NCBI RefSeq assembly: GCF_003201105.1
Contig: NZ_QICJ01000004.1
Location: 124,001-188,000, forward strand
Length of the DNA stretch: 64,000 nucleotides
Reading direction: 5' to 3'
From: Dyella sp. AtDHG13
GTDB lineage: Bacteria; Pseudomonadota; Gammaproteobacteria; Xanthomonadales; Rhodanobacteraceae
Shown here: in pieces, positions 1 through 64,000 of the stretch
How positions within the stretch are numbered: the first letter of the stretch is position 1
How the letters are laid out: each line of letters starts with the position of its first letter
Position numbers and translations under genes: made by a program
Notes under the pieces: generated by a model
The model's input: only the letters and a program-made list of their open reading frames with translations
Told to the model about the DNA's origin: nothing
The model's database searches: none

Positions 1-301
1 GGCCGCTCAAGGGCAGGGAGTCCACAGCAGCGACGGACTGCACGCCGGCGATGCCGCGCAGCGCGGCCAGGTCGGCGTCGTGCCGGGCCAGCGGGTTGGC
101 GGATTCATCGACGCTCACGCTTTCGATCAGGGTCAGTTCGTTTTCCGCCACACCGCTGGGTGTGCGCATCTGGGTAAGACGGTGACCGATGATGGAGGCG
201 ACGTTGCAGACGATGGCGCAGGTCAGCGCCACCTGCATCACGAGCAGGCCCACGGTGAGCTTGTGGCGCGTGAGGCTGGCGATCAGGGGAGAGTGCGACA
301 T
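1..301 (-). CDS. ABC transporter permease (FtsX/MacB-like), N-terminal part
   Basis: The reading frame starts at an ATG and runs open through the left edge of the window, so only about 100 N-terminal residues are visible. They begin MSHSPLIASLTRHK, followed by one hydrophobic segment (about residues 14-38), then the start of an extracytoplasmic region. This is the usual layout of a MacB-type permease: TM1, then a periplasmic core domain, then three further TMs, which would lie outside the window. It starts 10 bases after the stop of a full-length permease of the same type, so the two probably form the permease pair of one exporter in the same operon. Family assignment rests on the N-terminus and context only. 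Confidence 0.7.
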   Translation of the reverse strand, partial: MSHSPLIASLTRHKLTVGLLVMQVALTCAIVCNVASIIGHRLTQMRTPSGVAENELTLIESVSVDESANPLARHDADLAALRGIAGVQSVAAVDSLPLSG

Positions 302-310
302 GGGCAGGCC

Positions 311-1612
311 TCATTGCGTTTTCAGTTGAAGCGCGGGCGGAATGCGGCAGGCGCGCCATGCGGGCAGCAGGCCGGCGATGACGCTGGCCACCAGCGCAAG
401 CAGGAAGGTCGCGAACAGCATGCTCAGGTCCATCTGCGCGAGCTGGGCGTAGCCATCCGGGCGTTGGCGCACGCTCCACAAACCGAGGCAGGCGATGAGC
501 AGGCCCAGCACGCCGCCGGCAAACCCGATCACGCACGACTCCACGCCCAGCTGCAGGAAGATGTCCCAGCGCCGTGCGCCCAGCGCGCGGCGCACGCTGA
601 TCTCGTTGCTGCGGCGGAGGAAGGTCGCCAGCAGCAGGCCCACGACATTGAGCATGCACACCACCAGGAAACCCAGCGACAGCGACAACTGCAAGCGCAG
701 GTCGTCGGGAATGGCGTGTTCGTGCGCCAGCCAGTCCATCAGGCCGTAGAGCTGCGGGTTGGCGGGACGCGGCATGCGGCCGTGAGCCTGCTGCTCGCGC
801 CAGTAGCTGCGCAGGTAGTCGCGGTACGCGCTGGCCTTGGCTGCGCTGTCCAGTTGCGTCCAGAACTGCAGCCACACGCAGTGATCGCTGGTGCGCGCAT
901 CGCCGCCGCTGTCCCAGCAGGAAAAGCGTCCGTTGAAGTCGAGATTCAATTCCTGCGCGGTCTGCAGCGGCAGGAAGAACTGGTCCGCCTTGCCGAACAC
1001 GCGCCCGTTGATCTGCGCATAGAACTGCGGCTGCGGGTTCCAGTGATCCACCACGCCGATCACGCGGAAATCGGTGTTCTTCAGGCGCACGCTGCGGCCG
1101 ATGGCGGAGGCGTTGCCAAACAGGCGATGGCTGAGTTCGCTGCCGAGCACCACCACGCGCGCGCGTGCCTCGTCGTCCTCGCTGCGCCAGCCGCTGCCCG
1201 CCGCGAAAGGCACCTGGAACATGGCGAAGAAATCGGTGGTGACATATCGGCCGGTTTCATAGAACGGCAGCTCGCCGCGCTGCGTGGGTCGCACGGGCAC
1301 GGCGCCGCCCGCCATTGCGGCCTGGCGATCCGCGCGCTTCGCCCGCAACAGGTTCATCGCATCGGGCCAGGTGAAATTGCCATCGGGCTCCGGCGACTCC
1401 GAGCGATCACGGGCCAGCGGGCGTGGGTCGATCACCGGTGCGTAGAGCTGGCCGCTGCGCCCTGGCAGCGGGTCGCCGGAAAGCACATGGAAGATGGTGA
1501 TCATGGTCATGCTGGCGCCGATGCCGAGACCGATCACCAGCACCATCAGGATGGCCAGCGCCTTGCTGCGTCGAAGACTGCCGATGGCGGTGGCTGCGTA
1601 GTAGCCGAGCAT
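311..1612 (-). CDS. ABC transporter permease, MacB/FtsX family
   Basis: A 433-residue membrane protein. TM1 lies at about residues 18-45, followed by a large periplasmic MacB_PCD-type domain (to about 300) and three C-terminal TMs of an FtsX domain, including the conserved segment RRSNEISVRRALGARR. MacB-like systems export peptides, lipoproteins or antibiotics, or act mechanically on the envelope; no substrate can be read from this sequence. I placed the start at the ATG preceded by AAAGGA six bases upstream; a longer reading frame exists but has no ribosome site. No ATP-binding subunit is visible in the window and could lie beyond the left edge. It follows a BlaI-M56 pair on the same strand with a hairpin in the gap. 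Confidence 0.85.
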   Translation of the reverse strand: MLGYYAATAIGSLRRSKALAILMVLVIGLGIGASMTMITIFHVLSGDPLPGRSGQLYAPVIDPRPLARDRSESPEPDGNFTWPDAMNLLRAKRADRQAAMAGGAVPVRPTQRGELPFYETGRYVTTDFFAMFQVPFAAGSGWRSEDDEARARVVVLGSELSHRLFGNASAIGRSVRLKNTDFRVIGVVDHWNPQPQFYAQINGRVFGKADQFFLPLQTAQELNLDFNGRFSCWDSGGDARTSDHCVWLQFWTQLDSAAKASAYRDYLRSYWREQQAHGRMPRPANPQLYGLMDWLAHEHAIPDDLRLQLSLSLGFLVVCMLNVVGLLLATFLRRSNEISVRRALGARRWDIFLQLGVESCVIGFAGGVLGLLIACLGLWSVRQRPDGYAQLAQMDLSMLFATFLLALVASVIAGLLPAWRACRIPPALQLKTQ

Positions 1613-1708
1613 GTCGTGTCCTTTGCGGTGGCGCGGCAGCGAATGCGGGCAAGCCGCACCCATCGCCCCGGCCTGTGCCGGGACGTTCGCGTCGCGTTGG
1701 CGTGTCGT

Positions 1709-1735
1709 GCGCGGCGGCGGAACGCGCCGCCGCGC
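1709..1735 (-). terminator. GC-rich hairpin between M56 gene and ABC permease gene
   Basis: Perfect arms GCGCGGCGGCG and CGCCGCCGCGC form a strong stem just after the M56 peptidase stop codon. No T-tract follows on the minus strand, so it may act as a partial attenuator or an mRNA-stabilising structure rather than a full terminator. Confidence 0.4.
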
Positions 1736-1739
1736 GGGT

Positions 1740-3743
1740 TCAGCGGTTGCTGACGGGTTGGGCGACGCCCTTGGCTAGCGCGTCGTCCAGCACGTGGGAC
1801 ATCTGTTGCGCAGCCTTGGCCGACGCTTCCTGCTGGCGGCGGCTCAGTTCGCGCTGCCGTTCGCTCAACGCCTGCTGCTGCTGTTCGAGCTGGTGCTGCT
1901 CGCGCTCCAGCCCGGCGCGTTCGCGATCGATCTGGGCGCGTTCCGCCGCAAAGGCGGCACGCTCTGCATCGCCGCGATCGCTGGAGGGATAACTCGCCTG
2001 GCGCACGAGCATGTCGCTCTCGCGTTGCGCGATGTTGCTCAGGCGCTCGCCGAATGCCGCCTGGCGCGCGCCGATGCCGGCCATCTTGCCGCTGAGTTCG
2101 CCCTGCTCGCCGCTCAGCCGTCCCTGCTCGCGGGATACCTCGGTGACGGCGGCATAGGCGCCTTCGGCGCGGGCGACATAAGCGTTGTCGCGGATGACAT
2201 AGGTGTCCGCGCCGCGACGGAACATCACCAGCGGCGTGGTGGCGCCGGCGCGCAGGTTCTTCGCGGTCGACAGGTCGATGTCGCTGCCGTTGATGATCAC
2301 GGTGTCCTTGTCGAGCAGCGCGAAGCCGTAGGAAGCGCCGTCACGCGTATCGATGTCGATGTGATGCGCCGTGAATCCGGAGGCTGGAGGTGCCGGTGGT
2401 GCGGGCGGCGGTGCCGGCACGGGCGGCGTGTGGGGAGCCGGCGGCACCGCGGGTACGGCAGGCGGCGGTGGCGGTGCCGGTATGGCGTGCCGTGAAGCAT
2501 GCGGCGCCGGTGTCGGCGGTGCCGGGGGCGTCGGCGGTGTGGCAGGCGTGGCAGGTATGGCCGGCGTTGGCGGCGTTGGCGGCGTCGCAGGCGTGGCCGG
2601 GGTCGGCGGCACGGTCCAGGCGCTCGATGCCGTTGCCGGTGCATCCGCCTTCGCCTGCGTCACGCGGTAAGGCAACACGCCGATGGCGGCGACCAGCGCG
2701 ATGATGAGGCCGCTGCGCAGGCGCGAGGTGGTGTCTTCGCCGCTCAGCTGCAGCAGGGTCAGGCGCCGCTTCAGGTTGTGGAAGGTGGGCGACGCGCCGG
2801 CCAGGCCGGCATGCAGCGGATGCGCCACGCCAAGGCGCAGCAGCAGCCTGCCGTAATCCTGCGGCGCGGCATCGTGCTGATGCACGACTTGCGCATCGCA
2901 CGCGGCTTCGCGGTTGAGCGCGTACTCGCGCATGGCCCACGCCACCATCGGGTGGAAGAAGAACAGCCGCTGCGCGATGCCGGGCACCCAGCCCATCCAC
3001 AGATCGCCGCGGCGCAGATGCGTCAGCTCGTGCGCCAGCGCGAGCGCGGATTCGTCCGGCGACAGGTTCTGGTCCGCAGGCAGCAGTACCACGGGCCGCC
3101 ACAGGCCGCTGACCTGCGGCGAACGGATGGCATCGGATACGCGCAGCGAGGGACAGCGACGCAAACCCATCGCGCGCGCCTGGTCAGCACAAAGAGCCTG
3201 CAGCGCAGGGTCTTCGAGCGTATGCGAAGCGCGCACCACGGCGCGTGCTTCGCGCCAGTGCCGCAGCGTGGCGATCAGCTGCACGATCACGCCGGCCAGC
3301 CACAGCGCGAACAGCACGGGTAGCACGTTCGACCACGTGAAGTGCGCGGGCGGCGTGGTGGATTTCGCCGGCGGTTCCGCCGCGGTGGCCAGCGTGCCCG
3401 TCGATGGCGCACCGGCCTGGCCCACGCTCGCGATATTGTGCTCGGTCGGCGCCGTGGTGGTCATCACCAGGGTGGTGCGATCGCTGCTGCGCGTCGTGGT
3501 GGTGGTCGTCGTCACCGTGGTGGGCGTGGGCGAGAGCAGCGGCAGCGCCACCGGCGTCGGCAGCAGCAGGCCGAGCAGCAATTGCACGCCAAGCAGCCAC
3601 CACAGCAGCGAACGCGTGGCGGCGGAAAGGCGATGCAGCCGGCGATTGATCAGCCACACCGCGCCCACCAGCAGCGCGGCCTGCAGCGAGGTCCACGCGA
3701 GGCGCGCGACGATTTCCTGCGCAATGGGAAGAAAGGCGGTCAT
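1740..3743 (-). CDS. M56 family membrane metallopeptidase (BlaR1-type antirepressor), extended C-terminus
   Basis: A 667-residue protein with hydrophobic segments at about residues 12-33, 44-70, 138-158 and after the active site. The zinc motif HELTH lies at 237-241 within AHELTHLRRGD, as in BlaR1/MecR1 peptidases, which inactivate a BlaI-type repressor upon signal. The gene starts one base after the stop of such a repressor. Unlike BlaR1 there is no penicillin-binding sensor domain. The C-terminal half instead holds a Thr/Pro/Ala-rich stretch (about 375-455), a compact segment (about 460-540) and a Gln/Arg/Glu-rich coiled coil (about 540-640). A poly-Thr tract also lies at 77-83. The sensory input is therefore probably not beta-lactam binding; what it senses is unknown. 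Confidence 0.85.
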   Translation of the reverse strand: MTAFLPIAQEIVARLAWTSLQAALLVGAVWLINRRLHRLSAATRSLLWWLLGVQLLLGLLLPTPVALPLLSPTPTTVTTTTTTTRSSDRTTLVMTTTAPTEHNIASVGQAGAPSTGTLATAAEPPAKSTTPPAHFTWSNVLPVLFALWLAGVIVQLIATLRHWREARAVVRASHTLEDPALQALCADQARAMGLRRCPSLRVSDAIRSPQVSGLWRPVVLLPADQNLSPDESALALAHELTHLRRGDLWMGWVPGIAQRLFFFHPMVAWAMREYALNREAACDAQVVHQHDAAPQDYGRLLLRLGVAHPLHAGLAGASPTFHNLKRRLTLLQLSGEDTTSRLRSGLIIALVAAIGVLPYRVTQAKADAPATASSAWTVPPTPATPATPPTPPTPAIPATPATPPTPPAPPTPAPHASRHAIPAPPPPPAVPAVPPAPHTPPVPAPPPAPPAPPASGFTAHHIDIDTRDGASYGFALLDKDTVIINGSDIDLSTAKNLRAGATTPLVMFRRGADTYVIRDNAYVARAEGAYAAVTEVSREQGRLSGEQGELSGKMAGIGARQAAFGERLSNIAQRESDMLVRQASYPSSDRGDAERAAFAAERAQIDRERAGLEREQHQLEQQQQALSERQRELSRRQQEASAKAAQQMSHVLDDALAKGVAQPVSNR

Positions 3744-3744
3744 G

Positions 3745-4131
3745 TCAGGACTCCTTGCGTCGCGTCTGCAACTGGTGGACCAGCGCTTCCAGTTCGGCCA
3801 GTTCGCTGTCGCTGACGTCCGCGCGTTCGGACATCCACGCGACGAACGGCGACACCGAACCGCTGAGTGTCTTCTCCACGAACTGGCCCACGGCGCTGCG
3901 CATGACTTCGCCGGGTCCGGTCGCGGGGCTGTAGCGGTACACGCCCTGCACTTGCTTGCGGCGCAGATACGACTTGCCGCGCAAGCGTTCCATCATGGTG
4001 AGCACGGTGGAGCGCGCGAGGCCGCGCGGCTCGCCGAAGCCGGTGGCGACTTCGCCCACCGATGCGTTGTTGTGTTCGGCGAGGTATTGCAGGAGCGCCA
4101 GCTCCTGATCGCCGATGGATGGCTTGCCCAT
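3745..4131 (-). CDS. BlaI/MecI/CopY-family transcriptional repressor
   Basis: A 128-residue winged-helix protein beginning MGKPSIGDQELALLQYL. The HTH covers about residues 10-75, with the family pattern ARSTVLTMMERLRGKSYL followed by a wing (YRYSPA); the C-terminal helices form the dimerisation part. BlaI-type repressors bind TACA/TGTA dyads and are inactivated by an M56 peptidase, which is encoded immediately downstream here. I chose the ATG at 4131 over an upstream GTG at 4164 because the GTG would place the start inside the proximal operator, and AGGA lies at a plausible distance from the ATG. The operators imply autoregulation of the whole leftward operon. Confidence 0.88.
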   Translation of the reverse strand: MGKPSIGDQELALLQYLAEHNNASVGEVATGFGEPRGLARSTVLTMMERLRGKSYLRRKQVQGVYRYSPATGPGEVMRSAVGQFVEKTLSGSVSPFVAWMSERADVSDSELAELEALVHQLQTRRKES

Positions 4132-4146
4132 GTCCACGATCCTGGT

Positions 4147-4162
4147 GACTACAACTGTAGTC
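4147..4162. promoter_or_regulatory. BlaI-type operator, proximal
   Basis: GACTACAACTGTAGTC: seven-base arms GACTACA/TGTAGTC around two central bases, 15 bases before the repressor start codon. It matches the TACA-TGTA core of BlaI/MecI operators. The sequence is the exact reverse complement of the distal copy. Confidence 0.85.
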
Positions 4163-4174
4163 ACGCTACGCCCT

Positions 4175-4190
4175 GACTACAGTTGTAGTC
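4175..4190. promoter_or_regulatory. BlaI-type operator, distal
   Basis: GACTACAGTTGTAGTC: same arms as the proximal operator and its exact reverse complement, 28 bases away centre to centre. The pair suggests cooperative binding of two repressor dimers over the promoter of the BlaI-M56-ABC operon. Confidence 0.85.
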
Positions 4191-4485
4191 AATAGGCCGG
4201 ACGGGATGAATTTGCGTCAGCACTGACTTGTTGCAACGCACAAAAATCGGAGTAGAGTGCGCGCCGTCCTCATCCGATGGCGCGCCTGGAGTGCGCTTAT
4301 ATGACGGCCTACCCGCAACCGATGGCTGACCTTTCCCGCCACGCCGGGCCAACGCTTCCCGCGACCGGTTAGCCAGCTTTCCTACTCCTTCGCGCGTCGA
4401 CCGACGGCGGCAGCTGCGTGTGCCGTTGCGGCACGGCTGCGAATGGACGTCCAAACAAAATCACTCATCACCCATGGGGAAAACC
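4191..4485. other. Intergenic leader between BlaI operators and rightward membrane-protein genes
   Basis: No convincing gene. A possible rightward promoter has TTGCAA (4231-4236), a 16-base spacer and TAGAGT (4253-4258), leaving a leader of over 200 bases before the small membrane protein. The leader holds a short hairpin GTGCCG/GGCAC near 4418-4433. I do not recognise a riboswitch class here. Confidence 0.4.
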
Positions 4486-4683
4486 ATGAAGACGCTTGTC
4501 GACTGGCTGGCGCGACGGCTGTGGCCGTTCGTGTTCTGCCTGCTGCTGTACGTGGGAGTCATCGGGCCGGAACTGATCTCGGCCGCCAGCACGCTGGCCG
4601 TGGTCGTGGGCCTGATGTTGCTGATCCTGCTGCTGGCGTGGGGCTATCTGCTGTTGCGCCGCGGTTTCACTCACAAGGAATGA
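4486..4683 (+). CDS. Small two-TM membrane protein, unknown function
   Basis: A 65-residue protein, MKTLVDWLARRLWPF..., with two hydrophobic helices (about residues 12-28 and 32-54) and a charged tail RRGFTHKE. I do not recognise the family. The start at 4486 has GGGGA four to five bases upstream; an upstream ATG at 4474 lacks a site. Its stop codon overlaps an ATG of the next frame, and the SPFH lipoprotein starts five bases after the stop, so the two are very likely cotranscribed and translationally coupled. A role alongside the lipoprotein in the cell envelope is inferred from context only. Confidence 0.65.
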   Translation: MKTLVDWLARRLWPFVFCLLLYVGVIGPELISAASTLAVVVGLMLLILLLAWGYLLLRRGFTHKE

Positions 4684-4688
4684 TCGCC

Positions 4689-5555
4689 ATGAAACGCATG
4701 TTGAAGCTGTCGTTGTCGCTTTGTGCCCTGATACTGGCCGCCTGCTCCAAGGTGCCGGCGGGCCATGTCGGTGTGAAGTTCCAGATGTACGGGGACGACA
4801 AGGGCTCGCTGCAGGAATTGCCGCCGGGACGCTACTGGGTGGGCTGGGGCTACGAGATGTATACGTTCCCTACCTTCACGCAGACCTACACATTCACCCG
4901 CTCGGTGTCCGAGGGCCGTCCCACGGACGAGTCCATCAGCTTCCAGACCGCGCAGGGCCTGACGGTGAATGCGGACGTGGGCATCACGTACCACATCGAT
5001 CCGTCGAAGGTGACGCTGATCTTCCAGAAGTACCGCAAGGGCATCGACGAGATCACGGACGTCTATTTGCGCAACATGATCCGCGACGCGCTGGTGAAGG
5101 AGGCCTCCAGCCTGGACATCGAATCGGTCTACGGCAAGGGTAAGGCCAACCTGATCGAGGCGGTGCAGAAGGACGTGAGCGAGGAAGTCTCCGCCGTCGG
5201 CATCGACGTGGAAAAGATCTACTGGATCGGTGAGCTGCGCCTGCCGGACAACGTGGTGCAGTCGATCAACGCCAAGATCCAGGCCACGCAGATGGCCGAG
5301 CAGCGCCAGAACGAAGTGGCGCAGGCCAAGGCCGAGGCGGAGAAGGTGGAGGCGGAAGCACAAGGCCGCGCGCAGGCGCAGATCACCATTGCCGAGGCGG
5401 AAGCCAAGGCCATCGCGCTGAAGGGCGACGCCTTGAGGCAGAACCCGAACGTGGTGCAGATGTCGGCCATCGAAAAGTGGGACGGCCATCTGCCCACCTA
5501 CACCGGCAGCAGCGCGTTGCCGTTCGTGGGCCTGGGGAACGTGCAGGGCAAGTGA
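4689..5555 (+). CDS. SPFH/Band-7 domain lipoprotein
   Basis: A 288-residue protein with a lipoprotein signal ending in LILAAC (lipid-anchored Cys19), so it should be tethered to a membrane on the periplasmic side. An SPFH/prohibitin domain spans about residues 25-200, followed by an Ala/Glu/Gln-rich helix (about 205-255) typical of prohibitin-like oligomers (EVAQAKAEAEKVEAEAQ). SPFH proteins form ring scaffolds in membranes; a specific client cannot be named. I chose the ATG at 4689 because AAGGA is well spaced from it, whereas an in-frame ATG at 4680 abuts the ribosome site. It is convergent with nrdB, with a strong hairpin in between. Confidence 0.82.
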   Translation: MKRMLKLSLSLCALILAACSKVPAGHVGVKFQMYGDDKGSLQELPPGRYWVGWGYEMYTFPTFTQTYTFTRSVSEGRPTDESISFQTAQGLTVNADVGITYHIDPSKVTLIFQKYRKGIDEITDVYLRNMIRDALVKEASSLDIESVYGKGKANLIEAVQKDVSEEVSAVGIDVEKIYWIGELRLPDNVVQSINAKIQATQMAEQRQNEVAQAKAEAEKVEAEAQGRAQAQITIAEAEAKAIALKGDALRQNPNVVQMSAIEKWDGHLPTYTGSSALPFVGLGNVQGK

Positions 5556-5609
5556 GCCCACACGCTTTCCGCGGATGCGGCCATGGACGGCCGTGATCCG
5601 GAAACGAAG

Positions 5610-5645
5610 AGGCGCGGCTCCCTGCCTGCAGGGATCGCCGCGCCT
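5610..5645. terminator. Hairpin between convergent SPFH lipoprotein and nrdB genes
   Basis: Outer arms GGCGCGGC/GCCGCGCC and inner arms TCCCTG/CAGGGA give a long nested stem in the gap between convergent genes, the usual place for a bidirectional terminator. The minus-strand side is followed by a weak T-rich run; the plus side has almost none. Confidence 0.55.
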
Positions 5646-5661
5646 TCAGGCCATCAGGCCA

Positions 5662-6723
5662 TCAGAACGACATGTCGAACGCGACTTCGCCCTGCACGCC
5701 CACCTGGTAGGCCGACACGCGGCGCTCGAAGAAGTTGGTCACTTCCTGCACGTCCTGCAGGTCCATGAAGTCGAAGGGGTTCTTCGAGCCGTACTTCTTC
5801 GGCAGGTCGAGCTGGGTCAGGCGCTGGTCCGCGCAGTATTCCAGGTACTGGCGCATGTCCTTCACCGACAGGCCGGCCACGCCGCCGGAGAGCACGTCCT
5901 CGGCGAACTGCGTCTCGCAGGCGATGGCTTCTTCCAGCATCTCCTCGATCTGCGCGCGCATGGCGTCGTCGAACAGGTCGGGTTCTTCCGCGCGCACGGT
6001 GCGCACCACGTCGAACGCGAACGCCATGTGGCAGCTCTCGTCGCGGAACACCCAGTTGGTGCCCGAAGCCAGCCCGTGCAGCAGGCCGCGCGAGCGCAGG
6101 AAGTACACGTAGGCGAACGCGGCGAAGAAGAACAGGCCCTCGATGCACGCCGCGAAGCAGATCAGGTTCAGCAGGAACTGGCGGCGCTGTTCGCGCGTCT
6201 CCAGCTTGTGCAGGTTCTGGATGGAGTCGATCCACTTGAAGCAGAACTCGCCCTTCTGACGGATCGACGGGATGTTCTGGATCGCCGCGAACGCCTTGTT
6301 GCGCTCCGCCGGATCGGGAATGTAGGTGTCCAGCAGCGTCAGATAGAACTGCACGTGCAGCGCTTCCTCAAAGAGCTGGCGCGACAGGTACATGCGCGCT
6401 TCCGGCGCGTTGATGTGCTGGTAAAGGTTCAGCACCAGGTTGTTCGCCACGATGGTGTCGCCGGTGGCGAAGAAGGCCACCAGGCGATGGATCAGGTGGC
6501 GGTCCGCGTCGGACATCTTCGAGCGCAGGTCGGTGACGTCCAGCGAGAAATCCACCTCGTCCACCGTCCAGGTGTTCTTGATCGCGTTGCGGTACATCTC
6601 GTAGAACTCGGGATAGCGCATCGGGCGCAGGGTGAGTTCGAAGCCGGGATCAAGGATGCGAGGAGTGAGTGAAGAGGAGTGAGAAGTGAGAGAGTTGACT
6701 TCGTTGCTGACAGAGGAGGTCAT
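5662..6723 (-). CDS. nrdB: Ribonucleoside-diphosphate reductase subunit beta (class Ia), atypical N-terminus
   Basis: The radical-generating subunit of aerobic ribonucleotide reductase, partner of NrdA, here 353 residues. All diiron ligands can be placed: D89, E120, H123, E195, E229 and H232 (FRDESCH). The tyrosyl-radical Tyr is Y127, four residues after H123 as in E. coli NrdB. The body begins at PRILDPGFELTLRPM. The preceding residues, around VNSLTSHSSSLT, are encoded by a GTGAG-type intergenic repeat, and no Shine-Dalgarno precedes either ATG (6723 or 6729). So an insertion appears to have replaced the original start region. The gene lies downstream of nrdA, separated by an antisense four-helix-bundle gene. 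The exact start is uncertain; function is not. Confidence 0.92.
   Translation of the reverse strand: MTSSVSNEVNSLTSHSSSLTPRILDPGFELTLRPMRYPEFYEMYRNAIKNTWTVDEVDFSLDVTDLRSKMSDADRHLIHRLVAFFATGDTIVANNLVLNLYQHINAPEARMYLSRQLFEEALHVQFYLTLLDTYIPDPAERNKAFAAIQNIPSIRQKGEFCFKWIDSIQNLHKLETREQRRQFLLNLICFAACIEGLFFFAAFAYVYFLRSRGLLHGLASGTNWVFRDESCHMAFAFDVVRTVRAEEPDLFDDAMRAQIEEMLEEAIACETQFAEDVLSGGVAGLSVKDMRQYLEYCADQRLTQLDLPKKYGSKNPFDFMDLQDVQEVTNFFERRVSAYQVGVQGEVAFDMSF
6661..6694. repeat. GTGAG-family repeat, left end of nrdAB cassette
   Basis: A loosely heptameric purine-rich array (GTGAGNA-like). Over about 33 bases it differs from the left arm of the 26.84 kb copy at only about two positions. It lies inside the nrdB reading frame and encodes part of its N-terminus. 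Confidence 0.8.
6714..6719 (+). promoter_or_regulatory. Strong Shine-Dalgarno of the four-helix-bundle gene
   Basis: AGGAGG lies four bases before the GTG at 6724. This decides the start: it gives the family-typical N-terminus MHYRNTVVWGKAME, while the ATG at 6722 is in another frame and too close. Confidence 0.75.
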
Positions 6724-7077
6724 GTGCATTACCGGAATACTGTGGTGTGGGGCAAGGCGATGGAGATGGCCTGCGAGATCTATCGTTTGGCGAAGCTGCT
6801 TCCCGAAGAGGAGAGGTACGGCCTGAGGAGTCAGATGACCCGCTCTGCCGTGTCAGTGCCGAGCAATATCGCCGAAGGCTGGACGCGTGAATCGAAGAAG
6901 GAGAAATCCCAGTTCCTCTCCATTGCTCATGGCTCTCTGGCGGAACTTGAAACCCAACTGACGCTGTGCGAAAGGATTGGCTGGCTCAGCGCGCAGAGAA
7001 CGGCCTACGTGCGGGAACGAGTGGAGGAAGTAAGCCGAATACTGACAACTATGCGCAGAAATCAACGAGCGCCGTAG
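6724..7077 (+). CDS. Four-helix-bundle protein (23S rRNA intervening-sequence/S23 family)
   Basis: A 117-residue protein with the family hallmarks: VVWGKAMEM at the start, SQMTRSAVSVPSNIAEGW around residues 37-53, and SIAHGSLAELETQL around 66-79, predicted to form four helices. Relatives are encoded by intervening sequences in 23S rRNA genes of some bacteria, and a distant relative (Avd) assists diversity-generating retroelements; a biochemical role is not established for stand-alone copies. The gene starts at GTG behind AGGAGG. It is antisense to, and wholly contained between, nrdA and nrdB, and is flanked by inverted GTGAG repeats. This context suggests a selfish or element-associated gene rather than a dNTP-synthesis gene. 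Confidence 0.85.
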   Translation: MHYRNTVVWGKAMEMACEIYRLAKLLPEEERYGLRSQMTRSAVSVPSNIAEGWTRESKKEKSQFLSIAHGSLAELETQLTLCERIGWLSAQRTAYVRERVEEVSRILTTMRRNQRAP

Positions 7078-7080
7078 TCG

Positions 7081-7108
7081 CCTTCTCTCACTACTCACTT
7101 CTCTCCAC
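7081..7108. repeat. GTGAG-family repeat, right end of nrdAB cassette
   Basis: The inverse orientation of the left end. It matches the right end of the 26.9 kb copy with about two differences over 28 bases. It lies between the stop codons of the four-helix-bundle gene and nrdA. Confidence 0.78.
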
Positions 7109-7120
7109 TCTTTCCTGCTC

Positions 7121-9613
7121 TTACTGACACGCCTCGCAATACTCCGGATTCTCCAGCGAGCAGAACACTGCCGCGTTCGCCTGTTCCTGATCCACGACCG
7201 GAGCGGCCGGTTTCGCAACCGGTGCCGCCGATACCGTGGTCTTGGCGATCTTGGTGGCCGGACGCGAACGCAGGTAATACGTGGTCTTGATGCCGGACTT
7301 CCACGCGTACATGTACATGGAGCTGAGCTGGCCGATGTTCGGGTTTTCCATGAACAGGTTCAGCGACTGGCTCTGGTCGATGTATGCGCCGCGCGCGGCG
7401 CCGAGATCGATCAGTGCCTTCTGCGGCAGCTCCCACACAGTGCGGTAGATGGTGCGCAGGCGTTCCGGAATCGCGCTGATGCCCTGGATGGAGCCTTCCG
7501 CCAGCTTGATCGCGTCGCGGATCTCCGCCGTCCACAGGCCCAGCGTCTTCAGTTCTTCCACCAGGTAGCGGTTGACCACCAGGAAGTCGCCCGACAGCGT
7601 CTCGCGCTTGAACAGGTTGCTCACCTGCGGCTCGATGCACTCGTAGCAGCCGGCGATGGAGGCGATGGTGGCGGTCGGGGCGATGGCGATCAGCAGCGAG
7701 TTGCGCAGGCCCCTGGCCTTGATCGATTCGCGCAGTTCGTCCCAGCGTGCCTTGTTGGTGGGCGTGGCGTTCGGCCAGTAGTCGAACTGCAGCTCGCCGT
7801 TGGCCGCGCGGCTTTCCGCAAAGCCCGGATGCGCACCGTGCTCGGCGGCCAGTTCGTTCGACTGCCACAGCGCGTTGTAGTAGATCTCCTCGGCGATGCG
7901 CGTGGAGAGCAGCAGCGCTTCGGCCGAGTCGAACGGCAGGCGCAGCTTGAAGAACACGTCCTGCAGGCCCATCACGCCCAGGCCCACCGGACGCCACTTG
8001 TTGTTGGCGACCTTGGCGGTGTCGATCGGGTAGAAGTTCAGGTCGATCACGCGGTCCAGCTGGCGCACCGCGGTGCGCACGGTGGCGGCGAGCTTGTCGA
8101 AATCGAATTGGCCGTCCACCACGTGGCGCGACAGGTTCACCGAACCCAGGTTGCATACCGCCGTTTCATCGGCGTTGGTGACTTCCAGGATCTCGGTGCA
8201 CAGGTTCGACAGGTGGATGACGTTTTCCGGCTTCGCCGTCTGGTTGCTGGTGGCGTTGCTGCGGTCCTTGAAGGTCATCCAGCCATTGCCGGTCTGCGCC
8301 AGCGTGCGCAGCATGCGGGCGTAGAGCTCGCGCGCCTTCACCTTCTTGGTGGCCAGGCCGGCGGCCTCGGCTTCGCGGTAGGCCTTCTCGAAGGTCTCGC
8401 CCCAGCTGTCGACGAAGTGCGGCACGATCTTCGGATCGAACAGCGACCACTCGCCGTCCGCTTCCACGCGGCGCATGAATTCGTCGGGGATCCAGTTGGC
8501 CAGGTTGAGGTTGTGCGTGCGGCGCGCTTCGTCGCCGGTGTTGTCGCGCAGCTCGAGGAACTCCTCGATGTCGCCGTGCCACGGTTCCAGGTACACGCAG
8601 GCCGCGCCCTTGCGCTTGCCGCCCTGGTTCACCGCCGCCACGGAGGCGTCCAGCGTCTTCAGCCACGGCACCAGGCCGTTGGAGTGGCCGTTGGTGCCCT
8701 TGATCAGCGAGCCACGCGAACGCACGCGCGAGTAGGCCAGGCCGATGCCGCCGGCGAACTTGCTGAGCTTGGCCACGTCGCCGTACTTCTCGTAGATCGA
8801 CTCCAGCGAGTCGGCCGGCGAGTCGAGCAGGAAGCACGAGCTGAGCTGTTCGTGCGCGGTGCCCGCGTTGAACAGCGTCGGCGAACTGGCGATGTATTCC
8901 AGCGAGGACAGCAGGCGGTACAGCTCCAGCGTTTCGCCGATCTCGTTGCCGCCCAGCGCGCAGGCGATGCGCATGAAGAAGTGCTGCGGCGTCTCGATCA
9001 CCTTGCGCAGCTGCGGATGGCGCAGCAGGTAGCGGTCATAGACGGTGCGCAGGCCGAAGTATTCGAAGCGACGCGTGGCGAGCGGGTCGATCGCGTCGTT
9101 GAGCTTGCGCGAGTTGGCCGCCACGAAGTCGCGCAGGCGATCGTTGAGGATGCCCAGTTCCGCGCCGCGCGCGATGGACTGCGAGAAGCTCTGGATTTCC
9201 TGGCCGCTCACTTCCTTGTCGATGAACGCGCCCAGCAGGCGCGCGGCGAGCTGGCCGTATTCGGGCTCCTCGGCGGTGAGCGCGGCGGCGGTGCGGATGG
9301 AGAGCTGGTCCAGCTCCTGCGTGGTGGCGCCGTCGTACAGGCCGCCGATGGTCTTGAGCGCCACGCGCATCGGGTCGACCGCGTGCAGGCCTTCCGCGCT
9401 GCGGGTCACGGCGCGCACGATCTTGTTCACGTCCACCACTTCCTGGCGGCCGTTGCGCTTGGTCACGCGCATCTGGCCCGGGTTGTGCGGCGGGGTCAGG
9501 GCGAAGGGGGTATCCGTGCGCGGCGCTTCGGCCACGGCGGTGTCGGCGGGGAAAACGGCAGTATCGGCGCGCTCGTCTTCACGCTCGCGGCCGGTGGTAT
9601 CAATGGGTTGCAT
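7121..9613 (-). CDS. nrdA: Ribonucleoside-diphosphate reductase subunit alpha (class Ia)
   Basis: The catalytic subunit that reduces ribonucleotides to deoxyribonucleotides together with NrdB; 830 residues. An acidic N-terminal tail (about 1-45) precedes an ATP-cone allosteric domain (from VTKRNGRQEVVDVNKIVRA). The barrel contains SSCFLLD, SNLCTEI (active-site thiyl Cys) and AVCNLGSVNL. The C-terminal tail has the redox cysteines in ENPEYCEACQ. The start is the ATG with GGAG upstream; a longer reading frame would run into the riboswitch. It is first in the nrdA-nrdB unit, behind tandem NrdR boxes and a cobalamin riboswitch. The latter implies that a B12-dependent class II reductase may exist elsewhere in the genome. 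Confidence 0.95.
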   Translation of the reverse strand: MQPIDTTGREREDERADTAVFPADTAVAEAPRTDTPFALTPPHNPGQMRVTKRNGRQEVVDVNKIVRAVTRSAEGLHAVDPMRVALKTIGGLYDGATTQELDQLSIRTAAALTAEEPEYGQLAARLLGAFIDKEVSGQEIQSFSQSIARGAELGILNDRLRDFVAANSRKLNDAIDPLATRRFEYFGLRTVYDRYLLRHPQLRKVIETPQHFFMRIACALGGNEIGETLELYRLLSSLEYIASSPTLFNAGTAHEQLSSCFLLDSPADSLESIYEKYGDVAKLSKFAGGIGLAYSRVRSRGSLIKGTNGHSNGLVPWLKTLDASVAAVNQGGKRKGAACVYLEPWHGDIEEFLELRDNTGDEARRTHNLNLANWIPDEFMRRVEADGEWSLFDPKIVPHFVDSWGETFEKAYREAEAAGLATKKVKARELYARMLRTLAQTGNGWMTFKDRSNATSNQTAKPENVIHLSNLCTEILEVTNADETAVCNLGSVNLSRHVVDGQFDFDKLAATVRTAVRQLDRVIDLNFYPIDTAKVANNKWRPVGLGVMGLQDVFFKLRLPFDSAEALLLSTRIAEEIYYNALWQSNELAAEHGAHPGFAESRAANGELQFDYWPNATPTNKARWDELRESIKARGLRNSLLIAIAPTATIASIAGCYECIEPQVSNLFKRETLSGDFLVVNRYLVEELKTLGLWTAEIRDAIKLAEGSIQGISAIPERLRTIYRTVWELPQKALIDLGAARGAYIDQSQSLNLFMENPNIGQLSSMYMYAWKSGIKTTYYLRSRPATKIAKTTVSAAPVAKPAAPVVDQEQANAAVFCSLENPEYCEACQ

Positions 9614-9774
9614 GGCGACTTCGCTCCAAGCTTGGTCATCAACCGCCTGCTCCCGCGCGCAGGGCTGAAAAGAGAAAGGTGAGGTCTCGCGGACGGTCGA
9701 GCGGCAGGGCTGGCCGCCCCGCGCATCGACGCACCTCCCCGCGGAAGCCGTCACCTTTCACCGTGGTGCTCGCC

Positions 9775-9968
9775 ACGGCTGTCGGCAGGTCTTCGGACTC
9801 GCGGACATGGGTCTTTCGACCCGCCTACTCGCTCCCGCTTCCCAGCCGCTGAGGGCCAGTGCGTTGTTGGCTTTCGTTTCTGCTTACCGCTGCGGGGCAG
9901 TCCCGGATTTCCACCGGATTCCCGTTTTAAGCCAGTCCGACCGTAGGTCTGAGAGTGGCACCGACGGG
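9775..9968 (-). promoter_or_regulatory. Cobalamin (B12) riboswitch upstream of nrdA
   Basis: On the minus strand the conserved core is visible in order: GGGAATCCGGTGGAAATCCG, then the B12-box segment GGGACTGCCCCGCAGCGG with GTAAGCAG following, and at the 3' end CGAGTCCGAAGACCTGCC. It lies between the nrdA promoter and start codon with about 160 bases of expression platform. In Streptomyces a B12 riboswitch represses class Ia nrdAB when the cobalamin-dependent class II enzyme can work; the same logic is inferred here. Confidence 0.9.
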
Positions 9969-9984
9969 GCACAACATATCGGGC
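9969..9984. promoter_or_regulatory. NrdR box 1 (overlaps nrdA -10)
   Basis: GCACAACATATCGGGC is a weak match to the NrdR consensus ACACWATATATWGTGT (about 10 of 16). It is accepted because it lies 32 bases, three helical turns, from a stronger second box and overlaps the predicted -10 element. Confidence 0.6.
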
Positions 9985-10001
9985 CGGGATGGGTCGGTCA
10001 A
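9973..10001 (-). promoter_or_regulatory. nrdA sigma-70 promoter
   Basis: Minus-strand -35 TTGACC (9996-10001), 17-base spacer, -10 TATGTT (9973-9978). Transcription would begin near 9966, right at the 5' edge of the riboswitch, so the elements agree with each other. Confidence 0.75.
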
Positions 10002-10016
10002 CCCAATAGATTGTGG
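10001..10016. promoter_or_regulatory. NrdR box 2 (abuts nrdA -35)
   Basis: ACCCAATAGATTGTGG matches the NrdR consensus at about 13 of 16 positions. Sixteen bases separate it from box 1, the spacing known for tandem NrdR sites. Confidence 0.72.
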
Positions 10017-10031
10017 ATTGGGCGTGGATAA
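10012..10031 (-). promoter_or_regulatory. DnaA-box-like pair upstream of nrdA
   Basis: Minus-strand TTATCCACG (10023-10031; one mismatch to TTATCCACA) followed by CAATCCACA (10012-10020; two mismatches). E. coli nrdAB is regulated by DnaA through boxes upstream of the promoter; the same position is occupied here. Confidence 0.5.
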
Positions 10032-10032
10032 C

Positions 10033-10232
10033 CCGGAAAACTCCAAGATGGGGGCGGAGTTAGGAAACGCTAGGAAATTTTCGCAGTGGCGGCGGCGCGC
10101 AACCCATCGCGCGGCGGCGAGCGGGAGCGCCGCCATGACCCGAATGGTTCCCGGCGAGAAGCATTGCGGACGCTCCCTTCCAGCGGGCACTCTCGCCGCT
10201 TGTCGCAACCGTTCGGTACACCGAAACCACCC
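10033..10232. other. Divergent spacer between nrdA promoter and antiporter gene
   Basis: About 200 bases with no gene. I find no clear ribosome site or promoter for the rightward antiporter gene. The stretch near 10065-10085 is relatively AT-rich. Confidence 0.35.
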
Positions 10233-11486
10233 ATGGGCCATCCGCTGCTGCTCGTCCAACTGCTGGTCATCATCGTGGCGGCGCGGCTGATGGCCGCCGT
10301 CGCCCGGCGCTTCGGCCAGCCGCCGGTGGTGGGCGAGATGCTGGCGGGTCTGGCGCTGGGGCCCATCGTGTTCGGCGCCGTCGCGCCCGCCTGGCAGCAA
10401 CAGCTGTTTCCGGTGGAGAGCCTGGGCCAGCTGCAGAGCCTGAGCACGCTGGGGCTGGTGCTGTTCATGATGGTGGTGGGGGCGGAATTGCGCGTGCCGG
10501 CGGGTACGCAAGGCGGGCTGCTGCGTCCCGCCGCGTGGATCGGCATCTTGTCCGTGCTGCTGCCTGTCGCGCTTGCCCTGGGCGTTGCGCCGCTGCTCTA
10601 TGCCGACTATGCGCCGCTGGGCGTCAGCCGGCTGGCTTTCACGCTGTTCTTCGCCACCGCCTGCGCGATCACGGCCCTGCCGGTGATGGCGCGCATCGTA
10701 AAGGAGCGTGGCCTTGCCGATAGTCTGCCGGGCCGCCTGGGCATTGCCGCGGCGGCGGTGGTCGACGTGCTGGCGTGGATGATGCTCGCCTTCGTCGTCG
10801 CGCTGATCGGTGCGCACGGCGACTGGATGCCGTTCTGGCGCACCATGATCGGCCTGGCCGTGCTGCTCGCGCTGACGTGGCTCGTGCTGCGTCCGCTGTG
10901 CGCGGCCTTGCTGGCGCGCCACGCGCCTGATGGCAATGCCGGCGGCGCCGTGCTGGCCTTCCTGCTGGCCGGCGCGTTCGGCTGCGCGGCCGTCACCGAA
11001 TGGCTCGGCCTGCATGCGGTATTCGGCGCGTTCCTGTTCGGCGTGTGCCTGCCGCGCGACGATCGCCTGCTGCACAAGCTGATCGAGCGCGTGGAACACG
11101 TGACGGTGGCGACGCTGGTGCCGGTGTTCTTCGTGCTGGCGGGCCTGAGCACCAGCGCGCAAGCGCTCGCGGGCGGCGCCGTTCCTGCGCTGCTGCTGGT
11201 GCTTGCGGTCGCCGTGCTCGGCAAGCTGCTCGGCGGCATGGCCGGCGCACGCGTCGCGGGGCAGGGCTGGCGCGACAGCTTCACCATCGGCGCGCTGATG
11301 AATGCGCGCGGCATGATGGAGCTGATCGTCATCAAGGTGGGCCTGGACGCCGGCGTCATCAACAACGCCATGTTCACCATCCTGCTGGTGATGGCCATTG
11401 TCACCACGATGATGACGTCGCCGATGGTGGCGGCGTTCACGCGCAAGCGTGCGGATGAGGGCGCAGAAGCGCTGTCGCGACGCTGA
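10233..11486 (+). CDS. Cation:proton antiporter (CPA2 type, no RCK domain)
   Basis: A 417-residue integral membrane protein with about 12 hydrophobic segments, starting MGHPLLLVQLLVIIVAARLM. Family signatures include RRFGQPPVVGEMLAGLALGP near the N-terminus, the GLVLFMMVVGAEL segment, and FTIGALMNARGMMELIVIKVGL late in the transporter. These mark the KefB/NapA branch of monovalent-cation/proton antiporters. The regulatory TrkA-N domain of KefB/KefC is absent, so it is more like a simple Na+ or K+/H+ exchanger; ion specificity cannot be read. The start is uncertain because no strong Shine-Dalgarno precedes it. It is divergent from nrdA and convergent with an M13 peptidase. Confidence 0.82.
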   Translation: MGHPLLLVQLLVIIVAARLMAAVARRFGQPPVVGEMLAGLALGPIVFGAVAPAWQQQLFPVESLGQLQSLSTLGLVLFMMVVGAELRVPAGTQGGLLRPAAWIGILSVLLPVALALGVAPLLYADYAPLGVSRLAFTLFFATACAITALPVMARIVKERGLADSLPGRLGIAAAAVVDVLAWMMLAFVVALIGAHGDWMPFWRTMIGLAVLLALTWLVLRPLCAALLARHAPDGNAGGAVLAFLLAGAFGCAAVTEWLGLHAVFGAFLFGVCLPRDDRLLHKLIERVEHVTVATLVPVFFVLAGLSTSAQALAGGAVPALLLVLAVAVLGKLLGGMAGARVAGQGWRDSFTIGALMNARGMMELIVIKVGLDAGVINNAMFTILLVMAIVTTMMTSPMVAAFTRKRADEGAEALSRR

Positions 11487-11502
11487 AGCAGCGGCGTTGC
11501 GT

Positions 11503-11531
11503 TCCGCGAAGAGGGTTTCCCGCATCGCGGA
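11503..11531. terminator. Hairpin between convergent antiporter and M13 peptidase genes
   Basis: Arms TCCGCGA/TCGCGGA with a 15-base loop in the 60-base convergent gap. No clear T-tract, so efficiency is doubtful. Confidence 0.35.
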
Positions 11532-11546
11532 GCGCTGGCCCACGCG

Positions 11547-13616
11547 TTACCAGATCCGCACGCGATCCTTCGGGTCGAGATACAGCTTTTCGCCCGGCTG
11601 CACGCCGAAGGCCTGATACCACGCATCGATATTGCGCACTGGCCCGTTCACGCGGAACGCGCGCGGCGAGTGCGGGTCGCTGGTGACCTGGCGGCGGATG
11701 GCGTCGTCGGTGAGCTTGCCGCGCCAGGCCTGGGCCCAGCCAAGGAACACGCGCTGGTCGCCGGTCAGGCCGTCGATCACCGGTGCGGGCTGGCCGTGCA
11801 GCGAGGCGTGGTAGGCGTCGAGCGCGAGCGTGAGGCCGCCGAGGTCGGCGATGTTTTCGCCCATGGTCAGGTTGCCGTTGATGTGCACGCCGGGCAGCGG
11901 TTCGAACGCGTCGTATTGCGCGCCGAGTTTCTTGGCGCGTTCCTCGAAGGCTTTCGCATCCGCCGGCGTCCACCAGTCGCGCAAGGCGCCGCTGGCGTCG
12001 ATCTTGCGGCCCTGGTCGTCGAAGCCGTGGGTGAGTTCGTGACCGATCACGCCGCCGATCGCGCCGTAGTTGATCGCAGGGTCGGCGTTGGGATCGAAGA
12101 TCGGCGGCTGCAGGATCGCGGCCGGAAACACGATGTCGCGCAGCGAGCCGTTGTAGGCATCGTTGGTCTGCGGCGTCATGCTCCAGTCGCTGCGGTCCAC
12201 CGGCTTGTCCAGGCGGTTGACGTAGAACGACCAGTCGGCCTGCGCGGCGCGCAGCACGTTGCCGGTGAGGTCGTCGCCGTGGATGACCACGTTCGCATAG
12301 TCGCGCGGGTGATCGGGGTAGCCGACCTTGATGGTGTAGGTGTCGAGCTTCTTCAGTGCTTCCCTGCGCGTTTCCGGACCCATCCAGTCCAGCTTCTTGA
12401 AGCGCACGCGATAGGCCGCCTTCAGGTTGGCGACGAGTGCCTCGATCTTTTGCTTGGACGAGGCGGGGAAATATTTCTCCGTGTAAAGCTGGCCCACGGC
12501 CCATCCCAGGTTGCCGAAGCAAGCCAACCGTTCGCCGAAACCGCAGTCGCCGCCGGAGACGGCATGCACGCCGCGCTTCCAGCGCGCCTCGATCTGCTGC
12601 TGGCCGGCGAGGGTCTTGTCGTGCATCTCGAAGTACGCCTGCTCGAACGGATCGGACAGATAATAGGCGGCGTTGTCCGCGATGCGCGCGGCCTGCCATG
12701 CCTGGAGGGTTGCTACGGGCGTCTTCGCATACAGCGCGGCGAGTTTCGGAAAGGCCGTCTTCTCCATCACCACTACCTGCTTCTGCTGCCCGAGCTGCGC
12801 GGCCTTGAAGAACTCGCTCCAGGCGAATCCCGGTGCCAGCTTCTGCAGGTCGGCGACGCTCATCGGGTTGTACATGGCCACCGGGTCGCGCTGTTCGACC
12901 TTGCTGATGCTGGCCTGGGCGACGGCTGTTTCAAAGGCCAGCACGTCCTTTGCCGCCGCTTCGGGTTGCGGCCAGCCGACCAGCGTGAGCAGACGGGTGA
13001 CATAGGCCTGGTAGGCCGCCTTCTGTTTCGCAAACTCGGGCTTCAGGTAGTAATCGCGGTCCGGCATGCCGAGTCCGGCCTGCGATACGTAGACGGCGTA
13101 GCGATTGATGTCCTTGAGATCGACGTCGATGCCGATGTTGAACAGCGAGCCTTCGAAATCGCTGTTGGTGCGCCCCATCAGCGCGGCCTGCGCGTCGCGC
13201 GTAGCTGCCTGTTTCACGGCATCGAGCTGCGGCGCGATGGGCTTGGCGCCCAGCGCGTCGAGATGCGCCTGGTCCATGAAGGAGCGATAGAACAGGCCCA
13301 CCTTGTCCTGCAGGCTCGCGTCGCCGGCCTTCTGGGCGGCGCTTTCCATCAGGTCATGCAACCGTTGCTCGGTAAGGTCGGTCATCGCCAGCCGCAGGCT
13401 GACGGCGGGCTTGTCGGCGGGGATCGGCGTGTGGGCCAGCCACGTGCCGTTGGCGTAGCGGAAGAAGTCGTTGCCGGGTTTGACCGACGTGTCGGCGCCG
13501 GCCTGGTCGAAGCCCCAGGCGCCGTATTGAGGCTTGCCCGTCGATGTGTCGGCCGCGTGGGCCGAGCCCACCGCGAGTGCGCACGCGCATGCTGCCGCCA
13601 GAATCCTGCTGACCAT
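11547..13616 (-). CDS. M13 family metallopeptidase (neprilysin-like), secreted
   Basis: 689 residues with a cleavable signal peptide (MVSRILAAACACALAVGSAHA). After an all-helical N-terminal M13 domain, the catalytic domain carries the zinc motif in VIGHELTHGFDDQG (around residue 520) and the third-ligand motif in NLTMGENIADLGGLTLA. The chain ends RVRIW, the usual M13 C-terminus. These periplasmic or cell-associated enzymes cleave oligopeptides. I chose the ATG with GGGAGAG upstream; an upstream in-frame extension has no signal-peptide character. It stands alone on its strand, preceded by a terminator-like hairpin after a small secreted-protein gene. Confidence 0.92.
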   Translation of the reverse strand: MVSRILAAACACALAVGSAHAADTSTGKPQYGAWGFDQAGADTSVKPGNDFFRYANGTWLAHTPIPADKPAVSLRLAMTDLTEQRLHDLMESAAQKAGDASLQDKVGLFYRSFMDQAHLDALGAKPIAPQLDAVKQAATRDAQAALMGRTNSDFEGSLFNIGIDVDLKDINRYAVYVSQAGLGMPDRDYYLKPEFAKQKAAYQAYVTRLLTLVGWPQPEAAAKDVLAFETAVAQASISKVEQRDPVAMYNPMSVADLQKLAPGFAWSEFFKAAQLGQQKQVVVMEKTAFPKLAALYAKTPVATLQAWQAARIADNAAYYLSDPFEQAYFEMHDKTLAGQQQIEARWKRGVHAVSGGDCGFGERLACFGNLGWAVGQLYTEKYFPASSKQKIEALVANLKAAYRVRFKKLDWMGPETRREALKKLDTYTIKVGYPDHPRDYANVVIHGDDLTGNVLRAAQADWSFYVNRLDKPVDRSDWSMTPQTNDAYNGSLRDIVFPAAILQPPIFDPNADPAINYGAIGGVIGHELTHGFDDQGRKIDASGALRDWWTPADAKAFEERAKKLGAQYDAFEPLPGVHINGNLTMGENIADLGGLTLALDAYHASLHGQPAPVIDGLTGDQRVFLGWAQAWRGKLTDDAIRRQVTSDPHSPRAFRVNGPVRNIDAWYQAFGVQPGEKLYLDPKDRVRIW

Positions 13617-13702
13617 ACGACTCTCCCGTTCGGATGATGGTCTGCGGATACTGGCAGGTCGGCGGCGGGGCGACAGTGCTGGAAGTGGGTACCCGTGCAA
13701 AC

Positions 13703-13733
13703 GCGAACGGCCCGGCAGGGCCAGGCCGTTCGC
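13703..13733 (-). terminator. Hairpin after small secreted-protein gene
   Basis: Perfect ten-base arms GCGAACGGCC/GGCCGTTCGC, followed on the minus strand by GTTTGC. It lies 20 bases past the stop of the upstream gene and before the M13 peptidase promoter region, so it likely ends the upstream transcript. Confidence 0.55.
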
Positions 13734-13752
13734 CACGTGACCGCGCGGGCGA

Positions 13753-14112
13753 TCAGTTCGTGCGCTGCTTGTGGATGCGCCGGCTGTCCTTGTTGAGCGA
13801 CTTGTTGAGGTTCTTGTCTTCCTGTTTGGTCAGATGGCCGCCGTGCTGGGCTTCGTCACGGCTTTCGCGGGCGGCGATGTTCGCGTCCTGCTTCTCGTCG
13901 CGCGCGGCCTGCTTGGCGTTGAGCTGGCCGTCGGCCACGCCGGCCTGGATGCGGTTCTGCTGGTTGTCCAGGCGCTGGTTCACTTCGCTGACGCGGGGAT
14001 GGCCCGGAATATCATTGGGGTTGGCGGCCTGCGCCATGGCTCCGGCGCTGGCGAACGCGGCAACCATGCCGAAAGCGATCAGGCTGAAACGCGACGTCAT
14101 CAGGTGCTTCAT
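13753..14112 (-). CDS. Small secreted protein with two G-x-L-T/N-like repeats, unknown function
   Basis: 119 residues: a signal peptide ending about AGAMAQA, then a charged, Gln/Asn-rich mature part. Two related units can be seen, one around GVADGQLNAKQAARDEKQ and one around GGHLTKQEDKNLNKSLNK, ending SRRIHKQRTN. This repeat pattern (G-x-L-T-x-x-E then L-x-x-x-L) is familiar from small exported proteins of proteobacteria without assigned function and recalls EF-hand-like spacing, but the acidic ligands are incomplete. The start has AGGAG nine bases upstream. Monocistronic by context. Confidence 0.7.
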   Translation of the reverse strand: MKHLMTSRFSLIAFGMVAAFASAGAMAQAANPNDIPGHPRVSEVNQRLDNQQNRIQAGVADGQLNAKQAARDEKQDANIAARESRDEAQHGGHLTKQEDKNLNKSLNKDSRRIHKQRTN

Positions 14113-14380
14113 GGGTTTCGCTCCTCGTTGTTCCGACAGGTTGTGTGGAGGTGCCACAACCCCTGGGCTTGCGCCCACGGCATGGTGGTGTGGTGACCCC
14201 TGTGGCCATCCACGATGGATGACTCATGCCGGAGAACGAGGCGTGGGCAACGCGGTTGACGCTCGCCAGGCGCATTGCCGATTCCATTCAGCCGCAAGCG
14301 GGCTTGCTTAGGCCTCGCGTAAGTCTGCTGTTGCATATCTGAAAATACGCCGCCGTATGCGTGCGGCTGCATGGCGGACA
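14113..14380. other. Intergenic region, no gene seen
   Basis: About 270 bases between the small secreted-protein gene and the SRPBCC gene, both leftward. It presumably holds the promoter of the former. I see no further repeat family or RNA in it. Confidence 0.3.
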
Positions 14381-14911
14381 TCAGGCCGTTTGCTCGCACA
14401 GCGTGCGCAGGTTGAGCAACCCTTCCTCGAAGTCCTTGCCGATTATCCGGTCGAAGTTGACCACCAGACCCATCAGCTTGCTCATGTAGTTGGAGCGACC
14501 CTGCATGGACCAGCTGATGCGCGTGGCCGCGCCCTGCGGTTCGAGCACGAACTCGGCCACGTTGCTGGCCTTGAACGGCGTGAAGAACTCCAGCTGGATG
14601 CGCACGAGCGAGGAGGGCGTGGATTCGCTGATCTCCATGCGGCCGCTGCCGATGTTCTTGTTGCCGTTCCAGCCGTAGGCGGCGCCGCGGCCGGACGACG
14701 GGCCTTCGTAGCTGCGCTGCATGTCGGGGTCCTTCTTCTCGTACGGCGACCACGCCTGCCAGCGATGAAAATCGTTGATGTACGAAAAGATGCGTTCGGG
14801 CGTGGCGTGGATGGTGGCCGAGCGCTTGATGCGGAACTGGTCCGGGCGCGCGGCGGCCACGGCCAGCACGGCGGCGATGACGACCACGATGACGATGAGT
14901 GCGATGAGCAT
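14381..14911 (-). CDS. SRPBCC-family protein with N-terminal membrane anchor
   Basis: 176 residues. An N-terminal hydrophobic helix (about 1-22, MLIALIVIVVVIAAVL) is followed by a START/SRPBCC fold resembling polyketide cyclase-type proteins. The start of that fold is seen in IKRSATIHATPERIFSYINDFHRWQAWSPYEK, written here in parts: IKRSATIHATPERIF and INDFHRWQAWSPYEK. Such domains bind hydrophobic ligands; the ligand is unknown. It is followed by nothing on the same strand for 270 bases and preceded by the GST gene at a 31-base gap, so it may be cotranscribed with GST and YceI. Confidence 0.78.
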   Translation of the reverse strand: MLIALIVIVVVIAAVLAVAAARPDQFRIKRSATIHATPERIFSYINDFHRWQAWSPYEKKDPDMQRSYEGPSSGRGAAYGWNGNKNIGSGRMEISESTPSSLVRIQLEFFTPFKASNVAEFVLEPQGAATRISWSMQGRSNYMSKLMGLVVNFDRIIGKDFEEGLLNLRTLCEQTA

Positions 14912-14942
14912 GTCGTTTTCCTCGATGCAGTAGCGATGTGCG

Positions 14943-15617
14943 TCAGGCTTCGGCCGGTTCGCGCGGAACCATGTGCAGGTACGGCTGCGCCTCCCGCAGC
15001 ACGCGCGCGAACGACGGGCGCTCCATCAGCCGCAGCAGATACGCCGCGGTCTGCGGATGGTCGTCCTCCAGCGGTATCACGAAGTTGGCGTAGAACAGCG
15101 CGGGCGAGGCGGCGCAGTCGGCCATGCTGTAGCGATGGCCGGCCGCCCACAGGCGCTTGCCGTTGTCGCGCACGAACTCATGCTCGATCAGGTCCAGCGC
15201 GGCGCGCAGCTTGTCGCGCGCCTGCGCCACGCCGAAGCGGTCGTGCTCGCCCGGGGGACGCAGGCGATCGGTGATCACCTTCTGCGTGGGATCCATCACG
15301 TACAGGTCGAAGAAGCGGTCGCGGAAGCGCACTTCCCTGGCATCGTCCTCGTCGGCGGGAACCAGCGCGACCTGGCCCGGATAGTGCCGGGCCAGGTACT
15401 CGATGATGATGCTCGACTCCGGCACCAGGCAGCCGCGCGAGCGGTCGTCCAGCACGGGGAACTTGCCGATGGGCCACAGCGCGTAGAACTCGGCGCGCTG
15501 CCGGTCGTCCGCCAGGTCCACCAGGTGCGGATGGAAGGGCGTGCCGTTCTCGTACAGCGCGATCAGCCCCTTGTGGCAATAGGCGGCCAGCGGATGCATG
15601 TAGAGCCTGAGTGACAT
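14943..15617 (-). CDS. Glutathione S-transferase family protein
   Basis: 224 residues with a thioredoxin-like N-terminal domain (about 1-80: MSLRLYMHPLAAYCHKG, cis-Pro in GKFPVL, and glutathione-binding ESSIIIEYL) and an all-helical C-terminal domain (about 90-215, with SMADCAASPALF). This is a typical cytosolic GST. The residue usually serving as catalytic Ser/Tyr/Cys falls near the Y-C-H in AAYCHK. The substrate is unknown. It ends 31 bases before the SRPBCC gene and starts 15 bases after the stop of the YceI gene, forming a probable three-gene leftward unit. Confidence 0.85.
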   Translation of the reverse strand: MSLRLYMHPLAAYCHKGLIALYENGTPFHPHLVDLADDRQRAEFYALWPIGKFPVLDDRSRGCLVPESSIIIEYLARHYPGQVALVPADEDDAREVRFRDRFFDLYVMDPTQKVITDRLRPPGEHDRFGVAQARDKLRAALDLIEHEFVRDNGKRLWAAGHRYSMADCAASPALFYANFVIPLEDDHPQTAAYLLRLMERPSFARVLREAQPYLHMVPREPAEA

Positions 15618-15632
15618 GGTCGTGTTCCGTGC

Positions 15633-16268
15633 TCAGTGGTTGGGAGCGGCCAGCGCGACCTTGCCGGCGCTGCCGTCATCGACCAGGGCTTCCACCTGGA
15701 TGCGCAGCACTACGTCCATGTTGAAACCATAGTCCTTGCCGGCACTGATGCCGAAGTCGTCGCGCTTGAACGTGGCATAGGCATCGGCGCCGCACAGCTC
15801 GCGTTTGTAGAGCGGGTGCGGCACGCACTTGAAGCTCTTGATGGCCAGTTCCAGCGGACGCGTCACGCCGTGCAGGGTGAGCGAGCCTTTCACCTTGGTC
15901 GGCGCGCCGTTGACGAAACCGGCGAGCGTGCCGCGATAGGTGGCGGTGGGGTATCTCGCCACGTCGAACAATTCGTTGCTGCGTGCCTTCTCGTTCATCG
16001 CATCCAGGCCGAAATCCACGCTGGCGGCGTCGACCGTGATGTCCACGCTGCCGGTGCCGGCGGCCTTGTCCAGCGTGACCTTGCCCGAGGTGCGGTCGAA
16101 CTTGCCGCGCCACGTGGACAGCCCGCCGAAGTGGTCGGCCTCGAAGCTGGGATAGGTGTGCATCGGGTCGATGACATAGGTCGCGGCGGCGGCATGCGCC
16201 GCACCGCTGGCGAGCAGGAGCAACAGGGCGCCGGCGAGGGCATGGGGAATGCGGCGGGACAGGGACAT
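15633..16268 (-). CDS. YceI family periplasmic protein
   Basis: 211 residues with a signal peptide (MSLSRRIPHALAGALLLLLA...). The mature part is a lipocalin-like YceI domain opening with YVIDPMHTYPSFEADHFGG and containing VKGSLTLHGVTRPLEL, both family hallmarks. YceI proteins bind isoprenoid-like lipids in the periplasm. The ATG at 16268 has AAGGAG six bases upstream; an upstream TTG in the same frame was not chosen. It is first in the unit with GST and the SRPBCC protein. Confidence 0.88.
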   Translation of the reverse strand: MSLSRRIPHALAGALLLLLASGAAHAAAATYVIDPMHTYPSFEADHFGGLSTWRGKFDRTSGKVTLDKAAGTGSVDITVDAASVDFGLDAMNEKARSNELFDVARYPTATYRGTLAGFVNGAPTKVKGSLTLHGVTRPLELAIKSFKCVPHPLYKRELCGADAYATFKRDDFGISAGKDYGFNMDVVLRIQVEALVDDGSAGKVALAAPNH

Positions 16269-16425
16269 CGTCAACTCCTTGAGTGAGGTGGAGCGCCGCT
16301 TTGGGCGCGCTCTTCCCTATGACGAACGGGGCGGCGCGATTTCGACACGGCCCTTTCTCACCGGCTGCGACCCCCGTTCGGGGAGTGCGGTACGCTTCGC
16401 GCATCCCCAGCCGGAGTCAGCCGCC

Positions 16426-16722
16426 ATGCGCGCGCCAGCAGGTTCAGTCGTCGGGTTGTGTTCCGCATCGGCCACCCTGTGCGCGATGGGGATGGCGTTC
16501 CTGGGCTACTGGGGCGTGCACGAGCCCACGCCATGGCGGGCCATGGATGTGACGGTGATCGTGCTGGCCTTTATCGGTTTCGCCTTGCTGGCTTCGGTGC
16601 CGTGGATTGTCACGACGCCGGTGGCGGATGAAAGCGGTGAGCGCATTCCCGCCGCGCGTCGCGTGTTCGCCATGGGCGCCACGGCCATCTGGCTGGCGGC
16701 CATGCTGGCGGTCATCGGCTAG
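16426..16722 (+). CDS. Small membrane protein, unknown function
   Basis: 98 residues with three hydrophobic helices (about 8-28, 40-62 and 79-97) separated by short polar loops. I do not recognise the family. The start is an ATG with GGAG ten bases upstream. It is divergent from the YceI gene and convergent with the epimerase gene, whose stop codon is five bases away. Confidence 0.6.
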   Translation: MRAPAGSVVGLCSASATLCAMGMAFLGYWGVHEPTPWRAMDVTVIVLAFIGFALLASVPWIVTTPVADESGERIPAARRVFAMGATAIWLAAMLAVIG

Positions 16723-16727
16723 GGACG

Positions 16728-17714
16728 TCAGCTCTCGACAGGGCAGGGGCCATCACTGAACGCCTCCGCGTGATATCCCTTGGACCCGATCTCCTGCGCC
16801 AGCTCGCTGCGGATATCCCCACCGGCCTGCAACCGCGCCATCAAGGCGCCGAAGTCATGGCGGGGCGTCCAGCCCAGCTCCTCGCGCGCACGCTGGTTCA
16901 CATACACGCGGTCGATGCCTTGGGCCATTTTCCATCCGCGTTGCGCGTAGATCGCTTCGTACTCGGGCACGCGACGGCGCAGCACCAGGGGCGCATGTAC
17001 GCGCAGGTCGTTCAGGTCTTCCGGCGTGAAGGGCGTGGTGGCGCTGATGATGTAGCGGCGGAAGCCGAGCATCGGAGCGCGGCGTGCGGCGAGCAGGTGG
17101 GCGCTCACCACGTCTTCGATGTCCACGCGGCGATAGAGGTATTCGTTGGCCTTGAGGTTGTCGTCGGTGTAGCGCGCGCGAGCCGTGCGGTCGTCGTCTT
17201 CCTCGGGAAAGAAGCGCGAGGTGCGCAGCACCATGGTCGATAGGCCCTGGTTGCGCTGGAACAGTTGGCACAGGTCTTCGGCGGCGGCCTTGGTGACGCC
17301 GTAGATGTTCTTGGGCACCGGTGCCAGATCTTCCGTGACCCATGCGGCCGGTTCGTTCACGTGCGGCGTCAAGGCGTCGCCGAACACGCTGGTGGTGCTG
17401 GTGTAGACGAAGGATTCCACGCCGGTGGCGACGGCTTCCTCCAGCAGGTTCAGCGTGCCGGTGAGGTTGACGTCGAGGAAATCCTGCCGGCTGTGCGTGG
17501 CGACGTGCGGCTTGTGCAGCGTGGCGGGGTGGAACACCGTGACCGCGCCGGCGATGCAGCGCCGCACGAAGGCGCGATCGGTGATGGAGCCCACGCGATG
17601 CGTGCAAGGCCCTTCGACCACATCCAGGCCGATGGCCTCGTGACCTGCCTGAAGCAGCGTGCGCACCAGCGCCTCGCCGAGATGACCCGAACTGCCCGTG
17701 ACCAGAATGCGCAT
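16728..17714 (-). CDS. NAD-dependent epimerase/dehydratase (extended SDR)
   Basis: 328 residues. It begins MRILVTGSSGHLGEALV with the Rossmann glycine motif (GxxGxxG), followed by the acidic residue of the adenosine pocket in GLDVVEG. The catalytic Tyr and Lys of the YxxxK motif are in YGVTK, with a Ser/Thr cluster in YTSTTSVFG. Such enzymes epimerise, dehydrate or reduce nucleotide sugars or related substrates; the substrate is not evident. I chose the ATG at 17714 (MRILVTG) over an upstream TTG. No clear ribosome site is visible. Confidence 0.82.
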   Translation of the reverse strand: MRILVTGSSGHLGEALVRTLLQAGHEAIGLDVVEGPCTHRVGSITDRAFVRRCIAGAVTVFHPATLHKPHVATHSRQDFLDVNLTGTLNLLEEAVATGVESFVYTSTTSVFGDALTPHVNEPAAWVTEDLAPVPKNIYGVTKAAAEDLCQLFQRNQGLSTMVLRTSRFFPEEDDDRTARARYTDDNLKANEYLYRRVDIEDVVSAHLLAARRAPMLGFRRYIISATTPFTPEDLNDLRVHAPLVLRRRVPEYEAIYAQRGWKMAQGIDRVYVNQRAREELGWTPRHDFGALMARLQAGGDIRSELAQEIGSKGYHAEAFSDGPCPVES

Positions 17715-17792
17715 GTTCAACCGCAATCGTACCGAACCGTGTGGCGTTCGATGCTAGCACCGGGGCTGGATGCAACAACATCACGGCGCCGC

Positions 17793-18431
17793 TCAAACTT
17801 CCGCTTTAAACGTCTTGCCGAGCGGCTTGCCGGGGCCCACGTAGTGGCGAAACAGATAGAACAGCGGCCGGTAGCGTTGTGGATCGACATGCTGCGTGCC
17901 GGGCACGGTGACGTCCTCGTGCGCGTGCACGTGCAGCACTTCCAGTTCGAGGATGGCGTAGCCGCCGGGGCCATCGCGCCAGGCATCCAGCGGGCGGTCG
18001 ATATCCAGCCGCACGCGGGCTTCCAGTTGCAGGGAGCATTCCATGATGCGCGGCGGTTTCACGTCGGGCGACGGCACGGCATGCCAGCCGCCCAGGGCGA
18101 ACTTGTCAGGCTCATGCCGATAGCCGGTGGCCTGTTTCCAGGGCGGCACGGGCTGGCGGCCGGTGGTGGGAGCGATGCGTTCCACGCCGCGGTGCATGTC
18201 CTCACCGGCGAGGTTGAGCACGCACTCGCGTTCGCGCCGCAGATTGGCCAGGCCCTGGCCGCCGCCGGACAGACCGATCACGATGCGGTCGGCGAGCGCC
18301 CAGGCGGACGACATCGGCGTGATGTTGATGGAGCCGTCCTCGTTGCACGTGGTGATCAGCACCACCGGCGTGCCGAAGTAGAGGATGGAAGGGCGGATGA
18401 TCCGCATGTCGGGATGGCGATGCATGTCCAT
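17793..18431 (-). CDS. Flavin reductase family protein (FMN-binding split barrel)
   Basis: About 212 residues. The split-barrel fold is indicated by PSILYFGTPVVLITTCNEDG, then NITPMSSAWALADRIVIGLS, and a C-terminal region with ILELEVLHVHAHEDV. These proteins bind FMN and reduce flavin or act as flavin-linked oxidoreductases. The start is uncertain: an ATG at 18512 would add 27 poorly conserved-looking residues and would overlap the region of the divergent start; none has a good ribosome site. It is paired head-to-head with an ArsR-family regulator, which is probably its controller. Confidence 0.72.
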   Translation of the reverse strand: MDMHRHPDMRIIRPSILYFGTPVVLITTCNEDGSINITPMSSAWALADRIVIGLSGGGQGLANLRRERECVLNLAGEDMHRGVERIAPTTGRQPVPPWKQATGYRHEPDKFALGGWHAVPSPDVKPPRIMECSLQLEARVRLDIDRPLDAWRDGPGGYAILELEVLHVHAHEDVTVPGTQHVDPQRYRPLFYLFRHYVGPGKPLGKTFKAEV

Positions 18432-18514
18432 GCCGGCAGTGTCGCTGGCGTGCACGGTGAACGTTTCGCTGCCCGTCGAAGCATCGGCACGAATGGCAGC
18501 GCTAGACTGCATGC

Positions 18515-19219
18515 ATGAACGATGCGGTGTCCCCGAGTCGATACCAGTTGGCCGAGATCGGCGCCTTGCTTGCCGAGCCGGCGCGTGCCGCCATGTTGCT
18601 GGCCTTGATCGACGGCACCTCGCGCCCCGCGGGCGAGCTGGCGCGCGCGGCGGGCGTGGGCGCGGCGACGGCCAGTGCGCACCTGAAGCGCCTGCTGGAA
18701 GGCGGCCTGCTCGCCGTGCATGAACAGGGCCGTCACCGTTATTACCATCTGGCCAACGACGATGTCGCGGCCTTGATCGAGACGCTGGCCTTGCCGCGCG
18801 CGCGGCCGGTGCTGCCCGATCCCGCGGGTGGCCATCGCGCGCTGCGCACGGCGCGCACCTGTTACCGACATCTGGCCGGACGTCTGGGCGTCGGCCTGTG
18901 CGATGCGCTGCTGCAACGCGGTTATCTGCAGGCGGCGAGCGAGGGCATGCGTCTGCTCGATGACGGTGCGCGTGCGCTGACGGAAGCGGGACTCGACGCA
19001 TCGCGCGTGGCGGCGTTGCTGCCCTTGCGCGGGCGCGGATGCCTGGACTGGACGGAGCGGCGCCTGCATCTGGGCGGTCCGCTCGGCGTCTCGCTGACCG
19101 ATGTGCTGCTCGACGCGGGCTGGCTCAGGCGCCGTGCCGGAACGCGTGCGTTGCAACCGAGCGATGACGGCCTGCGTCGCCTGCTCACGCTGGGCGTGCC
19201 GTGGGAAAGCCGGGATTGA
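18515..19219 (+). CDS. ArsR/SmtB-family transcriptional regulator with C-terminal extension
   Basis: 234 residues. The N-terminal winged helix (about 8-90) shows the ArsR pattern: LLAEPARAAMLLALIDGTSR, then ELARAAGVGAATASAHLKRL and a wing with RHRYYHLANDD. About 130 further residues form an unassigned C-terminal domain, longer than in metal sensors, with several short Cys-containing stretches but no clear metal site. It is divergent from the flavin reductase gene, and the two start regions nearly touch, so it likely regulates that gene and itself. No ribosome site precedes the ATG, which may indicate leaderless translation. Confidence 0.8.
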   Translation: MNDAVSPSRYQLAEIGALLAEPARAAMLLALIDGTSRPAGELARAAGVGAATASAHLKRLLEGGLLAVHEQGRHRYYHLANDDVAALIETLALPRARPVLPDPAGGHRALRTARTCYRHLAGRLGVGLCDALLQRGYLQAASEGMRLLDDGARALTEAGLDASRVAALLPLRGRGCLDWTERRLHLGGPLGVSLTDVLLDAGWLRRRAGTRALQPSDDGLRRLLTLGVPWESRD

Positions 19220-19261
19220 ACGCGACGCCGCGCCGCCCTTGGGCGACGCGGCCAGCGGATA

Positions 19262-20176
19262 TCAAGCCTTCTTGCGCTTGAAGAGCTTGGCGAAGAAACC
19301 GCCGATGGCGGCGATGCCAAGCACGATGAACTTCTTCATCGCCAGCAGCAGCACGCCGAGCTTGGCGAACAGGCCGGCCTTGGCCGCGATGCCGCCCGCC
19401 ACCAGCGCGGCGATGCCATAGGCGGCGGCCTTGTCGGTGGCGGCGTTGTAGTCGGCGTAGCGCTCGCCCTGGTCGAACTCAGCCATGGCCACCACGTCCG
19501 GCATGTCGGCGCGCACCTTGGCGAGCTGGTCGATTGGCGCGATGGCGTTGAGCGAGAGGTAGCCGCGGCGGCCCAGCACGCGGATGGCGTAGTTGAGCGT
19601 CTGGCCGTCGTCGCTGCCGTCGGCCTTCTTGAACTTCAGGTCGCGCGCCCAGTACAGCTTGTGCGTGGAGGGATCGTAGTGTGGCGGCTCGGCCCAGCCG
19701 ACCAGCTCGATGGCGGGATAGCCTTCCTTGAGGCGATCGGCGTTCTCGTCCTGCGTGGCCTTCTTCAGGTCCTTGAGCATGTCGTCGTAGTCGATCTTGG
19801 CGGCGTCCTTGTCGGACACGTAGCCTTCATCGACAAAGGTGACGACCACCGCCCAGGCGCTGTCGTCGAGCACGGAATGCGCGTCGGTGCTGGGCAGGAT
19901 CATGCCCAGCACGCTGTCGTCGGGCGGGTTGTCCCAGGCCTGGGTGAGCACGCGCTGCGCGTCCTTGGCCGAAAGGAAGCTGTAGCCCTTGGCGAGCTTG
20001 AGCGTGGCCTTGGCCTCCGGAATGGCCACGTCGCCCGCCTGCGGATGCAGCGAGCTAACGAACTCCTCGGCGGTCATCTGGTGTTCGCCCTTGTCATCGG
20101 GCATGGCCGCGACGGGTGCGGCAAGGACAAGGCCGGCAAGCAGGGCCAGCGCCGGCAGTAGCGTTTTGCGAAACAT
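19262..20176 (-). CDS. DUF2167 family membrane-anchored protein
   Basis: 304 residues: signal peptide (MFRKTLLPALALLAGLVLAAPVAA), an extracytoplasmic domain of about 200 residues, then two hydrophobic segments near the C-terminus (about 240-290) and a basic tail FAKLFKRKKA. The pattern with GWAEPPHYDPSTHKLYWA followed by LNYAIRVLGRRGYLSLNA fits the DUF2167 family, which has no assigned function. The protein probably has its main domain in the periplasm and is anchored by the C-terminal helices. It appears monocistronic. Confidence 0.8.
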   Translation of the reverse strand: MFRKTLLPALALLAGLVLAAPVAAMPDDKGEHQMTAEEFVSSLHPQAGDVAIPEAKATLKLAKGYSFLSAKDAQRVLTQAWDNPPDDSVLGMILPSTDAHSVLDDSAWAVVVTFVDEGYVSDKDAAKIDYDDMLKDLKKATQDENADRLKEGYPAIELVGWAEPPHYDPSTHKLYWARDLKFKKADGSDDGQTLNYAIRVLGRRGYLSLNAIAPIDQLAKVRADMPDVVAMAEFDQGERYADYNAATDKAAAYGIAALVAGGIAAKAGLFAKLGVLLLAMKKFIVLGIAAIGGFFAKLFKRKKA

Positions 20177-20314
20177 GGGAATCCCCTTGGTATCGTCCGT
20201 TGATGCGCCTTTTGATGGAGGCGGCTGCTGTTTCCTTGGAGGCAGCGGCGTGGGGATTTTAGAGGGGTTTTGGGTTTCGTGCGTTCACGGCCATGGAACT
20301 GGCCGGATTTGCCT

Positions 20315-20348
20315 CACCGTCATCCCCGCGAAGGCGGGGATGACGGTG
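20315..20348. repeat. REP-like palindrome (GTCATCCCCGC core)
   Basis: Arms CACCGTCATCCCCGC and GCGGGGATGACGGTG with four bases between. It is a variant of the REP units at 25.95 and 63.28 kb and lies between the DUF2167 gene promoter region and the M28 gene stop, where it could also act as a terminator for the leftward M28 gene. Confidence 0.75.
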
Positions 20349-20363
20349 ATGGGGCGTGAAGCT

Positions 20364-21758
20364 TCAGGGCGATTTGGGTGCCGAAGCGGATGCAGGCGAA
20401 CGCTCAAAACTCCCCGCATCCCCCGGGAACACCACCGGGCTTTCGTAGCCATCGACCGAAACTGCCGAGACGCCGAAGAACCAGTCGTCGATCACCACGT
20501 CCTTGATCACCGCCTGGTCCATATCGCCCACGGAGCGGCTGTACTGCCACTGCGGCGCGGTGGTGTCGCGCCAGTGCACCACGTAGCCGGCGGCGCCGGG
20601 CACCTTCTTCCAGTGCACGGTGGTGTCGGTGGCGAGCGCGCCTTCGATGCTCACGCCGGTCGGCGGCGCGGGTGCGCGGCTCATCGCCGCCATGGTCACC
20701 GTGTTGAGCGCGGTGACGCGGGCGAGGTAGCGGAAGTCGACGCCGTCGATGGTGTCGCCGTACTTGATTCCCTTCTCCGTGCGCAGGTCCTGGTGCTGGC
20801 GGGTGTAGTCCTCGTGGCCCTCGGTGACGCGCACGCCCGGGTAGCCCGCTTCGAGGAACGGCACCTGGTCGCCGCCACGGCTGTAGCGGTCGGTGCGGTA
20901 AACCATGTGCACGCGCAGGTCGGGCAGATACGTGGACGCGATCTGCTCCATGTAGCGCGCCACGTTGCGCGAAGGCGAATCCACCTCGCCGCCGTGATAG
21001 GCGCGGTACTTGGCCTGCTCCGGCGTTTCGTTGCTCTTGGTGCCTTCGGAGAAGATGCGCACCGTGGTGTTGTCCAGCACGCCGTTCTGGCCGTGGCTGT
21101 TGCCCACGATGTCGTTGTTGAGGTTGGCCTGCACCTGCCAGCCCTGCTGCACGGCGTAGTCGGCCAGCACCTTGCCGCCGTACAGGCCTTGTTCCTCGCC
21201 GGACAGCGCGGCGAACACCAGGGTGGCGTCGTTGTCCTGCTTGGACAGCAGGCGCGCCGCTTCCATCAGCGCGGCGACGCCGGAGGCATCGTCGTTGGCG
21301 CCTGGTGCGTCGGATTTGGCGTTCATCACGTCGGTGACGCGCGAGTCGAGGTGGCCGGTCATCACGATCACGCGCTTGGGGTCGGTCTTGCCGCGCTTGA
21401 TCGCCACCACGTCCATCACTTCCGTGGGCTGCGGAATGCGCTTGCCGGTGAACACCTGCGAAGGCGTGACCACCTCGATGCAGCCGCCGCACGCCTTGGA
21501 GATGGCCTCAAACTGCGACTTCACCCAGCGTCGCGCGGCGCCGATGCCGCGCTTGTCCGACTTGGTGTCGGACAACGTATGGCGCGTGCCGAAGCTCACC
21601 AGCTTCTCGATGGTGGCGTGCAGTTCCGCCTCGCTGGGCGCGGTGGACAGGGCCAGCAACGAAGGTTGCGCGCGCGCTTGTACCGGCGCTTCGTCGGCGA
21701 AGGCGGTGGAGACGGCAAGGCTGAGGGCCAGTGGCAGCAGCAAGGGGGCGTAGCGCAT
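20364..21758 (-). CDS. M28 family zinc aminopeptidase, secreted, with C-terminal Fn3-like domain
   Basis: 464 residues with a signal peptide (MRYAPLLLPLALSLAVSTAFA). The M28 catalytic domain shows MTGHLDSRV (His ligand and catalytic Asp), GANDDASGVAAL (bridging Asp), LSGEEQGLYG (catalytic Glu then ligand Glu) and YRTDRYSRGGDQVPFLEAG later. A fibronectin-III-like segment follows (about 375-450, with PTGVSIEGAL and VVHWRDTTAPQW). It would release N-terminal residues from peptides outside the cytoplasm. It lies 80 bases downstream of the glutaminyl cyclase gene on the same strand. Confidence 0.88.
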   Translation of the reverse strand: MRYAPLLLPLALSLAVSTAFADEAPVQARAQPSLLALSTAPSEAELHATIEKLVSFGTRHTLSDTKSDKRGIGAARRWVKSQFEAISKACGGCIEVVTPSQVFTGKRIPQPTEVMDVVAIKRGKTDPKRVIVMTGHLDSRVTDVMNAKSDAPGANDDASGVAALMEAARLLSKQDNDATLVFAALSGEEQGLYGGKVLADYAVQQGWQVQANLNNDIVGNSHGQNGVLDNTTVRIFSEGTKSNETPEQAKYRAYHGGEVDSPSRNVARYMEQIASTYLPDLRVHMVYRTDRYSRGGDQVPFLEAGYPGVRVTEGHEDYTRQHQDLRTEKGIKYGDTIDGVDFRYLARVTALNTVTMAAMSRAPAPPTGVSIEGALATDTTVHWKKVPGAAGYVVHWRDTTAPQWQYSRSVGDMDQAVIKDVVIDDWFFGVSAVSVDGYESPVVFPGDAGSFERSPASASAPKSP

Positions 21759-21840
21759 CGAAAGCTCCGGGCAAGGCAACGCCCCACTTTACCCCCCGCC
21801 CGCAAGGCTCAACCCCTGCCATTCGGCAGGGGGCATCTGC

Positions 21841-22614
21841 TCATTGCGGGGGCTGCACCAGGGCGATCTCGAACAGCTTGGGCCAGCGCTTGCCCGTGAC
21901 GAACAGGCGGTTGCGCTTGGCGTCGTAGGCGATGCCGTTGAGCACGTCGTTGCCGGGGTCGGGCAGGGTGCGCGTATCGAACAGCCCGGCCAGGTCGATC
22001 CAGCCCGTGACGTGGCCGGTGGCCGGGTCGATGCGGGCGATGCGGTTGGTGAGCCACACGTTGGCGTAGATCTCGCCCTTCACCCATTCCAGCTCGTTGA
22101 GATTGAGCACGGGCTGGCCGTTGTCGGTGACGTTGATGGTGTCCGTCACGGCAAGCGTGTCCGGATCGAGCACCTGCAGCTGCGACGTGCCATTGCTCAT
22201 GTAGATGCGCTTGTCGTCACGCGTGAGCGCCCAGCCTTCGCCCCGGTAATAAAACGTGCGCTGCGGCTTGAAGCTGTCCATGTCATACACGAAGCCCAGC
22301 TGGTCCTTCCACGTGAGCTGGATGATCCGCGAACCCCAGTCGACGATGCCCTCGCCAAAATACTGCGCCGGCATATCGTGCCGCTGCACCACCTTGCCGC
22401 TTTCCAGCTCCACCTTGCGCACGGTGGAGTCGCCCGCCTCGCCGGTGCTCTCGTAGAGATAGCCGTCCTTGTAGAACAAGCCCTCGGTGTAGGCCGAGGT
22501 GTCGTGCGGATACACCTTCACCACGCGGTAGCCATAGACCGGCGTGGCGGCGTGGACGGCGGCGGTGGCGGCGAATGCGCAGAGTGCGGTGGCGAGAATG
22601 CGCCAGCGGGTCAT
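21841..22614 (-). CDS. Glutaminyl-peptide cyclotransferase (beta-propeller type)
   Basis: 257 residues with a signal peptide (to about VHA, residue 22). The five-bladed beta-propeller glutaminyl cyclase family is indicated by YPHDTSAYTEGLFY near the N-terminus, YESTGEAGDSTVRKVEL, and LNELEWVKGEIYANVWL followed by NDVLNGIAYDAKRNRLFVTG. The enzyme converts N-terminal Gln of exported peptides to pyroglutamate. A ribosome site AAGGAA precedes the ATG. The next gene downstream is a secreted M28 aminopeptidase, which may act on related peptides. Confidence 0.9.
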   Translation of the reverse strand: MTRWRILATALCAFAATAAVHAATPVYGYRVVKVYPHDTSAYTEGLFYKDGYLYESTGEAGDSTVRKVELESGKVVQRHDMPAQYFGEGIVDWGSRIIQLTWKDQLGFVYDMDSFKPQRTFYYRGEGWALTRDDKRIYMSNGTSQLQVLDPDTLAVTDTINVTDNGQPVLNLNELEWVKGEIYANVWLTNRIARIDPATGHVTGWIDLAGLFDTRTLPDPGNDVLNGIAYDAKRNRLFVTGKRWPKLFEIALVQPPQ

Positions 22615-22646
22615 GGAGGATTCCTTGCCGGTCGAAGACGGAAAGC

Positions 22647-24038
22647 TTAGTGCAGCGCGCGCACGCGGAAGTTGCGTCCCTTGATCTTGCCCGAGCGCAG
22701 CCGCTCCAGCGCCTTGTTCGCAAGATCCCGCCGCAGGGCGACATAGGCGCGCGTGGCGAACACGTCGATCTTGCCGATGTCCTTGGCGTCCAGCCCGGCG
22801 TCGCCGGTGAGCGCGCCGAGGATGTCGCCCGGACGCAGCTTGTCCTGGCGGCCGGCGTCGATCACCAGGGTCTTCATCGGCGCCAGGTTGAGCTGCTTGC
22901 CGCGCGGCGGTGATACGCGCAGCGGATGCCACGGCAACGGCTGGCCGAGCTGTTCCTCGATGTTCTGCGCCTTGGGCCGTTCGCGCGGCGTGACCAGGGT
23001 GATGGCCAGGCCATCCTCGCCCGCGCGACCGGTGCGACCCACGCGGTGCGTGTGCGTGTCCGGATCGTGCGCGATGTCGTAGCTCACCACCAACGGCAAC
23101 GCGGCGATGTCCAGGCCGCGCGCGGCGACGTCGGTGGCCACCAGGATGCAGCAGCTGCGGTTGGCGAACTGCACCAGCACTTCGTCGCGATCGCGCTGCT
23201 CCATGTCGCCGTGCAGGGCCAGCGCGGAGAAGCCGCGTCGGTCCAGTTCCTGCGCCACCGCGTCCACGTCCTTGCGCATATTGCAGAACACCAGCGCGTG
23301 CTGCGCCTGCTCCGCGCTCAGCGTGCCCTTGGCTAGCAGCTGCGCGAGCGCATCCATCTTCTGCGCCGGTTCCACTTCGTGGAAGCGCTGCTCGATGGTG
23401 GACTCCTCGTGCGGCGCTTCCACCGTCACTTCCACCGGCTCGCGCTGCAGGCGCTTGCTTACCTGGCGGATCTCCTCCGCGTAGGTGGCCGAGAACAGCA
23501 GCGTCTGGTGATGCTTGGCGATGCGCCCCACGATGTCGTCGATGGCCTCGGAGAAACCCATGTCGAGCATGCGGTCGGCTTCGTCCAGCACCAGCACCTT
23601 GATGCCGCCGCCATGCAGGCTGCCGCGCTTCAGGTGTTCCTGCACGCGGCCGGGCGTGCCGACCACGATGTGCGGATCATGCGTGAGCGAGGCCAGCTGC
23701 GGTCCCAGCGGCATGCCGCCGCACAGCGTCAGCAGCTTTACGTTGGGGATATTGGCCGCCAGCTTGCGGATCGCCTTGCTCACCTGGTCGGCCAGCTCAC
23801 GCGTGGGGCACAGCACCAGCGCCTGCAGGCGGATGGTGTCCACGTCGATGTGCTGCAGCAGGCCCAGCCCGAACGCGGCCGTCTTGCCGCTGCCGGTGCG
23901 CGCCTGCGCGATCACGTCACGCCCTTCGAGAATGGGCGGCAGGCTCAGGGCCTGCACCGGGGTCATCTCGGCATAGCCGAGGGTTTCCACGCTGGCGAGC
24001 AGCGCGGGCTTGAGCGGGAGCGTGCGGAAATCAGTCAT
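22647..24038 (-). CDS. dbpA: ATP-dependent RNA helicase DbpA
   Basis: 463 residues. Helicase motifs appear in order: Q-motif region near TPVQALSLPP, motif I ARTGSGKTAAFG, PTRELA, TPGRV, DEAD, SAT, and motif VI HRVGRTGRAG. The C-terminal 75 residues (MKTLVIDAGRQDKLRPGDIL onward, ending KIKGRNFRVRAL) match the DbpA RNA-binding domain, which targets the enzyme to hairpin 92 of 23S rRNA during 50S assembly. I chose the ATG at 24038 giving MTDFRTLPL. A hairpin separates it from the sugar-porter gene upstream. Confidence 0.92.
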   Translation of the reverse strand: MTDFRTLPLKPALLASVETLGYAEMTPVQALSLPPILEGRDVIAQARTGSGKTAAFGLGLLQHIDVDTIRLQALVLCPTRELADQVSKAIRKLAANIPNVKLLTLCGGMPLGPQLASLTHDPHIVVGTPGRVQEHLKRGSLHGGGIKVLVLDEADRMLDMGFSEAIDDIVGRIAKHHQTLLFSATYAEEIRQVSKRLQREPVEVTVEAPHEESTIEQRFHEVEPAQKMDALAQLLAKGTLSAEQAQHALVFCNMRKDVDAVAQELDRRGFSALALHGDMEQRDRDEVLVQFANRSCCILVATDVAARGLDIAALPLVVSYDIAHDPDTHTHRVGRTGRAGEDGLAITLVTPRERPKAQNIEEQLGQPLPWHPLRVSPPRGKQLNLAPMKTLVIDAGRQDKLRPGDILGALTGDAGLDAKDIGKIDVFATRAYVALRRDLANKALERLRSGKIKGRNFRVRALH

Positions 24039-24066
24039 GCGACATGATCGCATGGCGGGGTGAAGA

Positions 24067-24099
24067 CGTGGTCTGGGGCACGGCGGCGCCCAGACCACG
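24067..24099 (-). terminator. Terminator-like hairpin after sugar porter gene
   Basis: Perfect eleven-base arms CGTGGTCTGGG/CCCAGACCACG, ten bases past the sugar-porter stop. The minus-strand tail reads TCTTCACC, only weakly T-rich. Confidence 0.55.
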
Positions 24100-24108
24100 G
24101 GAGAGGCA

Positions 24109-25548
24109 TCAGCCCTGCATCTCTTCCAGTTCCATGCCCTTGGTCTCACGCACCGCCTTCACCACGAAGATGAGGGAGATCAGCGCGAAGGCCGCGTACA
24201 GGCCGTAGGCGAAGGTCAGGCCCACTTCGGCCAGCGCGGGGAAGGTGCTGGTGATGGCGAAGTTGGCCAGCCACTGCGCGGCGGCGGCCACGGCCAGTGC
24301 GATGGCGCGGATGCGGTTGGGGAACATCTCGCCCAGCAGCACCCACACCATCGGGCCCCAGCTCAGGCCGAAGAACACCACATAGGCGTTGGCCGCGACC
24401 AGGGCCACCATGTTCCAGGGCGCCGGCAGGCTGAGGCTGGCGCCGCTGCCGGTGGCCTGGGAGAAGCACCACGCCATCGCGCCCAGCGTGAGGGTCATGC
24501 CGGCCGAGCCGATCACCAGCAGCGGCTTGCGGCCGATGCGGTCCACCAATGCGATGGCCACCAGGGTCACCAGCACGTTCACGACCGACGTGGCGACGGT
24601 GATGGAGAACGAATCGCTCTCGCTGAAGCCCACCGAGTGCCACAGCGTGGACGAGTAATAGAAGATGACGTTGATGCCGACGAACTGCTGGAACACCGAC
24701 AGCAGGATGCCGATCCACACCACCGGCAGCAGGCCCAGGCGCGGGCCGCGCAGGTCCTTCAGGGTGGGGCGGTATTCCGAATGCAGGCTTTCCTGGATGT
24801 CCTTGACCTTGGCATCCAGCGCCGCATCGTTGTGCATGTCCAGCACCTGGCGCAGCACGTCCTTCGCCTCGGCGAGACGGCCCTTGGCGACCAGGTGGCG
24901 CGGCGATTCGGGCACGCCCAGCACCAGCGAGCCATAGACCAGCGCCGGCAGCACGGCGACCAGGAACATCCAGCGCCACGCGGCAAGGCCCAGCCACAGC
25001 TTCTGCGCGGCGCCGCCGGCCGTGCCGGCCAGCCACGCGTCGCTGAGCAAGGCGGCGAAGATGCCGAGCACGATGGCGAGTTGCTGCAGCGAACCCAGCC
25101 GGCCGCGCACGGCGGCGGGTGAGATTTCCGCGATATAGGTCGGCGCGATCACCGAGGCCACGCCCACGCCGATGCCGCCCACGAGCCGCCAGAACACCAG
25201 GCTGCCCACGCCGGTGACCAGGCCCGAGCCCAGCGCGCTCAAGGCCAGGAACAACGCCGCCACCTGCATGGCGCGCACGCGGCCCACGCGATCGGCCAGC
25301 GGACCGGCATACCACGCGCCCGCCGCCGAGCCGAGCAGAGCGCACGACACGGCGAAGCCGATGTGCGCGGCATCCAGCCCGAAGTTGCCGCGCACGGCAT
25401 CGACCGCGCCGTTGATCACGGCGGTATCGAAACCAAACAGGAAACCACCCAACGCGGCCGCAGCCGCGATCAGCACCACGCGCGCAGTGGCGTGCTGCCC
25501 CAGATCATCCACGGCGTTCTTCGGCGCCGGTGTCGAATTCAAATTCAT
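24109..25548 (-). CDS. MFS sugar porter family transporter (sugar/H+ symporter)
   Basis: 479 residues and 12 TMs. Sugar-porter signatures are clear: GGFLFGFDTAVINGA in TM1, GPLADRVGR in the 2-3 loop, AEISPAAVRGRLGSLQQ after TM4, VPESPRHLV before the central loop, QQFVGINVIFYYSS in TM7, DRIGRKPLL in the 8-9 loop and GEMFPNRIRAIALAV. These place it with XylE/GalP-type D-xylose or hexose/proton symporters; the exact sugar is not decided. The ATG is preceded by GGGGAGAG. Its upstream neighbour region is a 570-base repeat-rich spacer. Confidence 0.9.
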   Translation of the reverse strand: MNLNSTPAPKNAVDDLGQHATARVVLIAAAAALGGFLFGFDTAVINGAVDAVRGNFGLDAAHIGFAVSCALLGSAAGAWYAGPLADRVGRVRAMQVAALFLALSALGSGLVTGVGSLVFWRLVGGIGVGVASVIAPTYIAEISPAAVRGRLGSLQQLAIVLGIFAALLSDAWLAGTAGGAAQKLWLGLAAWRWMFLVAVLPALVYGSLVLGVPESPRHLVAKGRLAEAKDVLRQVLDMHNDAALDAKVKDIQESLHSEYRPTLKDLRGPRLGLLPVVWIGILLSVFQQFVGINVIFYYSSTLWHSVGFSESDSFSITVATSVVNVLVTLVAIALVDRIGRKPLLVIGSAGMTLTLGAMAWCFSQATGSGASLSLPAPWNMVALVAANAYVVFFGLSWGPMVWVLLGEMFPNRIRAIALAVAAAAQWLANFAITSTFPALAEVGLTFAYGLYAAFALISLIFVVKAVRETKGMELEEMQG

Positions 25549-25781
25549 TGGCTCTCCCCGATTCAGAGTCCGGCGATTTTGCGATGGCGCCGCCGGTGGA
25601 TCGAAGTGAATACGTATGCACCACAGAGGCTGGGATGTCGAGCGTTGAGTGAGCCTGTAACGGTTTGTGCGGGTGCATTACGAGACTTCTTGGTGCCGCC
25701 TCGCGGTTGGATCAACCTGGCGGACGTGTGGATGTTGCGATGCAGCGCGTCATTGTGACGAGTTGGCGAAGGGCGCGTTCT

Positions 25782-25880
25782 GCTCCCTCTCCCTCCGGGG
25801 GCACGCAAGGAGCAGCCATGGATGGCTGCGGCTTCGAGTAGCGAGGGGAGGGTTGGGGGTGAGGGGCCAACCTAGCCTCA
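25782..25880. repeat. CCCTCTCCC/GGGGTGAGGGGC family repeat, loop-expanded copy
   Basis: Begins GCTCCCTCTCCCTCCGGGG and ends GGGGCCAACCTAGCCTCA, like the 50.47 kb copy. Here about 45 extra bases replace the hairpin loop; the insert has its own palindrome GCAGCCATGGATGGCTGC. Confidence 0.75.
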
Positions 25881-25917
25881 TCGCCAGGTAAGCACCGTCC
25901 TGGCGATCCAGGAACCC

Positions 25918-26078
25918 GTTCAAAATCTCAGGCAGGATCAAATTTCCTCACCGTCATTCCGGCGAAAGCCGGAATCCAGTGCCTTTTGGCTTTTTGCCTG
26001 CGGTATGTAAAGTCGCTGGATTCCGGCTTTCGCCGGAATGACGGTGAGGGATGCAAGTGCTCACGCGAGATTTTGAAC
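25918..26078. repeat. REP-type inverted repeat with outer arms
   Basis: Inner 34-base arms (25946-25979 and 26016-26049) contain CACCGTCATTCCGGCG and are perfect complements. Outer arms GTTCAAAATCTC (25918-25929) and GAGATTTTGAAC (26067-26078) are also perfect, giving one 161-base symmetric unit ending 38 bases before the rluF stop codon. Confidence 0.85.
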
Positions 26079-26115
26079 AGGCTACAAGAGAGAAAACCTC
26101 TCTCCCAAACATTTA

Positions 26116-26835
26116 CTACCACTGCGTACGCTGAGGCAGCAGCCCCTTCAGCTCCGCGTCGGTGAGATTGCGCCACTGCCCGGGCTTCAGATGCCCCAGC
26201 TTCACATTGATGATGCGCACGCGCCGCAGTTGCGTCACGCGATAGCCGAACGCCGCCGCCATCAGGCGGATCTGCCGGTTCAGGCCCTGCGTGAGGATGA
26301 TGGCGAAGCCGAACTTGGCGATCTTGCGCACCTTGCACGGCTTGGTCATCTGGCCGTGGATGCGCACGCCGCGCGCCATGCCCTGCAGGAATTCGTCGGT
26401 GACCGGCTTGTTCACCGCCACGAGGTATTCCTTCTCGTGGTTGTTCTCCGAACGCAGGATCTCGTTGACGATGTCGCCGTTGCTGGTGAGCAGGATCAGG
26501 CCTTCGGAATCCTTGTCCAGGCGGCCGATGGGAAAGATGCGTTCCTGGTGGTCGACGAAATCGACGATGTTGTCCTTCACCGTCTGGTCGGTGGTGCAGG
26601 TGATGCCCACCGGCTTGTTCAGCGCGATGTAGACCGCTCGCTTGGCCGATGGCGTGGCCGCGAGGACGCGCGCCTTGACGACTTCGCCGTCCACGCGCAC
26701 CTCGTCGCCCTCCAGCGCTTTCGCGCCGGTGGTCACGACCTCGCCGTTGATGGTGACGCGGCCGGCCAGCAGCAGCTCGTCCGCCTCGCGGCGGGAGCAG
26801 ATGCCGGCTTCGCTGATGTATTTGTTGACGCGCAT
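26116..26835 (-). CDS. rluF: 23S rRNA pseudouridine synthase RluF
   Basis: 239 residues. An S4 RNA-binding domain (MRVNKYISEAGICSRREADE, about 1-60) is followed by the RsuA-type catalytic domain with GRLDKDSEGLILLTSNGD, which holds the catalytic Asp. NPVGI-like ALNKPVGITCTT, NHEKEYLVAV and LTQGLNRQIRLM closely parallel E. coli RluF (U2604 of 23S rRNA, also tRNA-Tyr U35). It lacks the extra C-terminal tail of the E. coli protein. No Shine-Dalgarno precedes the ATG: the region immediately upstream is a GTGAG-family repeat, which seems to have displaced it. Confidence 0.88.
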   Translation of the reverse strand: MRVNKYISEAGICSRREADELLLAGRVTINGEVVTTGAKALEGDEVRVDGEVVKARVLAATPSAKRAVYIALNKPVGITCTTDQTVKDNIVDFVDHQERIFPIGRLDKDSEGLILLTSNGDIVNEILRSENNHEKEYLVAVNKPVTDEFLQGMARGVRIHGQMTKPCKVRKIAKFGFAIILTQGLNRQIRLMAAAFGYRVTQLRRVRIINVKLGHLKPGQWRNLTDAELKGLLPQRTQW

Positions 26836-26841
26836 AGAGTC

Positions 26842-26913
26842 AGGAGTGAGTAAAGAGAAGTGAGAAGTGAGAGAGAGCGAGAGTGCCTTCTCTCACTCCT
26901 CACTTCTCCCCAC
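26842..26913. repeat. Solo GTGAG-family element (empty copy)
   Basis: Left arm 26842-26877 begins AGGAGTGAGTAAAGAG; right arm 26885-26913 begins CCTTCTCTCACTCCTCAC. Both are nearly identical to the two ends of the nrdA-nrdB cassette, but only about seven bases separate them here instead of a gene. The arms can pair over about 20 bases. It lies between the ABC permease stop-side gap and the rluF start. Confidence 0.82.
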
Positions 26914-26925
26914 CATTTTCTGCCC

Positions 26926-27695
26926 TCAGGACCGCATGCCCACGCCGCGCTTGAGCAGGTGCAGCGCCACGGCGGCCAGGCCGATGACGAATGCCAGCAT
27001 CACCGCGAAGGCCACGCCGATCTGCACGTCGCTCACGCCGAGCACGCCGAAGCGGAACGCGTTCACCATGTACAGGATGGGGTTGACCAGGGAGATGCTG
27101 CGCCACGGTTCGCTGAGCAGGTCCACCGAGTAGAACACGCCGCCCAGGTAGGTCAGCGGGGTGAGCACGAAGGTGGGCACCAGGGCGATGTCGTCGAACT
27201 TCTTGGCGAACACCGCGTTGACGAAGCCGGCCAGCGAGAAGATCGTCGCGCCCAGCAGCACCGAGAGGAAAGTGATGACCGGGTGGGCCACGTGCAGGTC
27301 GGTGAAGAACAGCGCGATCAGCAGCACCAGCGCGCCGACCACCAGGCCGCGCGCCACGGCGCCAATCACGTAGCCCAGCAGCATCACCCAGTTGGGCATG
27401 GGCGACACCAGCATTTCTTCCACGGCGCGGCTGAACTTGGCGCCGAAGAACGAGCTGGAGATGTTGCCGTAGCTGTTGGTGATGATGCTCATCATCACCA
27501 GGCCGGGCACGATGTACTGCATGTAGGTGAAGCCGTGCATCTGGCCGATGCGGCTACCGATCAGCTTGCCGAAGATCACGAAGTACAGCGTCATCGTGAT
27601 GGCCGGCGGGATCAGCGTCTGCGTCCAGATGCGCATGATGCGCACGATCTCGCGGCGGACGATGGTGTTGAGTGCGACGAGGTTGCCTGCGGCGT

Positions 27696-27699
<4 letters not shown>
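26926..27699 (-). CDS. yadH: ABC-2 type transporter permease (YadH-like)
   Basis: 257 residues with six hydrophobic segments. The ABC-2 permease character is shown by ALNTIVRREIVRIMRIWTQT at the N-terminus, the elbow helix, SSSFFGAKFSRAVEEMLVSP, and LGGVFYSVDLLSEPWRSISL, the last typical of the YadH/NodJ group. It pairs with the ATPase encoded just upstream, whose stop overlaps this start (ATGA). Exported substrate unknown. GGAGAAGG precedes the ATG. Confidence 0.85.
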
Positions 27700-28664
<965 letters not shown>

Positions 28665-28760
28665 GGGCTGCACCGAAGGGGCCAGCCTTCTATTATACGT
28701 GGCTTCCCATACCGGTCCGTTCACAAACGGGCTTCCCTTGCGTTACCCCCCGGAAAACCC

Positions 28761-29504
28761 ATGGCCGACCATTTCCAGCTCCGTCTCGTCGACTCCACCA
28801 TGCTGGCGCCCACCGTGCGGCACATGGCGTTCGAGCGCGCCGACGGGCAGCCGCTGGCCTTCACGCCGGGGCAGTTCCTGCAGATCCACTTCCACTACGA
28901 GGACGGCACGGCCACCAAGCGCAGCTACTCGGTGGGCACCGTGGGCGATGGCACCTCGCCGGTGCAGCGCATCGAGATCGCCGTGAGCTACGTGGAGGGC
29001 GGCGCCGCCACCAAGCTGCTGGGCGAGTTGCCGATCGGCGGCGAAATCAGCGCCAGCGGGCCGTATGGCCGCTTCGTGCTGCAGACCGGCGACACCAATG
29101 CGCGCTACCTGCTGCTGGCCACCGGCACCGGCGTCACGCCCTACCGCGCCATGCTTCCGCAGATCGCCGAGCTGGTGAAGCAGGGCCGCGAAGTGGTGCT
29201 GCTGTACGGCGCGCGCAACGAAACCGAGCTGCTCTACGGCGACGAGTTCGAAGCCTTCGCCCAGGCCAACCCCGGCTTTCACTTCTATGGCTGCCTGAGC
29301 CGCCAGCAGCGCGGCGTGCCCCGGCCCAACGACCGCCCGGGCCACGTGCAGAACGTGCTGGCGGAGCTGGCGCCCAGCGCCGAGCGGGACATCGCCTACC
29401 TGTGCGGCAACCCCAACATGGTCGATGCGGCCTTTACCGCGCTGAAGGACTTCGGCCTGCCGGTGATGCACATCCGCCGCGAGAAGTACGTGTCCTCACG
29501 TTGA
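28761..29504 (+). CDS. fpr: Ferredoxin--NADP+ reductase
   Basis: 247 residues, a two-domain FNR. The FAD domain contains KRSYSVGT (isoalloxazine/FAD-binding RxYS motif) and FTPGQFLQIHF; the NADP domain contains LLATGTGVTPYRAML and YGARNETELLY, then LCGNPNMVDAAF. It ends EKYVSSR, typical of bacterial FprA-type enzymes with no aromatic terminal Tyr. It supplies electrons between NADPH and ferredoxin/flavodoxin. It is divergent from the YadG gene; a -10-like TATTATAC lies near 28692 in the gap. Confidence 0.88.
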   Translation: MADHFQLRLVDSTMLAPTVRHMAFERADGQPLAFTPGQFLQIHFHYEDGTATKRSYSVGTVGDGTSPVQRIEIAVSYVEGGAATKLLGELPIGGEISASGPYGRFVLQTGDTNARYLLLATGTGVTPYRAMLPQIAELVKQGREVVLLYGARNETELLYGDEFEAFAQANPGFHFYGCLSRQQRGVPRPNDRPGHVQNVLAELAPSAERDIAYLCGNPNMVDAAFTALKDFGLPVMHIRREKYVSSR

Positions 29505-29544
29505 GTCGAGGATGGGTTTCCTAAACGGTTGCGCAACAAGGCCC

Positions 29545-29571
29545 TCAAGTTCGGCGGCGCCCGGCCGCTAA
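29545..29571 (+). promoter_or_regulatory. Sigma-28 (FliA)-like promoter P1 of pilin-like gene
   Basis: TCAAGTTC (29545-29552), 11 bases, GCCGCTAA (29564-29571). The FliA consensus is TAAAGTTT-N11-GCCGATAA; six and seven of eight positions match. It lies about 200 bases upstream of the pilin-like gene. Confidence 0.5.
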
Positions 29572-29648
29572 ACGGGTCAGCCCAGGCGATGCCCTTCGCC
29601 GCTTCCCAAAGTAGTTCTACGTATGCCCTTCGTGGGGTGCGCTGAAAG

Positions 29649-29664
29649 TGTGATTTGGTTCACG
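29649..29664. promoter_or_regulatory. CRP/Clp-like binding site
   Basis: TGTGATTTGGTTCACG: the CRP-family half-sites TGTGA and TCACG with six bases between (consensus TGTGA-N6-TCACA). It lies between the two sigma-28-like promoters upstream of the pilin-like gene. Confidence 0.45.
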
Positions 29665-29692
29665 CTCTGAGAGTGTGCCCGGGATTCCGATA

Positions 29693-29719
29693 TCAAGCCC
29701 CGGAAACCCACGCCGATAG
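29693..29719 (+). promoter_or_regulatory. Sigma-28 (FliA)-like promoter P2 of pilin-like gene
   Basis: TCAAGCCC (29693-29700), 11 bases, GCCGATAG (29712-29719), with seven of eight matches in the -10. It has the best position for driving the gene at 29768. A hairpin CCTCCT/AGGAGG follows in the leader. Confidence 0.55.
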
Positions 29720-29767
29720 ACCCGTCAGTGCCTCCTCTTTCCGAAGGAGGTGCGGGAAGGGGCATTT

Positions 29768-30133
29768 ATGAAGGGCTGGATTCGCTGGACCTGGATGGGA
29801 TGCATCGCCGCCGCCTTGGCACTGGGCGCGCCGTTGGCGCATGCGGACGGCGGGACGATCACGTTCTCCGGAGCGGTGGTGGCGCCGACGTGCGCCGCCG
29901 GCACCGGCAACGTGGCCGCGATGACGGCGTCACCCTCGCATCAGCGGTTCGACTGCGCCGGTTCGTCTGGCGCCAATGCGCGCACCGCACCCACGTCCTA
30001 CACGTTGACGGTGGAACCGCTGGATGGATCTGCGCTGAGTGCCGATCGTCTGGCCAGCTATTTTTCCGCTTACGTGAAGGCCTCGGGTCATGAGGACGCC
30101 CACGTGAACCTGGTCACTCAAGCGTACGATTGA
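29768..30133 (+). CDS. Pilin-like secreted protein
   Basis: 121 residues: signal peptide MKGWIRWTWMGCIAAALALGAPLAHA, then DGGTITFSGAVVAPTC, which resembles the first strands and first Cys of type 1 pilins, with a second Cys about 21 residues later (FDCAGSS). The C-terminal third (SALSADRLASYFSAYVKASG) does not look like the donor-strand end of a normal pilin, and the protein is shorter than the usual 150-180 residues, so it may be a diverged or truncated subunit. AAGGGG lies six bases before the ATG. It is convergent with the fimbrial operon and stands behind sigma-28-like promoters. Confidence 0.6.
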   Translation: MKGWIRWTWMGCIAAALALGAPLAHADGGTITFSGAVVAPTCAAGTGNVAAMTASPSHQRFDCAGSSGANARTAPTSYTLTVEPLDGSALSADRLASYFSAYVKASGHEDAHVNLVTQAYD

Positions 30134-30147
30134 TGTATCGACGCCAT

Positions 30148-30169
30148 CTCGCGTTACTTGAGCGCGAGC
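30148..30169. terminator. Small hairpin in convergent gap of fimbrial genes
   Basis: Arms CTCGCG/CGCGAG around a ten-base loop, in the 49-base gap between the pilin-like gene and the adhesin gene. Weak, no T-tract. Confidence 0.3.
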
Positions 30170-30182
30170 GTGCGTGCCGGGG

Positions 30183-31136
30183 CTAGGGGTAGCTGATGGT
30201 GAAGGTGGCCGTCGCGGAAACCGTGCCCGCGGTGGTGCTGTTGGCCAGGGCGTAATACTGCGCGTAATAGGTGAGGTTGTACGCACCCGTAGGCGTCGTA
30301 CCCACGGTGACCGGCGTGCCCAGCGACACGGCCTTGAACGAGCTGTCGATGAGCTGCACGCCGACGTTGCCGGCAGAGCCGGTGGAAGTGAGCACGCCCG
30401 TGGTACCCGGCGGCACGGCGCGGGAGGCGTCGATCTCGATGGCCATGGTCTGGCCGGACGCGGCGGCGCTGCAGGTCAGGCCGATGGTGAACGCGGTGGC
30501 GCCCGACACGGCGCCGGTGCTGGTCAGCGAACGGGTCGACACGGTGGGCAGGGTCACCGCGATGCTCGGCGTGGCGACGGTGCACGTGGGCGCCACGAAC
30601 TTCACGTTGTTGCTGAGGACGAAATCTTCGGTGCGCAGCGTGTTGCGGGAGCCCTGGTACTGCCAGTAGCCCAGCGTGCCCGAAGACAGCGTGGAGCCCG
30701 CCGTGATCGGGCCCGTCTTGACCAGCTGCACCGCCGAACCCACCGACAGCGTGTACGTGCCCGAGCCGATGCTGTCGTAGCCCCAGGGCGGCAGGATGTA
30801 GTTCGTATCCGGATGCAGGATCTGATAACCCACGCCGGCCACGCCGGTCGGGAAAATGGTCGAGCTACCGACCGGCTGGCCACCCACCAGATTGATCACG
30901 CCCACGTTGGTGGTGTTGTTGCAGGTCACTTGCGACGTATTGGGGCTGGGATTGCCCGGCGACGACGTGGCGAGCACCGTACCCACCGGTGAGGTCGGAT
31001 CGATGGTGATGGTGGCGGGCAAGGTCATGTTCACCGTCTCCTTGCCGCCCGACAACGAACACGAAGCGAACGCGGAGAGCGGCAGCAGGGACAGCGCCAG
31101 CAGCAGAAGTACGGCAGTGATGCGGACAGGGCTCAT
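30183..31136 (-). CDS. Fimbrial tip adhesin/minor pilin (two-domain)
   Basis: 317 residues with a signal peptide ending about SAFA. The N-terminal part (about 25-180, with Cys in SCSLSGG and QVTCNN) is a likely receptor-binding domain; the C-terminal part (about 185-317) is a pilin domain with VAPTCTV, VTLPTVST and the terminal strand pattern TVSATATFTISYP. This two-domain architecture and its position last in a chaperone-usher operon match FimH-like tip adhesins. Its ATG overlaps the usher stop codon (ATGA). Confidence 0.82.
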   Translation of the reverse strand: MSPVRITAVLLLLALSLLPLSAFASCSLSGGKETVNMTLPATITIDPTSPVGTVLATSSPGNPSPNTSQVTCNNTTNVGVINLVGGQPVGSSTIFPTGVAGVGYQILHPDTNYILPPWGYDSIGSGTYTLSVGSAVQLVKTGPITAGSTLSSGTLGYWQYQGSRNTLRTEDFVLSNNVKFVAPTCTVATPSIAVTLPTVSTRSLTSTGAVSGATAFTIGLTCSAAASGQTMAIEIDASRAVPPGTTGVLTSTGSAGNVGVQLIDSSFKAVSLGTPVTVGTTPTGAYNLTYYAQYYALANSTTAGTVSATATFTISYP

Positions 31137-33901
31137 GGAGCATTTCCGATGGAGGCGACCGGCGTGCAGGTGGCATCGACAGTTTGCAGGTTGGTGGTCG
31201 TCGCGTCCTTCTTGTCGACCGGCTTGAGCGTGTAGGAGAAGCCACAGCGCATGGCCGAGCTGTCCTCGAGCTTCCACTGCACGTTGAGGCGGCCCTCGTC
31301 CTTGGCGCCGCGCACCAGCGCGCGACCGCCCTGGCCGACCAGGCCGACCGACTGGTTCTTCTCGTCCACGATCTCCGCGCCGAACGGAATGGTCTTGCCG
31401 TCCGACTGGCGGATGCGCAGCAGCACCGTGCGGCCGTATTCCGTCTTGAACTTCACCATCACCACCGAGCCGGCGTGCGGCGCGACCTGGGCGCTGGTGG
31501 CATCCAGCTGCACGGTCAGCGGCAGGCCCTTCGGGTCGATCTGCACGGTGTTGAGTCCGTACGGCGTCATGTACGGGATGAGCGCATAGCCGAAGCGGTC
31601 GATGCGCACGCCCGACGCGTTGAGCACGCGTGCGCCAGCAGCATCCTTGGCCTCGACCACGGCCACGGTGTCGCCCATCGGCAGGCCGAAGGTGACGCCA
31701 CCGGGGTGCACCACCACTGCGCCGGCCAGGCCCAGCGATGCCTGCGAGTAGCCCTTGCCGGCGCCGACACTGCCGTTGATCTGCGCGAACGGGCTGCGAT
31801 AACCGGCGTAGACCGTGCCCGCGTTGCCAGCGCTGTTGCCATCGCCCGCGCCATTGTCGTGCGAGGCGGTGGCGCCGTAGCTGAACTGGTTGTCCACGCC
31901 CAGCGTACCGTTGATGGTGGCCTGGTCCAGCGTGTGGCCGGTGCTGTCGTGCGTGACATTGGCGCCGAAGTTCGGCGCGTGCATGGCGCTGCCCAGCGGC
32001 AGCGTGAAGCTGGCGAACACCTGGTTGCTCGCGCGCGAGAACGCATCGCGCGTGCGCGTGGCCGAGATGGTGTAGCTCAGACGGTGGAAGGTATTGTTGT
32101 AGCCGGCCTGGAACTGCACGTCAGTGCCGTTGCGGTTCCAGTAATCGATGGCCGAGCCGGTGACGAATACCGTGCCGCCATGATCGCCCAGGCGCTGGTT
32201 CAGGCTGATGTCGAAACGGCTGCGCTGGCGGTCGAGCTGGCTGGTGTAGGTGCTGAAGTTGCCCTGGTTGCCCTGCAGCGCGCGGATCTGATCCGGCGTC
32301 AGCAGGTTGGTCGTGTTGACGCCGTCGATCGTGGTCTGCGTGGTCGGGTCGATGTAACGATAGCCGTTGGCGATGTCGCGCAGGGTCATCGCATCGCGCA
32401 GGCCAAGGTAGCCGCTGGTGGAATAGCGGTAGGTGGCGACGGTCAGCGACGTGTTGGTGTCCGGCAGGATCTTGCTGTAGCTCAGGCGCACGCTCTGGCC
32501 GTTCTGGCTTGATTGGCCGGGGATCTGCGTGCGCGCGTCGGTCAGGTCGACGGCAAACGCACCGTACTTCGTGTTGAGCGCCGAGCCGATCTGCACGGCC
32601 GCGTAGCCGTTCGCGCCCACCACGCCGGCATAACCGGTAATCAGGTTGGTGAGGCCGCGCTGCAGGGTGGCTTCGACCAGCGCTGGATGCGCATGGATCG
32701 AGGCGTCGTGCAGTTCGCCGGCGGCGATGGAGAAACGCATCACGCCCGGACGCAGCAGCTGCGGCACCGATGCATAGGGCACCGCGAAGGAGCGCACGCG
32801 ACCATCGGCCTCCGTGACGGTCACGGCCAGGTCGCCGCCGTAACCGGTGGCATAGAGGTCGCTGATGGTGAACGGACCCGGCGCCACCGTGGTTTCGTAC
32901 AGCACCACGCCGTTCTGGCGAACCGTGACCTTGGCATTGGTTTCGGCCACGCCGCGCACCGTCGGCGCGTAGCCGCGCATCGAGTCGGGCAGCATGCGGT
33001 CATCGGTGGCCAGTTGCACGCCGCGGATGCTCACCGCGTCGAACAGGTCGCCGCTGGTGTACGAATCGCCGATGGTCAGCTGCGAGCGCAGCGACGGAAT
33101 GTCGCGACGCAGGTAGGTGTCGATGTTCTGCCAGTGCGTGGTCGAGCGCGTGCCGGCCGCGCCGGACTGCATCACCACGGTGGAATCGTTGCGCAGCTGC
33201 CAGCCGGCAAGGTTGATGCCGGCGTTCAAGCCCAGGAATGAGGAGGTCTGCGTGACGCCGTTGCTGTGGTTGCGGTAGCTGTTGAAGTTGTAGTTGAGCA
33301 GCGCGGCGTTCACGCCGCGATCCCAGTTCTCAGGACTCACGTAGCCGCGCGCATGCGTGCCCAGCCATGCCTGCGGAATGCTCACGTCCAGGCGAAGGTT
33401 CGGCTGGTCGAAGGTCATCGTGGCGGAGGGAATGAGGTCGCCGATGACCAGGCAGCTGCCGGCGTCGTTGGTCAATCTGGCCTGCTGTTCCGCGCTGAGC
33501 TTCTGCAGTGGCAGGCCGAACTGCGCGTACATCGCCTTGGTCAGGCAGGGCACGGCCGGTGCGTTCGGCGTAGGCGAGGCGAAGCGCACGTCGCCGCGGC
33601 CCACCCAGGCGTTGTTGACGAAGATGTCGGTGCGGTACACGCCCGGCATCACCACGTTGCCGCGCTCGAAGCGCGAAAGATCGTCGGTGTTGTTGCCTGC
33701 GCCGGAAAGCAGGCTGCGGTCGAAGTTGGCGTCGACCGCGGCCGAGGCGTCGGCCCCGGAGGCGGCGGCCGCCGCGGCATGGGCGGGGGCGTAGGCACCG
33801 AACAGCGCGCCGGCGATGGCCACGCACAGCACGGCGCGGGCGCCCACGGAACGTCCGTGGGTGCTCGCGTGCTGGTGGTGGCGGGCGCGCGGGTTCGTCA
33901 C
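31133..33901 (-). CDS. Outer-membrane fimbrial usher protein
   Basis: 922 residues. A long signal region (to about residue 42, ending AHA) precedes the N-terminal periplasmic domain (NFDRSLLSG near 59, then PGVYRTDIFVNN). The 24-strand barrel and plug follow, with usher signatures RGYAPTVRGVAETNAKVTV and ETTVAPGPFTISDLYATGY, and two C-terminal domains, including FGYALIPYMTPYGLNTVQID. It ends with Cys-containing CGFSYTLKP. The usher catalyses pilus assembly and secretes subunits. It starts at a GTG overlapping the chaperone stop (GTGA), so translation is coupled. Confidence 0.93.
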   Translation of the reverse strand: MTNPRARHHQHASTHGRSVGARAVLCVAIAGALFGAYAPAHAAAAAASGADASAAVDANFDRSLLSGAGNNTDDLSRFERGNVVMPGVYRTDIFVNNAWVGRGDVRFASPTPNAPAVPCLTKAMYAQFGLPLQKLSAEQQARLTNDAGSCLVIGDLIPSATMTFDQPNLRLDVSIPQAWLGTHARGYVSPENWDRGVNAALLNYNFNSYRNHSNGVTQTSSFLGLNAGINLAGWQLRNDSTVVMQSGAAGTRSTTHWQNIDTYLRRDIPSLRSQLTIGDSYTSGDLFDAVSIRGVQLATDDRMLPDSMRGYAPTVRGVAETNAKVTVRQNGVVLYETTVAPGPFTISDLYATGYGGDLAVTVTEADGRVRSFAVPYASVPQLLRPGVMRFSIAAGELHDASIHAHPALVEATLQRGLTNLITGYAGVVGANGYAAVQIGSALNTKYGAFAVDLTDARTQIPGQSSQNGQSVRLSYSKILPDTNTSLTVATYRYSTSGYLGLRDAMTLRDIANGYRYIDPTTQTTIDGVNTTNLLTPDQIRALQGNQGNFSTYTSQLDRQRSRFDISLNQRLGDHGGTVFVTGSAIDYWNRNGTDVQFQAGYNNTFHRLSYTISATRTRDAFSRASNQVFASFTLPLGSAMHAPNFGANVTHDSTGHTLDQATINGTLGVDNQFSYGATASHDNGAGDGNSAGNAGTVYAGYRSPFAQINGSVGAGKGYSQASLGLAGAVVVHPGGVTFGLPMGDTVAVVEAKDAAGARVLNASGVRIDRFGYALIPYMTPYGLNTVQIDPKGLPLTVQLDATSAQVAPHAGSVVMVKFKTEYGRTVLLRIRQSDGKTIPFGAEIVDEKNQSVGLVGQGGRALVRGAKDEGRLNVQWKLEDSSAMRCGFSYTLKPVDKKDATTTNLQTVDATCTPVASIGNAP

Positions 33902-34638
33902 GGCGACACCGTGCCCTTGTAGCTGTCGCCAGCGCCGTAGTCATTGATGGCCGAGTACGAGACCTGGCTGCCGGCGGCCGGCTTCTGGTTGCCATGCAGC
34001 GGCAGGCGCAGATCAGACAGCGGCGCGACCATGCCGAGCTCGGCGCCGATGTTGTTGCCGCCGCTGGCGACGGACAGTTCGGAGATCGTCACGTAGTAGG
34101 GCGTCGGGTTGTGCGCCTGGAGCGCAAAGCCCTGGCCGTCGGCCACGATCTTCCAGGTAAGCGAGCCCGGCGCCTTGAGCGGATCGCCCTGCAGGCCGGC
34201 GGGACGGTAGAACAGCTTCAGGCGCGAGCGCAGGGCCAGCTGCAGCAGGTTCTGGCCTTCCGCCTGCGGGCCGGTGGGCTTGGGCGGCACTTCGAGCACG
34301 TTGAGCCAGAACAGCGATTCCCGGTCGGCCGGAAGCTGCTCGTGGGTGAAGACGATGCGCAGGCTCTGTTCCTTCTTCGGCTCCATGCGGAACAGCGGAG
34401 GCGTGATCAGGAACGGCACGTCGACCGACTCGGGCGTGGAATGCACGTCGCCACGGTCGATCCACGATTCCACCAGCACGGGGTGGTCGTTGTCGTTGGT
34501 GAGGCGGACGGTGACTTCGCCGTCCTTCGCGGGAAACACCACGCGGGTGCCGCCGATCAACACGTTGGCCTGAGCCTGGGGAGCGCTGAGGCAAAGGGCC
34601 AGCAGGCCCGCGCCGACTGCGCAGACAAACTTCCTCAT
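33898..34638 (-). CDS. Periplasmic fimbrial chaperone (PapD-like)
   Basis: 246 residues with signal peptide MRKFVCAVGAGLLALCLSAPQAQA. The PapD family is recognised by GGTRVVFPAKDGEVTVRLTN at the start of the first Ig domain, FLITPPLFRMEPKKEQSLRI (the G1 donor-strand neighbourhood) and LFWLNVLEVPPKP; the second domain contains LFYRPAGL. It holds pilin subunits by donor-strand complementation before the usher. It follows the major pilin gene after an 84-base gap containing a strong hairpin. Confidence 0.93.
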   Translation of the reverse strand: MRKFVCAVGAGLLALCLSAPQAQANVLIGGTRVVFPAKDGEVTVRLTNDNDHPVLVESWIDRGDVHSTPESVDVPFLITPPLFRMEPKKEQSLRIVFTHEQLPADRESLFWLNVLEVPPKPTGPQAEGQNLLQLALRSRLKLFYRPAGLQGDPLKAPGSLTWKIVADGQGFALQAHNPTPYYVTISELSVASGGNNIGAELGMVAPLSDLRLPLHGNQKPAAGSQVSYSAINDYGAGDSYKGTVSP

Positions 34639-34686
34639 GGGGACAACCTCGATGGGAGCAGGGCCGCTGATGTCGTCAGCGGGAAT

Positions 34687-34712
34687 GCGCCGGAGCCAGG
34701 CGGCTCCGGCGC
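34687..34712 (-). terminator. Hairpin between major pilin and chaperone genes
   Basis: Perfect eleven-base arms GCGCCGGAGCC/GGCTCCGGCGC with a four-base loop. Without a T-tract it is best read as a partial terminator or 3'-stabiliser giving more pilin than assembly-machinery mRNA. Confidence 0.55.
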
Positions 34713-34722
34713 GTGTCGCGAC

Positions 34723-35250
34723 TTACTGGTAGAGCATCGTGAACTGGACGCTGGTGCTCACCGTACCGGCGCCGGCGGCGGCGGTGGCGAAGTACTGGGC
34801 GTAGTAGTTCAGCGTGCCGGCGCCGCTGGCCAGGGAGATCTGGGCCGAGTTCTGCGCGCCGTTGGCACCGTTGAGCTTGATCGTGGAGAAGTCGCTGTTG
34901 AGCAACTGCACTTCCACGCCGGTCGCGGTGCCGGAGGAGTTCTTCAGGTTGCCGTCGGCCATCACGGTCGGGCCCGGCTCGAAGAACGTGGTGGCCTTGG
35001 TGAGGGAGCCGCAGCCGGTCAGGGCGATGGCGAACGGGGTGCGGCCGGCGACGGCGGCCGCGGCGTTCAGCGAGGTGGTCGACACGGTCGGCAGGGTCAC
35101 GTTGATCGTGGCCGGGCTGGCGCCGCCGTTGATCTGGCAGGTGGAGGCGTTGATGTTGCCGGTGATGTTGATGGTGCCGTCCACCGCGGAAGCGGTGCCG
35201 GCCACGGCCACGCCGGCGATCAGCGCGGCAGAGAGAAGCAGCTTGTTCAT
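34723..35250 (-). CDS. Major fimbrial subunit (type 1 pilin family)
   Basis: 175 residues with signal peptide ending TASA (residue 22). The mature start VDGTINITGNINASTCQING has the donor strand and first Cys; the second Cys is in ALTGCGSL. The C-terminus TVSTSVQFTMLYQ has the alternating hydrophobic pattern and penultimate Tyr of chaperone-recognised pilins. Position first in the operon and compact single-domain size mark it as the structural subunit. AAAGGA precedes the ATG. Confidence 0.9.
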   Translation of the reverse strand: MNKLLLSAALIAGVAVAGTASAVDGTINITGNINASTCQINGGASPATINVTLPTVSTTSLNAAAAVAGRTPFAIALTGCGSLTKATTFFEPGPTVMADGNLKNSSGTATGVEVQLLNSDFSTIKLNGANGAQNSAQISLASGAGTLNYYAQYFATAAAGAGTVSTSVQFTMLYQ

Positions 35251-35573
35251 ACGATGTCCTTTGTCAGACGTAATGGATAAAACCAACGACTTGTGCGCTT
35301 CCGGACCAAATGGGACATCGCCCCCCCGATTGCGCTGTTTTGGCTCCCGGGTCGGCTTCGTCTGGCCGGCGCCGGTGGCTTACCCGGCACTAAGCAACCC
35401 CCATGCCAACCCGAGCGGCTCCGTCGAAATGGCGATGCGACTCAGAAATGAGAGGTAATCGTTAAAATTTAGTAATGGGCAGGTGAGCCGCAGAGGGTCA
35501 CTTCCGGCTGTCCTGAAGGTGGGCAATGTGCAAATTGCGTCACATTTTAGGAATGTTCCTACGCTCGGATTTC

Positions 35574-35601
35574 TCAAGTTTCACGACAGCCCGGCCGATA
35601 C
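35574..35601 (+). promoter_or_regulatory. Sigma-28 (FliA)-like promoter before membrane protein/XRE pair
   Basis: TCAAGTTT (35574-35581), 12 bases, GCCGATAC (35594-35601). Seven of eight positions match in each box; the spacer is one base longer than the 11 of the classical consensus. Confidence 0.45.
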
Positions 35602-35622
35602 CCTTGCCCGTGTAAAGGGTGC

Positions 35623-35651
35623 TTGACACCTTTTGTGGGCGCGATTAGCCT
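35623..35651 (+). promoter_or_regulatory. Sigma-70-like promoter before membrane protein/XRE pair
   Basis: Consensus -35 TTGACA (35623-35628), 17 bases, weak -10 TAGCCT (35646-35651), directly followed by the palindromic operator. Confidence 0.5.
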
Positions 35652-35654
35652 TGC

Positions 35655-35672
35655 TGTCAAGGTAACTTGACA
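35655..35672. promoter_or_regulatory. Palindromic operator, probable XRE repressor site
   Basis: TGTCAAGGTAACTTGACA: arms TGTCAAG/CTTGACA around four bases, positioned just downstream of the -10. The XRE-type regulator encoded second in the operon is the natural candidate to bind it and autoregulate. Confidence 0.6.
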
Positions 35673-35721
35673 TGTGGCGGGGAGGCGGCATGGAACGTGG
35701 AGCCAAGATGGGGAGCGCCCC

Positions 35722-36345
35722 GTGAGCGCGGCCAACGGGTCCAACCTGGGCGCACGCCTTTCACAGATGGAGCTGTGGCCTGCCTGGGCGCGCTGGGGCG
35801 CGCTCACCGTTGCCTATGGCCTGCTGGCGGCCAGCTTCTGGCTGATGATCCGGGACGGGCAGCTGATGAAGCTGCTGGGGCTGGCGGTGTTCGCCGTGGG
35901 GCTTCCCTTCCTGGTCTACCTGGGCCGCGCCGTCGGCCGCGAACGCTGCCGCGCCGCGGATCGCCGCTACGTGCGCGAATTCATGCCGGCCATGCTCGTC
36001 TACATGGTGGTGATGCTCTACGCGTGGCCGCTGCAGAAGGGCATGGCGCCCGGCGCGCTCAAGACGGCCCTGGTGTTGTCGCCCATGCTGCCGATCGGCT
36101 GGGTGATCGTGGCGTGCATTCGCCATGTGCTGGCCAGTGACGAGCTGGAGCGCCGCCAGCATCTGGAGGCCATCGCCATCAGCGCATCGGTCGTCGGCGT
36201 GGTGAGCATGGCGCTGGGGTTCCTCGGCGCGGCGAAGATCTTCGTGCTGGACGGCACCTTCGTGCTGCTCTTCGTGTACCCGGCCCTCTGCCTGGTTTAT
36301 GGCGCCGTGCGCGGTTACCTGGTCTGGCGCGCCCGCCGCGAATGA
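35722..36345 (+). CDS. Four-TM membrane protein paired with XRE regulator
   Basis: 207 residues. After a short amphipathic start come hydrophobic helices at about residues 24-42, 50-68, 88-108, 115-135, 157-175 and 180-198, with a basic loop RAVGRERCRAADRRYVRE. I do not recognise a characterised family. The GTG start is chosen because GGGGAGC lies five bases upstream. Its stop overlaps the ATG of an XRE regulator. Such membrane-protein plus small-XRE pairs are common, and the membrane partner may respond to envelope state; that is inference. Confidence 0.65.
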   Translation: MSAANGSNLGARLSQMELWPAWARWGALTVAYGLLAASFWLMIRDGQLMKLLGLAVFAVGLPFLVYLGRAVGRERCRAADRRYVREFMPAMLVYMVVMLYAWPLQKGMAPGALKTALVLSPMLPIGWVIVACIRHVLASDELERRQHLEAIAISASVVGVVSMALGFLGAAKIFVLDGTFVLLFVYPALCLVYGAVRGYLVWRARRE

Positions 36346-36572
36346 ACAACCGTATCCGTGAACTGCGTGGCGATCATGGCTGGTCGCAGGCGGACCTTGC
36401 CGAACGCCTGGACGTATCGCGCCAGACGGTGAACGCCATCGAGACGGGCAAGTACGATCCAAGCCTGCCGCTGGCGTTCAAGATCGCCCGGCTGTTCGGT
36501 CTGTCCATCGAATCGATCTTCGAGCCGGAGCCGCCCACCGCGCCTTCGGTATCGAGACACCCAATGGAGTGA
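36342..36572 (+). CDS. Small XRE-family HTH regulator (YozG-like)
   Basis: 76 residues, nearly all HTH: MNNRIRELRGDHGWSQADLA, then ERLDVSRQTVNAIETGKYDPSLPLAF, given here in parts: ERLDVSRQTVNAIETGKY and DPSLPLAFKIARLF. The IETGKYxPS segment is characteristic of this subgroup of small repressors. Its ATG overlaps the stop of the membrane-protein gene (ATGA). A TGTCAAG dyad at the operon's promoter is the likely autoregulatory site. Confidence 0.85.
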   Translation: MNNRIRELRGDHGWSQADLAERLDVSRQTVNAIETGKYDPSLPLAFKIARLFGLSIESIFEPEPPTAPSVSRHPME

Positions 36573-36584
36573 GGGAGAGCACTC

Positions 36585-38162
36585 ATGGCAATCAAGGGCC
36601 GAACGGCCTTCCGCATAGGCGTGGTGGTCGTCGCACTGGCGGTACTGGGGTGGAAGCATTTCCATCCGCCGTCCATCGACACCGACAGCACCGCCGACAC
36701 CGCGGCCACATCCACCGCCAGGCCCGCCGCACCGGCCCAGCCGCAGACGTGGAAACTCGGCGCGTTGACGCTGGCGCCGTGCGAACTGGGCCAGCCCAAC
36801 AGCGGTCTGTCCACCGCGGCGTGGTGCGCGCCGTTCGAGGTGCCGGAGAACCGCGACGATCCACACAGCCGCAAGATCCGCCTCAAGCTGGCCGTGATCC
36901 GCAGCAGCGCGCAGGTCGCCAGCAAGGACATGCTGGTGATGCTGGCCGGTGGCCCGGGGCAGGCCGCCACCGAATCGTGGCCCGGCGTGTCGACCGCGCT
37001 GCAGCCGCTCACCGCGCATCGCCATGTGGTGTTGCTGGACCAGCGTGGCACGGGCGGTTCCAACCCGCTCACCTGCAAGGACGAAGGCGAAGGCACCGAA
37101 GGCGGCACCGAAGACATCGACGCCAGCCCCGAGCGCCAGAAGCGGGAAACCGAGCGCTGCCTGAAACAGCTCCAGGACAAGGCCGACCCGCGCTACTACA
37201 CCACCACCATCGCCGCGCAGGACCTGGAAGACGTGCGCAAGGCGCTGGGTTCGCCGACGTTCGACCTGGTCGGCGTGTCCTACGGCACGCGCATGGCGCA
37301 GCAGTATGCGATGCATTACCCCGCCGCCGTGCGCAGCCTGGTGCTGGACGGCGTGGTGCCGAACGAGCTGGTGCTGGGCCAGGACTTTGCGCGCAACCTC
37401 GATGACGCCCTGAAGGCGCAGTTCGCGCAATGCACCGCGAACGAGGCGTGCCGCAAGCGCTTCGGCGATCCCTACCAGACGCTTTACCAGTTGCGCGACG
37501 CCTTGCGCGCCAACCCGCACAAGGTCAGCTTCCGCGATCCGCAGACCTACCAGAGCGTGCAGCGCACCTTGAGCGAATACTCGCTGGCCAGCGTGGTGCG
37601 CATGTTCGCATACTCGCCGCTGACGGCCGCGCTGCTGCCGCTGTCCATCGATGCGGCGGCGCACGGTGACGTCGGCCCGCTGCTGGGGCAGGCCAAGCTG
37701 CTGTCGGGCGATCTTTCGGACACCATGAACGGCGGCATGCAGCTGTCCGTGATCTGCAGCGAGGACGCGGACCTGCTGGTACCGGCTGACGCGGACGTGC
37801 ACACCATCCTGGGCACGCGCATGGTCGACACCTTGCGCAACACCTGCGCGGTGTGGCCCAAGGGCACGCGCCCGGCGGACTTCCACCAGCCGCTGAAAAC
37901 CGACACGCCTACGCTGCTGTTCTCCGGCCAGCTCGATCCCGTCACGCCGCCGCGCTACGGCGACGAGGTGGCGAAGAACCTGTCCAATGCGCGCCACCTG
38001 GTGCTCACCGGCCAGGGCCACAACGTGATCAACACCGGCTGCGCGCCGCAGGTGGTCAAGCACTTCATCGAGGATCTTTCCCCGAAGACGCTGGACGCCA
38101 CCTGCCTGAAGCGCGTGCAGGCCACGCCCACGTTCATCGATTTCAACGGAGCCACGCCATGA
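36585..38162 (+). CDS. Alpha/beta hydrolase (TAP-like), signal-anchored
   Basis: 525 residues with an N-terminal membrane anchor or signal (about 10-24), then an Ala/Pro/Thr-rich linker. The alpha/beta hydrolase domain has the oxyanion segment LAGGPGQAA, DQRGTGGSNPL, the nucleophile elbow GVSYG (Ser), the acid in SGQLDPVTPP and the His in TGQGHNVI. This is the tripeptidyl-aminopeptidase-like group with the extra lid and C-terminal TAP domain. Probably a periplasmic peptidase or esterase. Its stop overlaps the ATG of the NatA-type ATPase gene, giving a hydrolase-ATPase-permease operon. Confidence 0.85.
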   Translation: MAIKGRTAFRIGVVVVALAVLGWKHFHPPSIDTDSTADTAATSTARPAAPAQPQTWKLGALTLAPCELGQPNSGLSTAAWCAPFEVPENRDDPHSRKIRLKLAVIRSSAQVASKDMLVMLAGGPGQAATESWPGVSTALQPLTAHRHVVLLDQRGTGGSNPLTCKDEGEGTEGGTEDIDASPERQKRETERCLKQLQDKADPRYYTTTIAAQDLEDVRKALGSPTFDLVGVSYGTRMAQQYAMHYPAAVRSLVLDGVVPNELVLGQDFARNLDDALKAQFAQCTANEACRKRFGDPYQTLYQLRDALRANPHKVSFRDPQTYQSVQRTLSEYSLASVVRMFAYSPLTAALLPLSIDAAAHGDVGPLLGQAKLLSGDLSDTMNGGMQLSVICSEDADLLVPADADVHTILGTRMVDTLRNTCAVWPKGTRPADFHQPLKTDTPTLLFSGQLDPVTPPRYGDEVAKNLSNARHLVLTGQGHNVINTGCAPQVVKHFIEDLSPKTLDATCLKRVQATPTFIDFNGATP

Positions 38163-38893
38163 TCGAGGTGAAGGATCTGCACAAGGCGTTCGGCACCGTG
38201 AAAGCCGTGGACGGCGTCAGCTTCACCGCGCGCGACGGGGAGATCACCGGCCTGCTGGGCCCCAACGGCGCCGGCAAGACCACCACGCTGCGCATGCTCT
38301 ACACGCTGATGAAACCCGACCGCGGGCAGGTGCTGGTGGACGGCATCGACGCCGCGGAGGACGCGCTCGCCGTGCGGCGCCAACTCGGCGTGCTGCCGGA
38401 TGCGCGCGGCCTGTACAAGCGCCTCACCGCGCGCGAGAACATCGACTACTTCGCGCGCCTGCACGGCCTGCCCGAAGATGTGATCGCCGAGCGGCGCGAG
38501 GCGCTGGTGAAGGCACTGGAGATGGAAGACATCGGCGATCGCCGCACCGAGGGCTTCTCGCAGGGCCAGCGCGTAAAGACGGCCATTGCGCGCGCGCTCA
38601 TCCACGATCCGCGCAACGTCATCCTCGACGAGCCCACCAACGGCCTCGACGTGATGGCGACGCGCGCGCTGCGCCAGTTCATGCAGCACCTGAAGCACGA
38701 GGGGCGCTGCGTGCTGTTCTCCAGCCACATCATGCAGGAGGTGGCCGCGCTGTGCGATCGCATCGTGGTCATCGCCAACGGCCGCGTCGTCGCCGATGAG
38801 TCGCCGCAGGCGCTGCGCGAGCAGACGGGCGAATCGAACCTCGAGGACGCCTTCGTCAAGATCATCGGCAGCGAAGAGGGGCTCGCCGCATGA
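38159..38893 (+). CDS. natA: ABC transporter ATP-binding protein (NatA-like)
   Basis: 244 residues. Walker A GLLGPNGAGKTTTLRML (about residue 35), Q-loop region LGVLPDARGLYKRLTAREN, signature GFSQGQRVKTAIARAL, Walker B NVILDEPTNGLDVMATR and H-loop LFSSHIMQEV. The signature reads FSQGQ rather than LSGGQ, as seen in the NatA group. With the next gene it resembles the NatAB sodium/other-cation exporter. ATGA overlaps link it to both neighbours. Confidence 0.88.
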   Translation: MIEVKDLHKAFGTVKAVDGVSFTARDGEITGLLGPNGAGKTTTLRMLYTLMKPDRGQVLVDGIDAAEDALAVRRQLGVLPDARGLYKRLTARENIDYFARLHGLPEDVIAERREALVKALEMEDIGDRRTEGFSQGQRVKTAIARALIHDPRNVILDEPTNGLDVMATRALRQFMQHLKHEGRCVLFSSHIMQEVAALCDRIVVIANGRVVADESPQALREQTGESNLEDAFVKIIGSEEGLAA

Positions 38894-40098
38894 ACGCCCG
38901 CACCGCCGCTCCCATCGCCCGCGCGCACGCTTTCGTCACCGTCTTCCTCAAGGAGGTGAAGGAAAACCTGCGCGACCGCCGCACCATCATCAGCGCCTTC
39001 CTCACCGGCCCGCTGCTCGGCCCGCTGATCCTGGTGATGATGCTCAACATCACGCTCAACCGGCAGTTCGACAAGGCGGAAAATCCCTTGCCCGTGCCGG
39101 TGATCGGCGCGGAGAACGCACCCAACCTGATCAACGCGCTGAAAGCCGAAGGCATCGTGCCCAGGCCGGCCATCGCCGATCCGGAACTGGCCGTACGCAA
39201 GCAGGACGCGGACGTCGTGCTGCGCATTTCGCCCGACTACGCCACCGCATGGCGCAAGGGCGAAGCCGTGCAGGTGGAGCTGATCTACGACTCCTCGCAG
39301 CGCGACGCCAACGCCTCGGTGGAGCGCGTGTCGCAGGTGGTGGAAACCTACGCGCGCCAGCAAGGCGCCATGCGGCTGGTATCGCGCGGGCTCTCGCCCA
39401 GCACGGCGTGGCCGGTGCAGGCCGCCCGGCGCGACCAGGCCACGGCGCAGGCGCGCGCGGCGCTGGTGTTCTCGATCCTGCCGTACTTCTTCGTGCTCAC
39501 CGTGTTCATGGGCGGCATGTATCTGGCCATCGACCTCACGGCGGGCGAACGCGAGCGCCAGTCGCTGGAGCCGCTGTTCGCCAATCCAGTGCCGCGCTGG
39601 AAGATCCTCGCCGGCAAGCTGGCGGCCATCTGCACGTTCGCGGCCGCGAGCCTGCTGATCAGCCTGCTGGCTTTCAGCGTGGTGGGGCGTTTCATTCCCA
39701 CCGAGAAACTCGGCATGGAGCTGGATCTCGGTCCGCGCTTCGGCGGGCAGGTGCTGCTGCTGATGGTGCCGCTGATCGCGTTGCTGGCCGCGCTGCAGTC
39801 GATGGTGGCGGCCTTCGCCAAGAGCTATCGCGAAGCGCAGACCTATCTGTCGCTGCTGATGTTCGTGCCGGTGCTGCCGAGCATCCTGCTCTCCACCATG
39901 CCCATCAAGGCACAGGACTGGATGTATGCGGTGCCGCTGCTCGGGCAGCACCTGGGCATCATGCAGTTGCTGCGTGGGGATGGGGTGACGGCGCAGCAGT
40001 TGGGGTTGTGTCTGGTTGGGAGTCTGGTGGCGGCGTTGGTGGGGGTGTTGGCGACGGCGCGGTTGTATCAGTCGGAGAGGTTGGCGATTTCGGGGTGA
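38890..40098 (+). CDS. natB: ABC transporter permease (NatB-like, ABC-2 family)
   Basis: 402 residues. TM1 lies at about 33-52 (ISAFLTGPLLGPLILVMML) after an N-terminal KEVKENLRDRR segment typical of NatB. A periplasmic domain of about 130 residues follows, then five or six TMs from about 190 (ILPYFFVLTVFMGGMYLAID) with the cytoplasmic motif GERERQSLEPLFANPVPRW. Substrate is probably a cation or small molecule by homology to NatB, not shown. Start overlaps the ATPase stop (ATGA). Confidence 0.85.
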   Translation: MNARTAAPIARAHAFVTVFLKEVKENLRDRRTIISAFLTGPLLGPLILVMMLNITLNRQFDKAENPLPVPVIGAENAPNLINALKAEGIVPRPAIADPELAVRKQDADVVLRISPDYATAWRKGEAVQVELIYDSSQRDANASVERVSQVVETYARQQGAMRLVSRGLSPSTAWPVQAARRDQATAQARAALVFSILPYFFVLTVFMGGMYLAIDLTAGERERQSLEPLFANPVPRWKILAGKLAAICTFAAASLLISLLAFSVVGRFIPTEKLGMELDLGPRFGGQVLLLMVPLIALLAALQSMVAAFAKSYREAQTYLSLLMFVPVLPSILLSTMPIKAQDWMYAVPLLGQHLGIMQLLRGDGVTAQQLGLCLVGSLVAALVGVLATARLYQSERLAISG

Positions 40099-40712
40099 GG
40101 TGTCTTGCCGCCTCACTTGCCTCATTACCTCAAAGTAACCCGTCACCCCTGCAAGGGCAGGGATCCAGTGACTCAAAAGAACCGTCATCCCGGCGTAGGC
40201 CGGACAAGCGCGAAGCGCGCAGAACGCCCGTAGGGCGGCCCCGAAGGGGCGAGCGAAGCGAGTCATCCAGTGACTTTTTGCTCGGTTGTCGCGTGGAGTT
40301 TGGTCGGCTCTTTTTTGGCGTTTCCGCAACCTGGCCGCCTCCGCGGCGGGCGTTCCGACCTCCTGCCGGAGGCCGGGTCACTTTCTCTTGCTTGCCCAAG
40401 AGAAAGTAACCAAAGAGAAGGGCCCCCCGGAATCGGCGCCTATCGGGCTGAAGCCCGATAGGTCCGCGGCCGGGTTGCGGGGTTTGTCGACAGGGCATCC
40501 TGCCCTGACGCCAAACTGGCCGGCATCCATGCCGGCCACCCTTCGGGCTGTTCCTCCACCCGCCCGCCGCCTCATACGGGGACCCGGAAGATCAAGAGCC
40601 CAAAGTCAAAAGCCGACGGCTCGTGCCGCTGCGCGGCACATCGCGCCGTGGCTGCAAGCCAACGTCTCTGCTCGTCGCGCTACCATCATGTTTTTCATCC
40701 CGAGAAACTCCT
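40099..40712. other. Mosaic of palindromic repeats, no gene
   Basis: 614 bases without a convincing gene. From left: a REP-like fragment (CCGTCATCCCGGCGTAGGCC at about 40183), a palindrome-rich GC stretch (40215-40262), then four successive hairpins at 40379-40540. The tail to 40712 holds the promoter region of the M49-like lipoprotein gene. Short frames here carry repeat-encoded peptides only. Confidence 0.6.
40379..40540. repeat. Run of four perfect hairpins
   Basis: In order: ACTTTCTCTTG/CAAGAGAAAGT near 40380-40408; CCTATCGGGCT/AGCCCGATAGG with two-base loop at 40439-40462; CAGGGCA/TGCCCTG at about 40491-40507; TGGCCGGCAT/ATGCCGGCCA with two-base loop at about 40519-40540. Each is perfect, so the RNA would form a chain of stem-loops. 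Confidence 0.75.
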
Positions 40713-42416
40713 ATGCGCCGCCATCTCCTCGCCCTGAGCCTTATCGCCATCCTGGCCGGCTGCAGTTCTCACGACAGCAGCGCGCCCACTCAGCAGGCCG
40801 AAGCACCTGCGCCGGCCAGCACTGCGCCCGCGATGGCGCCGCCGTCCACGGATGCGGAGATTGCCGAGCAGCGCATGGCTAATGTCGCATCGGTCAAGCT
40901 CACGGCGGATCTGTCGAGTTTCGATGACCAGCAGAAGCGGATGATCGCGTTGCTGATCGAAGCGGCGGATGTCACCAACGACATCTACTGGCAGCAGTCG
41001 TGGGGCGACAAGGCGGCGTTGATGGCGCGGATTCCCGATGACGTGACGCGTCGCTTCGCTGAGATCAACTACGGCCCGTGGGATCGCCTGGATAACGACC
41101 AGCCGTTCGTGGCCGGCGTGGGGCCGCGCCCGGCGGGTGCGCAGTTCTATCCGGCGGACATGAGCAAGGACGAGTTCGACAAGGCTGAGCTCAAGGACAA
41201 GACCGGCCTCTATACGCTGCTGCGTCGCGATGCGCAGGGCAAGCTGGTGACGGTGCCTTATCACGAGGCGTACAAGGCGGATCTGGAGCGTGCCGCTGGC
41301 CTGCTGCGGCAGGCGGCGGATCTTTCGGCGGACAAGGAGTTCGCCGGCTACCTGAAGAAGCGCGCCGATGCCTTGCTCAGTGACGATTACCGCTCCAGCG
41401 ATTTCGCCTGGATGTCGATGAAGAACAACCCGGTCGACATCGTGATCGGTCCCATCGAGACCTATGAGGACCAGCTGTTCGGCTACAAGGCCAGCTACGA
41501 GAGCTACGTGCTGGTGAAGGATCAGGCGTGGAGCACCAAGCTTGCGCGTTTCGCCAAGTACCTGCCGGAACTGCAGCGCGAGCTGCCGGTGGACGACAAG
41601 TACAAGGCCGAGAAGCCGGGTTCGGATGCGGACCTCAACGCCTATTTCGCCGTGTATTACGCGGGCGATGCCAACGTCGGCGCCAAGACCATCGCGATCA
41701 ATCTTCCCAACGACGAAGAGGTGCAGCTGAAGAAGGGCACGCGCCGCCTGCAGCTGGAAAACGTGATGCAGGCGAAGTTCGACAAGATCATGCTGCCCAT
41801 CGCGAAGGAGCTGATCGCGGACGACCAGCAGTCGCACCTCACCTTCGACGCGTTCTTCGAGAACACCATGTTCCACGAGGTGGCGCATGGCCTGGGCATC
41901 AAGAACACGCTCGACGGCAAGGGCATGGTGCGCACGGCGCTGAAGGACCAGGCGTCCAGTTTCGAGGAGGGCAAGGCCGACATCCTGGGGCTCTACATGG
42001 TGACCAAGCTGGCTGGCAGGGGCGAGCTGGACAAGGCGAAGCTGATGGACAATTACGTCACCTTCCTCGCCGGCATCCTGCGTTCCGTGCGCTTCGGCGC
42101 CAGCGACGCGCACGCCACGGCCAACATGGTGCGCTTCAACTTCTTCCAGCAGCAGGGTGCGTTCACGCGTGACGCCGCCACCGGTCGCTATCGCGTGGAC
42201 TTCGACAAGATGACCGCCGCGATGAATGCGCTCTCCGCCAAGTTGCTCACCATCCAGGGCGATGGCGACTACGCCGCCGCCAAGCAGCTCACTGACAGCA
42301 TGGGCAACGTCGATGCCACGCTCGCCGGCGACCTCAAGCGGCTGGACCGGGCGAAGATCCCGGTGGACATCACCTTCGAGCAGGGTCTGGAGACGCTGGG
42401 CCTGGCCAAGCCGTGA
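40713..42416 (+). CDS. M49-like (dipeptidyl-peptidase III-type) lipoprotein metallopeptidase
   Basis: 567 residues with a lipoprotein signal ending ILAGC (Cys19). The zinc motif lies in FHEVAHGLGIKN and the second ligand motif in SSFEEGKADILGLY, the arrangement of the M49 family. The motif is the five-residue HExxH form rather than the HELLGH (HExxxH) of most DPP III enzymes; a HEISH form is known in Caldithrix abyssi. N-terminal region (about 30-60) is Ala/Pro-rich linker. It probably cleaves peptides at the cell envelope. Monocistronic. Confidence 0.8.
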   Translation: MRRHLLALSLIAILAGCSSHDSSAPTQQAEAPAPASTAPAMAPPSTDAEIAEQRMANVASVKLTADLSSFDDQQKRMIALLIEAADVTNDIYWQQSWGDKAALMARIPDDVTRRFAEINYGPWDRLDNDQPFVAGVGPRPAGAQFYPADMSKDEFDKAELKDKTGLYTLLRRDAQGKLVTVPYHEAYKADLERAAGLLRQAADLSADKEFAGYLKKRADALLSDDYRSSDFAWMSMKNNPVDIVIGPIETYEDQLFGYKASYESYVLVKDQAWSTKLARFAKYLPELQRELPVDDKYKAEKPGSDADLNAYFAVYYAGDANVGAKTIAINLPNDEEVQLKKGTRRLQLENVMQAKFDKIMLPIAKELIADDQQSHLTFDAFFENTMFHEVAHGLGIKNTLDGKGMVRTALKDQASSFEEGKADILGLYMVTKLAGRGELDKAKLMDNYVTFLAGILRSVRFGASDAHATANMVRFNFFQQQGAFTRDAATGRYRVDFDKMTAAMNALSAKLLTIQGDGDYAAAKQLTDSMGNVDATLAGDLKRLDRAKIPVDITFEQGLETLGLAKP

Positions 42417-42519
42417 TCCTTGCGGCGGCACATGAAGGAATCTTCACGCGCCGCCGATTGATCCTGGGCGACAGGGCTTGTAGAACGAAAACCTGTCCAT
42501 CGTCCCAGGGAGCGTCGTC

Positions 42520-43020
42520 ATGAAGATACGCAAGGGTAAGGTGTGGGGTCTGGCCTGCGTGGCCTGGCTGGTCGCAGGCAGTGCCGCCGTGGCAGGTCCG
42601 CAGAAGGATGCTCAGGCCGCCGAACGCGATGCCTACATCAAGTCGGCCGGCCATGCGGTGGATGGCATCGCCGACACGGCCACGGTCACCAGCGTGGATC
42701 CGCTCGGCGATCATCGCATCGCGGTGTATACCGTGGACGGTTCGCACAAGGACATCTGGCTGGTCACCACCGACGATGCGTGTCCGCAGCCGGTGCTCTC
42801 CGGTAACCGCATCGTCTCGGTGGAGGCGGGCGCCACACACGACTGCAGCTCCGTCGCCATCCATACGGTGGACCAGCGCAACCTCAGCGGCCGCCTGCGC
42901 ATCGTGCAGCAGCAGGCCAAGAATGCGCCGGGCACGGCTTATCAGGAAGAACCGGTGACGCTGCGCTGGGCCACCATGTTCCGCACCCGCGACATGACCG
43001 ACGGCGGCCGCACCCGCTAA
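42520..43020 (+). CDS. Secreted protein of unknown function
   Basis: 166 residues with signal peptide MKIRKGKVWGLACVAWLVAG and probable cleavage after AVA. Mature part has two Cys (DDACPQP and HDCSSV), which may form a disulfide, and alternating beta-like strands (ATVTSVDPLGDHRIAVYTVDG split by turns). I do not recognise a family. CAGGGAG lies 11 bases before the ATG. Convergent with the aspartic protease gene, six bases apart, with no obvious terminator between. Confidence 0.65.
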   Translation: MKIRKGKVWGLACVAWLVAGSAAVAGPQKDAQAAERDAYIKSAGHAVDGIADTATVTSVDPLGDHRIAVYTVDGSHKDIWLVTTDDACPQPVLSGNRIVSVEAGATHDCSSVAIHTVDQRNLSGRLRIVQQQAKNAPGTAYQEEPVTLRWATMFRTRDMTDGGRTR

Positions 43021-43026
43021 CCCGTT

Positions 43027-44898
43027 TCAACGCGGCGCGACATCGCGCATCGTCATGGTGATGTCGCGCCCGTCCGCCAGGGTCAGCGTCAGCGGCGTGC
43101 CTTCGGGCAGATGGCTGCTCAGGTCGCGCAGCTGGCCAAAGCTCAGCGCGCGGGCCGGCTTGCCATTGGCCGCCACGATGGCGTCGCCCTGCTTGAGGCC
43201 TGCCTTCTGCGCGGGGCTGTCGGGCATCACGTTGATGACGTTGAAGCGGTCGGGGCGATCCTGGTTCTTCTCGGCGCGGAAGCCTGCCATGCCGTAGTTC
43301 CATTCGGGTGTGCTCGCGCGCGGCATCAGCACCATCTGCTGGCGGCGGTAATCAAAGTGCACGTTGAAGCGCGACAGGATGTCCTGGCCGATATTGCCCG
43401 CTTCGCTCGGGTTGCCGGTGGCGCCGGCGTCGGCGCGAGTGAGCATGGCCACTACGTTGTCCATGGTCTGCGTGCCTAGCGTGAAGCTGCTTGCGTGCGC
43501 AACGTGCGCGGTGAACAGGCCGCCCACGCCGCCGGTGGGAATCGGCAAGCCCGCTTCGTAGTGCCTGGCGATGCCGTTGCGTTCGGCCCACTGCGGAAAG
43601 GTGAGCACGTAGCCGGCGTTGCCGGTGTCGATGCCGAACATGCCGGTATGGCCGTCCTGCTGGGCTTGCGCCAGCGGCATGTCGTCGGTGAAGCGTAGCG
43701 TTATCGCGTCACCCTTCGCGGCGGGCGGTGCCTCGCCCTGGTCGTAGGGTTGGAGCCGCAGGCGGTGATGGTCGTAGTCGAAGGTGATCGCAAAACGCTC
43801 GAACATCTCCAGGCCGAGAATGCCGGCGATGGGCGTGTCGTTGCCGCGCTCATAGAAACCGAAGGGATAGGGCAGCACCGTGAAGGTGAGGTCGCGCACG
43901 TGCGCGTTGCCCAGCGCGGTGTCGTGCACCTTCGTGTATGACGTGCTCATGGTGCCGGAGCCCGAGCCGCCGCTCACGCCCTGGCCCTGCGTCCGGTAAC
44001 CCATCTGCTTGGCGGCGTCGCTGGTGAGGATGGCGTGGCCGCCGGTATCCAGGATGAAGGGCATCGGCGGTCGCCCGTCGATGCTCACATCGACCATCAC
44101 GATGCCGCCTTCCACACGCATGGGCGTCGTCGCTTCGCGCGCGCCATTCGCCATGGTCACGTCACGCACCTTGCCGTCGGGGCGTTGCAACGCCGCGGCG
44201 GGAACGCTGGACCACAGCCGGTACTGCTCGACGGTGTCCACGGCTTCGCCGTCGCTGTTGCCGGCAAGATTGGCGCGGGAGTTGGCGACGCGGAAGGGCA
44301 GCTGCAGCCCGTCCACGTTGCGGTAGTCGCCGTAGCGCTCGGTGGCGACAAGGAACGAGGTGGCGTAGACCGCGCGATCCAGGCGATGCGTGGATGCATC
44401 GATCCACAAGGTGACGGTGCGGCCGCCCACCGGCGTGGCATCCAGGCGCTGGAAGCTGCGGCCCTGCTCCTGCGCGTCGGGCAGGCGGCGATAGCGCGCC
44501 TGGTCCCGCGGGTCGAGATAGCCGAAGCGGTGCAGCCAGCTCTCCGTGGCGGCCACGGTGCGCGCCTCGTCCGAATCGAGCGGATGCACCATGCCGGTGA
44601 TGTCCTCGCGCCACTGGCCTTGGCCGTCGATGCCCTGGGCAGAGCCGAACATCTCATTGCGCGTGCGCGACAGGTACTGGCCACTGTGCAGGTCCACGGC
44701 GAATTGCCAGGGGCCCTTGAGCCCGTCGCTGTCTTCCGTGCCGCTGGCCTGCAGGCCGGCCACTTCGTTCCAGCGTGCGCCGCCGGCCGCCTGGCGCAGG
44801 CTGTCCAGCACGGCGGCGCTGTCGCCGGAAGCGGCAAGCGCCGGGCTCAGGGCGCCGACGAGCAGCAGGCCAAGCAGGGGACGGGCGCGGTTCGGCAT
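43027..44898 (-). CDS. Retropepsin-like aspartic protease with two DTG motifs and C-terminal PDZ domain
   Basis: 623 residues with signal peptide (MPNRARPLLGLLLVGALSPALA). An N-terminal domain of about 230 residues resembles outer-membrane-lipoprotein-type beta domains. Two retropepsin-like units follow, each with a DTG: PFILDTGGHAILTS (about 290) and FGIDTGNAGYVL (about 425), so the active pair may form within one chain. The last 90 residues are a PDZ domain (VMPDSPAQKAGLKQGDAIVA). Likely a periplasmic protease or sensor. Start chosen at MPNRARP, where the signal peptide begins. Confidence 0.8.
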   Translation of the reverse strand: MPNRARPLLGLLLVGALSPALAASGDSAAVLDSLRQAAGGARWNEVAGLQASGTEDSDGLKGPWQFAVDLHSGQYLSRTRNEMFGSAQGIDGQGQWREDITGMVHPLDSDEARTVAATESWLHRFGYLDPRDQARYRRLPDAQEQGRSFQRLDATPVGGRTVTLWIDASTHRLDRAVYATSFLVATERYGDYRNVDGLQLPFRVANSRANLAGNSDGEAVDTVEQYRLWSSVPAAALQRPDGKVRDVTMANGAREATTPMRVEGGIVMVDVSIDGRPPMPFILDTGGHAILTSDAAKQMGYRTQGQGVSGGSGSGTMSTSYTKVHDTALGNAHVRDLTFTVLPYPFGFYERGNDTPIAGILGLEMFERFAITFDYDHHRLRLQPYDQGEAPPAAKGDAITLRFTDDMPLAQAQQDGHTGMFGIDTGNAGYVLTFPQWAERNGIARHYEAGLPIPTGGVGGLFTAHVAHASSFTLGTQTMDNVVAMLTRADAGATGNPSEAGNIGQDILSRFNVHFDYRRQQMVLMPRASTPEWNYGMAGFRAEKNQDRPDRFNVINVMPDSPAQKAGLKQGDAIVAANGKPARALSFGQLRDLSSHLPEGTPLTLTLADGRDITMTMRDVAPR

Positions 44899-44970
44899 GG
44901 GGACACTCCGTGGTCGGGTGGCGTCATGGTCCGCCAGCCGTCGCAACCGGTCTAGGACGCGCGTTGCGAA

Positions 44971-45768
44971 TCAGGACGCGTTTTGCAGCCTGTGCCGGTA
45001 GTCACGCGGCGTCTCGCCGGTCATGCGGCGGAACACGCGGGCAAAGTGGCTCTGGTCGTGGAAGCCCGCCATGGCGGCGACGTCGGCGATGGAGTGGCGT
45101 TCTTCCGCCAGCGCCTTGCGCGCCAGCGCGATGCGTAGCCCGCGCTGGTACTCGCCCACCGACGTGCCCTGCGCACGCTGGAAACTGCGCGCCAGGTGGG
45201 AGGGATGCACGCCGGCCAGCGCCGCCAGTTCGTGCAGTGAGGGCGTGGCGAGCGGATCGTCGTGCAGGCGATCGAGCACGCGTTGCAGCCATGCCGGGCG
45301 GCGCTCGCCGTCGGCGCGGCACGCCGACGCCACCAGTTCGAGCACGGCCGCATGCAGTGCGAGTGCGGCGGCATCGTCCGTGGCGCACAGTTCGCGTTCG
45401 ATACGGGCGAACAGGCGGTCGGCTTCGGGCAGTCGCAGTTGCCGGTGTTCGCCTAGCAGACGCGACACGCCATCGTTGGACGCGTCGCCGAGAAAGATGC
45501 TGATGCAGCGCGCACCCGATGGGCCAAAGCGATTGGCATGGCGATGGCCTTGCGGATGCGCAAGCAGCAGGCCGGGCTGGCAATCCACGTCGCTGCCGCT
45601 CGACTGTTGCGTGTAGCGGCCGGCGGCGACCAGGCACAGGTAGGCTTCGTCGTGCTCGTGCCACGGCAAGGCGCTGCCGCCCGCATACGGCGTTGCGGAA
45701 ATCTGCAGGCCGGCGAGCTGCCGCAGTTGCGCGGGCTGGCCGTAGTTGGCGCGCTGTAGATGCTGCAT
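44971..45768 (-). CDS. AraC-family transcriptional regulator
   Basis: 265 residues. N-terminal cupin-like sensing domain (about 1-140, with LPWHEHDEAYLCLVAAG) and C-terminal double HTH (about 165-265: LHELAALAGVHPSHLARSFQ and ADVAAMAGFHDQSHFARVFR, ending TGETPRDYRHRLQ). Effector unknown. It lies upstream of the aspartic protease gene on the same strand with a 72-base gap and downstream of the hydrolase gene by 66 bases. Confidence 0.9.
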   Translation of the reverse strand: MQHLQRANYGQPAQLRQLAGLQISATPYAGGSALPWHEHDEAYLCLVAAGRYTQQSSGSDVDCQPGLLLAHPQGHRHANRFGPSGARCISIFLGDASNDGVSRLLGEHRQLRLPEADRLFARIERELCATDDAAALALHAAVLELVASACRADGERRPAWLQRVLDRLHDDPLATPSLHELAALAGVHPSHLARSFQRAQGTSVGEYQRGLRIALARKALAEERHSIADVAAMAGFHDQSHFARVFRRMTGETPRDYRHRLQNAS

Positions 45769-45834
45769 GGCGATGAGTCTAGGCCGCCTGCGCGCCAGGG
45801 CATGTGCCGTCGGTCAGGCCATCCCGCGCGCGGC

Positions 45835-46692
45835 TCAGGCGGCGCGGCCGTCCAGGTGCGCGTTCGCCCAGGCCGCCACGGCGTCGGGGTGTTCCAGTTG
45901 CAGATGGTGGCCGCCTTCCAAGTGCGTCACCGCGATGTCGCCGACGCAGGCGGCGCGCTCGCGCATGCGCATGCCGGGCAGGTAGGGCGTGTCCGGCTGC
46001 GCGAGCAGCAGCGCCGTGGGCGCCTCGATGCCGCGCAGCAGATCGCGCACCTGCGCTTCCGCCAGGCGCACGGCCGACGGGCGATTGACCCGCGCATCGC
46101 TGCGCCAGTGCCAGCCGTGGTCGGTCTTGCGCAGGCCGCGCTCCACGATGGGGCGCGCCTGTTCGGCGGGCAGGCCGCTGGCCAGCGTGCGGGCGCTGAT
46201 GGCCATGTCGATGGAGGGGAACGCGCGCAACGAGCGCCCGGTGGCCGTGCTCGCCATGGCGTCGCGGAAATGGCGCAGTGTGTGGTGGGCGTCGTCCGCG
46301 ATCGGGCCCAGGCCTTCGATCAGCAGCAGGCGATCGATGCGATCGGGCTTGGCGGCGGCCACCAGCGAGGCGATGCCGGCGCCCAGCGAGTGGCCCATCA
46401 GGTGCAGCCGCTCGAAGCCCAGCGCATCGATGGCGTCGAGCACGGCGCGCACATAGTCCACGAAGTGGTAGGCCATGCCCGGAGGCAGATGATCGGAATG
46501 GCCGTGGCCGGGCAGCTCCAGCGCAATCACCTGCCAGCGCGAAGCCAGCAGCGGCGCGAGCCGCGCGAAACTCCACGCGTTGTCTAGCCAGCCATGCAAG
46601 GCCAGCAGCGGCGGCGCGGCCTCGTCGCCCCACACCTGCGCGCTCAGGCGCAGATGCGGCAGGCGCACGTCGCGTTCGACCGGAGCGCTCAC
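45835..46692 (-). CDS. Alpha/beta hydrolase
   Basis: 285 residues of the classical alpha/beta fold: LLALHGWLDNAWSFARLAP (oxyanion HG), LELPGHGHSD, nucleophile elbow MGHSLGAG (Ser), and catalytic His in LEGGHHLQLEHPD. The acid is probably the Asp in AQPDTPYLPG. Resembles serine hydrolases/esterases of the MhpC type; substrate unknown. It starts at GTG whose last bases overlap the hemH stop codon (GTGA), so it is translationally coupled to ferrochelatase. Confidence 0.85.
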   Translation of the reverse strand: MSAPVERDVRLPHLRLSAQVWGDEAAPPLLALHGWLDNAWSFARLAPLLASRWQVIALELPGHGHSDHLPPGMAYHFVDYVRAVLDAIDALGFERLHLMGHSLGAGIASLVAAAKPDRIDRLLLIEGLGPIADDAHHTLRHFRDAMASTATGRSLRAFPSIDMAISARTLASGLPAEQARPIVERGLRKTDHGWHWRSDARVNRPSAVRLAEAQVRDLLRGIEAPTALLLAQPDTPYLPGMRMRERAACVGDIAVTHLEGGHHLQLEHPDAVAAWANAHLDGRAA

Positions 46693-47753
46693 AGGCTGGC
46701 ACCGGTGCGCGGCGCGAATTCCTTCCAGCCGCCGGCGTGGCGCATCACCAGTGCGGCGAGGCTGTCGACCTGCGCGGGCGTGTCGTTCAAGGCCGGGATG
46801 TAGCGCAGCTCATCGCCGCCGGCTTCGCGGAAGAAGTCGCGGTTCTGCATGGCGATTTCTTCCAGTGTCTCCAGGCAGTCCACGGCAAAGCCGGGGCAGG
46901 CCACGTCCAGCGTCTTCACTCCGTTGGCCGCCAGCTCGCGCACCGTGGCGTCGGTATACGGCTGCAGCCACTGCTCGCGTCCCACGCGGGACTGGAAGCT
47001 CATCAGCAGCTGCGACTCGTCCAGTTGCAGCCGTTGGCGCAATGCGCGCGCCGTGGCTTGGCATTGCTCGAAATAGGGATCGCCCTCGCGCACGTAGCGC
47101 TGCGGAATGCCATGGAAGGAGAGCAGCAGCTTCTCGCCGCGCCCGTGCGTTGACCACCACTGCTCGATGCTGCGCGCGAGCGCGTCGATGTGCGCCGGGT
47201 CGTCGTGGTAATCGTTGATCAGGCGCAATTCGGGCGGCCAGCGCAGCGAGCGCATCGCCTCGGCCACGGCGTCGATCACCGAGCCGGTGGAGGTGGCGGA
47301 GTATTGTGGATACAACGGCAGCACCAGCAGGCGGCGCACGCCTTCGCGCTGCAGGCGCTCAATCTGCGACGGTACGGAGGGCTGCCCATAGCGCATCGCC
47401 AGCGCCACGCGGACGGGCTCGTTGCATGCCTCCGACAGCTTCTCCTGCAGGCGCGCCGCGAGCGCTTCGCTGCCCACGCGCAGCGGCGAGCCCTGCGGCG
47501 TCCAGATGCGCTGGTACGCGTGCGCGGAGCGCGCCGGCCGCACGCGCAGGATGACGCCGTGCAGGATCAGCCACCACAGCCAGCGCGGATAATCGATCAC
47601 GCGCGGATCGCCCAGGAACTCGGCGAGATAGGGACGAACGGCACTGGCGGTGGGCGCTTCCGGTGTGCCGAGGTTCACCAAGAGCACTGCAGCCTGAACG
47701 GGCTGGTCACGGGATGGACCGGCAACGCCGGTATAGTCATGGCTGCGTGGCAT
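46689..47753 (-). CDS. hemH: Ferrochelatase
   Basis: 354 residues. The enzyme inserts Fe2+ into protoporphyrin IX in the last step of heme synthesis. Family marks: AVLLVNLGTPEAPTASAVRP at the N-terminus, RVIDYPRWLWW, LPLYPQYSATSTGS, the catalytic His in LLLSFHGIPQRYV, and CPGFAVDCLETLEEI with the conserved Glu. Start at MPRSHDYTG is chosen for length; the ribosome site is weak. Cotranscribed with an alpha/beta hydrolase. Confidence 0.93.
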   Translation of the reverse strand: MPRSHDYTGVAGPSRDQPVQAAVLLVNLGTPEAPTASAVRPYLAEFLGDPRVIDYPRWLWWLILHGVILRVRPARSAHAYQRIWTPQGSPLRVGSEALAARLQEKLSEACNEPVRVALAMRYGQPSVPSQIERLQREGVRRLLVLPLYPQYSATSTGSVIDAVAEAMRSLRWPPELRLINDYHDDPAHIDALARSIEQWWSTHGRGEKLLLSFHGIPQRYVREGDPYFEQCQATARALRQRLQLDESQLLMSFQSRVGREQWLQPYTDATVRELAANGVKTLDVACPGFAVDCLETLEEIAMQNRDFFREAGGDELRYIPALNDTPAQVDSLAALVMRHAGGWKEFAPRTGASL

Positions 47754-47861
47754 CGTGGCGCTGACGGTGAGAACCGCTGCGCAGTCTGCCACAAGCCTTC
47801 GGCCTCGCCGTGGCGAGGATCGCCGCAGGCCGCCGCACCGAATATCTGCACAGGAGTCGTC

Positions 47862-48551
47862 ATGATCAAAACGTCGCTGCATCGCCTGCTGCTCGCCGCC
47901 CTGGTCCTGCTGATGCCGGCCATGGCCGCTCACGCGGAGGATCCGCCGCTGGTGCGCGCCCAGAACGCCGTGCGCGTGTTGAACGACATCATGGAAGCGC
48001 CGGACAAGTCGATCCCGACCGACCTGCTCAAGCAGGCCAAGGCCATCGCCGTGATCCCTGACCTGCTCAAGGTGGGCTTCGTGTTCGGCGGCCGCCGCGG
48101 CGAGGGCCTGATCTCGGTCAAGGGCGCGGACGGCACCTGGTCCAATCCCAGCTTCATCACCATGACCGGCGGCAGCGTGGGCTTCCAGGCCGGCGCCTCG
48201 TCCACCGACGTGATCCTGGTGTTCCGCACCGACCGCGGCGTGGATCAGATCGTCAACGGCAAATTCACGCTGGGCGCGGACGCCGCCGCCGCGGCCGGCC
48301 CGGTGGGCCGCACCGCCCAGGCCTCCACCGACAGCGACTTCAAGGCCGAGATCTACTCCTATTCCCGCTCGCGCGGCCTGTTCGCCGGCGTGGCCCTGGA
48401 CGGCTCGGCCCTGCGCATCGACTACGACGCCAACGAGGCTATCTACGGCAAGGGCATCACCCCGCGCCGCATCTTCGAGGGCGGCGTGAGCAATGTTCCG
48501 TCACAGGTGGTCGATTTCAGGGATCGCCTTGAGGAGTACACTCAGCGATGA
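47862..48551 (+). CDS. Ysc84/SYLF-domain lipid-binding protein, secreted
   Basis: 229 residues with signal peptide ending AMAAHA. The SYLF (Ysc84-like) domain covers most of the mature protein: DLLKQAKAIAVIPDLLKVGF, GRRGEGLISVK, GSVGFQAGASSTDVILVFRT and GPVGRTAQASTDSDFKAEIYSYSRSRGLFAGVALDG (quoted in parts). This domain binds phosphoinositides in yeast Ysc84; the bacterial periplasmic role is unclear. CAGGAG precedes the ATG. Divergent from hemH; tatA follows 66 bases later on the same strand. Confidence 0.85.
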   Translation: MIKTSLHRLLLAALVLLMPAMAAHAEDPPLVRAQNAVRVLNDIMEAPDKSIPTDLLKQAKAIAVIPDLLKVGFVFGGRRGEGLISVKGADGTWSNPSFITMTGGSVGFQAGASSTDVILVFRTDRGVDQIVNGKFTLGADAAAAAGPVGRTAQASTDSDFKAEIYSYSRSRGLFAGVALDGSALRIDYDANEAIYGKGITPRRIFEGGVSNVPSQVVDFRDRLEEYTQR

Positions 48552-48617
48552 TGTGGAGCGGCGGCGCGGCAGCGTGACGGTTTCGTTCCGCCGCTTTCCT
48601 TCCTGAGGTCCCTTTTC

Positions 48618-48845
48618 ATGAGCATTACCCATCTACTCATCCTGCTGGTCGTGGTCGTGCTGATCTTCGGCACCAAGAAGCTGCGCAACATCGGTTCCGA
48701 CCTGGGCGGCGCCGTGCGCGACTTCAAGAAGGGCCTGGACGGCGACGAAGCCGCCAAGCCCGGCGACCCCAACGAGCGCCTGCGCGCCGATCCGCCGCCG
48801 GCCAGCACGCAGAACCAGAGCCAGCACGAAACCGAACAGAAGTAA
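48618..48845 (+). CDS. tatA: Sec-independent protein translocase subunit TatA
   Basis: 75 residues: one N-terminal TM ([13 protein letters not shown]), the hinge [20 protein letters not shown] and a charged amphipathic helix, then a polar tail. TatA oligomers form the passage for folded proteins. It is the first gene of a tatABC cluster; tatB follows after 15 bases. Confidence 0.93.
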
Positions 48846-48860
48846 GCCGGAAGGCTGGCG

Positions 48861-49226
48861 ATGATCGAGATCAGCTTCGGCAAGCTGGTATTGCTCGCGC
48901 TTATCGCGCTGATCGTGCTCGGCCCGGAAAAGCTGCCGCACGCCGCGCGCACCGCGGGCGTGTTCATGCGCCGCATCCGCACCGGCTGGGACAGCGTGCG
49001 CGCGGAGGTGGAGCGCGAGCTGCAGGTGGAGGAGATCCGCCGCCAGGCCAAGGAGGCCGCCGCGCGAGCCGAGGCCGCGCAGGCCGACCTGGACGAAACC
49101 CTGCGCAAGATGCGTCCGTCCGGCGTGCCGTCGAGCCCGGCCCCGCCGGCCGCCGAGCCGTCGCCGGAAACCGCTGTCGCCACCGACGCCACCCCGACCA
49201 AGGATGTCCCGCATGGCGGCGCCTGA
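48861..49226 (+). CDS. tatB: Sec-independent protein translocase subunit TatB
   Basis: 121 residues: MIEISFGKLVLLALIALIVL with the TatB-type Glu in ISFGKL context, GPEKLPHAARTAGVFMRRIR, then a long charged helix and a Pro/Ala-rich tail. TatB with TatC recognises twin-arginine signals. The C-terminus overlaps the start of tatC by 14 bases. Confidence 0.92.
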   Translation: MIEISFGKLVLLALIALIVLGPEKLPHAARTAGVFMRRIRTGWDSVRAEVERELQVEEIRRQAKEAAARAEAAQADLDETLRKMRPSGVPSSPAPPAAEPSPETAVATDATPTKDVPHGGA

Positions 49227-49977
49227 ACTCGACGGCCCCGAGGACGACCTCGAGCAGGGCCTGTTTTCGCATCTGATCGAGCTGCGCTCGCGCCTGATGC
49301 GCGCCATCGTTACCGTGCTGATCGTGCTTGGCGCGCTGATTCCCTTCGCCAACCGCCTGTACGCGGAGCTGGCCGCGCCGCTGGTGTCGCGCCTGCCGCA
49401 AGGCGCGCACCTGATCGCCACCGAGGTGGCCAGCCCGTTCGTGACGCCGCTGAAGCTGGCGTTCTACACGGCGCTGTTCATCAGCATGCCGATGATCGTC
49501 TACCAGCTGTGGGCCTTCGTGAGCCCCGGCCTGTACCGCAACGAGAAGCGCCTCGCCCGCCCGCTGCTGGTGGCCGCGCTGTTCCTGTTCTACCTGGGCT
49601 GCGCCTTCGCCTATTTCCTGGTGCTGCCGGCGGCGTTCCGCTTCCTCACGGCGGTGACGCCGGAGGGCGTGGAGATGATGACCGACATCACGCACTACCT
49701 GGATTTCGTGGTGCTGATGTTCTTCGCCTTCGGGCTGTGCTTCGAGGTGCCGGTGGCGGTGGTGATCCTCGCCGCGGTCGGCATCGTGAACCTGCAGCAG
49801 CTGCGTGACGCGCGCCGCTACGCCATCGTCGGCGCGTTCGCCATCGCCGCCTTCATCACGCCGCCCGACATCACCTCGATGATCATGCTGGCCATTCCCA
49901 TGTGCCTGCTCTACGAGCTGGGCCTGCTGGCGGTGCGCTGGCTGCTGCATCCGGCCAAGACGGAGAAGACGGCGTGA
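49213..49977 (+). CDS. tatC: Sec-independent protein translocase subunit TatC
   Basis: 254 residues, six TMs, with the N-terminal FSHLIELRSRLMRAI, SPFVTPLKLAFYTALFIS and LYRNEKRLARPLL signatures and the conserved Glu in the FEVPVAVVIL helix. It is the receptor for twin-arginine precursors. The ATG at 49213 has AAGGA nine bases upstream; the ATG at 49204 is too close to it. Confidence 0.95.
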   Translation: MAAPELDGPEDDLEQGLFSHLIELRSRLMRAIVTVLIVLGALIPFANRLYAELAAPLVSRLPQGAHLIATEVASPFVTPLKLAFYTALFISMPMIVYQLWAFVSPGLYRNEKRLARPLLVAALFLFYLGCAFAYFLVLPAAFRFLTAVTPEGVEMMTDITHYLDFVVLMFFAFGLCFEVPVAVVILAAVGIVNLQQLRDARRYAIVGAFAIAAFITPPDITSMIMLAIPMCLLYELGLLAVRWLLHPAKTEKTA

Positions 49978-50450
49978 GCGACACGGCCGCCCGCATCGAG
50001 GAGCTGAAAACCTCGCTGCGGTTGCAGCCCCACGTCGAAGGCGGGCATTACCACCGCTTCCATCCACCCAAGGGCTCGGACAGCGACGGCGTGCGCCACG
50101 CGATGAGCGCCATCCACTACCTGCTCGAAGCGGATGAATGCAGCAGCTGGCATCGCGTGGATGCCGAGGAAGTGTGGCACTTCGTGGAAGGCGAGCCGCT
50201 GGAGCTGCTGATCTACAACCCGGTGAGCAAATGGCTGGACCGCTGCACGCTCGGCCCGTTGCGGGATGGCAAGCAGGCAGTGGCCGTGGTGCCCGCCGGC
50301 GCATGGCAGGCGGCGCGGCCGCTGGGCGCCTATGCGCTGGCCACCTGCGTGGTGGCGCCGGGGTTCCAGTACGACGGGTTCGAGTTGCTCAAGCCGGATG
50401 ATCCGCTGGCGGGGCATCTGGCGGGGTTGGTGCCGGAGATTGGATTCTAG
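49974..50450 (+). CDS. Cupin-domain protein (DUF985 family)
   Basis: 158 residues of cupin fold: PHVEGGHYHRFH, SAIHYLLEADECSSWHRVDAEEVWHF and LIYNPVSKW, then WQAARPLGAYALATCVVAPGFQYDGFELL (quoted in parts) are DUF985 hallmarks. Function in the family is not settled; sugar-epimerase-like and ligand-binding roles have been suggested. It starts at a GTG overlapping the tatC stop (GTGA), so it is coupled to the tat operon although no functional link is known. Confidence 0.85.
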   Translation: MSDTAARIEELKTSLRLQPHVEGGHYHRFHPPKGSDSDGVRHAMSAIHYLLEADECSSWHRVDAEEVWHFVEGEPLELLIYNPVSKWLDRCTLGPLRDGKQAVAVVPAGAWQAARPLGAYALATCVVAPGFQYDGFELLKPDDPLAGHLAGLVPEIGF

Positions 50451-50471
50451 TTAGGCCGCGCGCCGCTTTTA

Positions 50472-50638
50472 AGCTCCCTCTCCCCTCCGGGGAGAGGGCT
50501 GGGGTGAGGGGCCAATCTAGCCTCACCATGTGGGTTGATACGGTCACCCTCTCTGCGTTTGGATCACGGCGAAGATGAAACGGTGGGACGAGCACCTGCC
50601 CCTCACCCCAACCCTCTCCCCGGAGGGGAGAGGGAGCT
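50472..50638. repeat. CCCTCTCCCC family inverted-repeat element
   Basis: Left arm 50472-50512 and right arm 50598-50638 are complementary over 41 bases with one mismatch. Each arm is itself a hairpin (CCCTCTCCCC/GGGGAGAGGG) followed by GGGGTGAGGGGC. The centre of 85 bases has no gene. A loop-expanded relative of the left arm lies at 25.78 kb. It sits between the convergent cupin and S41 protease genes. Confidence 0.85.
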
Positions 50639-50707
50639 AAGTCTTGGCACGCCGCAGTGGGCCGCGTCAGCCAACTTCAGCTCCGCTGGCTTCAACACCA
50701 ACAGAAA

Positions 50708-52078
50708 TCAATGCTTCGTCGGCGCCGCCGTCGGCGAGCCATACGTCGAGCGATTGAGCGCCAGCCCCTTCAGCACATTCAACGCCTGCGACAAGGCGTA
50801 ATCCTGCGTGGCGAGTTTGGCGTTCTCCGCGCTGCCGTCGTTGTCGATGTCCTTGCCGAGCTTGGTGCCGTCCTCGTTGGCGAGGTGGTTGGGCAGGTCG
50901 GCTTCGGAGCTGATCAGGCTGGGCGCGCTGTCGGCCTTGTTCACCGCGAGGTCGGCGAGCGCGATGTCGGGCTTGATGCCCTCGGCCTGGATGGAGGTGC
51001 CGTTGGGCGTGTAGTAGCGGGCGGTGGTGATCTTCACGGCGTGGTCGTTGTCCAGCGGCAGCACGGTCTGCACCACGCCCTTGCCGAAGGTGCGGCGGCC
51101 GACGATCAGGGCGCGGTGGTTGTCCTTCAGCGCTCCGGAGACGATTTCCGCCGCCGATGCCGTGCCGTTGTCCACCAGCACTACCATCGGCGCGCCGTTG
51201 AGCAGGTCGCCGGCGTGGGCTTCGAAGCTGAGGTTGGAATCCTGCAGGCGGCCGCGCGTGGTGACGATGGTGCCGCTGCTGAGGAAGTCGTCGCTCACGC
51301 CGACGGCGGCGGTGAGCAGGCCGCCGGGGTTGGAGCGCAGGTCGAGGATGGCGCCCTTCTGCGGGCCGTTCTTGCGGATCAGTTCGCCGAGCTTCTTTTC
51401 CAGGTCGGGCGCGGTGTCGTCCTGGAACTGGCTGATGCGGATATACGCATAGCCGGGTTCGAGTTCGCGCGTCTTCACGCTGGTGACGGAGATCTTCTCG
51501 CGCACCAGCGGCATGTCGATGGGCTTGTCGCTCTTCTCGTGCAGGATGGTCAGCGTGACCTTGCTGCCGGGGTCGCCGCGCAGCGCCTTGAACATGTCGT
51601 CGATGTTCTCCGGCTCCACCGTCTTGCCGTCGATCTTCACGATGGTGTCGCCCGGCTTGATGCCGGCGCGCGAGGCGGGCGTGTCGTCGATGGGGGCGAT
51701 GATGCGCAGCGTGCCGTCCACCTGCAGCACTTCGATGCCCAGGCCGCCGTACTGGCCGGTGGTGTCCTCGTTGAGTTCGGCCAAGCCGTCCTTGTCCAGG
51801 TATTCGCTGTGCGGGTCCAGGCCGCTGAGCATGCCGCTGATGGCGGCCTTCATCAGGGTCTTGTTGTCCACCGGCTCCACATAGGCCTGGCGCACGATCT
51901 CGTAGACGCGGCTGAAGTTGCGCACGTCGTCGAGGTCTACTTGGTCGGGCGCGGACGAGGCTGAGGCTGGCGCGGCGGTGGCCGTCTTGGCGTCATGGTG
52001 GATGACCGGCGCGGTCTGCGCCTGTGCCAACGGCGCCGCCAGCAGCAGGACGGCCAGGCTCAAGGGGGAAAGCCGCAT
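50708..52078 (-). CDS. ctpA: S41 family C-terminal processing peptidase (CtpA/Prc-like)
   Basis: 456 residues with signal peptide (to AQA, residue 20). PDZ domain at about 105-190 (YGGLGIEV, TPASRAGIKPGDTIVKIDG), then the protease domain with the catalytic Ser308 in GTASAAEI and Lys333 in RRTFGKG, and GAILDLRSNPGG. Periplasmic carboxyl-terminal proteases of this type control peptidoglycan hydrolases. The next gene upstream encodes an EnvC-like hydrolase activator, fitting a cell-wall role. The two genes often neighbour each other in related bacteria. Confidence 0.92.
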   Translation of the reverse strand: MRLSPLSLAVLLLAAPLAQAQTAPVIHHDAKTATAAPASASSAPDQVDLDDVRNFSRVYEIVRQAYVEPVDNKTLMKAAISGMLSGLDPHSEYLDKDGLAELNEDTTGQYGGLGIEVLQVDGTLRIIAPIDDTPASRAGIKPGDTIVKIDGKTVEPENIDDMFKALRGDPGSKVTLTILHEKSDKPIDMPLVREKISVTSVKTRELEPGYAYIRISQFQDDTAPDLEKKLGELIRKNGPQKGAILDLRSNPGGLLTAAVGVSDDFLSSGTIVTTRGRLQDSNLSFEAHAGDLLNGAPMVVLVDNGTASAAEIVSGALKDNHRALIVGRRTFGKGVVQTVLPLDNDHAVKITTARYYTPNGTSIQAEGIKPDIALADLAVNKADSAPSLISSEADLPNHLANEDGTKLGKDIDNDGSAENAKLATQDYALSQALNVLKGLALNRSTYGSPTAAPTKH

Positions 52079-52216
52079 GAATGGGGGACTCCGGTAAAGC
52101 TTGTGGGGGCGAGGCCGGCGGCGGGCCGAATGGCCGTTGGACCGCCGGATGTCACCGAAATTCAATGTGCTACGAAGATTAGCCTGCGACGCCGCGTAGC
52201 CGGCGTCAATGTCGGA

Positions 52217-53431
52217 TCAGCCCTTTTTTCCCAGCCATGTGCGGGGGTCCACAGGCTGGTTGTTCTGGCGCAGCTCGAAATAGACGCCGGTGTTGACCCC
52301 GGTGGGCGCGCTGGCCGTGCCGACGGCTTCGCCCGCGCTCACCTGGTCGCCCACGCCGTGCAGGATGGTCTCGTTGTTGCCGTACATGCTCATCCAGCCG
52401 CCGCCGTGGCTGACGATGACCAGCATGCCGTAGCCGCGCAGGAAGGCCGCATAGACCACCCGCCCCGCCGACACGGCGCGCACCTCGCTGCCGCCCGGCG
52501 CCTTGATCAGCACGCCGTTGCCGTAAGTATTCACGACGCCGGAGGCGGGCCAGGGCAGATTGCCGCGGATGTTGGCCAGGCCCTTTCCGGCCGGCGGGGC
52601 GGCCTTGCCCTCGTTGGCCTTGGCCGCGCGCTCGGCCGCGCGGGCGGCTTCGTCGATGGCCTTCTGCAGCGTGGCCACCAGCGAGTTCAGCGAGGCCTCG
52701 TTCTGCTTCAGCGCGGCCAGCTTGCTGGCCTGGTCCTTGTACTGGGCGTCGGTGTCGGCCACCAGCTTGGCCTGGGCGGCGCGCTGCTGTTCCAGCGCCT
52801 TGGCCTGCGTGGCGCGTTCGGCGCGGGCCGCCTGCAGGGCCTGCTGCTGGGCGGTGATCTGGGTTTCCAGATCCTGCAGGCGGGCCAGGTCGCCCATCAG
52901 CTTCTGCACGCGGGCGACGCGGTCTTCCTGGAAATACTTGGAATAGGCCAGCGCCTGGGCGATGCGGGCGACATCGTCGTCGCCCATCAGCAGGCGCAGG
53001 TCCGATCCCCGGCCCAGGGCATAGGTGGCGCGCAGCAGGTCGGCGATGGCGGCGCGCTGTCCTTCCAGATTCTTCTGCAACTCGGTGCGCTGGGCCTCCA
53101 GCTCGCCCAGCTCCTTCTGCTTGGCGGCCAGCTGGGCGTCGGTCTCGCGCACGGCCTTGGCCGCGCCCGCCACCGCATTGGCCTGCTTGGCCAGTTCGGC
53201 GGTGGCGCTGTCGCGCCTGGCGGCGGTTTCGGCCTGTTCCTTGGCGAGCGCTTCCATCTTGCTGCGCACGTCGGAGAGCTTCTTCTGGGCCTCGGCCTGC
53301 TCGGCCTTTTCGGACTTGGCCTTGCTGTCCTGCATGGCGCGGGCCGGCGGGGCAGCGGCGCCCAGGGCAAGGATGAGGACGCCGGTGACGGCGCAGGCGA
53401 GGGGGCGGGCACGACGGACTGGTATGGGCAT
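52217..53431 (-). CDS. envC: EnvC-like murein hydrolase activator
   Basis: 404 residues: signal region to about ARA (residue 31), two long coiled-coil stretches (about 35-125 and 170-265) and a C-terminal LytM/M23 domain (about 290-400, VRAVSAGRVVYAAFLRGYGM). The LytM active site is degenerate (HGGGWMSMYGNNE instead of the HxH-type ligand run), as in EnvC, which activates amidases AmiA/AmiB at the division septum rather than cutting peptidoglycan itself. It is upstream of ctpA on the same strand with a 138-base gap. Confidence 0.9.
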   Translation of the reverse strand: MPIPVRRARPLACAVTGVLILALGAAAPPARAMQDSKAKSEKAEQAEAQKKLSDVRSKMEALAKEQAETAARRDSATAELAKQANAVAGAAKAVRETDAQLAAKQKELGELEAQRTELQKNLEGQRAAIADLLRATYALGRGSDLRLLMGDDDVARIAQALAYSKYFQEDRVARVQKLMGDLARLQDLETQITAQQQALQAARAERATQAKALEQQRAAQAKLVADTDAQYKDQASKLAALKQNEASLNSLVATLQKAIDEAARAAERAAKANEGKAAPPAGKGLANIRGNLPWPASGVVNTYGNGVLIKAPGGSEVRAVSAGRVVYAAFLRGYGMLVIVSHGGGWMSMYGNNETILHGVGDQVSAGEAVGTASAPTGVNTGVYFELRQNNQPVDPRTWLGKKG

Positions 53432-53657
53432 CGCCCGATTATCACAGAGCGCCGCGACGGCGCGCGAGCCGGCCAGCGCCGTGCGTCGATCCCGGTCACG
53501 CACTCTTCATCGCAGCGCCGATGCGATCACTGGTATGCCTCGTGCGATCGTCACGCGCGATGCGATGCCGACGAGTGGTGCGCAAGTGCGCACTCGATGG
53601 GAGCGTCGCCTTATGTGCCGCGTCGCGGGATTTGTCCTGCGAGACAAGAAAACACTT

Positions 53658-53678
53658 CCAATTGAAACTTTCATTTGG
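53658..53678. promoter_or_regulatory. Palindrome upstream of gltB promoter
   Basis: Arms CCAATTGAAA and TTTCATTTGG with one base between; nine of ten positions are complementary. It ends 14 bases before the predicted -35, a position typical of an activator site. The binding protein is unknown. Confidence 0.5.
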
Positions 53679-53692
53679 ACGTAAAGATGTCT

Positions 53693-53722
53693 TTGACGCG
53701 ACGCACCAAACTGTGTTTTAGT
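53693..53722 (+). promoter_or_regulatory. Probable gltB promoter
   Basis: -35 TTGACG (53693-53698), 18 bases, -10 TTTAGT (53717-53722). The leader to gltB would be about 80 bases. Confidence 0.5.
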
Positions 53723-53807
53723 CGAACCCACACTATGGACGCGTGACAGCGGCGCCTTCGGCTCCGTTGGGACGACGCGTCTCCCACCATCGGCCTGGGG
53801 AGGCGAG

Positions 53808-58250
<4,443 letters not shown>

Positions 58251-58270
58251 GTGGGCAACTGCTGTTGCCA

Positions 58271-59826
<1,556 letters not shown>

Positions 59827-59837
59827 GCCATGCCCAT

Positions 59838-59863
59838 GCGGGAGCGCGGCGATGCGCTCCCGC
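59838..59863. terminator. Terminator-like hairpin between gltD and methyltransferase gene
   Basis: Perfect ten-base arms GCGGGAGCGC/GCGCTCCCGC with a six-base loop in the convergent gap. No T-tract either side, but the position fits shared termination. Confidence 0.55.
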
Positions 59864-59872
59864 GAGCCGCCA

Positions 59873-60631
59873 TCAGCGGGCCGTGAAAGTGGCCGTGTCC
59901 AGCACGAAGCTGCCATCGTCGGCGATGGCGAAATGCTCCCGCACCTCGTCCGGCGCCGTGGCCTGCAGGGCACGAATGGCCGCGACCTGCGCATCCGGCG
60001 TGCGGGTGCGCGCCACCCAGTCGGGGAAACGCAACGGCAGGCGGCGCCGCGTGATGCCATCCACGGTGAATCCCGCCGCTGCCAGCGCGGCGATCCATTC
60101 GCTTGCCCGATAGTTGCGCACGTGCGAGACGTCGCGCAGCAGCTCCAGCGTCTGCAGCCAGCTGTCGAGCAACGCGTGCTCCGGCGAAATCACGTCGATG
60201 AAGATCGCGCGGCCTCCCGCTTTCAGCACGCGCCGGGCTTCGCGCAAGCCGGCATCACGTGAGTGCCAGTGATGCGTGGTGTAGCGCGCCACGACGACGT
60301 CGAACGCATCGTCATCGAACGGCAGCCGCTCGGCGGGCGCGGCCTGCACGGCAACGTTGTCCAGTCCGCGTTCGACGGCGGTGCGGCGTACCGCATCGAG
60401 CATGTCGGGCGTCACGTCGCAGGCCACCACCTCGCGCGCCAGCGGCGCCGCGCGGTAGGTGACGTGGCCGCCGCCACAGCCCAGATCCAGCACGCGGCCG
60501 GGCACCATGGCGTGCAATTCGGCTTCGATCTGGTCGAGGTCCGGCCCCTGGCGGTGCACTTCGCTGCTCACGTAATCCTGGGCGCGCGGCCCGTACTGGT
60601 CGGCGACGAAGCGCTGTTGCGGCGTGGTCAT
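59873..60631 (-). CDS. Class I SAM-dependent methyltransferase
   Basis: 252 residues. Motif I RVLDLGCGGGHVTYRAAPLA, motif II acidic VVACDVTPDML, post-motif PAERLPFDDDAFDVVVARYTTHHW and motif III ARRVLKAGGRAIFID, written here in parts, define a UbiE/COQ5-like methyltransferase. Acceptor unknown. It is divergent from an XRE regulator, whose start is 77 bases away, and may be under its control. Confidence 0.85.
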   Translation of the reverse strand: MTTPQQRFVADQYGPRAQDYVSSEVHRQGPDLDQIEAELHAMVPGRVLDLGCGGGHVTYRAAPLAREVVACDVTPDMLDAVRRTAVERGLDNVAVQAAPAERLPFDDDAFDVVVARYTTHHWHSRDAGLREARRVLKAGGRAIFIDVISPEHALLDSWLQTLELLRDVSHVRNYRASEWIAALAAAGFTVDGITRRRLPLRFPDWVARTRTPDAQVAAIRALQATAPDEVREHFAIADDGSFVLDTATFTAR

Positions 60632-60708
60632 GCGGGTTCCTCCGGTGATGTGCGGTGCGCATTGTCCGGGCGGCCATCGTCCGGTGTAAGTTGTGCACTT
60701 ATCCCGGT

Positions 60709-61521
60709 ATGACTGGTACCACCCTGGACACGCCCAACGACCCGCACCGTTTGCTCGGCCAGTTCCTTCGCGCGCGCCGCGAAGCGGCGACGGCGGACAC
60801 CTCGCTCGGCGAGGGCCGCGGCAGGCGACGCACGCCGGGCCTGCGTCGCGAGGAAGTGGCGCAGCGCGCCGGCATCAGCACCACCTGGTACACCTGGCTG
60901 GAGCAGGGGCGCGACGTGGCGCTGTCGGCGGATGCGCTGGCGCGCCTGGCCGATGGGCTGAGTCTGTCTGCGGCCGAGCGCGCCTATCTGTTCGAGCTGG
61001 CGCGGCGGCGCGATCCCGCACCGCACCTGCTGGATGAAGCCGGCACGCCGAACGAACTGCTTCATGCGGTGGCCGTGCAGCCCGTGCCGGCCTATCTGCT
61101 GGACCGGCATTGGCGACGCCGCGCGTGGAACGAACCGGCCGCCGAACTGTTCGCCGCGTGGCGCGACAGCGGCGAAGAAAACCTGCTGCGCTTCGTCTTC
61201 CTCGATGCGGCCGCGCGCGATCTGATCACCGATTGGGACGACCGCGCGCAACGCCTGGTGGCCGAATTCCGCGCTGACACGGCACTGTATCCCGACGATG
61301 CGACACTGCTCGCGCTGGTCGACGCATTGCGCCGCGAAAGCGCGGCCTTCGAGCGCTACTGGAACGCGCAGGGCGTGCAGGCGCGCGAGGGCGGCCGACG
61401 CACGTTCGATCATCCGCGGCTTGGCCACGTCGCCTACACGCAGGTGACGCTGGTCCCCGCCAGCCACACCGATTTCAAACTGGTCCTGCTGCTGCCCGAA
61501 GGCAGCACACCCAACCCCTGA
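60709..61521 (+). CDS. XRE-type regulator with MmyB-like ligand-binding domain
   Basis: 270 residues. N-terminal HTH (about 10-95: LLGQFLRARREAA, RRTPGLRREEVAQRAGISTTW, YTWLEQGRDVALSADAL) followed by the MmyB-like domain (VPAYLLDRHWRRRAWNEPAAELF, LRFVFLDAAARDL), in the subgroup with the GRRRTPGLRREEVA motif. Ligand is often a lipid-like molecule in relatives; unknown here. Divergent from a methyltransferase gene; 14 bases upstream of the methylglyoxal-synthase gene on the same strand, which may share its transcript. Confidence 0.88.
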   Translation: MTGTTLDTPNDPHRLLGQFLRARREAATADTSLGEGRGRRRTPGLRREEVAQRAGISTTWYTWLEQGRDVALSADALARLADGLSLSAAERAYLFELARRRDPAPHLLDEAGTPNELLHAVAVQPVPAYLLDRHWRRRAWNEPAAELFAAWRDSGEENLLRFVFLDAAARDLITDWDDRAQRLVAEFRADTALYPDDATLLALVDALRRESAAFERYWNAQGVQAREGGRRTFDHPRLGHVAYTQVTLVPASHTDFKLVLLLPEGSTPNP

Positions 61522-61535
61522 TGGAGTGACACCCC

Positions 61536-62405
61536 ATGCGTCTCGGCCTTGCCGCCAACCAGCTTCACCATGCCCATGCGAACGCCGCGCTGTTCCGCTG
61601 GCTGCACGCATGCGAGGTGGGCATCCGCGAACTGGATCTTGGGCTGCATGCGGTGGGGCGCACCTACGATGCGATCCATCGCGCGGGCTATCTGGAGCGC
61701 TACCTGCCGCTGCGCCGCTATCCCTACGGACGCGAGGGCGGCCTGATGAAGCTGGTGGCCGAAGTGGTGGGGCTGGGCGGCGAGCGCGTGCTCGATGGCG
61801 CCATCTATCTGATCGATCCGGTCGATCCTTCGTCGATCTTTCCCGAAGCCATCGCGCTCAAGCGCCAGTGCGTGATCCACGGCAAGCCCTTCATTTCCAC
61901 CGTGGCCACCGCGCGCGACTGGATCGAGATGGAACGCATCCACGCGGGTTTCGCGCCCGACGCTGGCGCCAACATCTTCCACGATCTGGAAGCGCAGACG
62001 CTGGCGCTGATCGCGCATGACGCCATGAAGCCGCAGATGCTGGCCTTCGCCGCCGAGCACTTCGACGTGCTGTCGCGCTTCGCGCATCGCGTGGGCACCG
62101 GCACCACCGGCCAGCGCCTCAACGAGCTGGCATGGAGCCGCGGCTGGCCGACGGACAAGGCGTGGGTGGAGCGCTACCAGAGCGGCCCGATGGGCGGCGA
62201 CGCACAGATCGCCGACCTCGTGCTCGAACGCCGCTGCCAGCGCGCGATCTTCTTCGAGGATCCGCACGTGGCGCGCCAGCACGAGGCCGACATCCAGCTG
62301 CTGGAGCGCGCCGTGACCACGCGCACCGACGATGCCGTGTGCATGACCTCGCCCAAGGTGGCCGCGCGCTGGGCTGCGGCGGTGGCATTGCGTGGCATAG
62401 GGTGA
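61536..62405 (+). CDS. mgsA: Methylglyoxal synthase, tandem two-domain form
   Basis: 289 residues, about twice the length of E. coli MgsA (152). The C-terminal half (about 153-283) carries the MgsA motifs: LIAHDAMK (160-162 His-Asp), GTGTTG (187-192), SGPMGGDAQ (Asp222) and QHEADIQLL (His249, Asp252). The N-terminal half (1-135) aligns with the same fold but its phosphate-site motifs are changed (AVGRTYDAI for GTTG, GREGGLMKL for GPMGGD). MgsA turns dihydroxyacetone phosphate into methylglyoxal. The C-terminal domain is probably catalytic and the N-terminal one regulatory or structural. Start at MRLGLAANQL. Confidence 0.8.
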   Translation: MRLGLAANQLHHAHANAALFRWLHACEVGIRELDLGLHAVGRTYDAIHRAGYLERYLPLRRYPYGREGGLMKLVAEVVGLGGERVLDGAIYLIDPVDPSSIFPEAIALKRQCVIHGKPFISTVATARDWIEMERIHAGFAPDAGANIFHDLEAQTLALIAHDAMKPQMLAFAAEHFDVLSRFAHRVGTGTTGQRLNELAWSRGWPTDKAWVERYQSGPMGGDAQIADLVLERRCQRAIFFEDPHVARQHEADIQLLERAVTTRTDDAVCMTSPKVAARWAAAVALRGIG

Positions 62406-62480
62406 TCCGTTGCGCCGGGCGCATACTGAGCGTCTGTCGGCCATGGCGGCTGTCGTGGTTATCGTGTGGAGATTGTCCCC

Positions 62481-63242
62481 ATGTGTGTGATTGCTTTCGC
62501 CTGGCACGCGCATCCGCGCTGGCGCCTGCTGTTGATCGGCAACCGCGATGAGTTCCACGCGCGGCCCAGCCTGCCGCTGGCGCGCTGGGACAAGCCGGCG
62601 ATCATCGCCGGCAAGGACCTGGAAGCCGGCGGCACCTGGCTGGGCGTGACCGACGACGGCCGCTGCAGCGTGGTGACCAATGTGCGCGACCCTCGCGATC
62701 CGCAGCTGGGACGTTCGCGTGGCCTGCTGTCGCTGGACTATCTCGCGGGCGCGGATGACGCGGTGGGCCATGCCAAGGCGCTGCTGGGTACGGCGGCCGA
62801 CTATCGCCCGTTCAACCTGCTCACCTTCGATGCGACGCACGCGTTCTACATCGGCAATCGTCCGGACTCGCGCGCGCAGTCGGTGGAACCCGGCGTACAC
62901 GGCCTGTCCAACGCGGACTTCAATGCCCCGTGGCCCAAAACGCGCGCACTGATGCGGCATCTGCGCGAATGGATCGACGCGGGACACGACGACGAGTTCG
63001 CGCCGCTGTTCGACGCGCTGGCCGATCCCCGGGGCTATCCCGACGATCAGCTGCCCGATACCGGTGTGGGCCTGGAGCGCGAGCGCTGGCTGTCGTCGGC
63101 GTTCATTCGCGGCGATCGCTATGGCACGCGTGCAAGTACCGTGGTGGCCATTGGCCATGACGGCCGTGGCGTGGTGGTGGAGCGGCGCTTTGGGCCTAAC
63201 GGCCGTGAGGAAGGCGAGACGGCGATTCCGTTCTCGCGCTGA
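62481..63242 (+). CDS. NRDE family protein (TANGO2-like)
   Basis: 253 residues. The N-terminus MCVIAFAWHAHPRWRLLLIG exposes Cys2, the likely Ntn-hydrolase-type nucleophile, and the name-giving NRDE motif follows (GNRDEFHARP). Further family marks are GGTWLGVTDDGRCSVVTNVR (in parts) and LSNADFNAPWPKT. The eukaryotic homologue TANGO2 is linked to lipid/heme metabolism; the bacterial function is unknown. GGAG lies ten bases before the ATG. Downstream of mgsA by 75 bases on the same strand. Confidence 0.88.
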   Translation: MCVIAFAWHAHPRWRLLLIGNRDEFHARPSLPLARWDKPAIIAGKDLEAGGTWLGVTDDGRCSVVTNVRDPRDPQLGRSRGLLSLDYLAGADDAVGHAKALLGTAADYRPFNLLTFDATHAFYIGNRPDSRAQSVEPGVHGLSNADFNAPWPKTRALMRHLREWIDAGHDDEFAPLFDALADPRGYPDDQLPDTGVGLERERWLSSAFIRGDRYGTRASTVVAIGHDGRGVVVERRFGPNGREEGETAIPFSR

Positions 63243-63278
63243 TAGCGTGCTCAATCTTGCGTGAGCACCCATTCCTCG

Positions 63279-63407
63279 CCGTCATTCCGGCGCAGGCCGG
63301 AATCCAGTGACGAGAACGATCGGTTGTCGCGTGACTTCAAAGCGTTTGGCTTTCGGCGAAAACCGCACTATGGGGCCACTGGATTCCGGCCTGCGCCGGA
63401 ATGACGG
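63279..63407. repeat. REP-type inverted repeat (GTCATTCCGGCGCAG core)
   Basis: Left arm 63279-63309 and right arm 63377-63407 are perfect 31-base complements containing GTCATTCCGGCGCAGGCCGG. The 67-base centre carries no gene; a segment CGGTTGTCGCGTG in it recurs near 40.29 kb. It lies between the NRDE gene and the convergent YchJ-type gene. Confidence 0.82.
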
Positions 63408-63449
63408 ATGGTGGACTGAAGATTTAGCACCGCTCCATGAAGTGCAAAC

Positions 63450-63872
63450 TCACTCTCCGGACTTCTCCGGAAACTCCCCGTCCACGTAGAACCAGCGTCC
63501 GTCTTCGCGCACGAAGCGGCTGATCTCGTGCATGCGCTGTGCCTTGCCGCCGCCGTAGCGCAGGCGCGCAACGAACTCGACGATGGCGGCGTCGCCGTCG
63601 CTCTCGTGCCGCTTTACGGTAAGGCCCAGCCAGCTTGGCGCGGGTTGCTGGCTTGCCAGCTTGAGGTGTGCGGGGCGCGTGCTGTGGTGCCAGGTGTCGA
63701 GCAGGTAGTCCTCGCGCTTGAGCACGTAGGCGCTGTAACGCGAACGCATCAGCTGCTCGGCGGTGGCCGCCACGGCGCCTTCATGCAGCAGCCCGCAGCA
63801 ACGGGCGTATCCCTCGTTGTTGCCGCAGGGGCAGGGCGTGAGCGTGTCGATGGCTTGCACGTAGGGTCGCAT
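63450..63872 (-). CDS. YchJ/UPF0225 family protein with SEC-C motif
   Basis: 140 residues. A SEC-C zinc motif lies near the N-terminus (PCPCGNNEGYARCCG, four Cys), followed by a NTF2-like domain (LMRSRYSAYVLKREDYLLDT, VEFVARLRYGG, RFVREDGRWFYVDGEF). This is the YchJ arrangement; the function is not established. Start at MRPYVQAID. Convergent with the NRDE gene across a REP element. Confidence 0.85.
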   Translation of the reverse strand: MRPYVQAIDTLTPCPCGNNEGYARCCGLLHEGAVAATAEQLMRSRYSAYVLKREDYLLDTWHHSTRPAHLKLASQQPAPSWLGLTVKRHESDGDAAIVEFVARLRYGGGKAQRMHEISRFVREDGRWFYVDGEFPEKSGE

Positions 63873-63953
63873 GATTTGGCGTGGGCGCGGTTTGGGGCGC
63901 CTCCGTCACGCATCCTGACGCCAACCGGGGAAAAATGCCAATGATCCGGCCCG

Positions 63954-64000
63954 TCAGCGGGTGCGCTGCCAGATCCGCAGGCGGTTGTTGGCGGGCATGG
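63954..64000 (-). CDS. C-terminal end of a gene continuing past the window
   Basis: The minus-strand frame entering at the right edge ends PANNRLRIWQRTR and stops 81 bases before the YchJ-type start. Only about 15 residues are visible, too few for a family call; the RIW ending loosely recalls M13 peptidases but that is not enough. Confidence 0.35.
   Translation of the reverse strand, partial: MPANNRLRIWQRTR

Follow-up and report, generated by a model that had tools for sequence, protein, structure and literature searches.

The window analysed here, a stretch of 64,000 nucleotides from Dyella sp. AtDHG13, carries in the gap between nrdA and nrdB (positions 6660-7116) a four-helix-bundle gene of the PF05635 ("S23/23S-IVP") family placed inside inverted arms of GTGAG type. 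About 50 gene-less copies of this palindrome are found in the same genome, one of them at 26841-26922 of the window. We read the unit as a small element of the intervening sequence (IVS) type living beyond rRNA, of which gene-bearing copies are the source and the gene-less palindromes are non-autonomous copies, and we give this reading a probability of roughly 0.6. The arms are built of heptads, the gene-less copies are placed at gene ends and come and go among congeners, and gene-bearing relatives reside in frame inside protein genes. The layout recurs across several phyla and points to a type of mobile DNA that is widespread but has hardly been recognised.

Gene-bearing and gene-less copies in Dyella

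The arms of the gene-bearing element (6661-6693 and 7084-7116, the left one starting at 6660 by reading) are inverted, 33 nt long, 85% complementary and spaced by 390 nt (Table 1). The location test places the element in the nrdA-nrdB gap and not in an rRNA gene. A first-pass annotation of this DNA had described GTGAG arrays around a four-helix-bundle gene between nrdA and nrdB, and this description holds. Indeed, the plus-strand ORF 6679-7077 contains the S23-type gene, with a GTG codon at 6724 preceded by GGAGG, and it matches PF05635 (E 4.6e-37, 126.9 bits for a cut-off of 33.8) as well as TIGR02436 (E 5.5e-36). No recognised transposase is encoded, in line with the non-transposase unit proposed in the same annotation. 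The gene is antisense to both of its neighbours, nrdB and nrdA. According to the translation, the left arm is not intergenic but falls within the nrdB frame, at its 5' end (MTSSVSNEVNSLTSHSSSLTPRILDPGFEL...); its first 31 bases are exactly those of the consensus arm.

Table 1. Coordinates, in the window, of the two copies of the element and of the neighbouring genes.
Feature	Position	Strand	Remarks
nrdB	5662..6723 (or to 6729)	-	PF00268 E 2.5e-82 on 5662-6729; 5' end crosses left arm
Left heptad arm, gene-bearing element	6660..6693	+	minus strand codes part of NrdB N-terminal extension (NSLTSHSSSLTPR)
Four-helix-bundle (S23 / 23S-IVP) gene	6724..7077	+	117 aa, GTG start
Right heptad arm, gene-bearing element	7084..7116	-	ends 4 nt short of nrdA stop
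nrdA, upstream neighbour	7121..9754	-	PF02867, PF00317, PF03477
Left arm, gene-less copy	26841..26874	+	inverted-repeat analysis, alignment of copies
Right arm, gene-less copy	26889..26922	-	inverted-repeat analysis, alignment of copies

The closest named relative of the window gene, among the best 80 of 178 loci, is that of Dyella solisilvae (88% identical). Between the two genes dS is 1.22 and dN 0.073 (dN/dS 0.06); by this sequence measure, the S23-type gene is under purifying selection. The two species show no difference over 44 nt containing the left arm, nor over 28 nt of the right arm. Other Lysobacterales genera have the gene in the nrdA-nrdB gap, in the same orientation, and the copy found there is thus an old resident. 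The NrdB start motif adjoins the gene in 13 of the 17 loci L033-L049 examined by script (L037 was confirmed by eye). On plasmid pNe_5 of Nostoc edaphicum (L315), a relative of the gene is also found between nrdB and nrdA, oriented as in the window.

In the gene-less copy, the arms 26855-26874 and 26889-26908 are 95% complementary and spaced by 14 nt, and RNA folding of the copy gives z values of -5.99 and -7.75 for its two strands. The first-pass annotation had noticed these nearly identical ends at 26842-26913; the copy exists, not as a single twin but as one of about 50. A 17-nt arm pattern with up to two mismatches has 53+52 (105) matches in the genome, as compared to 1+0 for the reversed pattern. 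The matches were grouped by hand into about 53 clusters and 49 stretches were compared. Their common layout is heptad arm, spacer and complementary arm, some being only partial, and the best arms of the 49 loci are 0 to 8 bases off a 31-nt consensus. The gene was found in only one of the GTGAG copies of this genome. A second S23-type gene, located by reading between accC and accB, has arms of another type (GGGAATA/GGGAATC).

The gene-less copies lie at gene ends. Native stop codons of ORFs of at least 100 codons occur at most 25 nt before 56 of 91 arms, as compared to 88 of 1472 simulated placements, and fewer arms than simulated placements are entered by a long open frame (62/91 vs 1179/1472). 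A first version of this test (85/91 vs 42/490) was discarded as unfair because the arm itself contains stops; the purine strand of the consensus GTGAG arm has stops in all three frames and the other strand has none. Compensatory pairing within elements found no support: in 44 solo copies the pairing score was 0.793 for arms of the same element and 0.816 with arms of other copies, and a repeat with 39 solo copies gave 0.778 and 0.804, respectively. The sign of this difference is left uninterpreted because the arm-picking rule favours the left arm.

Comparison of congeners shows turnover. When the nrdA-nrdB gaps of 20 congeners were sorted by eye, two had the gene with GTGAG arms. Eight gaps (L194, L195, L197, L198, L200, L202, L204, L210) contain what looks by eye like a GIY-YIG gene (Pfam was run on L197), together with CGTCATTCC-type palindromes, and one (L211) contains these palindromes without gene. 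Six others (L196, L199, L205, L206, L207, L209) carry a short ORF of about 75 aa, that of L205 having no Pfam match. The remaining gaps hold other palindromes (2/20) or another gene (1/20), again by eye. The slot of the 26841 copy was compared in 19 genomes, G148 giving no such slot; by eye, a GTGAG copy is present in 3 of them and two other palindromic families in 12 and 4. The family found in 12 (L224-L231, L233, L235, L236, L240) has approximately the sequence GGAGCGCACC..GTGCGC. At three further sites, read by eye in 11 genomes, GTGAG copies are present in about 5 (site A), 5 (site B; in tandem in G148) and 3 (site C). At four slots, therefore, the presence of a gene-less copy varies among congeners.

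At sites B and C, gaps without a GTGAG copy mostly carry a terminator-like hairpin, as judged by eye. Hence, the occupied and unoccupied states correspond to replacement rather than to clean insertion, as if the solo copy had taken the place of the hairpin. In L314 (site B, 6000-6100; site C, 8925-9045) and loci L319-L328, the hairpin found in most other congeners is missing where the solo copy is present. The first-pass annotation had proposed to check uninterrupted nrdA-nrdB gaps for insertion boundaries and a target duplication. Neither a clean empty site nor a target duplication was seen there or at the other slots read, where gaps without a copy hold terminator-like hairpins, palindromes or other genes.

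A gene with 57-99% identity along almost its full length is present in 9 of 147 genomes of the family. At least 20 GTGAG matches are found in 8 of these 9 genomes and in 16 of the 138 others, G076 (56% over 83 residues) being classed with those devoid of a close gene. G044 has a 62% identical gene but 2 GTGAG matches. In three repeat-rich congeners, G049, G154 and G148 (86% complete), the gene was not detected, which argues that gene-less copies can outlive the gene.

The idea of a mobile family, put forward in the annotation, is retained in part. Gene-bearing and gene-less forms share one arm family, relatives with similar arms occur elsewhere, and copies vary among congeners; the nrdA-nrdB copy itself, as an old resident, does not fit. 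Together with the lack of target duplication at the slots read and the three repeat-rich congeners in which the gene was not detected, it speaks against a simple cassette. The solo copies may have spread in trans or arisen by internal deletion, as that annotation proposed; the data fit either route. A fixed local feature does not account for the data either, in view of the accC-accB copy, the variable gene-less copies and nine intragenic copies described below.

Another reading, which we regard as rather unlikely, is that the heptad palindromes are gene-end hairpins useful to the host, as terminators or mRNA-end protectors, with the S23-like protein as an RNA-binding partner; the system would be post-transcriptional and not mobile. 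The position of solo arms at stop codons (56/91), the strong folding of the window gene-less copy as RNA and the mostly ordinary terminator-like hairpins seen by eye at sites B and C when the copy is absent agree with it, as do purifying selection on the gene and the fact that the nearest outside fold, Avd, is found also in ribonucleoprotein entries of diversity-generating retroelements (DGR). It leaves unexplained, however, the in-frame copies in kinases and methylases, the different palindromic families in the same congener slots and the residence of the gene family in rRNA IVSs (available text of PMC4990558).

Heptad arms around S23-type genes in other genomes

From named genomes, the 80 best of 178 loci were retained, and genome searches supplied further ones; one test of the 80 covered 78 of them, L100 and L110 being too short. 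At 100 of 146 distinct testable loci, the inverted repeat around the gene beats all 100 shuffles, whereas control windows (same loci, shifted by 900 nt) have a significant inverted repeat in 5 cases out of 283. No significant inverted repeat relative to shuffles is present at the 46 other gene loci. The best arm period is 7 in 82 of the 100 significant loci and in 2 of the 283 control windows. In 43 strong arms, self-match reaches 0.620 at lag 7, 0.607 at lag 14 and 0.600 at lag 21, vs. about 0.33 in shuffled arms (0.327 at lag 7), and the best lag is 7 for 37 of them. Arms of this kind consist of degenerate heptads in tandem.

At the same nrdA-nrdB slot, each genus has its own arm type: GTGAG in Dyella, AACGAG in Pseudoxanthomonas, AAGTAG in Arenimonas and AACTAG in Luteimonas. 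Dispersed matches were then compared with these types, the rows of genome G370 being left out. In Arenimonas, each of the 18 matches of the degenerate pattern belongs to its own AAGTAG type or overlaps a match that does. Pseudoxanthomonas has 290 matches of mixed types, with a high reversed control (106); types are also mixed in Luteimonas and Lysobacter antibioticus, and Lysobacter Root76 has 4 matches. The arm sequence is genus-specific and, in the clearest case, matches the dispersed repeats of the same genome.

The association of heptad arms with an S23-type gene spans several bacterial phyla. Of four cyanobacterial plasmid copies, three have clear heptad arms and one (L318) weaker ones. 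Two cyanobacterial copies, L317 and L318, lie within CRISPR-Cas operons (cas6 / cas4; cas10 / cmr3-type gene). Furthermore, GGGAATC-type arms accompany the gene at L002 and L183, and Nostoc-type arms at L315.

These data bear on the idea that the gene is a passenger, replication slippage and recombination making and spreading heptad arrays beside which the gene merely happens to lie in operon gaps. The many genomes having repeats but no close gene, as well as the slippage origin of heptamers cited in the available text of PMC4692102, are in its favour. Nevertheless, inverted heptad arms surround the gene at 100/146 loci vs. 5/283 control windows, arms are genus-specific at one slot, and they are conserved beyond synonymous sites between two species, so that we find this explanation improbable.

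Copies read in frame inside protein genes

A stop-to-stop frame analysis picked out 7 of the 80 best loci retained from 178 and 9 of a set of 87, six of the latter being places already in the first set. The 87 come from 89 loci, L270 and L280 having no local match; antisense frames were covered in the set of 80. L111, first flagged as spanning, was discarded since a gene can be recognised in its downstream half only. Overall, 9 of 150 distinct loci have a host frame without stops across both arms and the entire gene. The hosts are DUF1156 methylases (L038, L054, L296 and L297, all at one loop), histidine kinases (L050, L051 and L056), an Eco57I/MmeI-like methylase (L109, Methylocaldum sp. 14B) and the product of L283, which has no Pfam match and is methylase-like by eye only. 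The host frame is always one base before the gene's own frame (9/9 loci), and the +1 frame is open in 0 of the 150.

In the three kinases, the HATPase_c match continues past the element from profile position 37 or 38, and HisKA and receiver domains are found within the same ORF as the split HATPase_c. When residues 400-560 of kinase L051, which cover its insert, were searched against a protein database, 1192 candidates came up, none at E 0.001. In relatives of the DUF1156 methylases, the loop has 29-36 residues in 103 of the 111 proteins measured (out of 120 listed, P0038 and P0044 being among those missing), and 182 residues in P0039. An overlapping-frame insert is located at this loop in P0038, P0039 and P0044, by reading for P0038 and P0044. 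The same loop carries an insert containing Y1_Tnp in P0016 and P0047. In a domain survey of DUF1156 methylases, in which 8000 candidates were scored, precomputed Pfam matches indicate in-frame Y1_Tnp in P0016, P0047, P0004 and P0041, and intein-like domains in P0008. The methylase ORF of L297 (894-3332) also contains an in-frame DUF559 domain (residues 688-794, E 7.3e-36) next to proline-rich repeat peptides; it looks as though another kind of element had been inserted in frame here.

Shuffling of synonymous codons at the nine loci gave 15.3 expected stops for the host frame, vs. 0 observed, and 60.0 vs. 61 for the other frame. The nine loci were selected for zero stops, and the chance of an open frame at a single locus is 0.02 to 0.41; where GC content is high, an overlapping frame has a fair chance of staying open. 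The claim of in-frame residence therefore rests on the split domains and the uninterrupted relatives. Non-spanning genes have 720 stops in the -1 frame for 863.4 expected, a shortage that may be due to codon-context bias.

Proposed mechanism and known systems

The AlphaFold model of the protein is a confident four-helix bundle (pLDDT 95.5). In 146 sequences, S44 and E51 never vary, and conservation reaches 97% or more at Q37, R40, N48, G52, S71, E74 and W9. The model matches 2gsc (Xanthomonas XCC0516) with a TM score of 0.93, 2rld and, more weakly, Avd. The nearest fold outside the family is this DGR accessory protein (E 0.017-0.043), with 14-16% identity only. No nuclease fold was found among the structural matches, and Pfam analysis of the window gene gave PF05635 and a weak bAvd match, with no Y1_Tnp (PF01797) or other nuclease domain. 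The entries 2gsc and 2rld have five chains each, and relatives of the protein presumably form five-membered rings. Copying of the element via RNA by a reverse transcriptase acting in trans, with the S23-like protein as an Avd-like RNA-binding partner, is very improbable: the fold is similar to that of Avd and the gene weakly matches PF22296 (bAvd, E 2.8e-06, below its cut-off), but RVT_1 (PF00078) passes its cut-off in 2 of 12 genomes (G155 and G035; weak in a third) and a profile search gave no match for it in the Dyella genome itself, a result that concerns this enzyme type and the genomes as they are now.

Coming back to the IVS-type element, we propose that its protein, an oligomer to judge from its relatives, would recognise folded heptad arms as RNA or single-stranded DNA and would help copies to reach gene boundaries or tolerant loops. 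Strand breakage and synthesis would be carried out by host enzymes or by an unrecognised activity of the protein. In this way, the protein would move the element. The cost to the host would be limited in two ways. A GTGAG arm would stop the incoming (purine) strand in all three frames and the outgoing strand in none and, in intragenic copies, the overlapping frame would let the host protein be read straight through.

A broader version of this proposal is tentative, and we hold it at slightly less than even odds. The elements might form a phylum-spanning mobile class in which a four-helix-bundle oligomer devoid of known nuclease recognises heptad hairpin arms, orphan heptads (GGGAATC of Xanthomonas, those of Nostoc, perhaps TAACTGA) being non-autonomous copies. 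Such a dual-coding element would be transparent to host ORFs and could live inside protein genes because its gene uses a second frame and the host protein is still read; rRNA IVSs would be a special case, in which the host gene makes no protein. If this is true, dispersed heptad repeats gain a partner protein and thereby a testable cause, S23/IVP proteins, called functionally uncharacterised (PMC11270868), get a natural setting, and the in-frame copies in kinases and methylases are rare cases of a mobile gene overprinted on a host reading frame. Three points appear to be new: the rule that the arms are generally built of heptads, the connection with dispersed heptads, and the copies lying in frame inside protein genes. 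In the open-access literature, we found no paper connecting S23/IVP genes with dispersed heptads or with insertion in frame.

Several known systems share some of these features. Like MITEs, the gene-less copies are short inverted-repeat elements without gene, present in many copies; their ends are shared with an S23-type gene, no parent transposase was seen with these ends, and no target duplication was seen at the slots read. REP/REPIN sequences and their RAYT (Y1_Tnp) proteins combine dispersed palindromes with one cognate single-gene source. The present system resembles them in this respect, and Y1_Tnp inserts occur at the methylase loop used by the element, but the window gene has no Y1_Tnp or other nuclease domain and its arms are heptad arrays. 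Rickettsia palindromic elements reside in frame inside protein genes and are not known to carry a gene, whereas here a conserved gene overlaps the host frame. With Avd of diversity-generating retroelements, the protein shares the four-helix-bundle fold; it differs by the low identity (14-16%) and by the absence of an RVT_1 match in its own genome.

Heptameric intergenic repeats have been described with the sequences GGGAATC in Xanthomonas and GGGGA(C/T)T in Nostoc (PMC4692102), and TAACTGA in Beggiatoaceae (PMC4679880). They share the seven-base period with the present arms and, in PMC4692102, the inverted pairs and the gene-end orientation as well. The available text of that paper reports no general link of the Xanthomonas heptads with mobile elements, and stable positions (83% common to two species), which weighs against the mobile reading and suggests a slow turnover. 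In PMC4679880, a protein binding TAACTGA is put forward, as a speculation, as a possible mobile element. The available texts of the two papers name no S23/IVP partner, whereas here the S23-type gene is linked to both GGGAATC-type (L002, L183) and Nostoc-type (L315) arms.

Finally, a close parallel in layout comes from rRNA. In the Coxiella burnetii IVS, an S23p/IVP ORF is located in the stem of terminal inverted repeats, with tandem heptamers just upstream; this ORF is decaying and probably not expressed (PMC4990558). The protein family by name, the position of the gene between terminal inverted repeats and, in Coxiella, the heptamers are thus common to both. In contrast, elements of the window type are found between or inside protein genes, have dozens of dispersed gene-less copies and, when intragenic, are read through in the host frame. 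The older suggestion that the IVS ORF is a mobility component, cited in the available text of PMC4990558, thereby becomes testable.
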